Assembly (NCBI RefSeq): GCF_002874775.1
Contig: NZ_CP020991.1
Location: forward strand, 1,183,225-1,247,224
Direction of reading: 5' to 3'
DNA: 64,000 bases
DNA from: Monoglobus pectinilyticus
Lineage (GTDB): Bacteria; Bacillota; Clostridia; Monoglobales; Monoglobaceae
Shown: positions 1 through 64,000 of the stretch, piece after piece
Layout: each line of letters opens with the position of its first letter
Position numbering within the stretch: the first letter of the stretch is position 1
Translations under genes and position numbers: made by a program
Notes under the pieces: generated by a model
Databases searched by the model: none
Told to the model about the DNA's origin: nothing
The model's input: only the letters and a program-made list of their open reading frames with translations

Positions 1-2
1 CC

Positions 3-632
3 GCACTTAATTCAGGTTTTAAAATGGCAAAAGGCGAGTATTTAACATGGATAAGCCATGACAATATTTTGCTTCCGAAATTCATAGAAAAAATGGTACA
101 GGAACTTGATTATTATAAAGACGCCGCTATGGTTTACGGAAATATGAAATTGATTGACAAAAATGGAAACGTATTAAGAGGGAAAGGCTGGTATGAGTAT
201 CCGCCCATGAGCGGCAATGTAATACTTCCAACCGGAACGGATAATCTAAATATAACTGCCAATAATACTATTGGCGCGGCATTTATGTACAGAGCATCTG
301 TTGCGGATTTAATCGGCGAGTATTCAGACGATAGGTTTGGTATAGAAGATTATGACTACTGGATGAGAATAAATGAAATTTTCCCCATAAGGCATACTGA
401 GTTCTCAGAACCTCTTTATCTTTATCGATTTCATGACGATTCGCTGACTTCCAAAGACGAAGAGTTGGGAATAACACTGAACCGGCCTAAGCTCATGGAA
501 TTTGATGAACTCAGACGAAACTTCCTGCTTCTTCAAAATCAGAAGGACGCTTTAGATGGGAAAGAACTGCTTAAATCAAAGATTGATAAACTTAATTCAA
601 TAACTTTGGACGAGTTAAAAAAACTTTTATAA
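3..632 (+). CDS. Glycosyltransferase family 2, C-terminal part (5' truncated by window edge)
   Basis: Probable cytoplasmic or membrane-associated transferase that adds a sugar from a nucleotide-sugar donor to an envelope polysaccharide. The reading frame is open to the left edge, and the residues before the first ATG (position 24) read ALNSGFK. This completes the family 2 motif A-x-N-x-G-x-x-x-A-x-GEY, so the ATG at 24 is internal and the gene starts outside the window. Other visible motifs are TWISHDN at the usual DxD metal-site position and EDYDYWMRI, the acidic catalytic-base motif. Family membership is seen; acceptor and donor cannot be read. A gene-poor gap separates it from the glycogen operon, so it probably belongs to a cluster to the left. 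Confidence 0.85.
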   Translation, partial: ALNSGFKMAKGEYLTWISHDNILLPKFIEKMVQELDYYKDAAMVYGNMKLIDKNGNVLRGKGWYEYPPMSGNVILPTGTDNLNITANNTIGAAFMYRASVADLIGEYSDDRFGIEDYDYWMRINEIFPIRHTEFSEPLYLYRFHDDSLTSKDEELGITLNRPKLMEFDELRRNFLLLQNQKDALDGKELLKSKIDKLNSITLDELKKLL

Positions 633-938
633 CTATTTTGAAAATATTTGAAATTAATTTTTTTATTTGTACATATTTTAATTTAGGTCATAATATTATT
701 GATACAGAATTGTCAAATAATTTTTACTGTATTAAATATAAATTTCTGTTTAAAATCTCAAATTTTTTGTTGATTTTGGCAAAAGTTAAAAAAAAGTTTC
801 TCCAACCACAAGATATGACGTTTTTTGCTCATATTAAATAATATTATTTATCAATACGTACAAAAATGAAAAGTATATTTTGTGCAACTTTCTGAGCATT
901 TAAAATAGACAAAAATTTCTAATTATGATAAAATAAAC
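633..938. other. AT-rich intergenic stretch without a gene
   Basis: Very AT-rich spacer between the glycosyltransferase and the glycogen operon. A 67-codon open frame at 638-841 lacks a ribosome site and any recognisable motif, so it is taken as chance. No clear terminator hairpin is seen. Confidence 0.6.
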
Positions 939-967
939 TTGTATAAAATATATAATAATTCTATAAG
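939..967 (+). promoter_or_regulatory. Candidate promoter of the glg operon
   Basis: TTGTAT (939-944), 17 bases, TATAAG (962-967), about 47 bases before the glgB start. The surrounding DNA is so AT-rich that the match is only suggestive. Confidence 0.35.
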
Positions 968-1013
968 TATTGTTTTAATATGGAGCAGAATAAATTTTTA
1001 GGAGAACACAATT

Positions 1014-3074
1014 ATGAATGATTTTGACATTTACAAAAACGGAAAAAAGAGGGATGCCGGAACCTATATAGACGATGCTCCAATGTATTTGTTTAACCAG
1101 GGAGTAAACTACGAATCCTACCGTATGCTGGGAGCCCACAGGGGCAAGTCATTTTCCGGAAAAGACGGTTATTTGTTTGCTGTTTGGGCGCCTCATGCAA
1201 AAAGCGTATCCGTAGTTTGTGACGGAAACGGATGGGACAGAAACAAGGGCAGAATGTACAAACATATGGATTTTGGGATATGGGAAGTTTTTTTGGAAGG
1301 AATTGAACCGGGACAGTGCTATAAATATAGTATTGAAACATTCCGCGGAGATATATTTCTTAAATCAGACCCATACGCATTCTATAGCGAAGTCAGACCG
1401 GCCAACGCATCTATCACAACTGAACTTGACTATGAATGGAATGACAAAAAATGGATAGATAAACGGACAAAAACAGAGCCTTATGACAAACCTATAAACA
1501 TTTATGAAATGCACTTTTCATCATGGAAAACGCACGAGGACGGAAGCTATTTAACTTATACCGAAATGGCGGACGAACTTATTCCGTATGTGAAAAAGAT
1601 GGGCTACACGCATATTGAGGTTATGCCTCTCTCAGAATATCCGTTTGACGCATCATGGGGATACCAGGTTACAGGTTATTACAGCGCAAACAGCCGGTTT
1701 GGAAGACCTGAAGAACTCAAATACTTTATCGACAAATGCCATCAAAATGATATTGGGGTAATAATGGACTGGGTTCCGGCACATTTTCCGAAAGACGGCT
1801 TTGCCCTTGCCAAATTTGACGGCGAATGCCTGTTTGAACATCCTGACAGCAGGAGAGGCGAACATAAAGAATGGGGCACCTTAGTATTTGACTGGACAAA
1901 GACAGAAATTTGGTCATTTCTAATTTCCAACGCCTTATTTTGGCTGCAGGAATTCCATTTCGACGGCTTGAGAGTTGACGCCGTATCCAGCATGTTATAT
2001 CTTGATTATAACCGCAATGACGGAGAGTGGCTGCCAAACAAATACGGCGGAAAAGAGAATCTAGAAGCTATAGAATTCCTTCAAAAACTGAATATGGCAG
2101 TATTTGAACGCCTGCCGAACGTTATGATGATTGCAGAAGAATCAACCGCTTGGGGAGGAGTAACATCTCCGGTGAATAAAGGCGGTCTGGGATTTAACTT
2201 TAAATGGAATATGGGCTGGATGCACGATGTTCTTGACTATATGCAGTGCGACCCATACTTTAGGAAAGGAAACCACTATAAACTTACATTTCCGATGATG
2301 TACGCTTTTGCTGAAAATTATATTCTTGCACTTTCACACGATGAGGTTGTTCATGGAAAGCGCAGTCTGATTGACAAGATGTGGGGAACATATGAAGAAA
2401 AATTCAGCGAACTGAGACTATTATACGCCTATATGTATTCTCACCCCGGGAAAAAATTATTGTTTATGGGCGGTGAATTTGGTCAGTTTATAGAGTGGCG
2501 TTTTGCCGAACAGCTTGACTGGGGGCTTGAAGAATATGATAACCATAAAAAGATGTGGGAATATTCCACAGCTTTAGGACATTTTTATCAGGAACATCCT
2601 GCCTTCTTTGAAATTGAACGCGAGCTTTCAGGCGGCGAATGGGAAGGTTTTAAGTGGCTTAAAGCTCAAGATTGCGAAAACAGCGTTCTCGCTTATCTGA
2701 GACTTTCCAAAGACAAGAAAGACGAGATATTGGTCGCTATAAACTTTACTCCTATAGACCACGCTATTTACACTATAGGAGTACCTGAAAACGGTGATTA
2801 CAAAGTTGTATTAAACAGTAATGACAAAAAGTTTGGTGGGGATGGAAGCGGCAGTAAAACATATCATGCTAAAAAAATACCATGCGACGAGTTTGATTAT
2901 TCAATAGATATAACCTTGCCGGCGCTTACAGCACTTTATATACAAAAGCTGCCTCCAACTAAAAAGGTTAAGAAAGAAAAAGTTGTAGGCTTAGTTAAAA
3001 AACAGACGAGCGAAATAAAAACAATAGAAAATAAAACCAAAGCGCTTGCAGAAACAGAAAAATCTGAAAAATAA
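1014..3074 (+). CDS. glgB: 1,4-alpha-glucan branching enzyme
   Basis: Cuts alpha-1,4 chains and rejoins them as alpha-1,6 branches during glycogen synthesis; cytoplasmic. 686 residues. An N-terminal CBM48-type beta domain (about 40-125) is followed by a GH13 barrel. The nucleophile aspartate is D322 in [10 protein letters not shown], the acid/base glutamate E375 in IAEES, and the third acid D443 in SHDEVVHGK. The C-terminal beta domain ends in a Lys/Glu-rich tail of about 40 residues that is longer than usual and unlike the core. The start follows AGGAGAACAC. It is the first gene of glgB-glgC-glgD-glgA, all on one strand with gaps under 75 bases, so one transcript is likely. Confidence 0.97.
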
Positions 3075-3132
3075 ATCTATATTTATTCTTGGAAGTAAAG
3101 CGAACGTTAATTGTAAAATAGGAGGAGATAAA

Positions 3133-4350
3133 ATGAGGTTAAAAGAATGTGTTGCTATGATTCTTGCCGGCGGACAGGGAAGCCGGCTCGGAATACTCAC
3201 TCAAAATGTAGCAAAACCCGCAGTACCATTTGGCGGTAAATATAGAATTATTGATTTTCCGCTCAGTAACTGTTCTCATTCGGGTATTGACACAGTGGGA
3301 GTTCTGACGCAGTATCAGCCCCTTGAGCTGAACACATATATTGCAAATGGACAGCCTTGGGATTTGGACCGTACTAACGGAGGTGTTTTTGTTCTTCCTC
3401 CATACACATCCGCAGAAAAGGGCGAATGGTATAAAGGAACAGCAAACGCAATATATCAAAATTTAGGGTTTATGGAACAGTTTAATCCTAAATATGTTAT
3501 TATTTTGTCGGGTGACCATATCTATAAAATGGATTATAATAAAATGCTGTCGGTGCACAAAAAGGCAAATGCTGACGCAACCATAGCAGTTATTGAAGTT
3601 CCATGGGATGAAGCTCCCAGATTTGGTATCATGAACACAAGCGACGATATGCAGATAGTTGAATTTGAGGAAAAACCAAAAGAGCCTAAAAGCAATTTGG
3701 CTTCTATGGGAGTTTATTGTTTCTCTTGGGATGTTCTTAAGAAATATTTAACAGAGGATGAAAACGACCCCGAATCAGAAAACGATTTTGGAAAAAATAT
3801 TATTCCTGCTATGCTTAATGACGGACTAAAGCTTATGGCTCACAGATTTGACGGATACTGGAAAGACGTTGGAACCATACAGAGCCTATGGGAAGCTAAT
3901 ATGGAACTTTTAGATGACCAGCCGGGTTGTGATTTGGATGATGATACATGGAAAATATTCAGCAGAAATCCTGTAAAGCCCCCTCAATATGTGGGCGAAA
4001 ACGGTTCTCTTAAGAATAGCTATACTACGGAGGGCTGTGAAATTTACGGCCGGGTTGAACATTCCATTTTGTTTGAAGGCGTAACTATCGGAGACGGGGC
4101 TGTTATTAAAGACTCTATTATCCTTCCGGGCGCGGCTGTTAAACCGGGCGCTGTTGTGAATAAATCAATTATTGGTTCAGACGCCGTAATAGGTGAAGAA
4201 GCCACAATAGGAAGCACTGCCGATAACGCAAACAAATCATTTTATAATACTAAAATATGCAGCGATGACATTACATTGATAGGACCAGGCATAGAGATAG
4301 GAGACAAGATTGAAATCGGCGTATGCTCAATGGTTACAGAAAATGTATAA
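3133..4350 (+). CDS. glgC: Glucose-1-phosphate adenylyltransferase, catalytic subunit
   Basis: Makes ADP-glucose from ATP and glucose-1-phosphate, the committed step of bacterial glycogen synthesis. The start chosen is the ATG at 3133 behind AGGAGGAGATAAA. An earlier in-frame ATG at 3046 would overlap glgB and adds 29 unrelated residues. 405 residues: an N-terminal Rossmann nucleotidyltransferase with [25 protein letters not shown] and [10 protein letters not shown], then a left-handed beta-helix of hexapeptide repeats at the C-terminus. The full pyrophosphorylase loop is present, unlike in the downstream GlgD, so this is the catalytic member of the pair. Confidence 0.97.
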
Positions 4351-4399
4351 TCCGTGCATGAAGAAAAGTAGAAATAGAAATTTAGTAGAGGTGATATAG

Positions 4400-5533
4400 A
4401 TGAAAAACGATATGCTGGGCGTTATATTTTCTGAAAACCCGGAAGCCAGTATGGGCGAACTCACAAGTCTTAGAGCTCTTGCCGCTGTTCCGGTTGGAGG
4501 GAGATACAGAATTATAGATTTCATATTATCAAATATGGTAAATTCGGGAATAATAAAAGTGGGGATTACAACTCCTGTTAATTATCAGTCGCTTACCGAC
4601 CATTTAGGCACCGGAAAAGCGTGGGATATGGACAGAAAGGACGACGGTCTCTACATACTGCCGCCGAAAGACACCGGTGAGTCAGGTATTGAAACACACG
4701 GCGGTGTGGATATATTACATGGTATTTCTTCATTTTTAGCTAAAAGTAACCAGGAATATATTCTTGTTTCTGATTGTAATACAATCTGTAATATAGACTT
4801 CGACATGGTTCTTGAAGAACATTTAAAAAATGAAGCTGATTTTACACTGGTTTATACAAAAGCTAAACATTTGAGCGCTAAAGATGTAAAAAAACATATT
4901 TTGCTCGATATCAATGATGAAAAAATTGTTACTGACATGCACGTTTATCCAAGCAAACAAAAGACAGACTGTTCATATATGCATATGTTTATAACCAGAC
5001 GCGAATTGCTTATGGATATGGTAGAATATGCAGTCACACACGGAAGACATACAATTTCCAAAGACATATTGCTTACGGCTGTTTCCAAAGGTTTAAAAGT
5101 TTCTACATATGAGTTCAGCGGCTATAAAAAGAAGATTGACAGTATACAATCCTATTACTGTTTTAATCTGGACCTTCTTAAAAAGGATATACGAGATGAA
5201 TTGTTTGGTCTAAACACAAACAATCCTATCTTTACAAAAATAAAAGACACCGTTCCAACTAAATATTCTAAATCCGCAGAAATAACGAACTCATTTATAG
5301 CGGATGGATGTAAGATAGAAGGAACGGTTAAGAACAGTATTTTGTTCCGCGGTGTTCACGTCGCAAAAGGCGCCACTGTTGAAAACTGCATTCTTATGCA
5401 GAACTCTGAGATAATGGAAAACTGTCTCCTGGAAAACGTCATATTTGACAAGGGTGTAATCCTGAGAAGCGGTAAGAAACTTGTGGGTCAAGATACATAT
5501 CCAATGGTAATCGGTAAAGAAATTATAGTGTAA
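4400..5533 (+). CDS. glgD: GlgD-type regulatory subunit of ADP-glucose pyrophosphorylase
   Basis: Paralogue of GlgC, 377 residues, with a good ribosome site (GAGGTGAT). The fold is retained, as shown by VGGRYRIIDFILSNMVNSGI and a C-terminal beta-helix. The glycine-rich GGxGxRL loop is replaced by SENPEASMGEL, and the SGDH motif by SDCNT, so it is probably not catalytic. In Firmicutes GlgC and GlgD form heterotetramers in which GlgD raises activity. Its position straight after glgC fits that role. The loss of catalytic motifs is seen directly; the regulatory role is known from the family. Confidence 0.94.
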   Translation: MKNDMLGVIFSENPEASMGELTSLRALAAVPVGGRYRIIDFILSNMVNSGIIKVGITTPVNYQSLTDHLGTGKAWDMDRKDDGLYILPPKDTGESGIETHGGVDILHGISSFLAKSNQEYILVSDCNTICNIDFDMVLEEHLKNEADFTLVYTKAKHLSAKDVKKHILLDINDEKIVTDMHVYPSKQKTDCSYMHMFITRRELLMDMVEYAVTHGRHTISKDILLTAVSKGLKVSTYEFSGYKKKIDSIQSYYCFNLDLLKKDIRDELFGLNTNNPIFTKIKDTVPTKYSKSAEITNSFIADGCKIEGTVKNSILFRGVHVAKGATVENCILMQNSEIMENCLLENVIFDKGVILRSGKKLVGQDTYPMVIGKEIIV

Positions 5534-5604
5534 TTATTAACTCACTTTTTTTATAAACGGTTAATGTTACTGAAGAAAAGCTTAGTGAAAGGATGTGTTT
5601 TCAA

Positions 5605-7038
5605 ATGAGTAAAATATTTATGGTTTCATCAGAAGTTTCCCCGTTTGCAAAGACAGGCGGCTTAGGAGATGTTGTTGGTTCCCTGCCGTCAGCACTCGGA
5701 AAGCTGGGAGATGATATCAGGGTTGTAATGCCCAAATACGGCTGTATTCCTCATGAATATCTGGAACAAATGGAGTTTAAGTTTTTTATATATATACCGC
5801 TCGGATGGAGAAGAAAATACTGCGGAGTATTTGAGCTTGAAAAAGACGGCGTTATATATTACTTTATCGACAACGAATATTATTTCGGCGACCCTTATCT
5901 ATACAAGTGGAACGACCTCGAAAGATTTGCATTTTTTGACAAAGCAGCGCTGGAAATATTAAAACATCTTGACTGGAAGCCTGATATCATACACTGCCAT
6001 GACTGGCAGACCGGTATGGTGCCTGTTCTGCTTAACGCATATTATAATAAAGACACGTTTTATCAGGGAATAAAAACTGTATTTACTATTCATAACCTGC
6101 GCTATCAGGGAATTTACTCTATTGACATCGTTTCGGATTTCTTCTCACTTAACCGTGACTTTTTTACAGCTGATAAATTGGAGTTTCATGGCTGTGCGAA
6201 TTTACTAAAAGGCGGTATAGTTTATTCCGACTATATCACTACTGTAAGTCCGACATATGCGTCAGAAATACAAACCCCGATGGGCGGCGAAAAGCTTGAC
6301 GGATTATTATCTGCAAGATCACAGTCTTTGTATGGTATTTTAAACGGTATAGATTACAATGTTTATAATCCTAAAACGGACAAATATATATTTGAGAATT
6401 ATGATGCAAGAAACGTTGTAAATAAAAAAAGAGAAAACAAGATGAAGCTGCAGCAACAGCTTGGATTGACCGTAGACGGCGAAAAAGTAATGATTGGTAT
6501 CATATCAAGGCTTGTTGACCAAAAAGGTTTTGATATAATAGCAGAGGCAATGGGCGAGCTAATGAATATGGATATTCAGTTGGTTGTTGTGGGAACCGGA
6601 GAAGCAAAGTATGAAAATCTGTTTAGACATAATGCGTGGTGCAATTCACAAAAAATGTCTGCTAATATAATGTTCAGCAATGAGCTGGCACACAAAGTAT
6701 ATGCTTCATGCGATATATTCCTAATGCCGTCAATGTTTGAGCCTTGCGGTCTCAGTCAAATGATTTCACTTGCATATGGAACAATTCCTGTAGTTCGTGA
6801 AACCGGGGGATTGAAGGATTCAATTATGCCGTATAATGAATTCACCGGAGAGGGAAACGGATTTAGTTTCTATCCGTATACTGCTCATGATATGATGTAT
6901 ACATTAAGATATGCCATTAAAATTTTCAGTGATAAAAAAGCCTGGACCGATTTAATTAAAAATGCTATGAGACAAGATTTTTCATGGAACGAATCGGCAA
7001 AGAAATATCAGGATATGTATAATAGGCTGCTAGGTTAA
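5605..7038 (+). CDS. glgA: Glycogen synthase (ADP-glucose)
   Basis: Extends alpha-1,4-glucan with ADP-glucose; GT5 family, GT-B fold. The start is placed at the ATG at 5605, giving MSKIFMVSSEV like other GlgA proteins. The ATG at 5593 overlaps the ribosome site GAAAGGATG and adds only four residues. 477 residues. KTGGLGDVVGSLP near the N-terminus binds the donor phosphate. HDWQT, TIHNLRYQG and the C-terminal MFEPCGLSQM with ETGGLKDSI are the usual catalytic and donor-site motifs. Last gene of the glycogen operon, followed by a terminator-like hairpin. Confidence 0.97.
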   Translation: MSKIFMVSSEVSPFAKTGGLGDVVGSLPSALGKLGDDIRVVMPKYGCIPHEYLEQMEFKFFIYIPLGWRRKYCGVFELEKDGVIYYFIDNEYYFGDPYLYKWNDLERFAFFDKAALEILKHLDWKPDIIHCHDWQTGMVPVLLNAYYNKDTFYQGIKTVFTIHNLRYQGIYSIDIVSDFFSLNRDFFTADKLEFHGCANLLKGGIVYSDYITTVSPTYASEIQTPMGGEKLDGLLSARSQSLYGILNGIDYNVYNPKTDKYIFENYDARNVVNKKRENKMKLQQQLGLTVDGEKVMIGIISRLVDQKGFDIIAEAMGELMNMDIQLVVVGTGEAKYENLFRHNAWCNSQKMSANIMFSNELAHKVYASCDIFLMPSMFEPCGLSQMISLAYGTIPVVRETGGLKDSIMPYNEFTGEGNGFSFYPYTAHDMMYTLRYAIKIFSDKKAWTDLIKNAMRQDFSWNESAKKYQDMYNRLLG

Positions 7039-7060
7039 TTTTTGATTTAAAATCTATTTT

Positions 7061-7094
7061 AAGCCCGTAAGAATCAATTTATTCTTACGGGCTT
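7061..7094 (+). terminator. Terminator-like hairpin after glgA
   Basis: A perfect 14-bp stem (AAGCCCGTAAGAAT pairing with ATTCTTACGGGCTT) with a six-base loop, 22 bases after the glgA stop. The following T-tract is weak, so termination efficiency is uncertain. Confidence 0.65.
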
Positions 7095-7319
7095 AGTATT
7101 ATATAAAAATATAATATAAAATTTATTATAATAATGTTTTAATATATTAGTCTAAATTATTAAAAATTATAAATTTATTTTTTTCTAATTGTTTTTTGAA
7201 AATAATAAAATATAATTATTAATATGTTTAATAATTAAACAGCTACCTTACATTAAATAAAATTTCTTTTATTGTATATAACCTTTATATTAACATATTT
7301 TTATAACTTTATCTAAATT

Positions 7320-8007
7320 AATTCTGTTATCCATGACTGCGCACCTAACGAGGCGTCTGCCGCCGCCCTGCCGATGTTTGCTGAAAATTATCTTATTTTT
7401 TTATAGTTCTCAATTTTAATTATATCATTTTTTCTTTTTACTCCTATCCATTTAAAATGGAGCTAGTAATTTTCACTAGAAAACAGTCTCATATATTTAT
7501 TATTTATTGATTATGATTTTACCTAAATAATTCTGTTATCCATGACTGCGCACCTAACGAGGCGTCTGCCGCCGCCCTACCGATGTTTGCTGAAAATTAT
7601 CTTATTTTTTATAGTTCTCAGTTTTAATTATATCATTTTTTTTTTTACTACTATCCATTTAAAACGGAGCTGATAATTTTCGCTAGAAATCGAAATCACT
7701 CTTATATATTTTTTCTTATCGTTTATGATTTTACCTAATAATTCTGTTATCCATGACTGCGCACCTAACGAGGCGTCTGCTGCCGCCCTGCCGATGTTTG
7801 CTGAAAATTATCTTATTTTTTATAGTTTTCCTTTTTAATTATATTATTTTTTTTATTACTATTCATTTAAAACAGAGCTGCTAATGTTCGCTAGAAATCA
7901 CTCTTATATATTTTTTCTTATCGTTTATAATTTTACCTAATAATTTTACTATCCATGACTGCGCACCTAACGAGGCGTCTGTCGCCGCCCTGCCGATGTT
8001 TGCTAAA
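7320..8007. repeat. Family A hairpin repeat, four direct copies (7320-7398, 7529-7608, 7740-7818, 7943-8007)
   Basis: Four near-identical GC-rich units of about 65-80 bp lie at roughly 205-bp spacing in AT-rich DNA. Core: GCGCACCTAACGAGGCG, a short variable arm, then CCCTGCCGATGTTTGC and AAAATTATCTTATTTTT. Linkers between units are also related (TTTATGATTTTACCTAA and similar). No open reading frame crosses them. The core can form a short GGCG/CGCC stem. The same flanks recur at 36.6, 38.6 and 62.6 kb, so this is a dispersed family, not a local duplication. Confidence 0.9.
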
Positions 8008-8144
8008 AAAACTTTATTATTATTTTTATAATTATTAATTTGTTTATATTAGATGTTTAATTACATAAATAATATTTAATAATTATAGGTGTATAACCAA
8101 AATTGTTACTAAATATAATTAATTAGTAAAAATAAAATGTTTTT

Positions 8145-8208
8145 AGTAAACATCGGCAGGGCGGCGGCAGACGCCTCGTTAGGTGCGCAGTCATGGATAA
8201 CAGAATTA
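8145..8208. repeat. Family A hairpin repeat, inverted copy
   Basis: Reverse complement of the 7.3-8.0 kb units: AAACATCGGCAGGGCGG through TTAGGTGCGCAGTCATGG to AACAGAATT. The adjacent linker (8209-8248) is also the inverse of the linker near 7490-7530. The block therefore has direct copies facing an inverted one, and could fold into a very long hairpin. Confidence 0.88.
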
Positions 8209-8255
8209 TAAGGTAAAATCATAATCAATAAATAATAAATATATTAAGATTATAT

Positions 8256-8315
8256 CAGCAAATATCGGTAAAGCACCGATAGGTACCTCTTTAGGTGCTC
8301 AGTCTCAGAAAACAG
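8256..8315. repeat. Divergent family A-like repeat with an ATCGGT/ACCGAT stem
   Basis: Keeps the flanks CAGCAAATATCGG and TTTAGGTGCTCAG, but the central arm is different. ATCGGT (8264-8269) pairs exactly with ACCGAT (8275-8280), followed by the palindrome AGGTACCT. Same orientation as the 8145 copy. Confidence 0.75.
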
Positions 8316-8370
8316 AAATAGCTTATGTAAAACCATAATAAATTAATTTCAAAGATATTAAAATTGTTTT

Positions 8371-8430
8371 CAGCAAACATCGGAAGAGCTCCGATAGGTA
8401 CCTCTTTAAGTGCGTAGTCTCAAAAAGCAG
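8371..8430. repeat. Divergent family A-like repeat with an ATCGGA/TCCGAT stem
   Basis: Sister of the 8256 copy: ATCGGA (8379-8384) pairs with TCCGAT (8390-8395), again followed by AGGTACCT and then TTAAGTGCGTAG. Relative to the 8256 copy both stem arms carry the matching change (T-A to A-T), so pairing is kept. Confidence 0.75.
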
Positions 8431-8498
8431 AAAATAATGTATATAAACTTTAATAATCTACAACATTAATTAAAGCTCTAATTTAATATATTTACAAA

Positions 8499-8526
8499 TT
8501 GACAAAAAAAGTATAAAATATAATCT
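8499..8526 (+). promoter_or_regulatory. Promoter of the cupin gene, very close to its start codon
   Basis: TTGACA (8499-8504), 16 bases, TAATCT (8521-8526); an overlapping TATAAT lies at 8519-8524. The predicted transcript start falls at or within a few bases of the ATG at 8533. Confidence 0.5.
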
Positions 8527-8532
8527 ATTAAT

Positions 8533-8859
8533 ATGAGAGGATTTGGTAGTATAGAAAATTTATTTGACCGGCCAACATATAAGTTTGAAAATGAAATAGT
8601 TAATACTCTATTAAACAGTACAAACATTAGAATAGAAAAAATAATATCAGACGGCCATACAACCGGGTGGTATGACCAAGATCAGGATGAGTTTGTTTGT
8701 CTTCTTACCGGATATGCAGAATTAGAAATATTGAGCGATGATGGAGATTTAAATATTCTTAAACTATCTCCGGGTGATAATATTCTTATAAAGAAACATA
8801 CAAAACATAGAGTAATTAAAACCACAAAATGCAATTGGCTTTGTATATTTTTTAATTAA
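8533..8859 (+). CDS. Small cupin-domain protein
   Basis: 108 residues forming a single cupin barrel. GHTTGWYDQDQDEFVCLLTGYAELEI and PGDNILIKKHTKHRV match cupin motifs 1 and 2, with His/Gln/Glu/His positions that usually bind a metal. Substrate unknown. There is no ribosome site ahead of the ATG, and the promoter lies immediately upstream, so translation may be leaderless. An AGAGGA within the first codons could serve a non-standard later start, but no in-frame ATG/GTG/TTG follows it closely. It ends 17 bases before dtd and is probably co-transcribed with it. Confidence 0.85.
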   Translation: MRGFGSIENLFDRPTYKFENEIVNTLLNSTNIRIEKIISDGHTTGWYDQDQDEFVCLLTGYAELEILSDDGDLNILKLSPGDNILIKKHTKHRVIKTTKCNWLCIFFN

Positions 8860-8876
8860 CAGAAGGAGCAAATAAA

Positions 8877-9326
8877 ATGAAAATAGTTTTACAACGGGTA
8901 TCAAAAGCTAGTGTATCCGTAGAAGATAAGATAACAGGCAAGATAGAAAACGGATATTTGGCGCTTTTGGGAATTTCTGATAACGACGATAAAGAAAAAG
9001 CTGAAAAAGCAGTTGATAAAATATCAAAGCTGAGAATATTTCCGGATAGTAATGGTAAAACAAATTTATCATCAATAGAGATAGATGGGGAACTGCTTGT
9101 TGTTTCACAATTTACATTATACGCTGACTGCAAAAAGGGTAACAGACCAAGTTTTATAAACGCAGGTTCACCATCTCATGCCGAAAAAATATATAATTAT
9201 TTTATTGAATATGCAAAACAGAAATTTAAGAAAGTTGAATCCGGAATTTTTGGAGCCGACATGAAGGTAGAATTAATTAATGATGGTCCATTTACTCTAA
9301 TTTTGGAAGATGGAAACGGATTATAA
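8877..9326 (+). CDS. dtd: D-aminoacyl-tRNA deacylase
   Basis: Hydrolyses D-amino acids (D-Tyr and others) from mischarged tRNA; cytoplasmic homodimer. 149 residues, the normal length. The two signature motifs are present: SQFTLYADCKKGNRPSF (SQFTL carries the chiral-proofreading residues) and the C-terminal NDGPFTLIL, equivalent to the NxGPVT motif. The start follows AGAAGGAGCAAATAAA. No clear terminator is seen after it. Confidence 0.96.
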   Translation: MKIVLQRVSKASVSVEDKITGKIENGYLALLGISDNDDKEKAEKAVDKISKLRIFPDSNGKTNLSSIEIDGELLVVSQFTLYADCKKGNRPSFINAGSPSHAEKIYNYFIEYAKQKFKKVESGIFGADMKVELINDGPFTLILEDGNGL

Positions 9327-9757
9327 AATAATATGTTTCTATATAATATAACTTAATAATTATTGTATGACATTTATTTCTCTATAATAATATAAGTTTT
9401 TATTAAATAATAATTTAAATGATGGTATATACATTATGAATTTTAAGTAGCAATTATTAAAAATAAAGTTAGTTTACTTATTATAGTATGGACAAATGAT
9501 AAAAATCCAGTTGATACATCTGGTAAACAAATTAAGAATAAAACTAAAATATAAGTTATAAAAATGTAGAAAATTATTTTAAATCAAAATTCAAGCAGGT
9601 GAAATATGAATAGCAAATTATCATGTAATTGAGATTCTGATATAAATGTTTTTTTATTAAATGATATATTTTCGACCCTTAACCTTTTTACTATTACTAT
9701 GATTTCTTCTAAAAGTTTTGTTAATAAATTTTTTTATACCATAACTCATCAAACAAA
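9327..9757. other. AT-rich intergenic stretch without a gene
   Basis: Between the convergent dtd and ribosomal protein genes. No reading frame with a ribosome site, no RNA gene and no repeat recognised. The only feature at its right end is the rplL terminator. Confidence 0.6.
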
Positions 9758-9758
9758 A

Positions 9759-9784
9759 ACCGCTGTGATTAATTTCACAGCGGT
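9759..9784 (-). terminator. Rho-independent terminator of the rplJL operon
   Basis: ACCGCTGTGA (9759-9768) pairs with TCACAGCGGT (9775-9784). Read on the minus strand the stem is followed by GTTTTTGTTT, 19 bases beyond the rplL stop. Confidence 0.88.
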
Positions 9785-9802
9785 ATAAACTTAATTTTTT
9801 AA

Positions 9803-10174
9803 TTATTTAAGTTCGATTTGTGCTCCAACTTCTTCGAGCTTTGTCTTCATTTCTTCAGCTTCATCCTTAGATACAGCTTCCTTAATTGTCTTAGGAGCTC
9901 CGTCAACTAAAGCCTTTGCGTCAGCAAGACCAAGACCTGTAATCTCACGAACAACCTTAATAACCTTTATCTTCTGGGCGCCTGCTCCAGCAAGAACTAC
10001 GTCAAACTCTGACTTTTCTTCTGCTCCGCCTTCAGCAGCTCCGGCAGCACCTGCAACCATAACAGGAGCAGCAGCGCTAACGCCGAATTCTTCTTCTAAA
10101 GCCTTTACCAAATCGTTTACTTCCATTAATGTAAGTTCTTTTATTTCATCAAGAATTTTTGTTATATCTGCCAT
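9803..10174 (-). CDS. rplL: 50S ribosomal protein L7/L12
   Basis: Stalk protein that recruits translation GTPases. The start chosen is the ATG at 10174 ([14 protein letters not shown]) behind GGAGGAAAATAAA. The ATG 15 bases upstream overlaps that ribosome site. 123 residues: an N-terminal dimerisation helix pair, an Ala/Gly hinge (about 38-55), and a C-terminal domain with [20 protein letters not shown] and the GAPKTIKE loop that contacts elongation factors. Follows rplJ by 56 bases. Confidence 0.98.
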
Positions 10175-10230
10175 TTTATTTTCCTCCATTATCTAAATTT
10201 AATAGCTTATTTTATACAAATTAATATTTA

Positions 10231-10809
10231 CTACTCTGCGGCAGGTGTTTCTGCCGCTTCTGCAGCAGGAGCCTCTTCAGCAGGTGCTGCTGTTTCTTCT
10301 GCTTTTCCGCCCGGTACAGCTTCTTCTGTAACGATAGCCTGCAATGTACGAGCAAGTTTGCTGATAGGTGACTGCAATGAACCCATCATCTTTGAAATGA
10401 GAACTTCCTTTGATGGAATTGAAGCATACTGCTTAACCTCATCAATTGAAATAACTTTTCCTTCAACAAAACCGGCTTTGATTTCAAGCAAATCATTTCC
10501 CTTAGCAAAGTCACAAAGAACCTTAGCCGGAGAAATAACGTCGTCATTACTTGTAGCAATAGCTGTAGGACCTTCTAAAACGCTGTCTAAATCCTCAAGA
10601 CCAACTTCTTTAGCAGCAAAACGGATAATACTGTTCTTTAAAACTGTATACTCAACGTTTGCCTCACGAAGCTTACGGCGAAGTTCTGTGTCCTGCTCAA
10701 CAGTAAGACCTCTATAATCGGCCAAAACTCCGGCCTGTGCATTTTGCAGTCTCTCTGTCAGCTGTTTTACCATCGCTTTTTTATTTTCTAAAACTTTCTC
10801 ACTTGGCAA
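10231..10809 (-). CDS. rplJ: 50S ribosomal protein L10
   Basis: Anchors L7/L12 dimers to the ribosome and represses its own mRNA through the L10 leader. The start is a TTG at 10809 (reading MPSEKVLENKKAMVKQLTE), nine bases or less behind AAGGAGGATT. The longer frame from 10860 would translate the attenuator hairpin and the ribosome site itself. 192 residues. The core is typical (ADYRGLTVEQDTELRRKLR, GPTAIATSNDD). The C-terminus carries an Ala/Glu-rich extension of about 25 residues. Confidence 0.97.
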   Translation of the reverse strand: MPSEKVLENKKAMVKQLTERLQNAQAGVLADYRGLTVEQDTELRRKLREANVEYTVLKNSIIRFAAKEVGLEDLDSVLEGPTAIATSNDDVISPAKVLCDFAKGNDLLEIKAGFVEGKVISIDEVKQYASIPSKEVLISKMMGSLQSPISKLARTLQAIVTEEAVPGGKAEETAAPAEEAPAAEAAETPAAE

Positions 10810-10827
10810 TTTTAAATCCTCCTTCCG

Positions 10828-10922
10828 TAAAAAAATCCCTCGCAGACATGCGAGGGACATAATTATACATAATCATATCATCCTCGGCAGGATTTATGGC
10901 GTCTGCCACCTGCTGTCTACGG
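10828..10922 (-). ncRNA. Ribosomal L10 leader with attenuator hairpin
   Basis: On the minus strand the mRNA leader carries CCGTAGACAGCAGGTG and CCTGCCGAGGA, the conserved blocks of the Firmicute L10 leader bound by L10(L12)4. They are followed by a strong 9-bp hairpin (TCCCTCGCA/TGCGAGGGA, 10836-10857) and seven T residues. The arrangement implies feedback: L10 binding should favour the terminator-like hairpin. The sequence blocks are seen; the mechanism is known from the family. Confidence 0.85.
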
Positions 10923-10967
10923 AATATAAAAGATAATTTTACAAATTAATTATTCTGACAAGTCGAT

Positions 10968-10996
10968 ATTTTAACACAATATCTATAACTTGTCAA
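10968..10996 (-). promoter_or_regulatory. Promoter of rplJ-rplL
   Basis: TTGACA, 17 bases, TAAAAT on the minus strand, in the gap between rplA and the L10 leader. A consensus housekeeping promoter that gives rplJL its own transcript. Confidence 0.88.
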
Positions 10997-11007
10997 CCTA
11001 AAATAAA

Positions 11008-11703
11008 TTAGTTTTCAAGCTTATTTGCAGCTATTTTAACTCCTGGACCCATTGTAGAAGCAATAGTAACTGACTTCAAATAGGTACCTTTAGCAGCAGA
11101 CGGTTTAGCCTTTATAATAGCTCCCATCAATACGTTAAAGTTAGCTCCCAGCTTTTCAGGTCCGAAAGAAGCTTTTCCGATAGGACAATGAATAATGTTT
11201 GCCTTATCAAGTCTATACTCAATCTTACCTGCCTTAGCCTCTTCAACAGCTTTAGCAACATCAGGAGTAACCGTACCTGCTTTTGGGTTAGGCATAAGTC
11301 CTTTAGGACCAAGAACTCTACCTATTCTACCAACAACACCCATCATATCAGGGCTTGCAATAACTACATCAAAATCAAACCAATTCTCAGACTGGATTTT
11401 CTGAGCCAGTTCTTCAGCACCGACATAATCAGCTCCGGCTGCCTTTGCAGCTTCAGCCTTATCGTCACGTGCAAACACGAGAACTCTAACTTTTTTACCG
11501 GTACCATTAGGAAGTACAACAGCACCTCTAACCTGCTGATCAGCATGTCTTGAATCAACACCGAGCTTAACATGAAGCTCAATTGTCTCATCAAACTTAG
11601 CCGTTGCGGTTTTACAAACAACGCTTAAAGCTTCCTGAGGGTCATAAAGTTTACCCTTTTCAACAAGCTTAGCGGCTTCTTGATACTTTTTGCCTTTCTT
11701 CAT
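11008..11703 (-). CDS. rplA: 50S ribosomal protein L1
   Basis: Binds 23S rRNA at the L1 stalk and, in many bacteria, represses the rplKA mRNA. 231 residues, normal length. [23 protein letters not shown] and [26 protein letters not shown] are hallmark L1 segments, and the C-terminal [12 protein letters not shown] is intact. Start ATG follows a GGAGGATAT site. Follows rplK by 79 bases and ends 12 bases before the rplJ promoter. Confidence 0.98.
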
Positions 11704-11782
11704 TCTATATCCTCCTATTGTGGTTCAGCAGAATAATAATATTCCTCCCACCAAACTTATCCGTCTTATTCGGAACTAATAA

Positions 11783-12208
11783 TTACTCTTCAACAGTGAT
11801 TCCCATAGAACGAGCTGTTCCGGCAATCATTGACATAGCGGCTTCAACAGAAGCGGCGTTAAGATCCTGCATCTTCTTCTCAGCAATATCTTTAAGATCT
11901 GCTTTTTTAAGTTCTGCAACCTTTGTTTTGTTCGGAACGCCAGACGCCTTATCAAGACCGCAGGCCTTCTTAATTAAAACCGGTGCCGGCGGAGTTTTAG
12001 TAATAAATGTGAATGATCTATCCTGATATACTGTTATAACAACAGGGATAATCATGCCAGCGTCATTTTTTGTTTTCTCATTAAACTGCTTTGTAAAATC
12101 CATAATATTTACACCGTGCTGTCCAAGTGCAGGACCAACCGGCGGTGCAGGAGTAGCTTTTCCTGCAGGAATCTGCAATTTAATATAACCTGTAACTTTC
12201 TGTGCCAT
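11783..12208 (-). CDS. rplK: 50S ribosomal protein L11
   Basis: Forms the GTPase-associated centre with 23S rRNA. 141 residues. [37 protein letters not shown] and the C-terminal [11 protein letters not shown] are conserved. Ribosome site CAAGGAGGTGTAAATCAC. It lies between nusG and rplA; its own upstream gap holds structured leader RNA. Confidence 0.98.
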
Positions 12209-12233
12209 TGTGATTTACACCTCCTTGTACACA

Positions 12234-12268
12234 TGCGTGGTATTATCGGGACTAGGCCCCTCCCACAG
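12234..12268 (-). promoter_or_regulatory. Structured rplK leader, candidate L1-binding site
   Basis: On the minus strand TGTGG...CCAC(G)CA closes a hairpin with an inner GGG/CCC stem. The two stems are joined by an asymmetric internal loop (GAG opposite GATAATA), resembling the L1 target in 23S rRNA and in L11-L1 mRNAs. A second fold just upstream (12268-12311, CCCACA/TGTGGG with two inner hairpins) is mutually exclusive with it. The structure is seen; L1 binding is inferred. Confidence 0.5.
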
Positions 12269-12319
12269 ACCGATTAATTTCGGTATATATAAACGGAATA
12301 ATCCGTGTGGGTAACAAAT

Positions 12320-12847
12320 TTATGCTATTGATTCTATTTGGTTAAACTCAAGTTCAACATCCGTATCTCTTCCAAACATTGAAACAGTTGCTTTAACCTT
12401 CTTCTTATCAAGATTTATCTCAGTGATTACACCCAAAAATCCTTCAAGAGCTCCATATTTTACTCTAATATTGTCGCCAACGTTATAGTCAAATTTTATC
12501 ACTGTATGCTCAAGTCCCATACTCTCAACCTCTTCCTGTGTGAGAGCTACCGGTTTAGATCCGGGTCCTACAAATCCAGTAACACCGCGGCAGTTTCTAA
12601 CCACATACCAGCTGTCATCATTCATAATCATCTTAATCATAACATAGCTGGGAAATACTTTACGTTCTGAGACTTTCTTTTTGTTATCTTTTATTTCGAT
12701 AACCTCTTCCATAGGAACGCGGACTTCCTGGATAACATCTTCCATTCCTCTGTTCTCTACGGTCTTTAAAATATCGTCCATAACTTTATTCTCATAACCG
12801 GAATATGTATGGGCAACATACCATTTCGCTTTATTTTTGTCTGACAT
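12320..12847 (-). CDS. nusG: Transcription termination/antitermination protein NusG
   Basis: Binds RNA polymerase and couples elongation to translation. 175 residues. The NGN domain has KWYVAHTYSGYENKV and PSYVMIKMIMNDDSWYVVRNCRGVTGFVG. The C-terminal KOW domain has NVGDNIRVKYGALEGFLGVI. Ribosome site AAAGGTGAT. Fifteen bases after secE, the standard order secE-nusG-rplK-rplA. Confidence 0.98.
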   Translation of the reverse strand: MSDKNKAKWYVAHTYSGYENKVMDDILKTVENRGMEDVIQEVRVPMEEVIEIKDNKKKVSERKVFPSYVMIKMIMNDDSWYVVRNCRGVTGFVGPGSKPVALTQEEVESMGLEHTVIKFDYNVGDNIRVKYGALEGFLGVITEINLDKKKVKATVSMFGRDTDVELEFNQIESIA

Positions 12848-12862
12848 AAAAAATCACCTTTG

Positions 12863-13072
12863 CTATCTACTAATGATAAGTGACATACCCCAAGTAAAGA
12901 GAGCGTCAAGTCCCCAAATAACTATACCAACTATAACAACATAGAGCATAACAATAAGAGTATTCTGTCTAACTTTTGCAAATGTAGGCCAGATAACCTT
13001 TTTCATTTCAGACTTAACTTCTTTAAAGTATTTTGCAACTCTATTGAAGAAACTCGGTTTGGTTTGTTCCAT
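12863..13072 (-). CDS. secE: Preprotein translocase subunit SecE
   Basis: Single-span membrane subunit of SecYEG. 69 residues: an amphipathic N-terminal part with FKEVKSEMKKVIWPTFAKVRQNT (the conserved VxWP motif), then one transmembrane helix (about 39-60). Between rpmG and nusG; gap of 16 bases to rpmG. Confidence 0.97.
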   Translation of the reverse strand: MEQTKPSFFNRVAKYFKEVKSEMKKVIWPTFAKVRQNTLIVMLYVVIVGIVIWGLDALFTWGMSLIISR

Positions 13073-13088
13073 TTCTCTACACCTCTAA

Positions 13089-13238
13089 TTATTTCGTTTC
13101 TTTATGGACAGTGTGTTTTCTACAAAATCTGCAGTATTTTTTAAGCTCAAGTCTGTCAGGGCAGTTCTGCTTATTCTTTGTAGTATCGTAATTTCTTTGC
13201 TTACATTCGGTACAAGCTAATGTAATCTTTGTTTGCAT
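13089..13238 (-). CDS. rpmG: 50S ribosomal protein L33
   Basis: 49 residues beginning [21 protein letters not shown] near the start and CRFC near the end are the zinc-binding pairs of the C+ form. [15 protein letters not shown] is the conserved L33 end. Ribosome site GAGGTGATAATT. First gene of rpmG-secE-nusG with its own promoter. Shorter than many automatic ORF cut-offs, but unmistakable. Confidence 0.97.
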
Positions 13239-13269
13239 AATTATCACCTCAAATTCCTAACACAAATAA

Positions 13270-13286
13270 AGCCTCTTTCACGAGGC
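13270..13286 (-). promoter_or_regulatory. Hairpin at the 5' end of the rpmG-secE-nusG mRNA
   Basis: GCCTC/GAGGC stem with a short loop, directly after the predicted transcript start. There is little T-tract on either side, so it is more likely a 5' stabilising hairpin than a terminator. Confidence 0.4.
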
Positions 13287-13293
13287 AAATACA

Positions 13294-13322
13294 ATAATAA
13301 CACAAATTTCTACGCTTGTCAA
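13294..13322 (-). promoter_or_regulatory. Promoter of rpmG-secE-nusG
   Basis: TTGACA, 17 bases, TATTAT on the minus strand, about 56 bases before the rpmG start. Confidence 0.78.
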
Positions 13323-13443
13323 TAATATTTTTTAAAAAAATTCCCATATTTATTCATATAAAAGCATGTCCACTATATATAGTTATATTATAAAAGCTCA
13401 TACAAAATATATTGATTTTAACTTTATACAAAGTGGTGATAAT

Positions 13444-14487
13444 ATGAATTGTCTTAAAATTATTTTTGTTTATATAGGCCTTATAATTGGAGCCGGATTT
13501 GCTTCCGGCAGAGAAATTTGTGAATATTTCAACTTTTGTTCAAATACTGACTATACAGGTGTATGTATAGCGTCCATTTTATTTATATTTGTTTGTTACG
13601 CTATATTAAAAAAGTCAATGAAGTATGAACTCTATACTATATCAGACTATGTAAAACATACTTTGAGTTTCTCTAAGATACTTCAAAAGTTCTTTCTTGT
13701 ATTAATATTTTTCGACTTGACATGCGGTCTTATTGTCATGCTTTCATCATGCGGAGAAATATTTACAAACGTTTTTGGTATCCCAAAACTTGCAGGGGCT
13801 GTTATCCTGTCTGCACTTTGTTTTATAGTTTTTATTTTTGACATTAAAGGTATTGCGGCAATAAATATTATTTTAGTTCCTATTATCACGGTAACTATAC
13901 TTTTTATATCAATTTTCTCAATACTGTCTAAAATATACTCCCCAACATTTTTTTTAACAGACTTTTTATCAGGTTCAGGCAGAAATATGATTTTTCTTGC
14001 TGTGTGCTATGTAAGCTATAATACCCTGACAGCGGCTTCTGTACTGTCACCGCTGACAAAAGAGGTAAAAGACAGAAAAACAATACTTATAAGTTCAGCA
14101 ATAGCAGGTTCTATAATCGGTCTGCTTATATTCTTGGTTTGGTTTGCTATCGGTATGAATTTCAGCACTGTTTGGTATGAAAGCTTTCCTCTGCAAAAAC
14201 TTGCAGGTTTAATAGACAAAAATTTCGAAAGTATCTACTCAATCTGTCTGATGATGTCTATCTTTACCACCGCTGTATCAGAAGGATATGGAATATTATC
14301 TTATTTTAACATAATAACTCTAAAAAGAAGAATAATAATATCCATATTACTTTTTGTAATAATCCTGCCGTTTTCTATGATAAACTTTGCATATTTAGTA
14401 AAACACCTTTACTATATCCTAGGTTCCCTTGGAATGCTGTGGATGTTAGTTGTATTAATTGACTATTTAAGAGATTTAAAACACTAG
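13444..14487 (+). CDS. YkvI-family membrane protein
   Basis: Polytopic integral membrane protein, 347 residues with about ten hydrophobic segments. The N-terminal IGLIIGAGFASGREICEYF is the signature of the uncharacterised YkvI family, distantly related to amino-acid permeases of the APC/LeuT type. The ATG at 13444 follows AAGTGGTGATAAT. The upstream in-frame ATG at 13366 has no ribosome site and adds 26 residues with little similarity to the family start. Substrate unknown. Diverges from rpmG; no operon partner. Confidence 0.82.
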   Translation: MNCLKIIFVYIGLIIGAGFASGREICEYFNFCSNTDYTGVCIASILFIFVCYAILKKSMKYELYTISDYVKHTLSFSKILQKFFLVLIFFDLTCGLIVMLSSCGEIFTNVFGIPKLAGAVILSALCFIVFIFDIKGIAAINIILVPIITVTILFISIFSILSKIYSPTFFLTDFLSGSGRNMIFLAVCYVSYNTLTAASVLSPLTKEVKDRKTILISSAIAGSIIGLLIFLVWFAIGMNFSTVWYESFPLQKLAGLIDKNFESIYSICLMMSIFTTAVSEGYGILSYFNIITLKRRIIISILLFVIILPFSMINFAYLVKHLYYILGSLGMLWMLVVLIDYLRDLKH

Positions 14488-14748
14488 ATTTAAATTAAAT
14501 AAAATATTACATAAATATAATCAAAGTTATACACATTTGTAATATTTGTAATATGTTGGTAAAATGTGTGTAACATTAAACCCACTTTTTTGTGGTATAA
14601 AATGTTAATATTTCAATTCGTTTACAAACACTTTATCAACATGTTAAAATTAAGTTACAGCGTTTATAAAAATAAGTTATCTACATTTCTCACCGTACCA
14701 ACAACAGCATCTTCAACTATAAATATATATATTATATATTATTATAAA
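14488..14748. other. Intergenic stretch without a gene
   Basis: AT-rich. An 81-codon frame at 14566-14811 runs through the sufB terminator and has no ribosome site, so it is rejected. Nothing else recognised. Confidence 0.55.
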
Positions 14749-14792
14749 GACCATACTAAAATCATTATAAAAATAACAATAATAGTATGGTC
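14749..14792 (-). terminator. Terminator after the SUF gene pair
   Basis: GACCATACTA (14749-14758) pairs with TAGTATGGTC (14783-14792). On the minus strand the stem is followed by TTTATAATAAT. Large AT-rich loop. Confidence 0.6.
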
Positions 14793-14797
14793 GTTTA

Positions 14798-15718
14798 TTA
14801 TTCACCTATAAAACCTTGAATTATCTTCTGTTCAGCTTCTTCTTCCGTTAATCCTAAAGTTCTGAGTTTAAGTAATTGTTCTCCCGCTATCTTTCCAATT
14901 GCCGCTTCATGAATTAATTCAGAATCACAGTTATTTGCCGTCAGTCTCGGTGAAGCTGTAACTGTACCATTATCAACAAGTATAGCGTCACATTCAGTAT
15001 GTCCTTTAGATATATTATTGCCAATTATATTAGAAATATAACTCTGTTTTGAATTTCCTTTTGCTACAGAACGTGAAACTACGTCAGCAGCTGAATTTTT
15101 CCCGTTCAGAGATACTGTAAAATCAGTATCAGCTGTTTCATCACCGTCAGTCATGATTCTTTCACGGATTATCAGTTTTGCATCTTCACCCAGGCTTGCT
15201 GTAGTCTTACGGGTAGTTTTATCCACTCCTCCTATTTGAATTGTATCCATAGTTAATGAAGAACCCTTTTTTAATTCACATTCGGTTACAGGGTCTATTT
15301 TCTTAGCTCCTGTACCTTTTCCGGTTCCAATATGTTTTTCCTGATATAAAACTTTTGCATTTTCCTCAAGAATAAACTTGTGTATACCATTATGTCTTGC
15401 GTCTTCTTCTGTATCAGTATGAACTCCGCATCCGGCAACTATAGTGACATCAGCATTTTTCCCTACATAAAAATCATTATAAACTAAGTCGTCAAAGTTT
15501 CCGTGCGTTACGCAGGCGGGTATATAAACTGTTTCATCTTTTGTATTTTCAGCGATTTTTATTATAAGACCGGGAGCATCTTTTTTGGATTCAATCTGAA
15601 TATTTTTACTTGATTGTCTTCCTGCACACTCACCGTTTTCTCTGATATTGAACGCGCCTTTAAATTCACCTGTAAAGTCTGAAACAATTTTTAAAAGTTC
15701 ATCAGTAATTTTATTCAC
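14798..15718 (-). CDS. Short SufB/SufD-family Fe-S scaffold protein
   Basis: Partner of the SufC ATPase in Fe-S cluster assembly. 306 residues, clearly shorter than SufB (about 470) and SufD (about 430). It keeps the beta-helix core with its C-terminal half (GHTECDAILVDNGTVTASPRLTANNCDSELIHEAAIGKIAGEQL). The start is a GTG at 15718 behind AAAGGAGGAAG; the sufC stop overlaps it by eight bases, so the two are translationally coupled. With no other suf gene here, the pair looks like the minimal two-protein SMS-type system described in archaea and anaerobic Clostridia. It may function as a homodimer scaffold (inference). Confidence 0.85.
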   Translation of the reverse strand: MNKITDELLKIVSDFTGEFKGAFNIRENGECAGRQSSKNIQIESKKDAPGLIIKIAENTKDETVYIPACVTHGNFDDLVYNDFYVGKNADVTIVAGCGVHTDTEEDARHNGIHKFILEENAKVLYQEKHIGTGKGTGAKKIDPVTECELKKGSSLTMDTIQIGGVDKTTRKTTASLGEDAKLIIRERIMTDGDETADTDFTVSLNGKNSAADVVSRSVAKGNSKQSYISNIIGNNISKGHTECDAILVDNGTVTASPRLTANNCDSELIHEAAIGKIAGEQLLKLRTLGLTEEEAEQKIIQGFIGE

Positions 15719-16442
15719 TATACACTTCCTCCTTTCCTTCAGGACAGTGCTGTCCATATTCATTTTCCAGCAATATTGGCATTATCTCATCTTTTTGACC
15801 GCTTGTTCTGACAAGTCCGTCGGCAATAACTATAATTTCATCTGCTATTTCCAAAATTCTTTCCTGGTGTGAAATTATTATCTGCGTGCCTTTATGTTTT
15901 GATTTTAGTTCTTCAAAAACTTTTATAAGTCCGGTGAAGCTCCATAAATCTATACCTGCCTCAGGCTCGTCAAAAATAGTCAGCTTAGTTTTTCTTGCCA
16001 GTACGCTGGCTATCTCAATTCTTTTTATCTCTCCTCCTGAAAGTGAAGAATTAATTTCCCTGTCTATATAATCATAAGTACAAAGCCCTACTTTTCCTAA
16101 AAGTTCACAGAGCTCATCTATTGACAAATCTTTTCCTGAAGCGAGTTCAAGCAGATTTTTGACCGTTATGCCTTTAAACCTGACAGGCTGCTGCAGAGCA
16201 TAGCTTATTCCGGCTTTTGCACGTTCAGTTATATCATAGTCGGAAATATCTGTATTATCTAAAAATATTTTTCCTGAAGTCGGCTTTTCTATTCCGGCAA
16301 TAATTTTTGCCAGCGTTGTTTTTCCGCCGCCGTTCGGTCCGGTTATAACTATCAGCTTGCCATCAGGTATATCAAGATTTATATCTTTAATTATTTGAGT
16401 TCCGTTTTCTAGGGTCCAATTTATATTTTGTAGTTTTAACAT
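15711..16442 (-). CDS. sufC: Fe-S cluster assembly ATPase SufC
   Basis: ABC-type ATPase that energises cluster assembly on the SufB/SufD scaffold; soluble, not a transporter. 243 residues. Walker A GPNGGGKTTLAK, signature SLSGGEIKRIEIAS, Walker B LTIFDEPEAGIDLWS and switch His in IIISHQE. Start ATG with a weak site (GGAAGTGATAAA). Overlaps the scaffold gene downstream. Confidence 0.93.
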   Translation of the reverse strand: MLKLQNINWTLENGTQIIKDINLDIPDGKLIVITGPNGGGKTTLAKIIAGIEKPTSGKIFLDNTDISDYDITERAKAGISYALQQPVRFKGITVKNLLELASGKDLSIDELCELLGKVGLCTYDYIDREINSSLSGGEIKRIEIASVLARKTKLTIFDEPEAGIDLWSFTGLIKVFEELKSKHKGTQIIISHQERILEIADEIIVIADGLVRTSGQKDEIMPILLENEYGQHCPEGKEEVYSE

Positions 16443-16520
16443 TTTATCACTTCCATATATTGTTATATTATGGTGAATTATATCATATCAAAGATATATT
16501 GTAAAGTTTATGAATTTTAT

Positions 16521-17816
16521 TTATTGCATTGCTTTACTTATAGCATCTTTTATATTATCAGCCGACATAGCGCCGGGTATATATCCAAAAACGCTTCCGT
16601 CCCTATTGATTATAAAAGTTGTAGGAAGACTCATGATACTGTACGATTTAAAAACATCTCCTGTTTTATCTATGAGAACCGGGAAAGTTAAGTTATACTC
16701 ATCAAGAAACTCTTGAATTTCTTCCTGACTGACATCTGAATTATTAGGGTATTTTTCTGAACGCGGATTTGCCGCGCCTAATATAATAACGTCTTGACTG
16801 TTTTCTCCATATTCATAATATAATTTTTCTATATCAGGCATTTCTTCTTTACAATATCCGCACCATGTGGCCCAAAAATTTATAAATACTACTTTTCCTT
16901 TATAATCGGACAGTTTGTGAGTTTGCCCATATTGATCAGTTAATTCAAAGTCAGGAGCCAGTGAGGTATTCTTTTTAGGTTTTTTTGTAGGAGCAGGAGT
17001 TATTTCAGGATTTGGTGTTTGGTAGGTTATATTATTTTCAGCAGAATTATTATTTTCGGTTTGTTTCTCTGAGCTGCTTGTATTTGTGACAGATGCTATA
17101 TAACTGTTAATACCGTTCATGAATCCTGTTATTGTCATTATTCCCATTAAAATTAACAAAACGGCTCCTATTTTAACGGTATATTTTACTATGTTCTGAT
17201 GTCTTTTAAACAAATCAAGTACAGTGCCGGTAAAAAGACCGACAAGCAGGAATGGTATAATAAATCCTAACGTATATACACCTATTAGTAAAAAGCCGAT
17301 AAGTTTTGAATCGGAAGCCGATACCATTAATAATACGCTGCTGAGTACAGGACCTATACACGGCGTCCATGCGAAACTGAAAGTGAAACCTAAAACAAAC
17401 GCGGTCAGCGGGTTCATGGCAAACTTTCCGATATTAAAGGGCAGGCGGTGTTCTGATTCTATAATATTACGGCGTTTAAATATTCCAAATTGGTATAATC
17501 CGAATATTATCATTATTAATCCGCTTATTATCATAAAAACATATTTATATTTATTAAAAAACTGACCCAGCATAGAAAAACTAAAGCCCAGCAGAAAAAA
17601 GGTAAAACTTATTCCTAATACAAAACATATAGTATTAATAAATATTTTTTTTCTGGGATAAATTATTTTTCCATCGCTGTCGGTGTATTTGCTTCCTCCT
17701 GCCAAATAACTTATGTAAAGTGGTATTAGCGGAAGTGTGCACGGAGAGAAAAAACTTATAATACCTTGAAAAAATACAGTTATAATTGAAATTCCCTGCT
17801 CTAATGAAAATGGCAT
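16521..17816 (-). CDS. CcdA-TlpA fusion: membrane electron carrier joined to a thioredoxin domain
   Basis: Carries reducing power from cytoplasmic thioredoxin across the membrane to an extracytoplasmic thioredoxin fold. 431 residues. Residues about 1-245 are a six-helix CcdA/DsbD-type domain with FFSPCTLPLIPLY and FAWTPCIGPVLSS, the two intramembrane cysteine motifs. A Ser/Asn/Thr/Pro/Lys linker follows (245-285). The C-terminal TlpA/ResA domain has FWATWCGYCKEE (CxxC near 317-320) and the cis-proline SLPTTFII. CcdA and TlpA are more often separate genes. Located between sufC and an Rrf2 regulator on the same strand, so an Fe-S or redox stress role is likely (inference). Confidence 0.92.
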   Translation of the reverse strand: MPFSLEQGISIITVFFQGIISFFSPCTLPLIPLYISYLAGGSKYTDSDGKIIYPRKKIFINTICFVLGISFTFFLLGFSFSMLGQFFNKYKYVFMIISGLIMIIFGLYQFGIFKRRNIIESEHRLPFNIGKFAMNPLTAFVLGFTFSFAWTPCIGPVLSSVLLMVSASDSKLIGFLLIGVYTLGFIIPFLLVGLFTGTVLDLFKRHQNIVKYTVKIGAVLLILMGIMTITGFMNGINSYIASVTNTSSSEKQTENNNSAENNITYQTPNPEITPAPTKKPKKNTSLAPDFELTDQYGQTHKLSDYKGKVVFINFWATWCGYCKEEMPDIEKLYYEYGENSQDVIILGAANPRSEKYPNNSDVSQEEIQEFLDEYNLTFPVLIDKTGDVFKSYSIMSLPTTFIINRDGSVFGYIPGAMSADNIKDAISKAMQ

Positions 17817-17929
17817 AAATTCACCTCTTATTATAATTTTTAAAGTTAATTTATTAAATTAGCATAACATTTTATATTGTTATCTTAGTTATAATTAATT
17901 ATACTTAAATGGACTAACATACCGTGTTT

Positions 17930-18340
17930 TTATTTAAATATTTTGCTGTCAATTGTTTTTATTGTTGTTTTATCCAGATAGTCTTTACATGAATAATTTA
18001 AGTTTTCAACAATGTCGTCCATAATTCCGGCCATACCTGAGGCTATTAAACAATCCATATCATCATCGCCGCTGTGCCAATTAAGACAGACAGTTTTTTC
18101 ATTTATAGCGTCGAGTATTTGACCTAGAGATATATTTTCTTTTTTGTCTGATAAAATATAACCCCCGTCAAGGCCTTCCTGAGACTTTACAAGACCTTTT
18201 TTCTTAAGCATTGACATAACTTTTCGGACGCGCGTAGGATTAGTGCAGATATTTTCAGCTAATTTTTCACTTGATACAGTTTCACCTTTATGGTTTAGAT
18301 AGACTAATGCGTGAACAGCTACACAGAAATTTCCCGTCAT
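17930..18340 (-). CDS. Rrf2-family transcriptional regulator
   Basis: 136 residues with an N-terminal winged helix (TGNFCVAVHALVYL, CTNPTRVRKVMSMLKKKGLV, GLDGGYIL). A Cys-containing segment at about 90-112 (C-L-N-W-H...D-C-L-I) recalls the Fe-S or thiol-sensing loops of IscR, NsrR and RsrR relatives. The start is set at the second ATG (18340), preceded by AGGAGTAACGAA; the first ATG (18358) lacks a site. Lies upstream of, and on the same strand as, the CcdA-TlpA and SUF genes, which makes them its probable targets. Confidence 0.9.
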   Translation of the reverse strand: MTGNFCVAVHALVYLNHKGETVSSEKLAENICTNPTRVRKVMSMLKKKGLVKSQEGLDGGYILSDKKENISLGQILDAINEKTVCLNWHSGDDDMDCLIASGMAGIMDDIVENLNYSCKDYLDKTTIKTIDSKIFK

Positions 18341-18399
18341 TTCGTTACTCCTATTCATTATTTATAAACTGTGACTTTTTGAAATACAATTATACTGTG

Positions 18400-18428
18400 A
18401 CTATAACATATACAGTTAGTGTTGTCAA
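18400..18428 (-). promoter_or_regulatory. Promoter and possible operator of the Rrf2 gene
   Basis: TTGACA, 17 bases, TATAGT on the minus strand. The spacer and -10 carry an imperfect inverted repeat (ACTAAC...GTTATAGT) that could be the Rrf2 operator. The promoter is seen; autoregulation is inferred. Confidence 0.72.
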
Positions 18429-18680
18429 TAGTACTTTTAAAAAATTTCATAATTTAATAAAAAATTTTTATGTTTTGAATTAAGTTGTATAAGAACAGTA
18501 TGTTTTGTATTTCAAATTAAATAATTGTTTTTTTTATATTAGTTTTTTTAAAAATTATCAAATTTTAAGTTTAGTTTTTTGACAAAATAAAAATTTTAGT
18601 ATGAAATTGACTTCATAATAGATCTTTAGTATGTATTTCAATCATTTTAGATAAAATAAGTATTTAAGGAGGTAAAAAAT

Positions 18681-19535
18681 ATGATAACTGCTGAGGAAAG
18701 AATAATAAGGTCAGAAAAAATTAAAGAATATGAAGTTTATTTAATGGAACAAGAAAAAAGCTTGTCAACAATAAGAAAGTATATACAAGATATAAAAAGA
18801 ATGTATAAATATTTTGAAGAAAAAGAATTGAGTAAGATACTGCTTATTGAATGGAAAAAGCTATTGGCAGAAAGTTATTCCGCTTCAAGCGTTAATACAA
18901 TATTAGCTGCTGCTAACGGTTTTTTAGAATATAACGGTTGGGTCGATTTAAAAATAAAACCGTTAAAGATTCAGAAAAATATATTTTGCGATGAGAAAAA
19001 AGAATTATCTAAAAACGAATATTTTAGATTAATTAAGACTGCTGAAAAATTAAATAATAAAAGACTATCTCTTATTATACAAACTATATGTGCTACAGGA
19101 ATTAGGGTCTCTGAGTTAAGTTATATAACTGTTGAAGCCGTTTATAAAGGTAAAGCAGAAATTAACAATAAAGGAAAAAGAAGAATAATATTTATTCCTG
19201 TAAAACTTTGTAAAATTTTAAAAATATATATAAAAAGACAAAGCATTTCAAAGGGATGTATCTTTATAACAAAGAGCGGAAAACCAATAGACCGGTCAAA
19301 TATATGGAGAGAGATGAAAAATTTATGTGAAGAGTCAGGAGTAAAATCAGAAAAGGTTTTTCCACATAATCTCAGGCATCTTTTTGCAAAAATATATTAT
19401 TCAGAAGAAAAGGATTTATCAAGGTTAGCCGACATTTTAGGACATACAAATATAAATACAACGCGGATATATACCATGGAAAGTGGTTCGGTTCATCTAA
19501 GACAGCTTGATAAGATGAACTTAGTTATCACATAA
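18681..19535 (+). CDS. Tyrosine recombinase (Xer-like site-specific integrase)
   Basis: 284 residues, the size of XerC/XerD, with no extra domains. The N-terminal SAM-like core-binding domain (about 10-95) has SLSTIRKYIQDIKRMYKYFEE. The catalytic domain has ATGIRVSEL (Arg about 142), a beta-hairpin lysine in NKGKRR, PHNLRHLF (His/Arg), LGHTN and the nucleophile Tyr in RIYTM (about 264). All six catalytic positions are present. Ribosome site AAGGAGGTAAAAAAT. The last codons and the stop lie inside a 22-bp inverted repeat whose partner is 252 bp downstream, so the enzyme probably inverts the adjoining segment. Housekeeping XerC/D cannot be excluded, but the context argues for a dedicated invertase. 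Confidence 0.93.
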   Translation: MITAEERIIRSEKIKEYEVYLMEQEKSLSTIRKYIQDIKRMYKYFEEKELSKILLIEWKKLLAESYSASSVNTILAAANGFLEYNGWVDLKIKPLKIQKNIFCDEKKELSKNEYFRLIKTAEKLNNKRLSLIIQTICATGIRVSELSYITVEAVYKGKAEINNKGKRRIIFIPVKLCKILKIYIKRQSISKGCIFITKSGKPIDRSNIWREMKNLCEESGVKSEKVFPHNLRHLFAKIYYSEEKDLSRLADILGHTNINTTRIYTMESGSVHLRQLDKMNLVIT

Positions 19536-19551
19536 TTTTGATTATGTTGTA
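19530..19551 (+). repeat. Left inverted repeat of the putative invertible segment (dif-like core)
   Basis: 22 bp, exactly complementary to 19804-19825. Its core is ACATAA, six bases (TTTTGA), TTATGT, the layout of a Xer/dif crossover site (two inverted arms around a 6-bp spacer). It overlaps the recombinase stop codon, so inversion would not alter the protein. Confidence 0.88.
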
Positions 19552-19594
19552 TCTATTTAAATAATTGAATAACTATGTGACTAATTTCAATATT

Positions 19595-19624
19595 ATTATA
19601 ACATAATTGTTTATTTGATTACAA
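19595..19624 (-). promoter_or_regulatory. Candidate promoter inside the invertible segment, now pointing away from the HATPase-like gene
   Basis: On the minus strand TTGTAA, 18 bases, TATAAT. In the present orientation it reads back towards the recombinase. After inversion it would face the gene at 19862. The region is AT-rich, so the call is tentative. Confidence 0.4.
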
Positions 19625-19672
19625 GTTAATAATATAAAATTTTACATATTTTTTAAAATAGACAACATAAAT

Positions 19673-19704
19673 AAGCAGAATGAATATATATTTTTATTCC
19701 GCTT
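19673..19704 (+). terminator. Terminator-like hairpin inside the invertible segment
   Basis: AAGCAGAAT (19673-19681) pairs with ATTCCGCTT (19696-19704) with one mismatch, followed by GTTTGTT. In the present orientation it would end the recombinase transcript. Confidence 0.5.
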
Positions 19705-19803
19705 GTTTGTTATGCAAAAATTTATTAAATTGTATCTAAATTATTATTTATAAAAAATAATAATAATTTTTGTTATAAAAAATAATACTTTATGGCAAGT
19801 TAT

Positions 19804-19825
19804 TACAACATAATCAAAATTATGT
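19804..19825 (-). repeat. Right inverted repeat of the putative invertible segment
   Basis: 22 bp, exact reverse complement of 19530-19551. The two enclose 252 bp (19552-19803), a size typical of phase-variable promoter segments. It lies 36 bases before the next gene. Confidence 0.88.
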
Positions 19826-19861
19826 AGTTATATTATTTAAAAGTATAAAGGGATGGATATT

Positions 19862-20341
19862 ATGAATTTTGAAGAGAAAAAAGATTTAGAGGTTAATAAA
19901 CTTGAAATAAAAGAAAATTTGTTTGATATGCAAAAACTTATTCTGCGACTTAAAAATCTTATAAAAATTATATCTGAAGAACAAAAAAATTTTTATAAAA
20001 TAGAAGTTTCTTCAAAGATTAATGACTTTTATATAGGGAATGAAAAAGAACTGGAACATGTGCTTATTAAATTTTTTGTAGGAGCTGTAAAATATTTAAA
20101 AGAAGCGGAATATCTTGTTTTTAGTATTGGTGTAAATAAGTTTACAACTAATAAAGATGAAATCTATTTTATAATAAAAGGTATAGAAACAAGTAATAAA
20201 AATAAGAATTACAATAAAAATTATGAATGGTTAAATTCTATAAAAGATTCTTTAAAAAAATTAGATGGTAATGTTAATATAAAACAAGGACTTAACAGTG
20301 GATATACTTTTATGCTAAGCATACCATTAAAAAATAAATAA
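19862..20341 (+). CDS. Degenerate histidine-kinase-type ATPase-like protein, candidate target of the DNA switch
   Basis: 159 residues from the ATG at 19862; AAAGGGATGG nine bases upstream acts as ribosome site, and the ATG at 19853 overlaps it. The pattern follows a HATPase domain: an N-box-like helix (KELEHVLIKFFVGAVKYLKEAEYLVFSIGVN), a strand where the G1 box should be (IYFIIKG), and a C-terminal GLNSGYTFMLSIPL like the G2 box and last strand. The expected N-box Asn and G1 Asp-x-Gly are missing, so ATP binding is doubtful. No transmitter His or membrane span. It could be an anti-sigma or kinase-derived regulator (inference). Confidence 0.65.
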   Translation: MNFEEKKDLEVNKLEIKENLFDMQKLILRLKNLIKIISEEQKNFYKIEVSSKINDFYIGNEKELEHVLIKFFVGAVKYLKEAEYLVFSIGVNKFTTNKDEIYFIIKGIETSNKNKNYNKNYEWLNSIKDSLKKLDGNVNIKQGLNSGYTFMLSIPLKNK

Positions 20342-20417
20342 TTTTATAATTAAATAAATTTGGTGCGGTTTTTTAAAACTCAATCAATAGTAATCAGCAA
20401 ATTATTTGCTTAATCTA

Positions 20418-20741
20418 TTAAAGAGACTTTAGTTCGGAAGGTCTATTCCAAATAATTGTGCCATTTTCATTAGAAATTTTTTCAGGAATATTTTTTAATG
20501 TTATTTCTATACAGTTATTATATATTTTAACAGAGTTATCGTTTCCTTTATGCAATATCTTAACTTCGTGAACGACGGCAGCATACTCACCAATGTAATC
20601 ATCATCTTCAGGCTCAGTATCAGTCTCAAATATACCTGTAAAAGATCTGCATTTGACTTTAAGTCCATTATCCTATTCGATAATCTGTTTAAAATAATGT
20701 TTAAATATAGGTAATAATTTATTATATTGTTTATTTTTCAT
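20418..20741 (-). pseudogene. Small acidic protein gene interrupted by an in-frame amber codon
   Basis: Start ATG at 20741 with a good site (AAAAAGGAGAGTTATAT) and one open frame of 107 codons to the TAA at 20418-20420, except for a TAG at codon 23 (20673-20675). The part after the stop reads cleanly: GIFETDTEPEDDDYIGEYAA and IYNNCIEITLKNIPEKIS. A single substitution would restore it. Family not recognised; the compact acidic character recalls immunity-type proteins (weak). Probably a recent pseudogene; a sequencing error is possible. Confidence 0.6.
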
Positions 20742-20964
20742 ATATAACTCTCCTTTTTATTTTTTTTAATTTCATCATTCATTTTGGCATTGCTGGTACA
20801 ATATGTGCATTACCTTTATTGTCATAGTGGATTGTTTTTTAAGTAATTTAACTATTAAGTTTGTTTTATATATAAAAAATCATATTTATCTAATATATTT
20901 AAGGACATGGTTCAATAAGCCTTCAAGCAGCATAATTATATTATGGGCAAAGGAGGTGTTAAAA

Positions 20965-21195
20965 TTGATTATGCGGGCTATAGTAATAGGCGTACAAAAT
21001 GACCGTTTGTTTGTATTAGACATAGAAAACCGTCAGAGAGTTGTTGTGATAACGCGCAGAGCACGCCGGTTTAGACCTGGAAATTTTGTTCGGATTGAAT
21101 TTGACGGTATTATGACAAACAGTATGCCGCCGCAGATATATGCTCAGAGAATATCCTTAATTTCATGGAATAATATCTGGTGTGATTTTTGTTAA
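20965..21195 (+). CDS. Small conserved beta-barrel-like protein
   Basis: About 76 residues from a TTG start at 20965, eight bases after AAAGGAGG; the ATG at 20971 is too far from the site. The larger frame from 20803 has no ribosome site. The sequence alternates short strands: RAIVIGVQNDRLFVLDIENR, then RFRPGNFVRIEFDGIMTNSM with PPQIYAQRIS. This strand pattern resembles small OB/SH3-like proteins common in Clostridia. Function not recognised. No signal peptide. It stands alone before the tRNA pair. Confidence 0.7.
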   Translation: MIMRAIVIGVQNDRLFVLDIENRQRVVVITRRARRFRPGNFVRIEFDGIMTNSMPPQIYAQRISLISWNNIWCDFC

Positions 21196-21244
21196 TATAA
21201 AATAAAATGTTTTTATTTTGAATTAATTTGGCAACATATAAAAA

Positions 21245-21268
21245 ACGCTTACCTTTGTTGGTAAGCGT
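21245..21268 (-). terminator. Terminator of the tRNA-Leu/tRNA-fMet transcript
   Basis: ACGCTTACC (21245-21253) pairs with GGTAAGCGT (21260-21268). On the minus strand it is followed by TTTTTATATG, nine bases after the tRNA-fMet CCA end. Confidence 0.9.
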
Positions 21269-21276
21269 GTTCTTAG

Positions 21277-21353
<77 letters not shown>

Positions 21354-21369
21354 ATATATTGTTACTGTG

Positions 21370-21458
21370 TGGTGCCGGAGACCGGAATCGAACCGGTACG
21401 GGAATTACTTCCCACGGGATTTTAAGTCCCGGGCGTCTGCCAGTTCCGCCACTCCGGC
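21370..21458 (-). tRNA. tRNA-Leu (TAA)
   Basis: 89 bases with encoded CCA and a class II long variable arm (TGGGAAGTAATTCCCGT). Anticodon TAA in CTTAAAA, acceptor stem GCCGGAG/CTCCGGC. Transcribed first, 16 bases upstream of tRNA-fMet. Confidence 0.96.
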
Positions 21459-21481
21459 GTGACTACTTACACAGCTTTTAA

Positions 21482-21510
21482 ATTATATCACTGTTAAATC
21501 ATATTGTCAA
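21482..21510 (-). promoter_or_regulatory. Promoter of the tRNA pair
   Basis: TTGACA, 17 bases, TATAAT on the minus strand, 24 bases before the tRNA-Leu 5' end. Perfect match to the housekeeping consensus. Confidence 0.92.
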
Positions 21511-21616
21511 GTGTTTTTTTAATTTATTTATATTTTATAAGTAAATATTTTTAAATAAATAAAATGCACTGTTCAACTTTTATATTTTTGCCAAAATAAA
21601 TTATTTTATACTACAA

Positions 21617-21651
21617 ACCAAGATGTCTGCGGCAAGCCGCGACATCTTGGT
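21617..21651 (-). terminator. Terminator of the amino-acid ABC operon
   Basis: ACCAAGATGTC pairs with GACATCTTGGT around an inner GCGGC/GCCGC stem. On the minus strand it is followed by TTTGTAGTATAA. Ends 16 bases from the binding-protein stop. Confidence 0.85.
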
Positions 21652-21666
21652 CTGATATTAGCTGTT

Positions 21667-22437
21667 TTATTCCTGATTGTATTTCTTTGAAAGCTCGTCA
21701 ATCTTTCCGCTTTCTTTCATTTCAGCCAAAACTTTGTTGATTTGGTCTAGAAGCTCTTTATTATCTTTCCTTACAGCTATTGCATATTCTTCTGTTTCAA
21801 AAACCTCAGGGTCTTCAACAAATTTGAGACCTTCTTTTTGTGCCAGGGCAACTCCTGTAGCTTTGTCGATTACAACAGCATCAAGCTTACCGTTTTTAAC
21901 GTCTTGAACTATATCAATTCCTCTGTTTGCTCTTGTTATTTTACTGTCGTCGATTGCAAGATCTTCTGTTACTATGCTGTCGCCTGTGTACCCGAGAACA
22001 ACGCCGACTGTTTTGTTATTCTTTAAATCTTCTGCACTGTTTATATCAGTGTTGTCAGCTTTGGTAATAATAACCTGTGAAGCTGTGTAATATGTATCTG
22101 AAAAATCAACGCTCTGCTGTCTTTCTTCTGTGATTGTCATTCCTGCTACAGCCATATCCACTTTGCCTGATTTTACTGCGGCAATCAGACCGTCGAATTC
22201 CATATCCTCAACTTGAAGCTCTTTGTTCATGCTGCCGGCAATTTCCTTGCCTATACATATATCAATACCGTCATAATTTCCGACTACTCCATTAGTTGTT
22301 GTAAATTCAAACGGCGGGAAAGCGGCGTTTGTGCCAAGCGTTAATTTGTCATCTTTGCTTCCGCAGCCAGACAGAACCCCCATTGTCATTACTGCTGCTG
22401 CAGCTATTGCAGCTGCTCTTTTAAAAAATTGTTTCAT
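21667..22437 (-). CDS. Amino-acid ABC transporter, substrate-binding lipoprotein
   Basis: Captures a polar amino acid outside the cell and hands it to the permease. 256 residues. Signal peptide with lipobox LSGC (Cys about 25) for lipid anchoring. The SBP family 3 core is seen in AFPPFEFTTTNGVVGNYDGIDICIGKEIA, FDGLIAAVKSGKVDMAVAGMTITEERQQSVDFSDTYY and VIDKATGVALAQ. This profile is typical of polar or basic amino-acid binders, but the exact ligand cannot be fixed. Last gene of a permease-ATPase-binding protein order. Confidence 0.93.
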   Translation of the reverse strand: MKQFFKRAAAIAAAAVMTMGVLSGCGSKDDKLTLGTNAAFPPFEFTTTNGVVGNYDGIDICIGKEIAGSMNKELQVEDMEFDGLIAAVKSGKVDMAVAGMTITEERQQSVDFSDTYYTASQVIITKADNTDINSAEDLKNNKTVGVVLGYTGDSIVTEDLAIDDSKITRANRGIDIVQDVKNGKLDAVVIDKATGVALAQKEGLKFVEDPEVFETEEYAIAVRKDNKELLDQINKVLAEMKESGKIDELSKKYNQE

Positions 22438-22470
22438 TCTTCTTCCTCCTAATTTATATTTTATAATTAT

Positions 22471-23193
22471 TTACAAAATTTTGCCCAAGAAATCCTTAGT
22501 GCGCTGATTCTGCGGATTCCCAAATAATTTTTCCGGGCTTCCTTCCTCCACTACCATTCCGTCGTCCATAAATAATACTCTGGAGGCAACTTCACGCGCA
22601 AACCCCATTTCATGAGTTACTACTACCATAGTCATTCCTGCATTAGCTAAATTTTTCATTACCTCTAAAACCTCTCCTACCATTTCCGGGTCAAGAGCCG
22701 AGGTTGGCTCATCAAAAAGCATTATATCCGGTTCCATTGCAAGAGCTCTTGCTATGGCTATTCTCTGTTTCTGTCCTCCTGACAGCTGACCCGGATATGA
22801 ATCCGCTTTATCAGAAAGACCGACAATATTTAATAATTCTATAGCCTTTTTATTTGCATCAGAGGCATTTTTTTTCTTAACTTTTATTGGAGCTAAAGTT
22901 ATATTTTCAATTACACTGAGATGCGGAAAAAGATTGAAATGCTGAAAAACCATTCCCATTTTTTCACGCAGTTTATTAACATTGGTTTTGGGGGCTGTTA
23001 TGCTTTCACCCTCAATAAGTATTTCGCCTTCCGTTGGAGTTTCCAAAAGGTTCAGGCACCGAAGAAAAGTAGATTTGCCTGACCCGGACGGGCCAATAAG
23101 CACTATCTTTTCACCTTTGCGTACATGCTGATCAATACCTTTTAAAACTTTCAAATCACCGAAACTTTTTTTTAGACCGCTTACTTTTATCAA
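22471..23193 (-). CDS. Amino-acid ABC transporter ATP-binding protein (GlnQ type)
   Basis: 240 residues. Walker [14 protein letters not shown]-loop [12 protein letters not shown], signature [16 protein letters not shown], Walker [16 protein letters not shown] and switch His [11 protein letters not shown]. The polar amino-acid subfamily is indicated by [16 protein letters not shown]. Drives the permease encoded 14 bases upstream. Confidence 0.95.
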
Positions 23194-23207
23194 TCTGCAG
23201 CCCTCCT

Positions 23208-23894
23208 CTATCGTATATCGGATTTTCTCAATTTATTTTCAAATGCTTTTAGCAATGTGCTCACTATTTTAATAACTACATAGTAAATAAGTGCAATTGA
23301 AAGCATAGGCACTACATAATCATAGGTTAAACTCTGTACTTTTCTGGCGGCGCCTACGAGGTCTATATTGGCTATCATACCGATAACAGCAGTCTCTTTT
23401 ATAAGTACAATAAATTCATTTCCCAGCGCAGGAAGTATATTTTTGACCGCCTGAGGTATTATTATGTAAGTCATTGTTTGGCGCTGCGTTAGTCCCAGCG
23501 ACCTGCCGGCCTCAGTCTGTCCCTGGTCGATAGATAGGATTCCTCCTCTTACTATTTCAGCAATATAAGCGCCGCTGTTAATACCGAATGCAATAACACC
23601 GACCATCCATCTGTCAATATTGACATTAGCAAAAATTATGAAGTAAATTATCAGGAGCTGAACCATTGTTGGAGTTCCGCGGATAATATCAATATATAAA
23701 CCAGAGATACCGCGGAATAATTTATTTTTTGATAATCTGCCGAAGGCCATTACAACACCAATGACCAGACCTACCAAAACAGCAAAAAATGAAATTAAAA
23801 GCGTGTAGCCAAGACCGCTCAAAAACCATTGCCACCGGTTATCCAATACAAATGTTGAATACAAAGAATTTCCGAGCTCAGTAATAAAGTTCAT
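23208..23894 (-). CDS. Amino-acid ABC transporter permease (GlnP type)
   Basis: 228 residues, His/Glu/Gln/Arg/Lys permease family. The conserved EAA loop [39 protein letters not shown] contacts the ATPase; [13 protein letters not shown] is another family marker. About five membrane helices. First gene of the operon; start ATG behind AGGGAGGGGGAAG. Confidence 0.94.
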
Positions 23895-24067
23895 TTTATA
23901 TCTTCCCCCTCCCTGTTTAAACTCTTATATTTAATTATGATAGCAAACTTTTCCCAAAATAGCAATAATAAATTTGAATAATAATCAAAATTTAAGTATT
24001 TTTATTATTTTATGTAATAAATCTTTGATTCACGTGTTCGTTTATATGACTTAAACAGAGTTTGGAA

Positions 24068-24096
24068 TTGCATATTTAATATATATATGTTATAAT
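24068..24096 (+). promoter_or_regulatory. Candidate promoter of rsmA-rdgB
   Basis: TTGCAT, 17 bases, TATAAT, 70 bases before the rsmA start. The -10 is perfect, the -35 partial. Confidence 0.6.
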
Positions 24097-24165
24097 TATT
24101 AAATTAAACTCGAAAATTTATTTTCTAAAATAAAATAAAAATTTTAAATAATATTGAGGTATTAT

Positions 24166-25032
24166 ATGAAGCTATCCGGAAAATCTGAACTGATGTCAGT
24201 TCTCAATAAATATAATTTTTCTTTTTCAAAAAGTTTGGGACAGAACTTTTTAATTGATCAGAATATTTTAAACAAAATTGTCAGCGGTTCAGGTATTAAT
24301 GAGAATACAAATGTACTGGAAGTGGGACCGGGAGCAGGAACTCTTACAAGAGAACTTTGTTTAAAAGCAAAGAAAGTTACAGCGGTTGAAATAGATAAAG
24401 CTCTTATCCCAATTTTAAATGATGTAATGTCCGATTTTGATAATTTTAATCTCATTAACAGTGATATTTTGGAGCTGAATATTAATGAGTTGATAAAAGA
24501 TGAATTCGGCAATGAAAGCTTTACTGTAGTTGCAAATCTGCCTTATTATATAACAACTCCAATTATTATGAATTTTCTTGAAAGTGAACTTCCTGTCAAT
24601 TCAATGACTCTAATGATACAAAAAGAAGTTGCAGCCCGTATTCTTGCCGAGCCCGGAACAAAGGATTACGGGGCTCTTTCGGTTGCTGTTCAGTTCTATG
24701 CTAAGCCCGGAGTAATCTGCTCGGCTTCGCCTCATTGTTTTACACCTCAGCCAAAGGTGACATCGACTGTTGTCAATCTTAAATTATATGATAAGCCGAA
24801 ATATGATGTGAAAAATAAGGAACAATTTTTTAAAATTGTAAAATCTATTTTTTCACAGCGCAGAAAAACACTGGTAAACTCGTTATCAGGCAGCCCATAT
24901 TTAGATCTTAGCAAAGATAAAATAATCGACGTTTTAAAACAAATGGAATTGAATGAGAAAGTACGCGGTGAAAAACTAAATATAGAACAAATAACTGAAC
25001 TATCGAATATAATTTATGAAACACAGGAGTAA
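24166..25032 (+). CDS. rsmA: 16S rRNA dimethyladenosine transferase
   Basis: Dimethylates the two adjacent adenines in the 3' hairpin of 16S rRNA (KsgA). 288 residues from the ATG at 24166; TTGAGGT is the ribosome site, and the TTG within it (24154) is rejected as a start. SAM motif I LEVGPGAGTLTREL, motif IV NLPYYITTPIIM and substrate loop FTPQPKVTSTVV are intact. Six bases before rdgB. Confidence 0.96.
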   Translation: MKLSGKSELMSVLNKYNFSFSKSLGQNFLIDQNILNKIVSGSGINENTNVLEVGPGAGTLTRELCLKAKKVTAVEIDKALIPILNDVMSDFDNFNLINSDILELNINELIKDEFGNESFTVVANLPYYITTPIIMNFLESELPVNSMTLMIQKEVAARILAEPGTKDYGALSVAVQFYAKPGVICSASPHCFTPQPKVTSTVVNLKLYDKPKYDVKNKEQFFKIVKSIFSQRRKTLVNSLSGSPYLDLSKDKIIDVLKQMELNEKVRGEKLNIEQITELSNIIYETQE

Positions 25033-25038
25033 TATAAA

Positions 25039-25626
25039 ATGAAAAAATATGTTTTAGCAAGCAAAAACAAGCATAAAGCGGATGAAATAAAAGAAATATT
25101 AGGTGAAAATTTTGAAATTCAGACTATGGATGAGGCCGGAATAGGAAATTTAGAAATTATTGAGGACGGTAGTACTTTTGAAGAAAATGCTGAAAAGAAG
25201 GCTATTGAGGTGTTTAAAGCCACAGGTTTGCCCACTATCGCGGATGACAGCGGGTTATGTGTTGATGCGCTGTCAGGGAAACCAGGAATTTTTACGGCTC
25301 GTTTTGCCGGAGAAAATGCGACAGATGATGAAAATATAGATAAATTGCTGCTTGAAATGTCAGAAGTTAATGAGGAAAACAGGACTGCAAAATTTGTCTG
25401 CGTTATAGCGGTAATTGATAAAAATATATCAGAAAATACACAGTTTTTCCGCGGTGAATGCAATGGGTATATAACTAAAAAAAGAGCAGGAACAAGCGGG
25501 TTTGGTTACGATCCGATATTTTATTATCCTGAAAAACAGTGCACATTGTCAGAACTTGGTTCAAATGAAAAAAATAAAATTAGTCATAGGTACAAAGCTC
25601 TGAAAAAATTTGCAGAATCTATATGA
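25039..25626 (+). CDS. rdgB: XTP/dITP diphosphatase (Ham1/RdgB)
   Basis: Removes non-canonical purine nucleotides such as ITP and XTP from the pool. 195 residues. SKNKHKADEIKEIL at the N-terminus, TIADDSGLCVDALSGKPGIFTARF as the active-site loop, and GFGYDPIFYYPE near the C-terminus. Co-transcribed with rsmA. Confidence 0.96.
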   Translation: MKKYVLASKNKHKADEIKEILGENFEIQTMDEAGIGNLEIIEDGSTFEENAEKKAIEVFKATGLPTIADDSGLCVDALSGKPGIFTARFAGENATDDENIDKLLLEMSEVNEENRTAKFVCVIAVIDKNISENTQFFRGECNGYITKKRAGTSGFGYDPIFYYPEKQCTLSELGSNEKNKISHRYKALKKFAESI

Positions 25627-25639
25627 AAATGATATAAAA

Positions 25640-25655
25640 TGTTTCATATGAAACA
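25640..25655. promoter_or_regulatory. parS-like site 1
   Basis: Perfect 16-bp palindrome TGTTTCATATGAAACA. It differs from the bacterial parS consensus (TGTTTCACGTGAAACA) at the two central bases. Lies between rdgB and parA. Confidence 0.6.
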
Positions 25656-25705
25656 AAATAAATAAAAATTCGCCATATATCTATATAAATTTTAATTTTA
25701 CGCTA

Positions 25706-25733
25706 TTGAAAATATAACCAGGTGTGTTATAAT
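25706..25733 (+). promoter_or_regulatory. Promoter of parA-parB
   Basis: TTGAAA, 16 bases, TATAAT, 32 bases before the parA start. Confidence 0.62.
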
Positions 25734-25764
25734 AAAGTGACAGTGAAGAAGGATGGTACATATT

Positions 25765-26532
25765 ATGGGAAAAATTATTGCGGTAGCAAATCAAAAAGGC
25801 GGAGTTGGGAAGACGACTACTGCTATAAATCTTAGCGCATGTTTAGGATTAAAAAGAAAAAAAGTCTTGCTGATTGATACTGACCCACAGGCAAACGCTA
25901 CAAGCGGGGTTGGTATAAAACCTGAGGACGCTGAATATTCGAGCTATGATTTTATAGTAAATGATACACCTATTGAAGACGTTATAATAGAGACAGAATA
26001 TACAAATATGTGGATATGCCCGGGAGATATGAATTTGGCCGGTGCAGACCTTGATTTGGCTGAACAGGATAATCGTGAGTATAAGTTGAAAAAAGCACTT
26101 GAAAGTGTAAAGGAAAAATATGATTTTATTATTATTGACTGTCCGCCGTCGCTCAGTCTGATAACTTTAAATGCTTTTACCGCCTGTGATAGTGTGATTA
26201 TGCCAATTCAGTGCGAATATTATGCGCTTGAAGGATTATCACAGCTTACTAAGACAATTAAGCGTGTTAAGAAAAGTCTTAATAAGGATTTAAGTATTGA
26301 AGGAGTTCTTTTAACTATGTTTGACAGCAGGACAAATCTGTCAGTTCAGGTAGTGGAAGAGGTGAAAAAATATTTTTCTTCAACTGTATTCAATACTGTT
26401 ATACCCAGGAATGTGAGACTGTCTGAGGCGCCCAGTTACGGTATGCCTGTTATCGCTTATGATAAAAATTCAAAAGGAGCTGAGTGCTACAAAAAATTGG
26501 CTGCCGAAGTAATTAAAAAAAATAAGAAATAA
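25765..26532 (+). CDS. parA: Chromosome partitioning ATPase ParA (Soj)
   Basis: Nucleoid-bound Walker ATPase acting with ParB in origin segregation. 255 residues from the ATG at 25765. The ATG at 25753 sits on the ribosome site AGAAGGATGG. Deviant Walker A KGGVGKTTTAINL with the signature lysine, Walker A' LLIDTDPQANAT and Walker B FIIIDCPPSLSL. Chromosomal Soj type by length (no N-terminal HTH). Confidence 0.95.
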   Translation: MGKIIAVANQKGGVGKTTTAINLSACLGLKRKKVLLIDTDPQANATSGVGIKPEDAEYSSYDFIVNDTPIEDVIIETEYTNMWICPGDMNLAGADLDLAEQDNREYKLKKALESVKEKYDFIIIDCPPSLSLITLNAFTACDSVIMPIQCEYYALEGLSQLTKTIKRVKKSLNKDLSIEGVLLTMFDSRTNLSVQVVEEVKKYFSSTVFNTVIPRNVRLSEAPSYGMPVIAYDKNSKGAECYKKLAAEVIKKNKK

Positions 26533-26537
26533 TGAAT

Positions 26538-26553
26538 TGTTTAACGTGAAACA
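26538..26553. promoter_or_regulatory. parS-like site 2
   Basis: TGTTTAACGTGAAACA, one mismatch to the parS consensus, in the 44-base gap between parA and parB. Confidence 0.78.
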
Positions 26554-26576
26554 AAATATTATAAGGATGTGAGCAG

Positions 26577-27491
26577 ATGGCTTCAAAATCTAAAAAGGGG
26601 CTTGGGAGAGGACTTGGAGCGCTTTTTGATGACAGTAAGTCGGAGAAGAGCAGCGAAGGGTTTGATTTTTTATCCGATCTATCCGATACAGAAATCGCAG
26701 ACAGCGATAGTATAAAAATGATAAAAGTTCGTGATATAGAGCCAAATAAAAATCAGCCGAGAAAAACGTTTGATAAAGAAAAATTGGAAATACTGAGCAG
26801 TTCTATAGCCACTCACGGTATAGTACAGCCAATTTTAGTTAAGCCAAATATAAACGGAACTTATATGATAGTAGCCGGTGAAAGGCGCTGGAGAGCTGCA
26901 AAATTAGCAAAAATAAAAGAGGTTCCGTGTGTCATACGTCAATTGGACGAGCCGGCTGTAATGGAAATTGCATTGATAGAAAATCTGCAGCGTGAGGATT
27001 TAAATCCGATTGAGGAAGCGGAGGGCTACAGACGTTTGATGGAGACTTGTGAACTTACGCAGGAAGAGGTAGCGGAGAAAGTGGGAAGAAGCAGAAGTGC
27101 GGTCGCTAACTCTCTCAGACTGAATAATTTATCAGAAAGAGTAAAGCAAATGGTGATTGATGGGAAACTATCACAGGGGCATGCAAGAGCACTTTTATCT
27201 ATAACTGATGATAATGAACAGTTTGAATTAGCCAAATTTATAATAGAAAAGGGTTTGAATGTAAGACAGGTTGAAAAACTTGTGTCTGATACTTCAGAAA
27301 ATAAAAAGAAACCAAAAACTAAACAAGTAACCGGAATGATGAAAAAATATTTTTCTGAGGTAGAAAATGACCTGGGTTCCAGATTGGGCACTAAAGTTAA
27401 AATTAGTGAAGGTGCAAATAAGGGAAAAATAGAAATAGAGTATTATTCTAAGGACGATTTGGAAAGAATATTATTTGAACTAAAAAAGTAG
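26577..27491 (+). CDS. parB: Chromosome partitioning protein ParB (Spo0J)
   Basis: CTP-dependent clamp that loads at parS. 304 residues. N-terminal KKGLGRGLGALF binds ParA. The ParB/Srx domain shows IEPNKNQPRKTFDKEKL and the CTP-site MIVAGERRWRAAKLA. The HTH is LTQEEVAEKVGRSRSAVANSLRL, and the C-terminal dimerisation domain closes the protein. Ribosome site AAGGATGTGAGCAG. Two good parS candidates are within 3.2 kb. Confidence 0.96.
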   Translation: MASKSKKGLGRGLGALFDDSKSEKSSEGFDFLSDLSDTEIADSDSIKMIKVRDIEPNKNQPRKTFDKEKLEILSSSIATHGIVQPILVKPNINGTYMIVAGERRWRAAKLAKIKEVPCVIRQLDEPAVMEIALIENLQREDLNPIEEAEGYRRLMETCELTQEEVAEKVGRSRSAVANSLRLNNLSERVKQMVIDGKLSQGHARALLSITDDNEQFELAKFIIEKGLNVRQVEKLVSDTSENKKKPKTKQVTGMMKKYFSEVENDLGSRLGTKVKISEGANKGKIEIEYYSKDDLERILFELKK

Positions 27492-27660
27492 TTATATATG
27501 AAATATAGTAGATTTACTTTAAAAACCGACTTAAAAATTTATACCTAATTTGTAAATTTGAATAATGTCCTAAGTAATTATATTAAAAGAAGGCAAAATT
27601 GATTCTGGACATGTTTTTAGCTGTTATATAAGCAATTGGTTTTTGAGAGGAGGAATGACA

Positions 27661-28188
27661 TTGGAAAAAGAGAATAAATTAAAGGAAGATGTTATAAAAT
27701 CTGAAAGTTCTAAAAGTGAGAAGGTTATAAAGTCTGAAAAGAATACTAACCCAAAAAAGAAGAGTAATATTGCAACATATGCAGTTGTTATGATAATTTG
27801 TGTTATTATTATTATTTTAATAGCAGCTATGGCTGATAACCGCGAAGAAGAAATAGGAAATAGGGTTATGGAAACTGAACAGACAAACGCAAGCTTCGAA
27901 AATGAACTTGTAAATTTGCGTGAAGAAAACTATAAGCTGAAAAAAGAGCAGGAAAAAAATGTTTCCAAGATGGAGGAAGAGACAAAGTATAAAGCAGTGC
28001 TTGAGGTAATGAGCAATATTTGGACAAAAATAAATATGGGAGATACGGAAGGCGCAAAACAGGATATTATTTCTTTGGATTCTTCATCATTTGATGATAT
28101 TCAAAGGGGATACTATGAGGCTTTGTGTAAAATTTTAAGTATTGACAGCACTACAAAGCAGCCTATAACAGAAAATAACGCTCAGTAA
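27661..28188 (+). CDS. Bitopic membrane protein with extracytoplasmic coiled coil
   Basis: 175 residues from a TTG at 27661, seven bases after GAGAGGAGG; the ATG at 27655 is too close to that site. Order: a Lys/Glu/Ser-rich cytoplasmic N-terminus (1-35), one membrane helix (about 38-60, VVMIICVIIIILIAAM), a heptad-rich coiled coil (about 70-110) and a small helical C-terminal domain (115-165). No enzymatic motif. It sits between parB and serS; spacing of 24 bases to serS suggests co-transcription. Function not recognised. Confidence 0.78.
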   Translation: MEKENKLKEDVIKSESSKSEKVIKSEKNTNPKKKSNIATYAVVMIICVIIIILIAAMADNREEEIGNRVMETEQTNASFENELVNLREENYKLKKEQEKNVSKMEEETKYKAVLEVMSNIWTKINMGDTEGAKQDIISLDSSSFDDIQRGYYEALCKILSIDSTTKQPITENNAQ

Positions 28189-28211
28189 TAATGTAAAGAT
28201 GGAGGATAAAA

Positions 28212-29486
28212 ATGTTAGATATTAAGTTAATAAGAACAGAAACCGATAGGATCAAAAAGGCTTTGGCACGAAGAAAAGAAGAGGTGGACATAGATGGATT
28301 GCTGGAGCTTGATAATAAGCGCCGCGAGTTATTATTTGACGTGGAACAAAAAAAGGCTCAGCAGAATGTAGTATCTAAACAGATACCACAGTTCAAAAAA
28401 GAGGGAAAGGATACAACCGAAATTTTTGCCCAAATGAAAGAATTATCGGATAGTATCAAGGCAGACGATGAAAAAGTTCGTGAGCTGGACGAAAAAATTC
28501 AGACAATAATGTATACAATCCCTAATATTCCTAATGAGACTGTTCCTGACGGAGACACCGATGAGGACAATGTTGAAATCAGAAAGTTTATGGAGCCGAC
28601 GAAGTTTGATTTTGAGCCAAAAGCTCACTGGGATATAGGCAAGGATTTAGGTATTCTCGATCCGGAGAGCGCGGCAAAGATTACCGGTGCAAGGTTCCAT
28701 ATCTATAAAAAGGGCGGAGCGAGACTTGAAAGAGCTATTATGAATTACTATCTTGATACACATACAAGCCGCGGATATGATGAGATATTTCCTCCTTTTA
28801 TGGTTCACAGAAACAGTATGCTGGGAACAGGTCAGCTTCCAAAGTTTGAAGAGGACGCATTCAAAGTTGCTGATACCGACTATTTCTTAGTACCGACAGC
28901 CGAGGTTCCGGTGACAAATATGCACAGGGATGAGATATTAAACGGCGATGACCTGCCCCTTAAATACTGCGCATATACAGCTTGCTTCAGAGCAGAGGCA
29001 GGAAGCGCGGGACGGGATACAAGAGGTCTGATAAGACAGCATCAGTTTAATAAGGTGGAGTTAGTTAAGTTCACAAAACCCGAGGATTCATATAAGGAAC
29101 TGGAGGAGCTGACAGCCGAGGCGGAGTATGTTCTTCAGGGACTTAAACTTCCTTATAGAGTAGTTAAAATATGTATAGGAGATTTGGGATTTACAGCGGC
29201 AATGAAGTACGACATAGAAGTTTGGATGCCAAGCTACGGCAGATATGTGGAGATATCTTCGTGCTCAAACTTTGAAGATTTTCAGGCGCGCCGTGCGAAC
29301 ATAAAGTTTAAAAACTCACCTAAAGAGAAGGCTCAGTATGTTCATACGCTTAACGGCAGCGGAGTTGCCATAGGAAGAACAACAGCCGCAATACTGGAGA
29401 ATTATCAGAATGAGGACGGAACGGTTACAATACCTGAAATATTGCGTCCGTATATGGGCGGCGAGACAGTAATTAAGCCGGACTAG
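28212..29486 (+). CDS. serS: Seryl-tRNA synthetase
   Basis: Charges tRNA-Ser. 424 residues, class II. The N-terminal antiparallel coiled coil (about 30-105) grips the long variable arm of the tRNA. Motif 2 [21 protein letters not shown] and motif 3 [19 protein letters not shown] are complete. Ribosome site GATGGAGGATAAAA. No T-box is visible upstream. Followed by a strong terminator. Confidence 0.97.
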
Positions 29487-29536
29487 TAGTATAGCTGCAA
29501 AATGGGCTTAAAAAGTCATTGTTATGGAAGATTAAT

Positions 29537-29585
29537 AAAAAACCATTGTAAAAGGCTTATCACAGCTTAAATACAATGGTTTTTT
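29537..29585 (+). terminator. Terminator after serS
   Basis: AAAAAACCATTGTA (29537-29550) pairs with TACAATGGTTTTTT (29572-29585), ending in a T-run. Confidence 0.88.
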
Positions 29586-29651
29586 ATATTTTCTTTCTAT
29601 ATAAAAATTGGACTATAGATTTTATTAAGTCATTATAAATTTCCGACAAAA

Positions 29652-29667
29652 TGTTTCACGTAAAACA
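29652..29667. promoter_or_regulatory. parS-like site 3
   Basis: TGTTTCACGTAAAACA, one mismatch to the parS consensus, between serS and queH, about 2.2 kb from parB. Confidence 0.78.
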
Positions 29668-29670
29668 AAA

Positions 29671-30285
29671 TTACTCTTTTGGTTTTGAATATATACAGCC
29701 GCAGTAGTTTTGCCTGTAAAGATTATATTGGGATGAAAGCTCTATTGACTTTTTAAATCCCTCTTTCTTCTTAAAGTCAGAAGGTAAAAATGGAATTTGA
29801 TACTCATCACCGAGCATATGGCCTATTTCATTAATTTTCTGTGCATTTTTAAGAGGGCTTATAGTGAGGGTAGTGCAGAAGTAATCAAAATTATTTTCTT
29901 TTGCTGCCTTAGCTGTAGCTTCTAGCCGCAGCTTGTAGCATTTAAAACATCTTTCGCCGCCTTCGCGGCAGTCCTCCAAACCCTTTGAAATTTCAAAAAA
30001 CTTTTCCGGTTTGTAATCAGCGTCTAATATATTGATTTTATTTATCGCCGGAAGTTCAGAAATCAGTCTTATTTGTTCCTGTTTGCGTTTTAGATATTCT
30101 TCTTTATTTGTTATGTTTGGGTTATAATAAAAAACCGTTATATTAAAATATTTATTTAAATACGCCAAAACATAGCTGCTGCAGGGGGCGCAGCAGCTAT
30201 GCAATAACAGCGATTTTGTTGTATTTTCACCTTCAATTTTATTAATTATCTTATCAAGTTCCAGTTGATAATTTATCTTATTCAT
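29671..30285 (-). CDS. queH: Epoxyqueuosine reductase QueH
   Basis: Performs the last step of queuosine synthesis in tRNA, replacing QueG in many anaerobes. 204 residues, DUF208 family. The cysteine pairs expected for metal binding are visible: LLHSCCAPCSS, CREGGERCFKCYKLRLE and NYCGCIYS. FYYNPNITNKEEYLKRKQEQ and CTTLTISPLKNAQKI are family signatures. Ribosome site CAGGTGAAAAC. No other que gene is nearby. Confidence 0.93.
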   Translation of the reverse strand: MNKINYQLELDKIINKIEGENTTKSLLLHSCCAPCSSYVLAYLNKYFNITVFYYNPNITNKEEYLKRKQEQIRLISELPAINKINILDADYKPEKFFEISKGLEDCREGGERCFKCYKLRLEATAKAAKENNFDYFCTTLTISPLKNAQKINEIGHMLGDEYQIPFLPSDFKKKEGFKKSIELSSQYNLYRQNYCGCIYSKPKE

Positions 30286-30397
30286 GTTTTCACCTGTAGT
30301 ATGTTTAAATCATTATATATGTAAAATCACCGGTACATTATATTATATTTTTATATAATCCGTGATGTTGTTATCAAATATTGTCATAGGTTAGGTT

Positions 30398-30652
30398 TCA
30401 ATTTTCACTGATTCGGTTAAATAGTTCATTGGCTTCTTTGACAGTTATTTCGTCGTTATCAATCAAGACCTGAAGCCTTGCGGCAATATTACTTTTCAAA
30501 AAAGCACGATACTCTTCATACTTACCAAATTGATTAGCCACATCCGCCGGCATAATACCGTTCATAAGCATTTCTTCGATAACAGATTCCTCGGCTCCTG
30601 TAATCAACGAAAGTAATAGAGTTACATTACCGCTTTCAACATCAACTAACAT
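30398..30652 (-). CDS. Small acidic hypothetical protein
   Basis: 84 residues from the ATG at 30652, behind AAAGGAGTGAACTAT; the earlier in-frame ATG at 30685 spans that site. Predicted mostly helical and acidic, beginning MLVDVESGNVTLLLSL. No signal peptide, membrane helix or catalytic motif. Not recognised. Alone between queH and tRNA-Arg. Confidence 0.65.
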   Translation of the reverse strand: MLVDVESGNVTLLLSLITGAEESVIEEMLMNGIMPADVANQFGKYEEYRAFLKSNIAARLQVLIDNDEITVKEANELFNRISEN

Positions 30653-30828
30653 ATAGTTCACTCCTTTCTCAAGTAGTATATTCAAGTTGGCTTATCCTTA
30701 TTAATAAAATGTATTATTTTTCTTTACACCTATATCATAACACTTTATTGTTAATAATTGATGAACGATAGGTTAATATTAGTTAAATAATTGTGAAAAA
30801 TTAATTTATAAAAGTTAATTAAAAGAAC

Positions 30829-30857
30829 TTGATTTTAATAGAAAAAGGTGTTATAAT
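30829..30857 (+). promoter_or_regulatory. Promoter of tRNA-Arg
   Basis: TTGATT, 17 bases, TATAAT, 27 bases before the tRNA. Confidence 0.82.
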
Positions 30858-30883
30858 AATATGGTTGTTTGAATAAAGAGTAT

Positions 30884-30960
30884 GCGCCTGTAGCTCAGCT
30901 GGATAGAGTGAACGGCTACGAACCGTTAGGTCGGGGGTTCGAATCCCTCCAGGCGCACCA
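30884..30960 (+). tRNA. tRNA-Arg (ACG)
   Basis: 77 bases with encoded CCA. Acceptor GCGCCTG/CAGGCGC, anticodon loop CTACGAA (ACG, wobble A read as inosine), T-arm GGGGGTTCGAATCCCTCC. It marks the left border of the accessory region. Confidence 0.97.
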
Positions 30961-30961
30961 T

Positions 30962-30998
30962 ATAGGAACTGACTTTGGTCCGTTCCTATTTTTATTCT
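30962..30998 (+). terminator. Terminator of tRNA-Arg
   Basis: AGGAAC and GAC pair with GTC and GTTCCT in a 9-10 bp stem, followed by ATTTTTATT. Confidence 0.85.
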
Positions 30999-31000
30999 TT

Positions 31001-31262
31001 TTATACTATTTCGGGAATATGTAACAATTTTTCCATATCTGTTTCGGCTGACGAAGCCATCCCTTTATGTAGAATCTTATCAATATCATTATGCTGAAAA
31101 AGGGCAATATAATCTTTATCAATGAAACCTTGTAGATAAAGGCATCCAACATAATCGTATAATATAGCAGGATTTTTTTGTTATCTGCTGTCTTTCGTAA
31201 CTCATAAACGGCCAAGTTCCATTCTTTAATACAACAACCGTTCCTATTGGATAGTATTTCAT
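31001..31262 (-). pseudogene. DUF4176-family protein, frameshifted in a run of seven A residues
   Basis: Start ATG at 31262 behind AAAGGAGTTATGATT. The first part reads MKYYPIGTVVVLKNGTWPF and continues to an A7 run (plus-strand T7 at 31173-31179). The family continuation YDYVGCLYLQGFIDKDYIAL then NDIDKILHKGMASS is one frame away. A run of six A would restore one reading frame of about 86 codons. DUF4176 proteins often sit near type VII secretion or toxin clusters. Could be a true decay, a homopolymer phase switch, or a read error. Directly downstream of the M16 peptidase gene, overlapping no other feature. Confidence 0.72.
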
Positions 31263-31264
31263 AA

Positions 31265-32548
31265 TCATAACTCCTTTCTCAAATTATCAAATAAGTTATT
31301 AAGCTTAATTTTGCGATAGATTTTGTTATCATTCGATACTGATATAACCAAATTTTGTGAACGAAAAATTTTCTCCGCCGCCTCATTTATATCTCTAACT
31401 GTTACATCATCGTACTTACTAATTAGTTCATCTATGGAGCAAAACGGCTCATTTTCAACAAATGTACGCCATCCTATTAAAAAATTCAGTTCATGCACAT
31501 CGTCAAGCAACCTGTATTGATTGTCAGTATAGAAAACCTTGTTTGACTGCATATCATTTTCTGTCAAGCCGTATTTTGACTGTTGTAATATATCAAATAC
31601 CGCCGTCAAGCTCTCTTCAATATTTTCGTTATGTACTTCAAATTCAAACGACATTCTTCCCGAGTATCCCGTAAACTCAATACTCCCGCCAATTTCACTT
31701 GTAAATCCTAATTTCTCCCTTAAAACCTGTGACAGCTTGGAGGTGACACCGTATCCGATTATACTCTGCAAAATTTCAGCCGCATAACGGTTTACGGATG
31801 CTCCGTCTACATCAAATGAAATACTAACATCCGAAAACCCGTCGCTTGAGCCATAAATTCTGTCCGATGCTGAACTACGATTACAAAATTCTTTAACAGT
31901 GTATTTGGGCAGCATAAGATTTGTTCCCGTATCAGTCATCGGAAGTTGCTCTAATTCATTTGTAAAGTGCGATAAATCATTACAGCTGAAATTTCCGGTT
32001 AAAACCACACAGCAGTTCTCCGGCACAAAAACGCTCCTGCGATATTCATTAACAGATTTTACGCTCATTCTGTTTATATCGGATATATTCCCCATTATAA
32101 AAGAACCCTTGGGCGTACTCTCGTAATACTTAATGTCTGCCTTTGAGTACAAGGAATTATACCTGTCCTCAATCTGCCGCTTGACAACACGCTTCTCTGC
32201 CTCAACCTCCTGCGGCCGCCACTCAAAGCTTTTGAACACCTTTGATATAAGCAAAAATGCCTCTCTGATTTTTGACGGTGAAACCGTAATGTCAAGGCAG
32301 ATAAAATCAGCGTATGTTGCCCCATTTAGCGTTGCGCCTATTTTGTCTGTTTCAAAATACAGCTGCCTTTGAGGTATGTCGCAAAGGCGACGAAAGAACA
32401 TGTGCTCTGTCATGTGTGCAATTCCGCAGATTTTTTCCGGCAGCTTTCGCGCATATATTCCAATGTTCACACTGTGCAGGTGTTCATTTTTTAAATGCTT
32501 TACCGTAAGACCGTTATTTAAGATATTTGTTTCAAATTTTGTGTTCAT
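31265..32548 (-). CDS. M16-family zinc peptidase
   Basis: 427 residues. Inverted zinc motif HMTEH (His45-x-x-Glu48-His49) with downstream EVEAEKRVVKRQIEDR providing the third ligand glutamate. A second, catalytically silent half ends in the family segment SKLSQVLREKLGFTSEIGGSIEFTGYSGRMSFEFEV. No signal peptide, so cytoplasmic. Single-chain M16 enzymes of this size occur in peptide-maturation clusters (pitrilysin/PqqL-like and RiPP proteases). Here a small peptide ORF lies 17 bases upstream and a DUF4176 gene 2 bases downstream. Substrate unknown; peptide maturation is inferred. Confidence 0.88.
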   Translation of the reverse strand: MNTKFETNILNNGLTVKHLKNEHLHSVNIGIYARKLPEKICGIAHMTEHMFFRRLCDIPQRQLYFETDKIGATLNGATYADFICLDITVSPSKIREAFLLISKVFKSFEWRPQEVEAEKRVVKRQIEDRYNSLYSKADIKYYESTPKGSFIMGNISDINRMSVKSVNEYRRSVFVPENCCVVLTGNFSCNDLSHFTNELEQLPMTDTGTNLMLPKYTVKEFCNRSSASDRIYGSSDGFSDVSISFDVDGASVNRYAAEILQSIIGYGVTSKLSQVLREKLGFTSEIGGSIEFTGYSGRMSFEFEVHNENIEESLTAVFDILQQSKYGLTENDMQSNKVFYTDNQYRLLDDVHELNFLIGWRTFVENEPFCSIDELISKYDDVTVRDINEAAEKIFRSQNLVISVSNDNKIYRKIKLNNLFDNLRKEL

Positions 32549-32565
32549 TTAAATACCTTCTTTTT

Positions 32566-32753
32566 CTAAGGTGTAACAATATTTGCAGGAATCGTCCACC
32601 AAAGCGGCGGAGCAAGAGATGGAAGCATTCTTAACCCTCTGTATATGGCATATCCTGCAGCAGCGAAACCGCAGATGACAAACCCTTTGCTCACAGTGCG
32701 TTTTTGGTAACATCACTTTAAAGGGCGTGTGCTTTTAATTTACTGTAATTCAT
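32566..32753 (-). pseudogene. Broken or unusual small peptide gene upstream of the M16 peptidase
   Basis: A perfect ribosome site (CGGAGG, 32764-32769) precedes ATG 32753, whose frame ends after 11 codons (MNYSKLKAHAL). From a GTG at 32694 another frame stays open for 42 codons to the TAG at 32566-32568: SKGFVICGFAAAGYAIYRGL, then RMLPSLAPPLWWTIPANIVTP after it. The Trp-Trp, Pro-rich C-terminus does not look random. The two parts are out of frame and each frame meets stops, so at least two small changes separate them from one gene of about 60 codons. The third frame is also open and Cys-rich, so the assignment is uncertain. Confidence 0.45.
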
Positions 32754-32769
32754 AAATTTTTTTACCTCC

Positions 32770-33214
32770 GTAAATAAAATTATCAATATCACTTGATTTT
32801 TACTTACGGATCTGTAAGATACAAATATGCAAATGGGTATCTGCATATCCGGAATTACACATTAACTTGTTGTTACCGGCAGCATTTTAATGTGTATTTT
32901 CTTTTACAATCAATTTACACCACGCCTTTCTGATATAATAAATTATTTTATTTCTTTTCATAATCATTATATCAGAAACGAAAGTGACATAGCGTGCCAT
33001 TTATTATTATATCATATCATTATTATAACAACAATGTTTTATCATTGTACTAACATAATGTATCTTTTTATATCATCAATTTTGGGAATAAGTAGATACA
33101 GAGTTATTGTGTCGGATTATATAATTTTGATGTTAATACTGATTATTGAAAGTCGGAATTATTTGTTTTTACTGTATTTTTAGCTAAGTTCTGTAAGTAT
33201 ACTCGCACCATACC
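32770..33214. other. Intergenic stretch with one long inverted repeat, no gene supported
   Basis: TTTCTGATATAAT (32927-32939) pairs exactly with ATTATATCAGAAA (32966-32978), with an outer CACGC/GCGTG. A 97-codon frame (32890-33183) runs through this hairpin, is Ile/Tyr-rich from AT bias and has no ribosome site. Probably non-coding. Confidence 0.5.
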
Positions 33215-33244
33215 GTAGCAAAGAGAACTTTGCTGCGTTTTTTA
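33215..33244 (+). terminator. Terminator-like hairpin
   Basis: GTAGCAAAG (33215-33223) pairs with CTTTGCTGC (33228-33236), with one G-T, followed by GTTTTTTATT. No plus-strand gene is seen before it, so it may belong to a remnant or an unrecognised transcript. Confidence 0.5.
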
Positions 33245-33542
33245 TTCAAAAATTTACATATTCTTTATTACTTCTTCTTTTTAAGAAAAACAGCAGATTT
33301 TGAGAGCCTAGGAGTTATCGGGTAAGTCAAAATATATTTAAATTATTCACGCTGGCCAAGCTATAACAAATCGAACCGCATACGGCAGATTACCTCTGTT
33401 GTTTATGGGTTCGATTTTATAATAATTTTATTTTGGCTTTATAAGGTTGCAATGTTTAAAACCGTTATTATTTGCTGCAAATTAATAGAAAATTTTTATA
33501 TAAATTTTTACACCAGATAAAATTGCTCCTCAAATTATAATT

Positions 33543-34952
33543 CTATATCAAGCAGTAACGCAGTTTCGCTTCAAATTTTGTATTTAATTTTCCGTCACAA
33601 TCAAGGCTGCAAACTAGATTTTTAAATTTTACGTTGTAACTGTGAGGATTAAAACGATTCGGCAAATTATTAAATGATATGTGGTCTTCATAGCATTCTT
33701 TTTTTATTTTTCCATTACAGTCAATATATTTTACGCATATTCCAAATCCTGCAACAACCCTTTTTGTTCGGCCAATGTCATAACAGGCCATATTTGTATT
33801 ATAAACATAGCATAGTATGAAACGTTTTAAATCGCAGACTGAAATATTTTTTTGTATGCATTGACACAAGCATCGGCTATTCATCTCAACCGACCAGGAA
33901 TTGCTTTCCGCGCATATGACGTCATCACAGGTGTTTCCGTATACGTATGCTGTGTTGTCAAACGTGACAGGAGTTTGTTTGCAGCATGGCTCTGAGCAAA
34001 CATATAATACAAATGAAACTGTGTAAATTTGACCGGGACATAACGTTCCAATATAAATACCACTTTGTGGGTTTTCATTTGTTGGTCCGCATCCGTCTTT
34101 TATTGTTGAGCTTGTTTTATAGCATAATCCTTGCGGAATATTATCATAGACAACTACATTAGTAAGCGCTGTACTGCAGGGATTGGATATTTTCAGAGTG
34201 TAGACTATTTCCTCGCAGAGACAGCACACGGAGGTCTTGTCGGCGTGCTTTGTGATTTTAAGTCCGGCATTAACAATTCTAACAGAGCTGCATTTACAGC
34301 TTCCTAATCCATATCTGCAGCAATTGCTGCAGTCTAAATAGCAATACCTGACGAAAGCTCGGTTTACTATATCACAGGATACAGCATAGTTTACAGACAC
34401 GCTGTATCTTAGTTCGGCTGTTTGACCCGGCGGCAGACTGCCGATTGAAATTCCGGTTTGCAGTGTTTCCTGCGGTTTTGGCGCTGGCTGTATAGAACCG
34501 GGGATTACGGAAACTCCGGGCGGAAGCGTGTCAAAAATTTGAACTGAGTCCAGCAATACAGCCGAGTGATTTGTAAACTCTACTGTATAGGTTATGGTAT
34601 CTCCTATTTGAGCAGTTGATACGCTGGCTCTTTTATTGGTACTGGTCCAAATCAAACAACTATCACATGCACAGTTGTTCACACATAATGTTTGGCAAGG
34701 GTTATCTATCTGAACTGTCTTTTGTTTAGTTACAAATGATTCGCATCCCGGTAAAATGATTTCATCACCGTCACGGCAGCAAATTAGATTGCTGATGTCT
34801 GTTGCAGAACCGGGGACAAGCGATAGTCCGCTGCAGCCGCCGTAAGTAATATCATACATACGAATGCTATTCGTGCAAAATAATTTATAGTCCAGTTTAG
34901 CGTCAGTATTATTACAATTATTTAATGCTTTGCAGGAAAGGTCTGTCGGCAT
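33543..34952 (-). CDS. Cys-rich protein with two DUF11 repeats
   Basis: 469 residues from the ATG at 34952 (MPTDLSCKALNNC), behind AAAGGAGACAAAT. The longer frame from 35006 would translate a terminator hairpin. Two DUF11 beta-sandwich repeats: about 130-225 (AQIGDTITYTVEFTNHSAVL, FDTLPPGVSV) and about 235-345 (CEEIVYTLKISNPCSTAL, YDNIPQGL). A Cys-rich C-terminal third follows. More than 35 cysteines, no signal peptide, no sortase motif. Similar proteins in gut Clostridia are thought to be surface or spore-associated. Probably linked functionally to the vWA gene upstream. Confidence 0.8.
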   Translation of the reverse strand: MPTDLSCKALNNCNNTDAKLDYKLFCTNSIRMYDITYGGCSGLSLVPGSATDISNLICCRDGDEIILPGCESFVTKQKTVQIDNPCQTLCVNNCACDSCLIWTSTNKRASVSTAQIGDTITYTVEFTNHSAVLLDSVQIFDTLPPGVSVIPGSIQPAPKPQETLQTGISIGSLPPGQTAELRYSVSVNYAVSCDIVNRAFVRYCYLDCSNCCRYGLGSCKCSSVRIVNAGLKITKHADKTSVCCLCEEIVYTLKISNPCSTALTNVVVYDNIPQGLCYKTSSTIKDGCGPTNENPQSGIYIGTLCPGQIYTVSFVLYVCSEPCCKQTPVTFDNTAYVYGNTCDDVICAESNSWSVEMNSRCLCQCIQKNISVCDLKRFILCYVYNTNMACYDIGRTKRVVAGFGICVKYIDCNGKIKKECYEDHISFNNLPNRFNPHSYNVKFKNLVCSLDCDGKLNTKFEAKLRYCLI

Positions 34953-34974
34953 TGCATATTTGTCTCCTTTCAAA

Positions 34975-35003
34975 AAAAGGGAACGGGATAACCGTTCCCT
35001 TTT
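34975..35003 (-). terminator. Terminator/attenuator between the vWA and DUF11 genes
   Basis: AAAAGGGAACGG (34975-34986) pairs with CCGTTCCCTTTT (34992-35003), with a T-run on the minus strand, 16 bases after the vWA stop. Read-through would be needed for co-transcription of the DUF11 gene. Confidence 0.78.
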
Positions 35004-35019
35004 CATAATATCCTATTTT

Positions 35020-36381
35020 CTAAGAAGCTGTCGTAAAACCGGAACAGCACGAATAATTGTTGTCAATATAATTTGCTACAAACTGAGCTCTGACAACACG
35101 TTCTGAACAAAGTCCAAAGCCCTCGTCCGGCAGAATGAACTGTATGCATGAAACAAGCACATCTGAACAAGTTGGCAATCCGTGCGGCGGAATGACAAAG
35201 GTTTTCATACCACGGGGCTGAATTTCGTTGTTTGGATCTAATTCTGTCAAAATGACCGCTAAAGCAACGCGCCTGTCAGGACAAACATTTAGCAGATTAA
35301 CATCCAGCTGTAAAATTCGGCCTGTGTCATTTAGCTCCAAATTACCTGCGTCAAACTGTATAAACTCGTTGCATCCGGTCAGCGGTATGTCTATCGGTGT
35401 AGAGCATAAGTCAACAGGGACTACAGACTGGCAATCTACAAAAACAGAAGGATTAGCAAAGCTGGCAGTATTTCCCTCATTATCTGTATATGAAATAGAT
35501 TGGTCAATGTTTTTAATACCTGAAGTAGTGGCGTTATGCTTGATAGTAAATCTAACCGTTGCGCTTTCGGTAGAAGTTGAGCCAAGCTGGCTAATGTTCC
35601 ATCGGAATGATGTTCCTGTCAGCATTGATATAGTGCCCACCGAAGCTGTTGGAGTGCCGGTAATAATAAAATCAGGATTTATTACCTCATTTATTACTAT
35701 ATCAGTTGCACCGGGGACTGATATATTTGCCGCTAAATCTGCAAATAATTGTTCCAGTTCGGAGCTGTCCGGAGCAATAGAAACATGTGTTATATCGGGG
35801 TCTGACGCCCAATTATTCAGAGCGTCAATATCGATTCCGCCATTGCCAACGAGACCAATTGCGTAAATTGTAATTCCCATGGCTTTTGCAGCGGCAGCAA
35901 TTGGAGACGGATTTGGACCGGTTGTGGTTTCACCGTCAGTAAACATAACAATGACGCGGTTGTTGGTTGATGAGTTCAAAAGCGACGTTGCCTGTGTGAA
36001 AGCGTCGCCATGGTTTGTTAGTCCGTCGGCAGTCAGTGACGCTGCAGCTGATTTCAAATTTGATACAGAAGTGATAAGTCCGGTATTTTGAACCGCCGTA
36101 TCTGCAAAACTAACTATACCAATACGGCTGCCGGAACCAATTTGACCGGGACTTCCGTCGGTAGCGTCGGAGATAATATCTATAAAAGTATTAACGCCAG
36201 TTTTCAAATCAGCGAGCGGCTGACCTTCCATACTTCCGGAACGGTCAAGGACTAAAACAATATCTGTTGGATTGGTGGTGATATCCGGTGCGGCGGTGAT
36301 TCCAATTGTAACATTTAAAGAACCCTGACAATTGATGGAGCTAACACCGCCTATAGATTTATTTGAACTAATTATTCCCAT
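35020..36381 (-). CDS. von Willebrand factor A domain protein
   Basis: 453 residues. The vWA domain (about 40-215) has an intact MIDAS: DIVLVLDRSGSMEG (DxSxS), a Thr in GLTNHGDAF and the Asp in VIVMFTDGETTTG. A beta-sandwich of about 100 residues follows (PDFIITGTPTASVGTISMLTG), then a C-terminal domain with QPRGMKTFVIPPHG and several cysteines. No signal peptide or membrane anchor, as in the DUF11 neighbour. Proteins with this N-terminus recur in gut Clostridia; the role is unproven, spore surface being one suggestion. Confidence 0.85.
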   Translation of the reverse strand: MGIISSNKSIGGVSSINCQGSLNVTIGITAAPDITTNPTDIVLVLDRSGSMEGQPLADLKTGVNTFIDIISDATDGSPGQIGSGSRIGIVSFADTAVQNTGLITSVSNLKSAAASLTADGLTNHGDAFTQATSLLNSSTNNRVIVMFTDGETTTGPNPSPIAAAAKAMGITIYAIGLVGNGGIDIDALNNWASDPDITHVSIAPDSSELEQLFADLAANISVPGATDIVINEVINPDFIITGTPTASVGTISMLTGTSFRWNISQLGSTSTESATVRFTIKHNATTSGIKNIDQSISYTDNEGNTASFANPSVFVDCQSVVPVDLCSTPIDIPLTGCNEFIQFDAGNLELNDTGRILQLDVNLLNVCPDRRVALAVILTELDPNNEIQPRGMKTFVIPPHGLPTCSDVLVSCIQFILPDEGFGLCSERVVRAQFVANYIDNNYSCCSGFTTAS

Positions 36382-36508
36382 TTCTATAACCTACCTTATA
36401 ATAATTTGAGCATTACGCTCAATATCAATATATGTCGAAAAATCATATATGTTAATATATTATAGCAGGTGAAAATCATATAAATAATAAAATAAAAGTA
36501 TGTGAATA

Positions 36509-37820
36509 GTGAGCGTCGGCAGGCCGCATTTATGCGGAGCGTAAGGCGAGCAACGCGGGCAGGAAGTAATACTAAAAGTTTATACTATTCCGTGCCTACG
36601 CACCTAACGAGGTGGTCTGCGACCATCCTACCGAGGTTTGTCCCCAAAACCTAAAAAAGTTTAATATATAAAAGTTAATGATCATCGTAGTCTTCAAGTT
36701 TTTTTAATGTATCATTTCAAAGTTTTTCTAAAAGATTTTTCTAATATTTATATATATACAATCTAAACAATTTCCTTGAATATTTAAAGAAATATTAACA
36801 AAAAAAGGGTTAAATAGTGAGCATCGGCAGGCCGCAATTATGCGGCGCGTAAGGCGAGCAACGCGGGCAGGAAGTAATACTAAAAGTTTATACTATTCCA
36901 TGCCTACGCACCTAACGAGGTGGTCTTCGACCACCCTACCGAAGTTTGAAAACCCCTTCAAATATTAATAAGATAAAAGTTAATGATTATCGTAGTCTTC
37001 AAGTTTTTTTAATGTATTATCTCTAAGTTTTTCTAAAAGATTTTTTTAATATTTATATATATACAATCTAAACAATTTCCCTGAATATTTAAAGAAATAT
37101 TAACAAATAAAGAGGTTTATAGTGAGCGTCGGCAGGCCGCATTTATGCGGAGCGTAAGGCGAGCAACGCGGGCAGGATATAAAACTAAAAGTTTATACTA
37201 ATATACTATTCTATGCCTGCGCACCTAACGAGGTGGTCTGCGACCACATAGAGTATACATATTATTGACATTGTAGGTTGAAATTAAATACCTTTTGTTG
37301 CTCACACCCACTTTCATAGAAAGTGGGGTCACACCCTACCGAAGTTTGAAAACCCCTTCAAATATTAATAAGATAAAAGTTAATGATTATTGTAGTCTTC
37401 AAGTTTTTTTAATGTATCATCTCTAAGTTTTTCTAAAAGATCTTTTTTAATATTTATATATACAGTCCAAACAATTTCCCTGAATATCTAAAAAAATATT
37501 AATAAAGAAAGTGGAAATAGTGAGCGTCGGCAGGCCGCATTCATGCGGCACGTAAGGCGAGCCGTGTGGACAGGATATAAAACTAAAAATGTAAACTAAT
37601 ATACTATCCCACGCCTACGCACCTAACGAGGTGGTCTGAGACCACCCTACCGAGGTTTGCCCCCCCAAAAACCCCAAAAAATTTTTAATATATAAATAGT
37701 TAATAATTATCGTAATCTTCAAGTTTTTTTATGTATCATTTCTAAGTTTTTCTAAAAGATCTTTTTTAATATTTATATATACAAGCTAAACAATTTCCTT
37801 GAATATCTAAAAAAATATTT
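36509..37820. repeat. Tandem array of about 305-bp units, each an inverted pair of hairpin repeats (B then inverted A)
   Basis: Four units start near 36509, 36816, 37121 and 37519, plus a trailing partial spacer. Each holds module B (GCGTCGGCAGGCCGC, hairpin, GCGTAAGGCGAGCAACGCG), about 45 bp, then module A reversed (CTACGCACCTAACGAGG, hairpin, CCTACCGAAGTTTG), and a 165-bp AT-rich spacer. Stems: CCGCAT/ATGCGG in B, GGTGGTC/GACCACC in A with loops TGC, TTC or TGA. The third unit is longer by the inserted element at 37248. No gene overlaps. Confidence 0.9.
37248..37334. repeat. Element C copy 1, inserted in the A hairpin of the third unit
   Basis: About 87 bp splitting GACCAC from CCTACCGA. 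Contains TTGACATTGTAGGTT, an AT-rich middle, then CACACCCACTTTC, ATA, GAAAGTGGGGTCACA: a 9-bp hairpin CCCACTTTC/GAAAGTGGG. Ends ambiguous by one base; no target duplication longer than 1 bp. Confidence 0.8.
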
Positions 37821-38004
37821 TTTAATGTGCAATAATTTTTGAGCCAATAAATACAAAGATAATTCTCACACAACATAATTGTCCCACCATACAAAGATAT
37901 AATACAATTATATTACAATTTGCATAATATCAAGTACCCGAAGTATATTTGCAAATTATTCTTCTATAATAATGCGTAAATGAAGTATTTATAGGAGAGA
38001 TATT
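37821..38004. other. AT-rich spacer without a gene
   Basis: Between the tandem array and the remnant at 38005. No feature recognised. Confidence 0.5.
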
Positions 38005-38058
38005 ATGAAATCAATCGAAGCAGTATTAGGAGACTTTGTAGAGATTAGGAAATTGTGA
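38005..38058 (+). pseudogene. Remnant: 17-codon 5' end of a gene
   Basis: ATG at 38005 with a good ribosome site (TAGGAGAGATATT) opens MKSIEAVLGDFVEIRKL and stops at TGA 38056-38058. This is 43 bases before the inverted repeat at 38102. Reads like the start of a real gene cut off by the element next to it. Family not recognised. Confidence 0.4.
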
Positions 38059-38076
38059 TGTAAACGACCCGATAAT

Positions 38077-38103
38077 TTCTTTTGTGCTTTGTACACAAAA
38101 GAA
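38077..38103. other. Perfect 10-bp hairpin
   Basis: TTCTTTTGTG pairs with CACAAAAGAA around a 7-base loop, at the left border of the inverted-repeat island. Confidence 0.6.
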
Positions 38104-38153
38104 AAAGCCCTGTTTATTTCACGTTGACTTTGTGTACTACCATGAATAAATAT
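38102..38153 (+). repeat. Left arm of a 52-bp imperfect inverted repeat flanking the XRE gene
   Basis: AAAAAGCCCTGTTT, CGTTGACTTTGT, ACTACC and TGAATAAA are shared with the reverse complement of 38719-38772, with about seven mismatches. Confidence 0.75.
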
Positions 38154-38210
38154 GAAAAGATAATCAAATATAATATAAATAATTTAAAAGTAGCTTGAGG
38201 AGAGAAGAAA

Positions 38211-38534
38211 ATGTATGAGGAATATATAAGGGAAAGAATAACAGAATTGCGAATGAGAAAAAACATATCAGAAAGATGTATGAGTTTAGATATGGGACAT
38301 TCGGAAGGATATATAAATCATATAACATCAGGAAAAGCAATGCCGTCAATGAGTGAATTTTTTGAAATATGCAGATATTTTGGGATAACGCCATATGAAT
38401 TTTTTAATGAAAATATGAAGTATCCTGAAAAAATACATAAAATAATAAAAGGAATAAAAAAACTAAATGAAAAGGATACAGAGCTGATAATTAATTTAAT
38501 AGAAAGTTATAAAGATAGTAATAAAAAATATTAA
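38211..38534 (+). CDS. XRE-family DNA-binding regulator
   Basis: 107 residues, ribosome site TTGAGGAGAGAAGAAA. N-terminal HTH (about 5-62): RERITELRMRKNISERCMSL, MGHSEGYINHITSGKAMPSM and EFFEICRYFGITPYEFF follow the XRE pattern. C-terminal helical tail (70-107). Sits between two inverted repeats in a gene-poor region; no divergent partner. Target unknown; small phage-repressor-like regulators of this type are common in Clostridia mobile regions. Confidence 0.88.
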   Translation: MYEEYIRERITELRMRKNISERCMSLDMGHSEGYINHITSGKAMPSMSEFFEICRYFGITPYEFFNENMKYPEKIHKIIKGIKKLNEKDTELIINLIESYKDSNKKY

Positions 38535-38543
38535 CAAATCGGG

Positions 38544-38675
38544 GACTGCGCTCCTCACGCGGCAGATTTCATCTGCATTGATACATATTAATGATATTGC
38601 AGGTAATGGTAAAATAAGTTAGAATGTATCACACACACTTTTTTTAAAAGTGTGGTCACAGCTACCGAAATTTTC
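38544..38675. repeat. Degenerate family A copy split by element C copy 2 (38577-38660)
   Basis: Left part GACTGCGCTCCTCACGCGG, then GCAGAT, TTC, ATCTGC as stem. Element C follows: ATACATATTAATGATATTG through the stem CACACTTTT/AAAAGTGTG to GGTCACA. The right part GCTACCGAAATTTT completes the A copy. The insertion point, just after the hairpin and before CTACCGA, is the same as in copy 1. Confidence 0.75.
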
Positions 38676-38718
38676 CAAAACAACAATTTTTATCAAATGA
38701 AATAAATAGGAACTTGGA

Positions 38719-38772
38719 ATATCTTTATTCACGGTAGTTTACAAAGTCAACGGGAAAGAAACAGGGCTTTTT
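38719..38772 (-). repeat. Right arm of the 52-bp imperfect inverted repeat
   Basis: Partner of 38102-38153. Outer ends are AAAAAGCCC on both sides, so the arms point inwards like terminal inverted repeats of a 670-bp island. Confidence 0.75.
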
Positions 38773-38870
38773 TCATCATGAAGCCATGCTTCATGGTGAA
38801 ATGAGCGGGGAGCGAGCGCCCCTTGGAGCCGTTAGGCGACCTAAGCGAGCAAGCACTTTTTCTTTTATTT
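38773..38870. repeat. GC-rich hairpin cluster, possibly B-related
   Basis: CATGAAG/CTTCATG stem (38776-38794), GGGG/CCCC stem, and GAGCCGTTAGGCGACCTAAGCGAGC, which resembles the right half of module B. Divergent; assignment tentative. Confidence 0.45.
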
Positions 38871-38950
38871 GAGTATTCATAATAATGACATTGTAGGTTA
38901 TTTAAAACAAGTAACTTTGTATCACACGCACCATACAGGTGCGGTCACAG
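38871..38950. repeat. Element C copy 3
   Basis: GAGTATTCATAATAATGACATTGTAGGTT, AT-rich middle, TATCACACGCACC, short loop, GGTGCGGTCACAG. Stem CGCACC/GGTGCG replaces the stems of copies 1 and 2 while the flanks stay the same. Not inside a recognisable A copy. An 11-bp hairpin TTTCTTTTTCT/AGAAAAAGAAA follows at 38959-38984. Confidence 0.78.
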
Positions 38951-39155
38951 GTGAAGCGTTTCTTTTTCTTGCCAGAAAAAGAAATGGTTCAAACACCTTA
39001 TTATGTAATAATAAAATTTTTTATATGGGGTCATATACAAAGTAAATATATGGTTTATATAATATTATATGGTTTATACAACATACTATATCCATTGTTA
39101 TATAGTGGTTATATTTTTTAACTATAATTAAAAGTATTAAAAAAAGATAGGAAGT

Positions 39156-39338
39156 ATGACATAATATCAATTATTTAAGAAAAGCGGTGTGCCGCAATCT
39201 ACTATAAGTACAATATTAAATTGTTCATATCTAAGTGTAAAAATACGTATTATATATGAACTTTGTGAAGGTTTTGATATAAGCCTTGAGAAATTTTTTA
39301 ACTTTCCGCTGTTCGAGCGTGAAAATATCGATGATTAA
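39156..39338 (+). pseudogene. Remnant of an XRE-family regulator
   Basis: After ATG 39156 (site ATAGGAAGT) the third codon is TAA. From 39165 one frame reads YQLFKKSGVPQSTISTILNC and continues through KIRIIYELCEGFDISLEKFF to the TAA at 39336-39338. This is the second half of an XRE HTH and its C-terminus; the N-terminal helix is missing. A second decayed regulator in the same accessory stretch. Confidence 0.7.
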
Positions 39339-39478
39339 AATTGTGCTGTCAGCAAAAAATAAATTTAATATAAGTTTTTATTTGTTTATTTTTAGTGACT
39401 TTTTTACTGATATATGCTATACTGTTATTATAATAGTTTTAAAAAATTGGTGCAGTATATCAGAATTGGGGGCGCAGG

Positions 39479-41371
39479 ATGTTGAAAGGGAGAAAACTTT
39501 TAAAAATTAACCTGCTGGTAAGTATTATATTGGTATTTGGCTTCATTATAACTTCATTTTTGAGTTATAATGCCAATTACAGAACCTCTCTCAGTAATGT
39601 GGAGCAGGTGTCGTCTCTGACGGCCGAAAGTATATATTATCAGCTGACTACTATGTTCACACGTCCTGTTAACATCTCGCTTACTATGTCGAGAGACACT
39701 CTCCTGGTTACCCAGCTTAATGAAGAAACAAAGCAGATGAATAATGAGGAATATATCTCAACACTGAAAAATTACCTTGAGACATACCGCGGAAAATATA
39801 ATTTTGACTCTGTCTTTCTTGTCTCCGAAGCGACTAAACGGTATTATAACTTTAACGGCGTAGACCGCGTTCTGACTGAGGATAATCCTGAAAACGTTTG
39901 GTATTATGATTTGATGAAAAGCGGGCAGGAATATTCGTTAAATGTTGATAACGATGAAGTTGACGGCGCAGACAACGCCATAACTGTTTTTGTAAACTGC
40001 AAGATATACGGAGAGAATAACAAGGTTTTGGGAGTAGTCGGAGTAGGAATAAGAATAAGCTATCTTAAGGACTTTTTGAAGACCTATGAGGAAAAATATC
40101 ATCTGAGAACCTGTTTGGTAAATGAGGACGGCATAATCGAAATATCCACTACACATACAGGTTATGGCAGAACCGATTGGTTTAGCGAATACGGCAGGGA
40201 ATCTATACGCAGTCAGGTGCTTGACTGGAAGAGCGATAAGAGTAATTTAGAATTTTGGACTGAAAACGAGGATAACAGTCAGGAAAAAAGTTTTGTGGCT
40301 TCACGTTATATTCCGGAGCTGTCATGGCACTTGGTAGTTGAGCAGGACACCGGAAGTATAATCGGTCAGATGAAAATAAGACTTTATTTGACAGCAGTTA
40401 TTATTATCGGAATCATTATTATTGTATTGATAATAATAAGTTTAGTATTATTTAAGTTTATAAAGCAAATATCAGAACTCATGGAGGAACGTCAGGCAAT
40501 ATTTAAAAAGGCTACTGAGGAACTTTATGACAATATTTATGAATTGAATATAACTAAAAATGGTTATGCAAACGCTCCCACAAAACAGTACTTTGAGAGT
40601 TTGGGCGCAAAGGGTCTGCCGTATAACAAGGCGCTTAAAGTTGTGGCTGAGAAGCAGATTAAAAAAGAATACAGAGAGGGATATATTTCAACGTTTTCGC
40701 CCGAAAACGTCATTAAAGAATTTGAGAGCGGAAATAATCATTTAAGTTATGACTTTTTGATTACTCAGAATGATATGGACTATTTTTGGATGCGTATTGA
40801 CGCATATATATTCCTGTCACAAGAGGATAACTGTATTCACATGTTCACATATCGTAAGAATATAGACGCGGAAAAACAAATAGAGCGTCGGGCGTCGACA
40901 GATGAGATGACCGGATTCCTTACTAAAACGGCGACTGAGCATTCTATTATGTCTGAATTATCTGAAAAGCCGGAGGACTTATATGCGTTCTTTATCTTTG
41001 ACATAGATAATTTTAAACAGGCAAACGACCAATTTGGTCACTCATTTGGGGATTACTGCCTTAAAGAGTTTACTGAGGTTATAAGGAACCATTTCAGGGA
41101 CGGCGATATATTGGGACGTATCGGCGGAGACGAATTTGTGGCGTTTATACCGATTCCTGATACCAGATGGGTGGAAAGCAAAGCGAGAGAGTTATCAGCA
41201 GCTTTAAACTTCAACTGCGTAAGAGAGGAAAAGGAGTGGAAGCTGTCCTCAAGTATAGGCGTGTCGATTGCTCCGGAAGACGGAAACGACTTTAAAACAT
41301 TGTATGAGAAGGCGGACGCTGCTCTGTACCGTACCAAGCAGAGAGGAAAGAACGGATACACCATATATTAA
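39479..41371 (+). CDS. Membrane diguanylate cyclase with extracellular sensor domain
   Basis: Makes cyclic-di-GMP from two GTP. 630 residues: membrane helix 1 (about 9-30), an extracytoplasmic Cache-like sensor (35-300), helix 2 (about 304-328), a PAS-like linker (about 345-465) and a GGDEF domain (about 470-630). The catalytic motif GGDEF is intact (549-553), with metal/substrate residues in FDIDNFKQANDQFGHSFGD and an RDGD inhibitory I-site nine residues upstream of GGDEF. Start codon by best fit to a GGGGGCGCAGG site. No EAL domain or other c-di-GMP gene nearby; ligand unknown. Confidence 0.93.
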   Translation: MLKGRKLLKINLLVSIILVFGFIITSFLSYNANYRTSLSNVEQVSSLTAESIYYQLTTMFTRPVNISLTMSRDTLLVTQLNEETKQMNNEEYISTLKNYLETYRGKYNFDSVFLVSEATKRYYNFNGVDRVLTEDNPENVWYYDLMKSGQEYSLNVDNDEVDGADNAITVFVNCKIYGENNKVLGVVGVGIRISYLKDFLKTYEEKYHLRTCLVNEDGIIEISTTHTGYGRTDWFSEYGRESIRSQVLDWKSDKSNLEFWTENEDNSQEKSFVASRYIPELSWHLVVEQDTGSIIGQMKIRLYLTAVIIIGIIIIVLIIISLVLFKFIKQISELMEERQAIFKKATEELYDNIYELNITKNGYANAPTKQYFESLGAKGLPYNKALKVVAEKQIKKEYREGYISTFSPENVIKEFESGNNHLSYDFLITQNDMDYFWMRIDAYIFLSQEDNCIHMFTYRKNIDAEKQIERRASTDEMTGFLTKTATEHSIMSELSEKPEDLYAFFIFDIDNFKQANDQFGHSFGDYCLKEFTEVIRNHFRDGDILGRIGGDEFVAFIPIPDTRWVESKARELSAALNFNCVREEKEWKLSSSIGVSIAPEDGNDFKTLYEKADAALYRTKQRGKNGYTIY

Positions 41372-41453
41372 AAGCAGAATAAAGAGGAGACTGCCGCAAG
41401 TTTGGGAGATTCATCTAATTTATTTTGACGGTGTATAATAATAGGATTTTAAA

Positions 41454-41515
41454 TAATGATGGTGACCCACAAAAAAGTTAGATTTTTGGTCTAACTTTCG
41501 TGGGTCACATCATTA
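41454..41515. repeat. Long hairpin after the GGDEF gene
   Basis: AATGATG and TGACCCAC, then AAGTTAGA, pair with TCTAACTT and GTGGGTCACATCATT across a 7-base loop. Total about 62 bases with few mismatches and no T-tract after it. Unlike the other terminators here; may be a small hairpin element or an RNA stability structure. Confidence 0.65.
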
Positions 41516-41859
41516 TAAAGAAGTTTTATTTTTTATTGCCTATATGCAAGAAACTATATAAATTTTTTTATTGTTTACGCTGAATTTATACGTTGATTAA
41601 TAATTAATAAGCTGATTTATTTATACTGTAATATGAAAACACCGTATACGTTCATGTTGTATTTCCAAATAGTTCTGACTTTTGGTATACAATTTATTGA
41701 AAGCATAGGGTATTTAGTCTATTGTTTTATATTTTAAGAACAAGTTAATTTAACAGAAATATTATCGCGTCAAGACTGCGAATAAAAATTTTAATAATTA
41801 CTTCTATATTTCTGAATTTCCATAACTGCTATTATTGTCTGTTATATTTATATAATTTT
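41516..41859. other. AT-rich intergenic stretch without a gene
   Basis: Nothing recognised between the long hairpin and the VOC gene. Confidence 0.55.
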
Positions 41860-42267
41860 TTATATTCCGCTGGCATCATTGAGTTCAAACAGGTTGCCTT
41901 CAGGGTCCCTGAAATAGGTGCAGCGCATACCCCAATCCTCAATAGTCTGTGGTTCTCCTAAAAACTGCACTCCTGCCTCTTTCAGACGTTTATAGTCTTT
42001 TTCAAGGTCATCTGAGGGGATAACGGCTACAACGGTATCAGGCTGTGAATTGCAGTCGGGCTGGTTATAGCCTTTAAACATACTCATATTTTCTCCGTTA
42101 AAAATTGCAAAGCAAGGCGGAGCGTCTTTTTCTACGGCAAAAGAGGTATAAGGACCGTTTCTGTCACCCCATACCGGAGTTAAGCCGATTTTATCCGTGT
42201 AAAAGTCAAAACATTCTCCATAATTCTTCCGAACCAAAATTCTGATTGTAGTATTATCAAACCGCAT
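41860..42267 (-). CDS. VOC-family (glyoxalase/bleomycin-resistance fold) protein
   Basis: 135 residues from the ATG at 42267 behind TTGGAGGTAAAACAA. Paired beta-alpha-beta modules: NTTIRILVRKNYGECFDFYT, DKIGLTPVWGD, and the C-terminal MRCTYFRDPEGNLFELND, with the conserved Glu metal ligand. Enzyme or binding protein of unknown substrate. Confidence 0.88.
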   Translation of the reverse strand: MRFDNTTIRILVRKNYGECFDFYTDKIGLTPVWGDRNGPYTSFAVEKDAPPCFAIFNGENMSMFKGYNQPDCNSQPDTVVAVIPSDDLEKDYKRLKEAGVQFLGEPQTIEDWGMRCTYFRDPEGNLFELNDASGI

Positions 42268-42414
42268 TTGTTTTACCTCCAATATATTTTTTATTTAGAT
42301 ATTAGTTAAGGCTTGTCCTAAATATTTCGTGGTTTTTATTTGATACCCATGTGCATTGGTAATTTTCGAATATTGTTTATAAATAGTAAAATATATAACT
42401 GTGGTTCAATTATA

Positions 42415-44559
42415 TTAATCTTTAAAATTCATTGACAGACTGATTCTGTTCTTTTTGGTGTCAACATCAATAATTTTTACCTGAACAATGTCTCCGATAG
42501 AAACAACGTCGGTCGGGTGCTTAACATAGTTTTCGGACAGCTGGGATATATGAACAAGACCGTCCTGATGAACGCCTATATCCACAAAAGCGCCGAAATC
42601 AATTACATTTCTCACAGTTCCGGTCATTATCATGCCGGGTTTTAAGTCGTCTATACTCATAACGTCACTTCTGAGCAACGGCTGTTCAATATCGTCACGC
42701 GGGTCGCGGCCGGGTTTTTGAAGCTCTTTTATTATATCTTTTAATGTGGGGACTCCAATATCTAACTTTTGCGCAAGACTTTTAAGGCCGTGCTTGTTTA
42801 CTGCTTCATCTAGGTTTTTCAGACCATCGCTGCTTATATCCTTGAAACCGCACTCAGAAAGCAGCATTTTGGCGGCGTCATAGCTTTCCGGATGGACCGA
42901 CGTGTTGTCCAAAATATTTTTTCCGTCTGTTATTCTGAGAAATCCGGCGCACTGTTCGAAGGCTTTAGGACCAAGTTTAGACACTTTTTTCAGCTGTTTT
43001 CTGTCAGTAAATCTTCCGTTTTCCTCACGGTAACTGACTATATTTTTGGCTATAGCCGAGCTTATGCCGGAAACATAACTGAGCAAAGGTGCCGATGCGG
43101 TGTTTAAGTCAATACCGACGTTGTTTACCGCGTCCTCGACCACGCCGCCGAGCGCTTCAGCCAGTCGTTTTTGGTTCATGTCATGCTGATATTGTCCTAC
43201 GCCTATCGCTTTAGGTTCGATTTTTACAAGCTCAGCCAGCGGGTCCTGAATCCTTCTGGCAATAGATATAGCGCTTCTTTGGGTGACGTCAAAATCCGGG
43301 AATTCCTCGGTTGCCAGTTTTGAAGCAGAATACACTGAGGCGCCTGCCTCATTTGTTATAAGATATTTAACTTTTGTACCGGGTATGGTCTTTAAAAGTT
43401 CTGCTGTAAATATCTCAGTCTCCTTTGAAGCCGTGCCGTTTCCTATGGAAATCAAGTCCACATCATGTTTTTTTATAAGGTTTTTAATAAATTCGGCGGC
43501 TGATTTTTTCTGCGCTTCCGAATGTGTAATATAAATAACCCCTGTGTCTAAAACCTTGCCTGTTCCGTCGACTACTCCGACTTTACAGCCGGTTCTGTAA
43601 CCCGGGTCAAGGCCGATAACCACCTTGTCCTTGATAAGCGGCTGCATAAGAAGATTGTGCAGATTTGTTTTAAATATTTTTATCGCTTGTTCCTGAGCGT
43701 TTTCAGTCAGTTCGTTTCGTATTTCCCTTTCTATAGACGGGGCAATCAGTCTCTTATAAGAGTCGTCCACAGCGGCGCCAAAATATTTGTGTTCGCCGCC
43801 GTCAAGTTCTTTCCGTTTTAAGTAATTGATTATTTTCTCTGCGTCCGGTATGATTGATACATTTAAGACTTTTTCTTTTTCGCCCCTATCCATTGCGAGA
43901 ACTCTGTGCGGAGCTATCTTTGATACCCCTTCAGAAAAATCATAATACATCTCATATACTGTTTCAGCCTCGGGGTCTGTTGCCTTTGAAGTAATCACGC
44001 CCGTCTGGAAGGTTATGTCTCGGATTTTTTTCCTATGTTCAGCATTATCTGATATTTGTTCGGCGATGATGTCCATAGCTCCGTTCAGAGCGTCTTCAAT
44101 TGATAATACTTCATTTTCCTCGCTTACAAAGTCTTCCGCTCTTTTTTCGAGTTCCTCATCACTCAGCATTTGTGAGTATATCAGCACTGAGAGAGGCTCA
44201 AGACCTTTCGCTTTGGCTATAGTAGCCCTGGTTTTCCTCTTGGGTCTGTATGGGCGGTATAAATCCTCAATCTCTGTGAGCTTTTCTGCCTTATCGATTG
44301 CCGCAGCCAGTTCCGGAGTCAGCTTGCCCTGTTCCTCAATAATGCGCTTGACGTCCGCCTTGCGTTCCTCCATGTTTCTCAGATAACTGAGCCTTTCGTT
44401 TAAGTCGCGGAGTATTTCATCGTTAAGCTCACCGGTGGCTTCTTTTCTGTAACGCGAAATAAATGGGATAGTATTCCCCTCATCAATTAGCTTTACAGTG
44501 TTTTCTACTTGCCAAGCGTTAAGTTTAAACTCCTCTGCAAGCTTCTTTAGTATATCCAT
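42415..44559 (-). CDS. tex: Tex-family RNA-binding transcription accessory protein
   Basis: 714 residues. N-terminal helical Tex domain (FISRYRKEATGELNDEILRDL), a YqgF/RNase H-like core (about 325-450, VIGLDPGYRTGCKVGVVD), helix-hairpin-helix motifs (about 490-600, NTASAPLLSYVSGISSAIAK) and a C-terminal S1 domain (about 645-712, GMIMTGTVRNVIDFGAFVDIG). Full length for the family. Influences transcription and nucleic-acid stability. 28 bases after polC, probably co-transcribed. Confidence 0.96.
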   Translation of the reverse strand: MDILKKLAEEFKLNAWQVENTVKLIDEGNTIPFISRYRKEATGELNDEILRDLNERLSYLRNMEERKADVKRIIEEQGKLTPELAAAIDKAEKLTEIEDLYRPYRPKRKTRATIAKAKGLEPLSVLIYSQMLSDEELEKRAEDFVSEENEVLSIEDALNGAMDIIAEQISDNAEHRKKIRDITFQTGVITSKATDPEAETVYEMYYDFSEGVSKIAPHRVLAMDRGEKEKVLNVSIIPDAEKIINYLKRKELDGGEHKYFGAAVDDSYKRLIAPSIEREIRNELTENAQEQAIKIFKTNLHNLLMQPLIKDKVVIGLDPGYRTGCKVGVVDGTGKVLDTGVIYITHSEAQKKSAAEFIKNLIKKHDVDLISIGNGTASKETEIFTAELLKTIPGTKVKYLITNEAGASVYSASKLATEEFPDFDVTQRSAISIARRIQDPLAELVKIEPKAIGVGQYQHDMNQKRLAEALGGVVEDAVNNVGIDLNTASAPLLSYVSGISSAIAKNIVSYREENGRFTDRKQLKKVSKLGPKAFEQCAGFLRITDGKNILDNTSVHPESYDAAKMLLSECGFKDISSDGLKNLDEAVNKHGLKSLAQKLDIGVPTLKDIIKELQKPGRDPRDDIEQPLLRSDVMSIDDLKPGMIMTGTVRNVIDFGAFVDIGVHQDGLVHISQLSENYVKHPTDVVSIGDIVQVKIIDVDTKKNRISLSMNFKD

Positions 44560-44587
44560 GTATCAATTTCTCCTTAATATCTATATT

Positions 44588-47500
44588 TTAAAACGAAATC
44601 TGCGAACTGTCAGGTAGACTGTCAAGGACCCCGTTTTCGCCGAGAACTTCTATAACCGTTTTAGTTATTCCGGCTCTGTTTTTCAAATCTTCCTTTGACA
44701 TAAAGTCTCCGTCTTCACGGGCTGACGCTATTGCTTCAGCAGCGTTTGTTCCAACTCCGGCAAAGGCGTTAAGCGGCGGAAGTATTTTTCCGTCCTTTTT
44801 CCCGAATTTATATGGGTGGCTTTCGTAAAGGTCTACGGGCGCAAAGTCAATACCGCGCTCATACATTTCCTGACATATTTCTAATATAGTAAGCAGATTT
44901 TTCTCGTTTGCGGTAGCCGAGTTGCCTTTAATTTTTATCTTCTTCATTTCCTGAATGACCTTTTCTTCTCCGTGCGCCATTATAGCGGCGTCAAAAAGGT
45001 CGGCTCTAACTGTAAAGTAGGCCATATAGAATTCGGCAGGATAGTGAACTTTGAAGTAGGCTATCCTGAACGCCATCATTACATATGCGGCGGCATGAGC
45101 CTTAGGGAACATATACTTTATCTTTTTACAGGAGTTAATATACCATTCAGGCACGTTATTTTCACGCATAGCGGCTTCAAAGTCTTCCGGCATACCCTCT
45201 TTTGCGGCTCTGCCCTTTCTGACAAACTCCATGATTTTAAACGCCATGCTGGGTTCAAGCCCATGGTGCAGAAGGTATACCATAATATCGTCACGCAGTC
45301 CTATAACTTCAGACAGGGTTGCGGTTTTATTCTTGACAAGGTCCTGCGCGTTGTTAAGCCAAACATCAGTACCGTGGGAAAGTCCGGATATTATAAGCAG
45401 TTCCACAAAGGTTGTCGGCATAGTGTCAACCAGCATTCCGCGGACAAAGTTGGTTCCAAATTCAGGAACGCCAAAGGTTCCTACCTTACTGTCAATCTGT
45501 TCGGGTTTGATGCCAAGAGCCTCAGTGCTGCTGAACAAACTCATTGTTTCTTTATCGTCAAGAGGAATCTCCAAGGCGTTTATACCTGTCAAATCCTCCA
45601 GCATTCTTATTGTTGATGGGTCATCGTGTCCGAGTATGTCCAGCTTTAGCAGGTTGTCATGTATAGAATGGAAATCAAAGTGTGTGGTTATAATGTCTGA
45701 ATCCTTTTTGTCAGCCGGGTGCTGAACAGGAGTAAAGTCATGTATATCCATGGTCTTGGGGCACACTATGATTCCGCCAGGATGCTGCCCTGTCGTTCTC
45801 TTCACATCGACAATACCCTTTGAAATACGCTTTAGTTCAGCGTCAGGGGCCACTATTTCCTTTTTCTCATAATATTTTCTTGCAAACATAACTGCCGTCT
45901 TGTCGGCAATGGTGCCGATTGTTCCGGCCTTGAATACGTACCCGTCTCCAAAAAGCTCGCCGACATATTTGTGAGCCGTCGCCTGATATTCTCCCGAAAA
46001 GTTCAGGTCAATATCAGGAACCTTGTCGCCTTCAAAGCCTAAAAATGTTTCAAACGGTATCGTAAGACCGTCTTTTCTGAGCGGCGCGCCGCATTTCGGA
46101 CAGGTCTTATTCGGCATGTCCATACCGGTGGGGTATTCTCCGTTGTCATAAAATTCACTGTACTTGCAGTCCGGGCACACATAGTGAGGACAGAGTGCGT
46201 TTACCTCTGTTATACCGGACAAGAATGCAACAAAGGAGGAGCCGACGCTTCCTCGGCTTCCAACCAGGTAGCCGGCGTCGTTTGATTTTTTAACCAGCTT
46301 ATGCGCAATCATATACATAACCGAGTATCCGTATTTAACAATACAGCCCAGTTCTCTCTCCATGCGCTCCTCAACTATTTCAGGCAGGTTGTCGCCGTAG
46401 ATTTCATGAGCCTTACTGTGACACATATCAATCAAATCCTGCTCACAGTTTTCAATGGTCGGAGGGTATGAGCCGTCCTTAACAGGCTGAATATCTTCTA
46501 TCATGTCAGCTATTTCAACAGTATTATCTATTACTATCTCTTCTGCCCTGTCGCCAAGATAACTGAACTCGTCCATCATTTCGGCGGTGGTTCTCAAGTA
46601 CAGCGGGGCCTGGTTATCAGCGTCTTCAAAACCCTGAGCGCCCATCAGCACGCGCCTGTACATCTCGTCTTTGGGGTCAAGAAAATGAACGTCGCAGGTT
46701 GCAACAGTTTTCCTGCCTATCTTGTCACCAATGCTCACAATCTTTTTGTTTATCTCGATTAGTTCATTATCGTCTCTAACTTGTCCGTTACGCTTCATAA
46801 AAGCGTTGTTTCCTAATGGCTGAATTTCAAGATAGTCATAAAATTTTGCTATCTCTGCCAGCTTGTCTTCGGATTTCTTATTTATGATAGCCCGGTAAAG
46901 CTCTCCGGATTCACAGGCTGAGCCTACTATAATCCCCTCGCGGTATTTGTGGAGCAGACTTTTGGGTATTCCGGGTTTCCTATAGAAGTAGTCTAGATTT
47001 GACCTGGATATTAACTGGTATAAGTTTTTGAGCCCGACATAGTTTTGTGCCAGAAGTATAATGTGATATTTCCTGGTCTTCACGACCGGATTGTCTTTAT
47101 CCAGTTCGGGAATCTCAGCTTCAGCCGCCGCCGCGTCTTTCCATGCGGTCATATCCATCATTTTTATGAAGCAGTAGGCAGTTGCCGTGGCGTCTGCGAC
47201 AGCTCTATGGTGGTTGTTAAGCTCAACGCCCAGCCTTTGGCACATAATATTTAACTTGTGATTGTTTTCATTTTTGAATATATTTCTGGACATCTCCAGC
47301 GTGTCCATTGTTTTATTAGGAAAATATAACTTGAGGCGGCGTGCATTTGAGTATATAAATCCCATATCAAATTTTGCGTTATGTGCTACCATTATACCGT
47401 CGCCGCAGAATTTTCGGAATTTTGGCAGAACTTTATCAATCGTGGGTTTATCCTCAACCATTTCATTGGTAATCCCAGTGAGTTCTGTAATTTGCTCCGA

Positions 47501-48841
47501 TATTTCCATTTCTGGGTTAACAAGCTGTGAGAACTTATCCACTATAATACCGTCTCTGATTTTTACAGCGCCTATCTCAGTTATTTTGTCACGGTCTGAA
47601 CTCAGACCGGTAGTCTCTAAGTCAAAGACTATGTATGTTCCTTTCCTCATTTCCCTTATGTCGTTAAGGCGTTTGGAATCTATGTCGTCGATTAAATAGC
47701 CTTCCATTCCATATATCATTTTCAGACCTTTGTGAGCTTTTGCTGCCTTTCTGGCGTCAGGGAATCCTTGGGCAACTCCGTGGTCGGTTATAGCGACAGC
47801 AGGATGCCCCCAGTAAGCCGCTCTGTCAACCAAAGACCCAACGGATGAAACAGCGTCCATAGCACTCATTTTAGTATGCATATGAAGTTCAACGCGCTTT
47901 TTGGGATAAGTGTCTTGTCTGACAGGCGGAGCCGGTATCAGCAGTGCAGAGGTTACTTTGATTACAAAACTGTGAAGGTATTCGTCAAATTCATAGTTTC
48001 CCGCAACTTTGAGACGGTTGCCCTCTTTAAGCATTCCGGTCAGGGTTTTCATTTTTTCAGAATTTCCGAAAGCGCTGCAGGTGGTTGCCCATTCGTCATC
48101 ACCTATAGAAAATTTTATTGAGGTGTTGGAACGGTTACCGCGGACTATGTCTCTGCTTTCGAAATCAATAATTTCCCCTTCAACAACGCAATATTTTGTT
48201 TCTTCGGTCAGTTTGATTATTGGCGTCGGGTCTTCATCTATGTATTTTCCAAATGATTTCGGCGATTCGGACGGAGCCGCCGCCTTTTCGGGTCTTCTTT
48301 CCTGGATAGAAGCGGCCACAAGCTTAGATTCTAACTCTGATTGCCGCTTGAGATATTCCTCTCGGTCGGTTTCAGCAAAACAAAGATTAACCGTAACGTT
48401 AAGATCGATTCCAAACGCAATATGCTCACGCATAAAGGCTGAAAAATTCATGTTATTCAGAGCGGACTCACAGCCGTTAATATTTTTAACAATGAGAGTA
48501 TTATCATTAAGCTCCCCTGTGGCTCCTATTAAAAATGCCTTTCCAGCATCATGGCTTGCGAGAAAAGCGTCCAGCAGGTAAGAAAAATATTGGTCTGAAA
48601 AATCAAGACCGGGATACTTAACAAATATTTCAAAATCGTTCAGACCATATGATTGTTTGGTCATGTTTATAAACGCTTTTGTTTCTGGGATTGGCAGCAG
48701 ATTCTGCCCTTTTAAGTAAAGCTTTATATTATTATAATTTGTATCTATATTACAGGATACTATTTCATAGCTTGACAAAAGCGACGCGTAATTTTCAAGC
48801 ACGGTCACCCTGTCAAAAATATCCAGTATGGTTGGGCTCAT
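44588..48841 (-). CDS. polC: DNA polymerase III alpha subunit, PolC type
   Basis: Main replicative polymerase of low-GC Gram-positives. 1417 residues. N-terminal domain and OB fold (about 215-305), a PHP domain split by the exonuclease (starts about 315, KKRVELHMHTKMSAMDAV), DEDD 3'-5' proofreading exonuclease (about 400-570, YIVFDLETTGLSSDRDKITE), a zinc-binding module (CPHYVCPDCKYSEF, CPKCGAPL), and the polymerase core with catalytic aspartates in VPDIDLNFSG (about 942-951). Complete, typical length. Followed by tex; ispG lies upstream on the same strand. Confidence 0.98.
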   Translation of the reverse strand: MSPTILDIFDRVTVLENYASLLSSYEIVSCNIDTNYNNIKLYLKGQNLLPIPETKAFINMTKQSYGLNDFEIFVKYPGLDFSDQYFSYLLDAFLASHDAGKAFLIGATGELNDNTLIVKNINGCESALNNMNFSAFMREHIAFGIDLNVTVNLCFAETDREEYLKRQSELESKLVAASIQERRPEKAAAPSESPKSFGKYIDEDPTPIIKLTEETKYCVVEGEIIDFESRDIVRGNRSNTSIKFSIGDDEWATTCSAFGNSEKMKTLTGMLKEGNRLKVAGNYEFDEYLHSFVIKVTSALLIPAPPVRQDTYPKKRVELHMHTKMSAMDAVSSVGSLVDRAAYWGHPAVAITDHGVAQGFPDARKAAKAHKGLKMIYGMEGYLIDDIDSKRLNDIREMRKGTYIVFDLETTGLSSDRDKITEIGAVKIRDGIIVDKFSQLVNPEMEISEQITELTGITNEMVEDKPTIDKVLPKFRKFCGDGIMVAHNAKFDMGFIYSNARRLKLYFPNKTMDTLEMSRNIFKNENNHKLNIMCQRLGVELNNHHRAVADATATAYCFIKMMDMTAWKDAAAAEAEIPELDKDNPVVKTRKYHIILLAQNYVGLKNLYQLISRSNLDYFYRKPGIPKSLLHKYREGIIVGSACESGELYRAIINKKSEDKLAEIAKFYDYLEIQPLGNNAFMKRNGQVRDDNELIEINKKIVSIGDKIGRKTVATCDVHFLDPKDEMYRRVLMGAQGFEDADNQAPLYLRTTAEMMDEFSYLGDRAEEIVIDNTVEIADMIEDIQPVKDGSYPPTIENCEQDLIDMCHSKAHEIYGDNLPEIVEERMERELGCIVKYGYSVMYMIAHKLVKKSNDAGYLVGSRGSVGSSFVAFLSGITEVNALCPHYVCPDCKYSEFYDNGEYPTGMDMPNKTCPKCGAPLRKDGLTIPFETFLGFEGDKVPDIDLNFSGEYQATAHKYVGELFGDGYVFKAGTIGTIADKTAVMFARKYYEKKEIVAPDAELKRISKGIVDVKRTTGQHPGGIIVCPKTMDIHDFTPVQHPADKKDSDIITTHFDFHSIHDNLLKLDILGHDDPSTIRMLEDLTGINALEIPLDDKETMSLFSSTEALGIKPEQIDSKVGTFGVPEFGTNFVRGMLVDTMPTTFVELLIISGLSHGTDVWLNNAQDLVKNKTATLSEVIGLRDDIMVYLLHHGLEPSMAFKIMEFVRKGRAAKEGMPEDFEAAMRENNVPEWYINSCKKIKYMFPKAHAAAYVMMAFRIAYFKVHYPAEFYMAYFTVRADLFDAAIMAHGEEKVIQEMKKIKIKGNSATANEKNLLTILEICQEMYERGIDFAPVDLYESHPYKFGKKDGKILPPLNAFAGVGTNAAEAIASAREDGDFMSKEDLKNRAGITKTVIEVLGENGVLDSLPDSSQISF

Positions 48842-48877
48842 TTTATCATCTTCCTTTTAAAACTTCATTTTATTCGG

Positions 48878-49936
48878 TTAAACCATTTTATTAATTTCAT
48901 CAATCAAACATGGAATAATCTCATCTTCACTGACCTTTTTAATTATTTCTCCGTGCTTAAACAATACGCCGCAGCCATCGCCGCCGGCTATTCCTATATC
49001 CGCGTCTTTGGCTTCTCCGGGGCCGTTGACAACGCAGCCCATAACGGCGACTTTCAGATTTTTATTTATTCCTTCCACTGCGTCGTTGACAGCGTTGGCT
49101 ATGGAAATAAGATCAATTTTGGTTCTGGCGCATGTTGGGCATGAAACTACTTCGATATAATTTTCGTCTAAGTCTAAAGCTCTAAGTATTGATTTGGCTG
49201 CGGATACTTCCAAAATTGGGTCGTCAGTCAGAGATACTCTTATCGTATCCCCTATTCCATCAACAAGGAGCGAGCCAATACCTACGGAGGATTTTACTAT
49301 CCCCTGTTTAATTGTTCCGGCCTCAGTTACTCCAAGATGCAGCGGATAATCAAAAGTTTGGCTGGCAAGCCTGTATGCTCTGACAGTTGCCGCAACGTTG
49401 GAGGATTTCATTGACAGCACAATGTTATCAAAGTCAAAACGGTTTAGAATTTCGACATGCCGTTTTGCGCTTTCGACCATTGCTTTCGGCAAATCTCCGC
49501 CGCACTTATCAAGCAGACCTTTTTCAAGGGAGCCTGCATTCACACCGATACGGATAGGAATATTTTTGGCGGCCGCGGCCTTGGCTACCGCTTCGGCATT
49601 TTCTTCACCGCCTATGTTGCCGGGATTTATACGAACCTTGTCTATTCCGCGCTCAATACACATTAAGGCCAGGCGGTAGTCAAAGTGAATATCGGCTACC
49701 AGCGGAACATTTGTTCTGTTCTTTATTTCTTCAACGGCTTCAGCGCTTTCTTTGTCCGGAACGGAAAATCTAACTATATCACAGCCGGCTGAGGCCAAAT
49801 CGTTAATTTGTTTAGTTACTTTTTCTATATCATAAGTCGGAACGTTTGTCATTGACTGTATAGCGACCTTATTTCCGCCGCCTATTGTAATGTTTCCGAT
49901 TTTAACAGGTTTTGTATGTATTGAAATTTCTTCCAT
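48878..49936 (-). CDS. ispG: 4-hydroxy-3-methylbut-2-enyl diphosphate synthase
   Basis: [4Fe-4S] enzyme, penultimate step of the MEP isoprenoid pathway. 352 residues from the ATG at 49936 behind CGGGGTGGTT; the GTG at 49945 is not needed. TIM barrel with IGGGNKVAIQSMTNVPTYD and RINPGNIGG. The cluster cysteines lie in SCPTCARTKIDL and VMGCVVNGPGEAKDADIG. Upstream of polC with a 36-base gap. Confidence 0.97.
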   Translation of the reverse strand: MEEISIHTKPVKIGNITIGGGNKVAIQSMTNVPTYDIEKVTKQINDLASAGCDIVRFSVPDKESAEAVEEIKNRTNVPLVADIHFDYRLALMCIERGIDKVRINPGNIGGEENAEAVAKAAAAKNIPIRIGVNAGSLEKGLLDKCGGDLPKAMVESAKRHVEILNRFDFDNIVLSMKSSNVAATVRAYRLASQTFDYPLHLGVTEAGTIKQGIVKSSVGIGSLLVDGIGDTIRVSLTDDPILEVSAAKSILRALDLDENYIEVVSCPTCARTKIDLISIANAVNDAVEGINKNLKVAVMGCVVNGPGEAKDADIGIAGGDGCGVLFKHGEIIKKVSEDEIIPCLIDEINKMV

Positions 49937-50088
49937 AATAACCACCCCGGATAAGTTTTTTTATCTATATATTTTATCACAACGGCAGTACATATTCAAG
50001 TAAATAAAATGCGCTGATTTAATTAAATTTTAGCTCATTGCAGGGCATTAAAGTAATAACTGCATATAATTAAACGGAGGGGATAATA

Positions 50089-50670
50089 ATGCGAGGCAGA
50101 ATCGAAAGTATAAGTTCAGTGAAGGATAGGAAGCAGATTATTACAGTTGTTGGAAACGGCGAGCATAACGGAAGACTGAGTATGTTTGAAAAAAAAGATA
50201 ACCGGTGGATAAGGCTGTTTTCGTATCCATGTTCAGTGGGAGCGGGCGGAATAGCTGATATAAAAAGAGAAGGTGATAATATAACTCCGTCAGGAATGTT
50301 CACATTAGGAACAATTTTTGGGTGCGCGGATAATCCGGGAACAGAGAATAATTATCTAAAGGTAAATGACGATATGTATTGGGTCGATGATTTCAATTCT
50401 GAACACTATAATCAGCTGGTAGATATAGGGAAAGGCAAAGTTGATTTTGCCAGCGCCGAACATTTGTCAGATTATCCTATGCAATATAAATATGCAGTTG
50501 CTGTAGACTATAATATTGATGGTATTCCGGGCAAAGGCTCAGCAATATTTTTACACTGCACCGATAATTTAGAAAAGGGAACTTCAGGTTGTATTGCGGT
50601 AGACGAGGAAGCAATGAAAAAGATAATAATTAAACTTAAAAATGACGCGGTAATTATAATAATGGGATAA
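50089..50670 (+). CDS. L,D-transpeptidase catalytic domain (YkuD-like) protein
   Basis: 193 residues, ribosome site ACGGAGGGGATAATA. The catalytic region is SAIFLHCTDNLEKGTSGCIA: His, then Ser-Gly-Cys with the nucleophile Cys, the YkuD/ErfK pattern of the COG3786 branch. NITPSGMFTLGTIFG is the upstream family segment. Normally cross-links peptidoglycan outside the membrane, yet no signal peptide or anchor is present, so export or a different substrate is an open question. Confidence 0.82.
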   Translation: MRGRIESISSVKDRKQIITVVGNGEHNGRLSMFEKKDNRWIRLFSYPCSVGAGGIADIKREGDNITPSGMFTLGTIFGCADNPGTENNYLKVNDDMYWVDDFNSEHYNQLVDIGKGKVDFASAEHLSDYPMQYKYAVAVDYNIDGIPGKGSAIFLHCTDNLEKGTSGCIAVDEEAMKKIIIKLKNDAVIIIMG

Positions 50671-51192
50671 AAATATACTTTTAAAATTTATTCTGTAACT
50701 TTAATTTGTGCTAATAAAACGGTATGTGGAATATTGAGTATAACAAAAATAAAATTTGGGTTTAAATAGCAGTGTGCCGTTTAGGCAGCAAATATGTTCG
50801 GATGCTGAAACAATGCGGAAATAAGGCTTTAAGGTGATAATTAGTTAAGACAATAAGAAAATAAGACAATTAAGATAGTTATATATTAATAGTGGAATGA
50901 TAACTTTATAAATATATAAAAAATACATAGAAAAAGACAATTAAATAAGTCCTTGCCATTTGGCGGTCTTAATATATTTTACGCCAACAAAGCAGGTATG
51001 TACTTTGTTTTTTTGTTACAATTAGATTATAATTATTATACAGCAGTCAATTATTTTCACTAGATTAAGTTGATTAGCGGTTTTGGCCGCCTTAAAAATA
51101 TTGATGTTACTTAGTACAGAAACTAACACTAAATATAGTAATTATAAAAACTATTGGTTTAATTTATGATTGACAAATTTGGCATAATAAAA
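50671..51192. other. Intergenic stretch without a gene
   Basis: No frame with a ribosome site. A weak hairpin ACAAAG/CTTTGT followed by TTTTTTTG near 50989-51017 could be a plus-strand terminator. Otherwise nothing recognised. Confidence 0.5.
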
Positions 51193-51216
51193 GAGCCGCT
51201 AAAATTTTAGCGGCTC
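51193..51216 (-). terminator. Terminator after the MsmX-type ATPase
   Basis: Perfect 24-base palindrome (GAGCCGCTAAAA/TTTTAGCGGCTC), followed on the minus strand by TTTTATTATG. Confidence 0.92.
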
Positions 51217-51238
51217 ATATCTTTTAACTTAAATATTT

Positions 51239-52351
51239 TTAGTGAGAAATAATATTCTCAGTATCTTTATCAAATAAGTGAATTTTATTTGCGTCAAGAG
51301 CAACCGTAACGGTATCCCCGTGTCTTGCTGTAGAACGCGGATTAACTCTTGCAGTAAAGTCATTTCCGGCAATTTTGAAATAAAGATAAGTCTCAGCACC
51401 CATCATTTCAACCAATTCAATATTTACCTTTGAACAGCAGTCAGGAACACTTGAAATGAATGCAGGGTCATCATAAATATCTTCAGGTCTGATACCCATA
51501 ATAACTTCTTTGCCGTTATACTGCTTAATTTCTGATCTGCCGCCCTTGCCTTCAGGAAGTTTAATTGAGAAATCTCCGCATTTGAGATATGTGCCGTTAG
51601 AAGCGCAGTCAACCGTAACGTTCAAGAAGTTCATCTGAGGAGAACCAATGAAGCCGGCAACAAACATGTTGCAAGGATATTGGTATAGGTTAGACGGTGA
51701 ATCAACCTGCTGAATAATACCGTCTTTCATAACAACGATTCTGGTACCCATTGTCATAGCTTCTGTCTGGTCATGCGTTACATAGATAAATGTTGTTTGA
51801 AGCTTCTTATGTATTTTACCAATCTCTGTTCTCATCTGAACTCTGAGCTTTGCGTCAAGGTTTGAAAGAGGCTCATCCATCAAGAATACTTTAGGGCTAC
51901 GAACGATAGCACGTCCGAGAGCAACACGCTGTCTCTGACCGCCTGATAAAGCCTTTGGCTTTCTGTCAAGCAAATGCTCAATACCAAGAATCTGAGCGGC
52001 TTCAATAACCTTTTTCTTAATTTCATCCTTTGGTGTTTTTCTGAGTTTCAGACCAAACGCCATATTTTCAAATACAGTCATATGCGGGTAAAGAGCGTAG
52101 TTCTGGAAAACCATAGCGATATCTCTGTCTTTTGGAACGACGTCGTTCATTAACTTATCGCCTATGTAAAGTTCACCCTCGGTGATTTCTTCAAGACCGG
52201 CTATCATTCTAAGTGTTGTAGACTTACCGCAGCCTGAAGGACCAACAAAGATTATAAATTCTTTATCTTCGATTTCAAGATTGAAATCTTTAACAGCTGT
52301 GAATCCTCCCGTATATGTTTTGTAAATTCCTCTAAGACTTAAACTTGCCAT
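51239..52351 (-). CDS. Sugar ABC transporter ATPase (MsmX/UgpC type), stand-alone
   Basis: 370 residues. Walker A GPSGCGKSTTLRMIAG, signature LSGGQRQRVALGRAIV, Walker B KVFLMDEPLSNLDAKLRVQ, H-loop VTHDQTEAM, then a C-terminal OB/TOBE domain (about 240-365, NFLNVTVDCASNG, GIRPEDIYD). This type energises CUT1 sugar importers. No permease or binding protein is near, so it probably serves several importers elsewhere, as MsmX does in Bacillus (inference). Confidence 0.94.
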   Translation of the reverse strand: MASLSLRGIYKTYTGGFTAVKDFNLEIEDKEFIIFVGPSGCGKSTTLRMIAGLEEITEGELYIGDKLMNDVVPKDRDIAMVFQNYALYPHMTVFENMAFGLKLRKTPKDEIKKKVIEAAQILGIEHLLDRKPKALSGGQRQRVALGRAIVRSPKVFLMDEPLSNLDAKLRVQMRTEIGKIHKKLQTTFIYVTHDQTEAMTMGTRIVVMKDGIIQQVDSPSNLYQYPCNMFVAGFIGSPQMNFLNVTVDCASNGTYLKCGDFSIKLPEGKGGRSEIKQYNGKEVIMGIRPEDIYDDPAFISSVPDCCSKVNIELVEMMGAETYLYFKIAGNDFTARVNPRSTARHGDTVTVALDANKIHLFDKDTENIISH

Positions 52352-52554
52352 TTTTAAATGACCTCCTGATTTTATATTTGTTCTGAATCAATATGTATCA
52401 CAGAATTTAACTACCTCATTATTCTAACATAATTGTGAGAATAAGAAAAGGGCGTATTTCACCAAATTTGAAATTAAGATTTTAGTGATTTTGCATAGCT
52501 ATTTTTAAGACTTAAATACTTTCGGGTAAATATATACAAATTTTTGGGTTTCAC
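52352..52554. other. Divergent intergenic region
   Basis: Carries the 5' leaders of the ATPase gene and argC. No operator palindrome that could be assigned to ArgR is evident. Confidence 0.45.
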
Positions 52555-52583
52555 TTGATATATTTTGTCTTTGATAGTATAAT
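52555..52583 (+). promoter_or_regulatory. Promoter of argC-argB
   Basis: TTGATA, 17 bases, TATAAT, 85 bases before the argC start. Confidence 0.8.
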
Positions 52584-52667
52584 GCTAAACATGAAATAAA
52601 ATGCTGTCGATTTGCTCACAATGCCTATCAGAAGCTGTTTTTAAAAATTTATACGGAGTTGATTTCA

Positions 52668-53708
52668 ATGATAAAAGTCGGAATATTAGGCGCTACCGGA
52701 TACGCCGGAATTGAAGTTGTCAGACTTTTGACCGCGCACCCGGAGGCGGAAATAGTGAGAGTGGTTTCGCAAAGTTTTGTGGGGCAGAAAATCTCGGATG
52801 TTTATCAAAATTTGAAGGGGATATGCGATTTATGCTGTACTGCGCTGGATGTTGACGATATAGCCGGCAGTTGTGACCTTGTCTTCACAGCTTTGCCTCA
52901 CGGCGCTTCTAAGACCGTTATTCCGTCATTGTATGAAAAGGGTTTGAAAATCGTGGATTTGAGCGGCGATTTCAGATATAACGACCCGGTCGTCTATGAA
53001 AAGTGGTATGGAGAACCCCACTCGGCGCCCGAGGTTTTAAAGGAATCGGTTTATGGTCTGTGCGAAATTCATAGAGATGAAATAAAGACCCATAGACTGA
53101 TAGGTAATCCGGGCTGTTACACGACTTGTTCTATTATGGGACTTGCTCCTCTTGCCGCGGCCAAGATTGTTGATACAAAAAATTTGATAATTGACGCAAA
53201 GTCAGGAGTGACAGGAGCCGGGCGAAGTGCGAGCCTGCCTAATATATTCTGTGAAGTAAATGAATCGCTTAAAGCATACAAGGTGGCCACCCACCGCCAT
53301 ACGTCTGAAATAGAGCAGGAGCTTTCAATATTATCAGGCGAGGATATAGTTCTTTCATTTACACCGCATCTCGTTCCGATGCAGAGGGGTATTTTTGCTA
53401 CTTGTTATGCCAATCTTACTAAAAAGATGACAACGGGTGAAGTTTTGGATATATATAAAGAATTTTATAAGAGTGAAGAATTTGTCCGTATCTATGACGA
53501 GGGGAGCCTACCGGAAATAAAGCATGTAGCCGGCTCAAACTATGTTGGTATAGGAGTGGTTGTTGACCCGCGTCTGAACCGTGCGGTTGTAGTGTCATGT
53601 ATAGATAATCTGATTAAAGGCGCCGCAGGGCAAGCGGTCCAGAACATGAATTTAATTTGCGGTATTGATGAGGGAACAGGACTTAGAGCAGCCGGAATGT
53701 ATTTATAA
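52668..53708 (+). CDS. argC: N-acetyl-gamma-glutamyl-phosphate reductase
   Basis: NADPH-dependent third step of arginine synthesis. 346 residues from the ATG at 52668, behind CGGAGTTGATTTCA; the upstream TTG at 52659 overlaps that site. Rossmann motif VGILGATGYAGIEVVRLL, the nucleophile Cys in GNPGCYTT, and the catalytic His region HRHTSEIEQEL. 18 bases before argB. Confidence 0.97.
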   Translation: MIKVGILGATGYAGIEVVRLLTAHPEAEIVRVVSQSFVGQKISDVYQNLKGICDLCCTALDVDDIAGSCDLVFTALPHGASKTVIPSLYEKGLKIVDLSGDFRYNDPVVYEKWYGEPHSAPEVLKESVYGLCEIHRDEIKTHRLIGNPGCYTTCSIMGLAPLAAAKIVDTKNLIIDAKSGVTGAGRSASLPNIFCEVNESLKAYKVATHRHTSEIEQELSILSGEDIVLSFTPHLVPMQRGIFATCYANLTKKMTTGEVLDIYKEFYKSEEFVRIYDEGSLPEIKHVAGSNYVGIGVVVDPRLNRAVVVSCIDNLIKGAAGQAVQNMNLICGIDEGTGLRAAGMYL

Positions 53709-53726
53709 AGATTGGGGGATTAGAAA

Positions 53727-54596
53727 TTGGAAGAACTTATTAAAAAGGCCGGTATACTTGTTGAAGCCCTGCCTTACATACAAAAATTGAACGGAAAAAC
53801 TGTTGTTATCAAATACGGCGGCAACGCTATGATAAGCGAAGAACTGAAAAACAAGGTTATGGAAGATATAACCTTGCTGAAATTTATAGGTTTGCACCCA
53901 GTGCTTGTACACGGCGGCGGTCCTGATATCTCGGAGACTTTGACAAGGTTTGGAATTCAAAGCGAGTTTGTAAACGGGTTAAGAGTCACCGATGACGAGA
54001 CCATGCGCGTGGCTCAGATGGTGCTTATGGGAAAAACCAATAAGGAAATTGTTTCGCTGATTTCACAAAAAGGCGGCAAAGCATTGGGTCTTTCAGGAAT
54101 TGACGGAGAGCTAATTGAATGCGAGAAGCAGTATGCCAATGTTGACGGCAAAATTGTTGATATCGGTTATGTTGGAAAGATAATTAAGATAAACCAAAAA
54201 GTTCTGGAGTTTTTGGCTAACGACGACTATATCCCCGTGGTTGCGCCGCTGGGAGTGGATAAGGAAGGCCGAAGCTATAATATAAACGCTGATACTGTGG
54301 CAGGCGCGATAGCCGCCGCACTAAAGGCAGAAAAACTTATGCTTTTGACAGACACCCCGGGAATAAAAAGCTCGCCGACCGCTGATGATATAATATATGA
54401 AATTAACCAAAAAGAAATATATAAGATGATTGAAGCCGGAACCATTGCCGGCGGTATGATTCCAAAGGTTAAAGGCGGACTTGAAGCATTGGCAGGAGGG
54501 GTAAATAACGTACATATAATTGACGGACGTATACCGCACTGTCTGCTGCTTGAAATATTTACCGACAGCGGTATAGGAACCATGATAACCCGATAA
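53727..54596 (+). CDS. argB: Acetylglutamate kinase
   Basis: Phosphorylates N-acetylglutamate, second step of arginine synthesis. 289 residues from a TTG start at 53727 ([15 protein letters not shown]), preceded by [25 protein letters not shown] binds phosphate, HGGGPDI and GKTNKEIVS bind substrate, and the C-terminal [14 protein letters not shown] is conserved. The N-terminal helix suggests the hexameric, arginine-inhibited type (inference). argJ and argD are not downstream. Confidence 0.96.
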
Positions 54597-54632
54597 TACA
54601 AGCCGTATATGGGAGCTGAATAGAGGGATAGT

Positions 54633-55246
54633 ATGAAAAAGATGTTATTAGTATCAATGTTTCAGAACGTTACAGGTATACTGAAAAAAGTGGAACCTGA
54701 ATTAAAAAATAAACTGTGACATATATCCCTACTGCCAGTAAGGCTGAAAAGTTAGGTTTTTTTGTAAAAATCGGCAAGTGGACATTGAGGCGATTGGGGC
54801 TGACTGTTGATGAGCTGGATACATCCTTCGCGTCTTATGAGACTGCCAAAAGTAAACTAGAAAAAAATGATATTATATATGTTGCCGGCGGCAATATGTT
54901 CTACTTGTTGCAGGAATTAAAAAGAACCGGAACCGATAAGTTGTTAGCCGATGAAATAAACAAAGGCAAGCTTTACATAGGAGAGTCGGCAGGCGCAATA
55001 CTTACGGCGCCGGATATAGGTTATTCTGCAGAAATGGATAATGTGGGAAAAGCGCCGGATCTGAAAGATTATTCAGGACTTAATGTTGTTGATTTTTATG
55101 TTGTGCCCCATTATAAAAATTGGGAGATGGGGAAAGCGGCACAGATAATAATTGATAAATACTCAGAAAGTTTGGATTTAAAAGTTATTAACGATAAACA
55201 AGCTATATTTATTGACAATGACAAGGTCAAAATATTAGACAAATAG
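54633..55246 (+). pseudogene. Peptidase S51 (dipeptidase E-like), frameshifted near its N-terminus
   Basis: Start ATG 54633 behind AGAGGGATAGT reads MKKMLLVSMFQNVTGILKKV and ends at a TGA. The body continues one frame away from about 54716: TVTYIPTASKAEK, VAGGNMFYLLQEL and the nucleophile elbow IGESAGAIL, to 55246. One extra A in the AATAAAC stretch (54708-54713) would restore about 205 codons, the family length. Either a recent frameshift, an error, or a product translated from an internal GTG without its first strand. Follows argB by 36 bases. Confidence 0.75.
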
Positions 55247-55270
55247 ACTGACCGCAAAGGTGATCGCCAA

Positions 55271-55684
55271 ATGAAAATGCCTGAAGAAATTGAACCATTT
55301 ATGTTTGCTCCATGCGGAATGAACTGTAAAGTTTGTTATAAGCACTTGGCTCATAAAAATTCGTGCGGCGGATGTTTGAAAATTGGTTCTGAAAAGCCGA
55401 AACACTGCCGTGTATGCAAGATCAAGGACTGCGCAAAGAATAAGGGCGTAACATACTGTTTTGAATGTGCGAATTATCCTTGTAAACAGGTTGATTATTT
55501 GGAGCAAAGCTATATAAAAAGGTATGAGGTTAGTTTAATGGAAAATACCAGATTAGTTAAAGAATGCGGGATAGAATACTTTATGCGGCAGCAAAAGAAT
55601 AAATATACCTGCGCAAAGTGCGGCGGCATAATTTCCATACATGATAAAGAGTGCAGTGAGTGCCGAAATAGCGGCGGCAATTAG
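55271..55684 (+). CDS. DUF3795-family Cys-rich protein
   Basis: 137 residues. The N-terminal FAPCGMNCKVCYK, then CGGCLK, HCRVCKIKDCAK and CFECANYPC are the zinc-type cysteine clusters of DUF3795. A C-terminal CAKCGGIISIHDKECSEC adds a second zinc ribbon. Function unknown; such genes often travel with GyrI-like proteins, as here. Ribosome site AAAGGTGATCGCCAA. Confidence 0.86.
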   Translation: MKMPEEIEPFMFAPCGMNCKVCYKHLAHKNSCGGCLKIGSEKPKHCRVCKIKDCAKNKGVTYCFECANYPCKQVDYLEQSYIKRYEVSLMENTRLVKECGIEYFMRQQKNKYTCAKCGGIISIHDKECSECRNSGGN

Positions 55685-55726
55685 TTGCAGTACGTTTCTA
55701 AATGGTAAAGAAAAGGGAATGAGATC

Positions 55727-56191
55727 ATGTCAGAAATAAAAGTCAGTGTAGTAAATTTAAAAAAGCAAACAGTATATGGTCTATGGAAAAATTCAAATGA
55801 CAGCACAGTTTCAAAAGATATAAAGAATCTTTCTAAAAAATATCACATAAAGGTGTCGTCGCCGGGCAGTAAAGTGTTCCCCTATTTCGTGCTGTCAAGG
55901 AATTATAACGAACTGAGTAAGGATTTTGAAATGTTTGTGGGAGGCACAATAGACAAAAAAGGGTTAGAATCTTTAATTATTCCAAACGGTGAATATGCAA
56001 GGATAACTATAAAACCGAAACTGGGATTTTTGTGGGGATTGGCTATTGGCGAAGCAAAGAGATATTTCTATACCAAATGGCTGCCTAAAAGCCGATATTC
56101 GGCGCTGAATATGGAATATGAATACCATACTGAGAAGAGTGATGGAAAGTCTCCGGAAATAGATATATTTTTTGCTGTTAAGAGAAAATAA
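55727..56191 (+). CDS. GyrI-like effector-binding domain protein
   Basis: 154 residues, single SOUL/GyrI-like domain: VVNLKKQTVYGLWKNSND at the start, the central FPYFVLSRNYNELSKDFEMFVGG, IPNGEYARITIKPK, and the C-terminal YEYHTEKSDGKSPEIDIFFAV. No DNA-binding domain. Probably binds a small hydrophobic molecule or acts as a detoxifying hydrolase, as suggested for the family. Ribosome site AAAGGGAATGAGATC. Confidence 0.85.
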   Translation: MSEIKVSVVNLKKQTVYGLWKNSNDSTVSKDIKNLSKKYHIKVSSPGSKVFPYFVLSRNYNELSKDFEMFVGGTIDKKGLESLIIPNGEYARITIKPKLGFLWGLAIGEAKRYFYTKWLPKSRYSALNMEYEYHTEKSDGKSPEIDIFFAVKRK

Positions 56192-57167
56192 CAGTAATGC
56201 TTAACGCCGGAATAGCCGAACAATAACCGCAAAGGTTTAATAGAAATAGCACATTTTTGGAAAAAGCGTCTTTGGCAGTCACGTCTTATTTTTTCTTAAT
56301 CCTTGATACGCGCTTCTTATATATTATTGTCCAGCAGCAAAACACGGTAAATGGGAAGTGAACCATATCTGTTCCTGTTTTTTGAAAATATTAAAATGCT
56401 TTTTTATGTATATTTTCAATTTGCTATTTTCTGTTGCGGCGCAGATATTCATAATAACCGAAACGTGATACTTTTTGAAACGGTATACTTTTTTGATATC
56501 ACACATTTTCTAAAATTCCTATAAAACTGAAATTATATACATACTTTGCACTTAAAAAGATTTGTTTTGTAGTATTAATTCTTTATATTTTTGTAGTTTT
56601 TTAATTCGTATTCAGCATTAAAAAAGCGTTTTTTATGCCTCGAAAGCTACTTTAACTATGTTTATCATATTTGTTAATTCAACGATACGTACTGATATTG
56701 TTGATTCCAAATTTTTTTACTGTTTCATAAATAATTTTTTTGCCTGTCCGTGCCATTTTTATAGATGCAGTTTTATATTGTTTGTCATAAACTGTTTGTT
56801 TTATAAACCGGACCGACTTTTTTAATCATTCTATACTTTGTAATTAGATTATTGTACTATATCCCAAATATGTCCTTATACTGCCTAAAAGGTTTGAGTT
56901 ATTTCAAAAGTGATGAACTTTTATTTAGGTGTATTTTTATTATTCAATAATGAAGACGAGCTGTCAGGAACTTACAGCCCGCCTTTTGATTATATATCTC
57001 GAAAATAAAAATTATAATAATTTTGCATATATAAACCCAAGTGTTCAGGAAATTAATCTGTTTACAAAAAATAACGCGATTTAGTTGATAAAGTATATAA
57101 ATAATATTATTGAGCGCCTGATTAATCAATGATAAACATATTATTTTAATGCGCGCTGTTATAATAA
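56192..57167. other. Gene-poor stretch of almost 1 kb
   Basis: AT-rich, between the convergent GyrI-like gene and topB. Frames at 56324-56506 and 56944-57129 (minus) lack ribosome sites and motifs. No tRNA, repeat family member or clear terminator recognised. Confidence 0.5.
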
Positions 57168-59339
57168 TTATAGATTTAGCTTATCAAATGCTGCTGCAAA
57201 TGGATTGTTGGAGTCGTCTTCTTTTTTGTTTTGATTGCGAAGATAATTTTGCACATCTCTTTTGGAAGCGCCGCTTTGTCCTCTCCGCTCCTTGAAGGCG
57301 GAGTATTTTTCCCTGTAGCCGCATGAGCAGTAGAAACTCTTTTTTTCACCCTCGCCTCTAAGCTCCATTTTTTTGTGGCATTCAGGACAGCGTGCGTTTG
57401 TTATTATGCTGACTGAACGGCGGTAACCGCAGTCCCTATCCTGGCAGACCAGCATTTTTCCCTTTTTACCATTTACCTCAAGCAAATATTTTCCGCAGTC
57501 GGGACAAGTCTTTTTGGTCATGTTGTCATGTTTGTATTCGGCGCTGCTGTTTTTAACGGTCTTAACAAGGTCGGCAGAATACTTTTCTATTTCAGCAATA
57601 AATTTTTGCTTTTGAGTTTTGCCTTTTGAAATTTTTTCTAACTCTTGTTCCCACTTAGCGGTGAGCAGGGGTTCTTTTAAATCCGGCGGCACCAAATCTA
57701 TGAGCTGAACGCCTTTTGAAGTAGGAACCATGCTGTTTCCCTGCTTTTCTACATAGAATGAGGAGTATAGCTTTTCTATTATATCGGCTCTTGTGGCAGG
57801 GGTTCCTAGCCCTCCGCCCAAATATTCTTTCATATTTTTGTCGTTTACAAAACGGGAGGGATTTTCCATAGCCGAAAGTAATGTTGCCTCCGTATATCGT
57901 GCCGGAGGTTTTGTTTTGCCTGATTTGACGAATGTGTTTTTACAGATAAACTCGTCGCTGTATTTCATTTTGGGGAGTATTTGTTTCCTTTCCTGTGCGT
58001 CAGCAGTATCTTCATCATCAAACGAGTAGTCTGAGGAATATACTGCTTTCCAGCCAAGAGAAACCTCCTCTTTGCCTCCTGCTGTAAACTTCTCACTTTC
58101 GCACTCAAATTCAGCTTTGATTTGTTTATATTTATACGGACCCATAAAACAGGCCAAAAACCGTTTGACCACAAGATTATATATGCGCTTTTCTTCTGTT
58201 GAGAGCGAAATCATAGGAACCTTTTGTTCAGTTGGTATTATGGCATGGTGGTCTGAAACCTTACTGTTATTTATGCAGCTTTTGTTGATTTTTAATTTCC
58301 TGCGGAGTATATCTTCAGCCGCCGCCTTTGTGTCGCCGATGGTTACAGCACGCAGACGTTCATTTAATGTCGGAACTATATCGTCAGTCAAATAGCGTGA
58401 ATCAGTTCTAGGGTACGTCAGTGCCTTATGCTGTTCATATAATTTTTGCATTATGTTGAGAGTTTGTTTCGGAGAGTAACCGTAGAGCTTGTTTGCGTCT
58501 CTTTGGAGTTCGGTCAAATCGTATAACATGGGCGCATACGTCTGTTTGTCAGAGCTTCTTAAAGATGTGAGCTTGAACGGTTTGCCTTTAATCTCTTTGG
58601 ATATTCTTTCTGCTTTTTCACGGTCAAATGTGGATAGTCCGCCGTCCTTGCTGCGCCAGGAAACAAATAATTTGCCTATATCGGCTTCTATTGTGTAATA
58701 TTCCTTAGGAACAAATTTCTTTATCTCATTTTCTCTCTGCACTAATAGTGCGAGTGTAGGAGTTTGTACACGTCCGGCGGATAACTGAGCATTAAACTTG
58801 CAGGTAAGGGCTCTCGTAACATTTAATCCGACAAGCCAGTCGGCTTCAGCCCTTGCCTGGGCCGCCATATAGAGATTATAATACTCCTTGCCGTCTCTTA
58901 GTTTCTGAAAGCCTTCTTTTATTGCTTTATCAGTCTGTGACGATATCCAAAGTCTTTTTATTGGTTTTTTAACTCCGCTTTTCTCAATTATCCAGCGGGC
59001 AACCAGCTCGCCTTCACGCCCGGCGTCGGTTGCAATAATAACGGAGCTGACCTCTGAGCTTCGCAGCTGGCGTTTTACAATGCTGTACTGTTTTGAAGTC
59101 TGCTTTATGACCTCGAGTTTCATCTTTCCCGGCAGCATAGGGAGCGTTTCCAGGCTCCAGGTTTTGTATTCATCTCCGTAGGCTTCCGGGTCGGCCAAAG
59201 TGACCAAGTGACCGAGAGCCCATGTCACTATATATTTGTCTCCTATAAGGCATCCGTCAGATTTTCTGCTGCACTTTAAGACCCGTGCAAGTTCTCTTCC
59301 GACGGATGGTTTTTCTGCTAAGACGAGAGTTTTAGACAT
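57168..59339 (-). CDS. topB: DNA topoisomerase III (type IA)
   Basis: Single-strand passage topoisomerase that decatenates DNA. 723 residues. Toprim domain TLVLAEKPSVGRELARVL with IIATDAGREGELVARWI; active-site Tyr in LTYPRTDSRYL (about 314); C-terminal zinc ribbons CPDCGKYLLEVNGKKGKMLVC and CPECHKKM. The zinc tail is longer than in Escherichia coli TopB and typical of Firmicutes. Ribosome site AAAGGAGGAAAAC. Confidence 0.95.
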   Translation of the reverse strand: MSKTLVLAEKPSVGRELARVLKCSRKSDGCLIGDKYIVTWALGHLVTLADPEAYGDEYKTWSLETLPMLPGKMKLEVIKQTSKQYSIVKRQLRSSEVSSVIIATDAGREGELVARWIIEKSGVKKPIKRLWISSQTDKAIKEGFQKLRDGKEYYNLYMAAQARAEADWLVGLNVTRALTCKFNAQLSAGRVQTPTLALLVQRENEIKKFVPKEYYTIEADIGKLFVSWRSKDGGLSTFDREKAERISKEIKGKPFKLTSLRSSDKQTYAPMLYDLTELQRDANKLYGYSPKQTLNIMQKLYEQHKALTYPRTDSRYLTDDIVPTLNERLRAVTIGDTKAAAEDILRRKLKINKSCINNSKVSDHHAIIPTEQKVPMISLSTEEKRIYNLVVKRFLACFMGPYKYKQIKAEFECESEKFTAGGKEEVSLGWKAVYSSDYSFDDEDTADAQERKQILPKMKYSDEFICKNTFVKSGKTKPPARYTEATLLSAMENPSRFVNDKNMKEYLGGGLGTPATRADIIEKLYSSFYVEKQGNSMVPTSKGVQLIDLVPPDLKEPLLTAKWEQELEKISKGKTQKQKFIAEIEKYSADLVKTVKNSSAEYKHDNMTKKTCPDCGKYLLEVNGKKGKMLVCQDRDCGYRRSVSIITNARCPECHKKMELRGEGEKKSFYCSCGYREKYSAFKERRGQSGASKRDVQNYLRNQNKKEDDSNNPFAAAFDKLNL

Positions 59340-59389
59340 ATGTTTTCCTCCTTTATGGGGAATTATTGATTGAAATTTTGTATCATAAA

Positions 59390-59418
59390 ATTATACCACA
59401 AAATTTATATTTTGTACA
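59390..59418 (-). promoter_or_regulatory. Promoter of topB
   Basis: TGTACA, 17 bases, TATAAT on the minus strand. Back to back with the ppk2 promoter, 12 bases apart. Confidence 0.62.
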
Positions 59419-59430
59419 TAGCCGGTTAAA

Positions 59431-59459
59431 TTGACAATAGAGTTAAAACGGTGTAGAAT
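59431..59459 (+). promoter_or_regulatory. Promoter of ppk2
   Basis: TTGACA, 17 bases, TAGAAT. Confidence 0.85.
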
Positions 59460-59538
59460 AAATAAAATACGAGTATAATTATCTATTATGATGTTAAATA
59501 TTTTGATAAGAGAATTAGTCAGGAAGGGATGATATAAT

Positions 59539-60411
59539 ATGAATATAGAAAAGTTTGCATATTATGGTGATAAGAAAATTAAAATAAAAGATGTTCCGAC
59601 CTCAAGCAAGCCATATGATGTGGAGAAAGAACGGATAATTGACGAAACCGAAAAAATGAAACCTCAGATAGAAGACTTGCAGGAGAAACTCTACGCCGAA
59701 GCCAAAGAGGGGCTTATAATTATTATTCAGGCTATAGATGCGGCCGGTAAGGACAGCACTATAAAACATGTGATGAGCGGAGTGAATCCCCAGGGCGTGT
59801 CTGTAACAGCGTTTAAACAGCCCTCATCTGAGGAACTTGCTCACGGTTTTTTGTGGCGGGCGGAAAAAGCTGTTCCTAGAAGAGGTTATATAGGAATTAT
59901 GAACCGTTCATACTATGAGGATGTGTTGGTTGTAAAGGTGCATAATCTGCAAAAAACTTATAAAATGCCTAAGCGGTGCGTAGATATGCCCGCCGCAGAT
60001 TTCTTTAAAAACCGTTATAAGCATATTAGAAATTATGAGGAATATCTCAGTGACAACGGATATAGGGTAATCAAAATATTTCTTAATGTCTCGGCTGAAA
60101 AGCAGAAGGAACGTTTCTTAGAGCGAATAGACAACCCGGCAAAAAATTGGAAATTCTCTGCTGATGATTTATCTGAAAGAGCGTTGTGGGACGAGTATCA
60201 GAAGGCCTTTGAGGATATGATAAACGAAACCGCAACAAAAACATCGGAATGGTATGTGCTCCCGGCTGATCAGAAATGGTTTACAAGATACTTAGTTTCA
60301 AAAATAATATTAAAGACGCTTAAAAAAATGAATCCAAAGTATCCTGAAGTCTCCAAAGAAGATAAAGAGGAGCTTGAGGAGTGCAGAAACGAATTATTGG
60401 CTCAAAAGTAA
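59539..60411 (+). CDS. Polyphosphate kinase 2 family protein
   Basis: Transfers phosphate between polyphosphate and nucleotides. 290 residues. Walker A variant IQAIDAAGKDSTIKHVMSG, the conserved NPQGVSVTAFKQPSSEELAHGFLWR, Walker B-type NRSYYEDVLV and the lid arginines in RFLERIDNPAKNWKFS. One-domain PPK2, probably class I or III; the preferred nucleotide cannot be read. Ribosome site AGGAAGGGATGATATA. Confidence 0.93.
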   Translation: MNIEKFAYYGDKKIKIKDVPTSSKPYDVEKERIIDETEKMKPQIEDLQEKLYAEAKEGLIIIIQAIDAAGKDSTIKHVMSGVNPQGVSVTAFKQPSSEELAHGFLWRAEKAVPRRGYIGIMNRSYYEDVLVVKVHNLQKTYKMPKRCVDMPAADFFKNRYKHIRNYEEYLSDNGYRVIKIFLNVSAEKQKERFLERIDNPAKNWKFSADDLSERALWDEYQKAFEDMINETATKTSEWYVLPADQKWFTRYLVSKIILKTLKKMNPKYPEVSKEDKEELEECRNELLAQK

Positions 60412-60430
60412 GTTCAGAAATAGTAATAAC

Positions 60431-60470
60431 AAAACCGCACCGGAACTGCAGAATAGTCCGGTGCGGTTTT
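60431..60470. terminator. Bidirectional terminator between ppk2 and pckA
   Basis: AAAACCGCACCGGA (60431-60444) pairs with TCCGGTGCGGTTTT (60457-60470). T-runs on both strands suit the two convergent genes. Confidence 0.93.
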
Positions 60471-60498
60471 TATATAATATTTTAAGGCTTGTTTATAA

Positions 60499-62283
60499 CT
60501 AGTCGTTAAGATTTTTGTCAAGGATTTCAAGCTGTTTCTTAATGTCAGCCGGAAGTCTGTCTCCGAACTGAGCAAAGTATTCCTTAATATTCTCAACGTC
60601 TTCTTTCCAAACTTCTTTATCAACACTGAGCAGAGCGTCAAGTTCTTCAGCAGAAATGCCGAGGCCTGTTGTGTCGATGTCAGAAGCTGTAGGAAGCAGA
60701 CCGATAGCACTGTCATGGGCGTCAGCTTTGCCTGAAACACGGTCGAGTATCCATAGAAGAACTCTCATGTTATCGCCGAATCCGGGCCACATAAAGTTGC
60801 CTTCATCGTCTTTTCTAAACCAGTTAACGTGGAATATTGCAGGAGCATTGTCACCGAGCTTTTTGCCCATTTCGAGCCAATGTCCAAAATAATCAGCCAT
60901 GTTGTATCCAACGAATGGTTTCATAGCCATAGGGTCACGTCTTACAACGCCTACAGCGCCGGCAGCGGCAGCGGTAGTTTCAGAAGCCATAGTAGCTCCT
61001 ACAAACACACCGTGTTCCCAGTCGCGTGCTTGATATACCAGCGGAGCGGTTTTAGCGCGGCGTCCGCCGAATACAATAGCAGAAATCGGAACGCCCTGTG
61101 GGTTTTCAAACTCAGAAGAAATACATGGGCAGTTTATAGCCGGAGCTGTAAATCTTGAGTTAGGATGAGCGAGGTTGCCTTCGTATGTTGTTCCGTCAAC
61201 CTTTTCTCCCAGCCAGTTTGTGCAGTTCTTTGGAGGATTCTTGTCAAGACCTTCCCACCATACTGTCAGGTCGTCATTGTTAAGAGCAACATTTGTGAAA
61301 ATGGTGTTCTTCTTTGTAGATTCCAAAGCGTTGAAGTTTGTCTTTTCGCTTGTTCCCGGAGCAACTCCGAAGAAACCTGCTTCAGGATTAATAGCATAGA
61401 GCTTTCCGTCTTCAGGATTGATTCTCAGCCAAGCGATATCGTCGCCGACTGTCCAAACCTTATATCCTTTTTCCTGGAGATATTCCGGCGGAATAAGCAT
61501 AGCGAGATTTGTTTTACCGCAAGCGCTTGGGAATGCGGCAGCAATATACTTAACTTCTCCCTGAGGATTTTCAAGACCAAGGATAAGCATGTGTTCTGCC
61601 ATCCAGCCTTCTTGCTTTCCGAGATATGAGGCAATTCTCAGAGCGAAACACTTCTTGCCGAGAAGAACGTTTCCGCCGTAAGCAGAGTTAACTGACATAA
61701 TCGCATTGTCCTGCGGGAAGTGAACGATATATCTTTCTTCAGGATTAACGTCCTTTTTAGCGTGCAGACATTTTACAAAATCTCCGTCTGTTCCAAGAAC
61801 GTCCATAACTTCCTGACCGATTCTTGTCATGATATTCATGTTAAGAACAACATAGATACTGTCTGTAAGCTCTATACCGATTTTTGAGAAAGGTGAGCCG
61901 ACAGGTCCCATTGAATAAGGGATAATGTACATTGTTCTGCCCTTCATTGCGCCTGTATAAAGAGCCTTGAGCTTATCATACATCTGACTTGGTTCCATCC
62001 AGTTGTTGATTGGGCCGGCTTCTTCTTCTGTCGGAGTACAGATAAATGTTCTGTCCTCAACACGGGCAACGTCGTTTTCAGCTGTTCTGTGGTAGTAACA
62101 GCCCGGAAGTTTTTCCTCGTTAAGCTTAATAAGCTCGCCTGTTGATACTGCCTCAGCGCGGAGAGCCTCAAGCTGGCTTTCGCTTCCGTCAATCCATACA
62201 ACACTTTCAGGCTGGCACATAGCAATTTGCTCTTCCAGCCACTTGTTTACTTTTTCATTACTGCACTTTGTAAATTCAGCCAT
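60499..62283 (-). CDS. pckA: Phosphoenolpyruvate carboxykinase (GTP)
   Basis: Interconverts oxaloacetate and PEP with GTP/GDP. 594 residues from the ATG at 62283 (MAEFTKCSNEKV), behind TTAGGAGGATGAAT; the frame from 62304 includes that site. The P-loop FPSACGKTNLAMLIPP with the reactive Cys identifies the GTP-dependent class, unlike the ATP enzyme of many Firmicutes. GDDIAWLRI and NPEAGFFGVAPGT are further family motifs. In anaerobes the enzyme often works in the carboxylating direction in fermentation (inference). Confidence 0.96.
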   Translation of the reverse strand: MAEFTKCSNEKVNKWLEEQIAMCQPESVVWIDGSESQLEALRAEAVSTGELIKLNEEKLPGCYYHRTAENDVARVEDRTFICTPTEEEAGPINNWMEPSQMYDKLKALYTGAMKGRTMYIIPYSMGPVGSPFSKIGIELTDSIYVVLNMNIMTRIGQEVMDVLGTDGDFVKCLHAKKDVNPEERYIVHFPQDNAIMSVNSAYGGNVLLGKKCFALRIASYLGKQEGWMAEHMLILGLENPQGEVKYIAAAFPSACGKTNLAMLIPPEYLQEKGYKVWTVGDDIAWLRINPEDGKLYAINPEAGFFGVAPGTSEKTNFNALESTKKNTIFTNVALNNDDLTVWWEGLDKNPPKNCTNWLGEKVDGTTYEGNLAHPNSRFTAPAINCPCISSEFENPQGVPISAIVFGGRRAKTAPLVYQARDWEHGVFVGATMASETTAAAAGAVGVVRRDPMAMKPFVGYNMADYFGHWLEMGKKLGDNAPAIFHVNWFRKDDEGNFMWPGFGDNMRVLLWILDRVSGKADAHDSAIGLLPTASDIDTTGLGISAEELDALLSVDKEVWKEDVENIKEYFAQFGDRLPADIKKQLEILDKNLND

Positions 62284-62355
62284 ATTCATCCTCCTAAAAT
62301 TCATACTAGTAATTTAAAAATTTAAACAAATTTCTAGTTAGTTTATTTTATCACA

Positions 62356-62384
62356 ATTCTACCTCAAATATTTGGCTCTGTCAA
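62356..62384 (-). promoter_or_regulatory. Promoter of pckA
   Basis: TTGACA, 17 bases, TAGAAT on the minus strand, about 73 bases before the start. Confidence 0.87.
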
Positions 62385-62584
62385 ATAGATTTTTACAACC
62401 ATTGATACATCTTTCACAATATCTACAGTCGTGATAGTTCTTGAAAAAAATAGCTGAAAATTTTGTGAACTTTGCTTAAAAGAAAATGCTACAAATTTAG
62501 TAGGAAATCATATGATATGAAATTTATCTTCATAAACACTTTGTTTAAATATTTTTTTGTGAAATAACAATTTTGATAAATTCA

Positions 62585-63170
62585 ATTTACATATAAATTA
62601 AAAAATAAATAGAGCTGTATATAACAAACATCGGCAGGGTGACCGAAGGTCACCGCGTTAGGTGCGTAGCCGCGGAATAGCAGCTAACAAATTAAAATCA
62701 CCGTTAACCTATGTCCATATAGTTTGCCTTATAAACTAAAAAATACGGACCGACGGAATTTGTCAAGAGTGGTTTCGCGAGAATGGTATGAATAATATTT
62801 TAAATAATAAAAGAAAGATAAATATAAAATACATATAAATTAAAAAGTAAATAGAGCTGTATTTAACAAACATCGGCAGGGCGACCGAAGGTTACCGCGT
62901 TAGGTGCGTAGGTGCGGAATAGCAGCTAACAAATTAAAGTCACCGTTAACCTATGTCCGTATAGTTTGCCTTATAAACTGAAAAATACGGACCGACGGAA
63001 TTTGCCAAGAGCAGTTTCGCGAAAGTGGTATGGATAATATTTTAAATAATAAAAGAAAGATAAATATAAAAAATATATAAATAAAAAAAATAAATAGAGC
63101 TGTATATAACAAACATCGGCAGGGTGACCGAAGGTCACCGCGTTAGGTGCGTAGCCGCGGAGATGCAAAA
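62585..63170. repeat. Family A hairpin repeats in a 240-bp tandem array (three copies)
   Basis: Copies at about 62629, 62868 and 63108: AACAAACATCGGCAGGG, hairpin, GCGTTAGGTGCGTAG. Stem GGTGACC/GGTCACC with loop GAA in copies 1 and 3; copy 2 has GGCGACC/GGTTACC (one mismatch, one wobble). Each long unit also contains GTCCGTA...TACGGAC with an inner AGTTT/AAACT stem. The third unit is truncated after the hairpin. Same flanks as the 7.3 kb family, different stem. Confidence 0.9.
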
Positions 63171-63377
63171 AATAAATAAAAATAATTTTAAATTAACACA
63201 AATCAATTGAATTCATTAACCAAATAGATGTGTTATGCTGTAAAACACAAAATTTGATTTATAGGTTTATAGTTATTATTTTATTAAGAGTTTTATGAAC
63301 TCATAAGTTATTTAAACTAAATGTATAACAGAAAAACATGACATTTATAGATATATAAATTATTGTTTAAGTAAAAA
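63171..63377. other. AT-rich spacer without a gene
   Basis: Between the repeat array and the fabZ terminator. Nothing recognised. Confidence 0.5.
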
Positions 63378-63402
63378 ACAGACCGAAACGATTTCGGTCT
63401 GT
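63378..63402 (-). terminator. Terminator after fabZ
   Basis: ACAGACCGAAA pairs with TTTCGGTCTGT across a 3-base loop, followed on the minus strand by TTTTTTAC. Confidence 0.93.
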
Positions 63403-63408
63403 ATCTAA

Positions 63409-63843
63409 TTAATCTTTATCTATTAAAGCAAAGGAAATTTCGCCTTTTGCCGCTACTTCATCGCCGACATAAGCGCAGACGTCAGCTTTGCCCATTACTG
63501 AACGGAACTTTGTGAGTTCTACCTCAAGTCTTAACGTCTCGCCTGGCACCACTTGATGTTTAAATTTAAAATTATTTATTCCGGTAAACACAGCCAGCTT
63601 GTTTTTAAATTCCGGTTTGCTCAGTATAACAACAGCGCCAACCTGGGCGAGAGCCTCGCAAATCAAAACTCCGGGCATAATTGGATTTCCGGGAAAATGT
63701 CCCTGAAAGAACGGCTCGTTCATAGTAACATTTTTAAGTCCAACAGCTCGGGAACCTTCCTCAAACTCTACTATTTTGTCAATAAGCAAAAATGGATATC
63801 TATGTGGGATTATATCCATTATTTCTTTAATATTAAGTTCCAT
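63409..63843 (-). CDS. fabZ: 3-hydroxyacyl-ACP dehydratase FabZ
   Basis: Dehydrates beta-hydroxyacyl-ACP in fatty-acid elongation. 144 residues, hotdog fold. [19 protein letters not shown] and [23 protein letters not shown] carry the catalytic His and Glu. Ribosome site TGGAGGTATTATTAT. No other fab gene lies inside the window; the operon may extend to the right. Confidence 0.96.
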
Positions 63844-63948
63844 ATAATAATACCTCCAGAAATTTTTATGCTAATATTATAACTCAACAAAAAATATTTT
63901 ACAATAAGTATTTTGGTATAGAAATATAAAAATAAAATAACATTTTAA

Positions 63949-64000
63949 TATACCGACCGCGCAGCTTGCCTTACGAGCCGCAAAGCGGACTGCCGAAGCT
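63949..64000 (-). repeat. Module B hairpin repeat at the right window edge
   Basis: On the minus strand: AGCTTCGGCAGTCCGC, TTT, GCGGCTCGTAAGGCAAGC, TGCGCGG. It matches module B of the 36.5 kb array in its flanks (TCGGCAG, CGTAAGGC-AGC, CGCGG), with CCGC/GCGG as stem. Cut off by the edge, so more copies may follow. Confidence 0.75.

Follow-up and report, generated by a model that had tools for sequence, protein, structure and literature searches.

A predicted invertible promoter switch beside a Xer-type tyrosine recombinase in Monoglobus pectinilyticus and its relatives in the Clostridia

A stretch of 64,000 nt of Monoglobus pectinilyticus (NZ_CP020991.1, 1,183,225 to 1,247,224; hereafter the window, from whose start all positions below are counted) contains what we read, with a probability of about 0.87, as a cis-dedicated phase-variation cassette. 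Very probably a short segment is turned round by the enzyme encoded beside it, and a signalling-type gene is thereby switched on and off. The original prediction of an invertible switch at this place is strongly supported, as an inverted repeat is found behind the recombinase in 105 of 118 loci, the spacers of the paired sites match in 78 of 78 and homologous segments lie in opposite directions in 15 pairs. The sites, the matching of their spacers, a promoter-like motif at the position usual in the family and the occurrence of both orientations among relatives are read directly from the sequence. The features of the locus are as follows.

18681 to 19535, plus strand: Xer-type tyrosine recombinase, putative invertase, 284 aa (Pfam domains and invariant residues)
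19530 to 19551, plus strand: left recombination site, with the core ACATAA-TTTTGA-TTATGT at 19530 to 19547; provides the stop codon of the recombinase
19552 to 19803, no strand: putative invertible segment, 252 bp, 14% GC
19595 to 19624, minus strand: candidate promoter TTGTAA-18-TATAAT with extended -10 (TG), by consensus and family position; faces the recombinase
19667 to 19710, no strand: strong hairpin, central in the segment (plus strand -15.9 kcal/mol, z -5.3; minus strand -10.2 kcal/mol, z -3.9)
19804 to 19825, minus strand: right recombination site, an inverted copy, with its core at 19808 to 19825
19862 to 20341, plus strand: output gene, 159 aa (or 162 aa if read from the ATG at 19853), with weak matches to kinase catalytic domains

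The two arms form a perfect inverted repeat, each 22 nt long, 100% complementary and with 252 nt between them, and the recombinase stop codon TAA (19533-19535) is the TAA of the left ACATAA, that is, it lies inside the left repeat. Both points had been noted at the outset, as had the core, which was given correctly; its spacer, TTTTGA, is present in both sites and recurs inverted in the right arm. By chance, with loops of 60-600 nt, perfect inverted repeats of up to 16 nt arose in a set of 50 first-order Markov sequences, each 64 kb long. The exact 22-mer occurs at these two places only in the whole 2.76-Mb genome; allowing 3 mismatches adds three further places, which are unpaired. The perfect core ACATAA-N6-TTATGT is found at four places in the genome, where the two sites of the window are the only matching pair, and a comparison of the window repeat with viral contigs gave no matches. 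Long inverted repeats are not unique to the place of the switch, since a second, unrelated set is found in the window at 7.3-8.4 kb. In this array (7316-8433), which has a glycogen synthase-like gene on one side and a small cupin-like frame on the other (assigned by eye), direct copies of a unit of ~86 nt (83-98% alike, ~208 nt apart) are followed by reverse copies.

The gene directly before the repeat pair encodes, as originally proposed, a complete Xer-type tyrosine recombinase of 284 aa. Both Xer-type parts are present, an N-terminal SAM-like domain (Phage_int_SAM_1, PF02899, 2.3e-7) and a catalytic integrase domain (Phage_integrase, PF00589, 7.6e-27) with the invariant R-H-R-H-Y. The residues concerned, R142, H229, R232, H255 and Y264, which we take to be the catalytic residues of a tyrosine recombinase, are invariant in an alignment of 24 members. 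The best relatives of solved structure are an XerC-like recombinase, XerA and XerD. The protein was rejected as the chromosomal XerC or XerD, its scores being below the equivalog cut-offs (111.1 vs 329.6 bits for XerD and 105.3 vs 335.15 bits for XerC). The match to the XerA model (134.8 bits, cut-off 220) is also far below cut-off, and those to the NCBI 'tyrosine-type DNA invertase' models (3.5e-6 and 9.1e-6) are far under theirs. The genome holds no second close copy of the recombinase, the next match being 27% identical.

A scan of one genome per species returned 36 relatives of the recombinase, 34 of them close. The 24-member profile matched in 15 of 38 genomes of the bacterial family (E <= 1e-40), in 65 of 391 genomes drawn from the class (E <= 1e-50) and in 11 of 398 genomes drawn evenly from the phylum. 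The relatives are scattered across many families of the class, and seven sit in contigs classed as viral. The class search listed 101 places, 9 of which were left out of the sample. The common frame for all comparisons is 139 loci (the window, L003-L005, L036-L069, L080-L082 and L084-L181), while L070 and L071 (27-28% identity), L001, L002, L006-L035, L072-L079 and L083 were left out; dropping 7 duplicates gave 132 loci, 118 of which have at least 500 nt after the recombinase.

Absence of the repeats beside orthologues of this recombinase had been named as what would count against a switch; they are present in 105 of the 118 non-duplicate loci, the window counted. A site pair with matching spacers is found in 97 of the 118, by a scan that favours matching spacers, and L166, L167 and L170-L173 have an inverted repeat of a different motif, 14-26 nt long. 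Downstream of the recombinase, 13 of the 118 loci have no clear repeat, and in one of these, L057, a degenerate pair was seen by eye. In L060 and L064, which are counted in addition to the 97, the left site of the pair lies within the end of the recombinase gene, so that the last residues of the enzyme would differ with orientation, a possible feedback on the invertase.

Evidence from the spacers is taken solely from an unselected count of 78 loci, as the pair-picking scan favours matching spacers. Among the 118 loci, 78 have exactly two perfect CATAA-N6-TTATG sites, fifteen have three, seven have one and 18 have none. The spacers match at 6 of 6 positions in inverted orientation in all 78 two-site loci; these loci use 56 different spacers, none of them palindromic, and the spacers of different loci are identical in 1.5% of ordered pairs. 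Elsewhere the site is scarce: the upstream DNA contains a single copy in 158,932 nt, and the more distant downstream DNA two in 279,665 nt. Strand exchange by a tyrosine recombinase requires an identical overlap, and an asymmetric overlap makes inverted sites invert. With spacers that are identical and asymmetric and lie inverted, recombination would invert the 252-bp segment and could not simply delete it.

All three spacers agree in 13 of the fifteen three-site loci. The third site, in direct orientation and with the same spacer (L003, L048, L082, L084, L109, L117, L119, L126, L127, L128, L132, L136 and L141), lies 32-34 bp from one member of the pair in 8 of the 13 loci and could make small deletions possible or serve as an accessory binding site. 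Twenty further loci played no part in defining the motif, and here a downstream repeat of at least 14 nt is present in 18 and a perfect CATAA pair in 3. An upstream control in these loci gave nothing of at least 14 nt except in L188 and L201, for which the control is invalid, the locus starting too near the gene. Their differing arms (ACATAA-TTCTGT, ACAAAA-TTTTGT and others) indicate that in distant relatives the arms co-vary with the enzyme, and that not every member uses the CATAA motif.

Segments from related loci were set against one another, those scoring at least 55 bits being taken as alike. The 42 homologous pairs comprise 27 in the same direction and 15 in opposite directions relative to the recombinase. 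The class of the promoter, described below, is opposite in 15 of the 15 opposite-direction pairs; for the same-direction pairs, both members were classified in 23, all agreeing, and 4 were unclassified. The DNA behind the switch encodes a homologous protein in 6 of the 15 opposite pairs, the amino acid identity of the outputs being 93% over 154 aa for L044/L065, 77% for L088/L115, 61% for L088/L136, 45% for L114/L115, 39% for L114/L136 and 36% over 72 aa for L115/L124. Homologous segments lying opposite behind the same recombinase gene indicate that the segment has flipped during evolution. The comparison of orientation in related genomes that accompanied the original prediction thus came out in its favour at the level of species, both orientations occurring in the 15 opposite-strand pairs.

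A promoter candidate pointing away from the output gene had been proposed within the segment. The motif TTGTAA-18-TATAAT with its TG exists, but promoter-like sites in general are no commoner around this AT-rich locus than in shuffled sequence (25 in 18300-20900 vs 23.4 in shuffles), and a promoter aimed at the neighbouring gene in one orientation is predicted here from the consensus together with the family position. The best -35/-10 score is at least 12 in 66% of 103 segments vs 0.6% of base-shuffled interiors, the shuffles for promoter scores and hairpins preserving base composition only; the window promoter scores 11.5, with a family mean of 12.0. By a placement filter of 40-70 bp, 92 segments were oriented, 60 as OFF and 32 as ON, an excess of OFF with a binomial p of 0.005 if the loci are assumed to be independent. 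The end of the -10 is 41-68 bp from the end of the faced site in these 92 segments. That of the window promoter is 64 bp from the end of the faced site core, within the family cluster at 62-68, and by the family placement rule it faces the recombinase. The assembled state is accordingly read as OFF, in agreement with the earlier suggestion. After inversion, transcription would start ~95 nt ahead of the ATG at 19862, judging from the mirror position.

The hairpin that had been described as terminator-like is present at 19667-19710, but a classical GC-rich terminator was not found in 18300-20900. Strong hairpins, by a chosen score, occur in 30% of the 92 oriented segments vs 4% of base shuffles, and the central hairpin is possibly a two-way transcription stop or an insulator. 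The hexamer TATGTA was observed between the -10 and the site, on the strand of the transcribed direction, in 44 of the 92 oriented segments vs 6.4 in dinucleotide shuffles, while TACATA, on the reverse strand of the same interval, gave 4 vs 4.9. No role as an accessory half-site is claimed for TATGTA, which is absent from the window and loose in its positions.

The distances from the end of the -10 to the site are not spread evenly over the 92 segments; they fall at 41-46 (16 segments), 49 (1), 52-57 (47) and 62-68 bp (28). Without the 40-70 filter, 64 of the 68 segments scoring at least 12 still lie at 40-70, with one value (50) in the trough and outliers at 10, 21, 21 and 243. The periodic vector of the promoter-to-site distance is 0.72 at 10.5 bp, against maxima of 0.32 for smooth and 0.35 for uniform nulls, and it is 0.76 (p ~1.6e-7) after thinning on an 85-row recombinase tree (patristic distance > 1.0, n=27). 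The distance class changes at least 20 times on this quick tree, although the well-supported branches by themselves force only 3-4 changes per class. The core-to-core distance of the sites is periodic as well, with a vector of 0.64 at 10.5 bp in 80 segments of 200-300 bp (null maximum 0.38) and of 0.47 (p 0.004) when thinned to n=25; the full set of 103 segments (119-453 bp) gives 0.50 at 10.5 bp and a best period of 10.3. Within ~3 bp of the 10.5-bp ladder, the position of which was fitted on the same 80 segments that it describes, lie 76 of the 80 site spacings, about two thirds being expected by chance. The promoter ladder is tighter than the site ladder in the same 78 segments (0.74 vs 0.64).

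A 230-285 bp loop is torsionally stiff, and sites must face each other to pair, which would explain the site-to-site ladder. The promoter ladder could in part be a by-product of the loop ladder, because insertions and deletions must keep the loop in phase. We lean, by a small balance of probability, towards a portable one-enzyme, one-switch cassette of the Clostridia with its own 6-bp spacer at each locus, in which the distances of both sites and promoter are held on the 10.5-bp ladder, the site ladder reflecting the torsional cost of the loop and the promoter ladder reflecting recombinase and RNA polymerase on one face of the DNA.

The output gene has a ribosome-site-like stretch, AAAGGG, ahead of it at 19847. 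Its protein has no Pfam match at E 0.001, and at 0.1 only SH3_17 appears, below cut-off. Weak matches were obtained to the catalytic-domain region of the genome's own hybrid histidine kinase in L077 (24%, 3.7e-5), to the ArcB model (5.1e-4, far below cut-off) and to ethylene receptor 1 (chain 4pl9, 6.1e-4). These span the catalytic-domain region only, and the residues of the N, G1 and G2 boxes look lost by eye when set beside the own kinase. The output, a stand-alone protein, appears to resemble a degenerate histidine-kinase catalytic domain and seems, by eye, to lack a phospho-accepting helix and clear ATP boxes; its single-sequence model is poor (mean pLDDT 52), and a search of the other 11 genomes in the genus gave no match to it. 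It probably modulates a two-component, c-di-GMP or chemotaxis pathway. Behind the output gene, a minus-strand frame with an internal stop (20430-20745) is possibly a decayed gene, as judged by eye.

The window recombinase forms a clade with those of L182, L183, L184, L190, L191 and L145 (SH-aLRT 98, quick tree). The output of L183 is a response regulator-GGDEF gene with a PilZ gene after it (Pfam), that of L145 a chemotaxis receptor (Pfam) and that of L190 a GGDEF-EAL gene (by eye), while the outputs of L182, L184 and L191 (3 of the 7 members) were not recognised. Where its outputs are recognisable, the clade thus appears to drive signalling genes. Across the family, the first gene was taken as the output, a rule of thumb that may err in places, which gave 95 outputs from 103 segments. 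Pfam families in the 83 outputs scanned include, among the best 25 of 65 families, TetR (11), SPFH (7), LRR_5 (6), YpsA SLOG (4), FliE (2), SLH (2) and many singletons, and PADLOC gave TIR and restriction-like matches. The TIR gene, at L142:2671-4212, encodes a TIR domain of the CAP12/Pycsar type together with a cupin domain; it stands behind a predicted invertible promoter and is a possible phase-variable defence gene. In L056 and L069 the recombinase and switch lie directly before fliE in a flagellar gene cluster, suggesting phase-variable motility. Placement before so many unlike genes points to a plug-in switch.

From these features we infer catalysis by the enzyme, switching in the strain, an effect on expression and the function of the output. 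The recombinase would bind the two palindromic sites, pair them and recombine the strands within the identical 6-bp spacers of both, thereby inverting the segment, which carries one outward promoter and the central hairpin. In the ON state the promoter would face right, and transcription would cross the right site and enter the gene at 19862. In the OFF state, as assembled, the promoter would face left, leaving the output gene without it, and the transcript would run antisense into the tail of the recombinase gene.

Other explanations of the repeat were weighed against this switch. It could have arisen by chance, or act purely at the level of RNA as a terminator or attenuator after the recombinase, given that each site is palindromic and that a hairpin occupies the middle of the segment; but 22 nt exceeds the length expected by chance, and hairpins formed by the sites would need no matching of their loops, whereas the spacers match across 78 loci, so that we consider this next to impossible. 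The recombinase might instead serve a small mobile element as its integrase or resolvase, the repeats being the ends of that element. The scatter of the relatives over many families of the class, the presence of an SPFH-type output in both main recombinase clades (L045 and L133) and the seven relatives in viral-classed contigs would all agree with such an element. So would the genomic surroundings: the CcdA-like neighbour protein is found in 1 of 12 genomes of the genus, and the tested neighbours lack conservation across the genus, so that no empty site can be read. The transporter neighbour protein has a match in 12 of 12 genus genomes, and in 10 of the 11 besides the window's own the match is close (65-81%); no tRNA lies within the stretches around the transporter in those 10. 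The repeats, however, lie wholly on one side of the recombinase and in the window enclose no gene of at least 70 aa, their spacers match in inverted order, and homologous segments occur in reversed direction after the same recombinase gene, all of which makes a mobile element very improbable.

A switch that is locked or very slow in this strain, with a real apparatus that inverts rarely, deserves more weight, though it too is unlikely. The spacing of the window sites, 278 bp, is 4.7 bp off the ladder, one of only 3 in 80 that are out of phase, and the window segment has the lowest GC of the 80 segments; spacing and AT-richness are thus off the family norm, and being out of phase this copy could be slow or locked. 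Against long disuse stand the identical arms and spacers and the intact frame and invariant residues of the recombinase, features that would be expected to decay before long if the sites were unused. AT-rich DNA may, moreover, have a shorter helical repeat that restores the phase, although in the family the ladder has no dependence on GC (Spearman -0.06, 80 segments). The off-ladder spacing itself points to slow flipping or else to DNA whose helical repeat, at 14% GC, is shorter.

Invertible promoters moved by tyrosine recombinases, as the cis-dedicated cassette of the window is read to be, are already known. In the fim switch a promoter is inverted between short inverted repeats by the adjacent tyrosine recombinases FimB and FimE, but these belong to another recombinase subfamily, the window protein falling far under the 'tyrosine-type DNA invertase' cut-offs. 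Nearer in kind is inverton group 139, which is described in the accessible text of PMC11892184 as having 32 of its 33 members in Clostridia and being strongly linked to invertase group 35, with shifts of orientation in cultures recorded by reads; coordinates given there place 14-bp and 26-bp repeats 227 and 205 bp apart. Like the window family, group 139/35 is of the Clostridia and has short segments and a tyrosine-type recombinase near nearly every inverton, and the two are likely the same when compared by class, size and arrangement only. Spacer matching, promoter placement and a helical ladder are not mentioned for group 139/35 in that portion of the source.

The RecV switches of C. difficile (flg, cwpV and cmr) are alike in their tyrosine recombinase and their short, mostly intergenic invertible segments, according to excerpts of three reports (PMC5903667, PMC9286219, PMC7446863), which also describe the separate pdcB switch, an invertible promoter driving a signalling gene. 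In the same excerpts RecV is a master recombinase for several sites and only Cdi7 has a recombinase nearby; the window has one enzyme beside one site pair, in a genome with no other perfect-core pair, the comparison being one of enzyme and arrangement. Inversions in Clostridia are mostly beside signalling and chemotaxis genes in the extracts of PMC5903667, and one in Anaerotignum propionicum, beside an MCP gene, is similar in kind of output to L145 (MCP) and L183 (GGDEF), the likeness being one of output. A search of the open-licence PMC literature found no report of a spacer census or a helical ladder, and the ladder may be a new quantitative property of the cassette family.

The cassette predicts phase-variable genes from sequence alone, for organisms that have no read data: a recombinase match together with a CATAA-N6-TTATG pair with matching spacers gives the switch, its probable state and its output. 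The same design of switch stands ahead of flagellar, biofilm-type, TetR, SPFH, SLOG, TIR and c-di-GMP/chemotaxis genes. The ladder amounts to ~80 natural measurements of the limit that DNA twist sets on short-loop recombination. If the proposed origin of the two ladders is true, the site-to-site ladder would be a record, from living cells, of what it costs in torsion to close a loop of 230-285 bp, and either recombinase binding would tune transcription or transcription would tune flipping.
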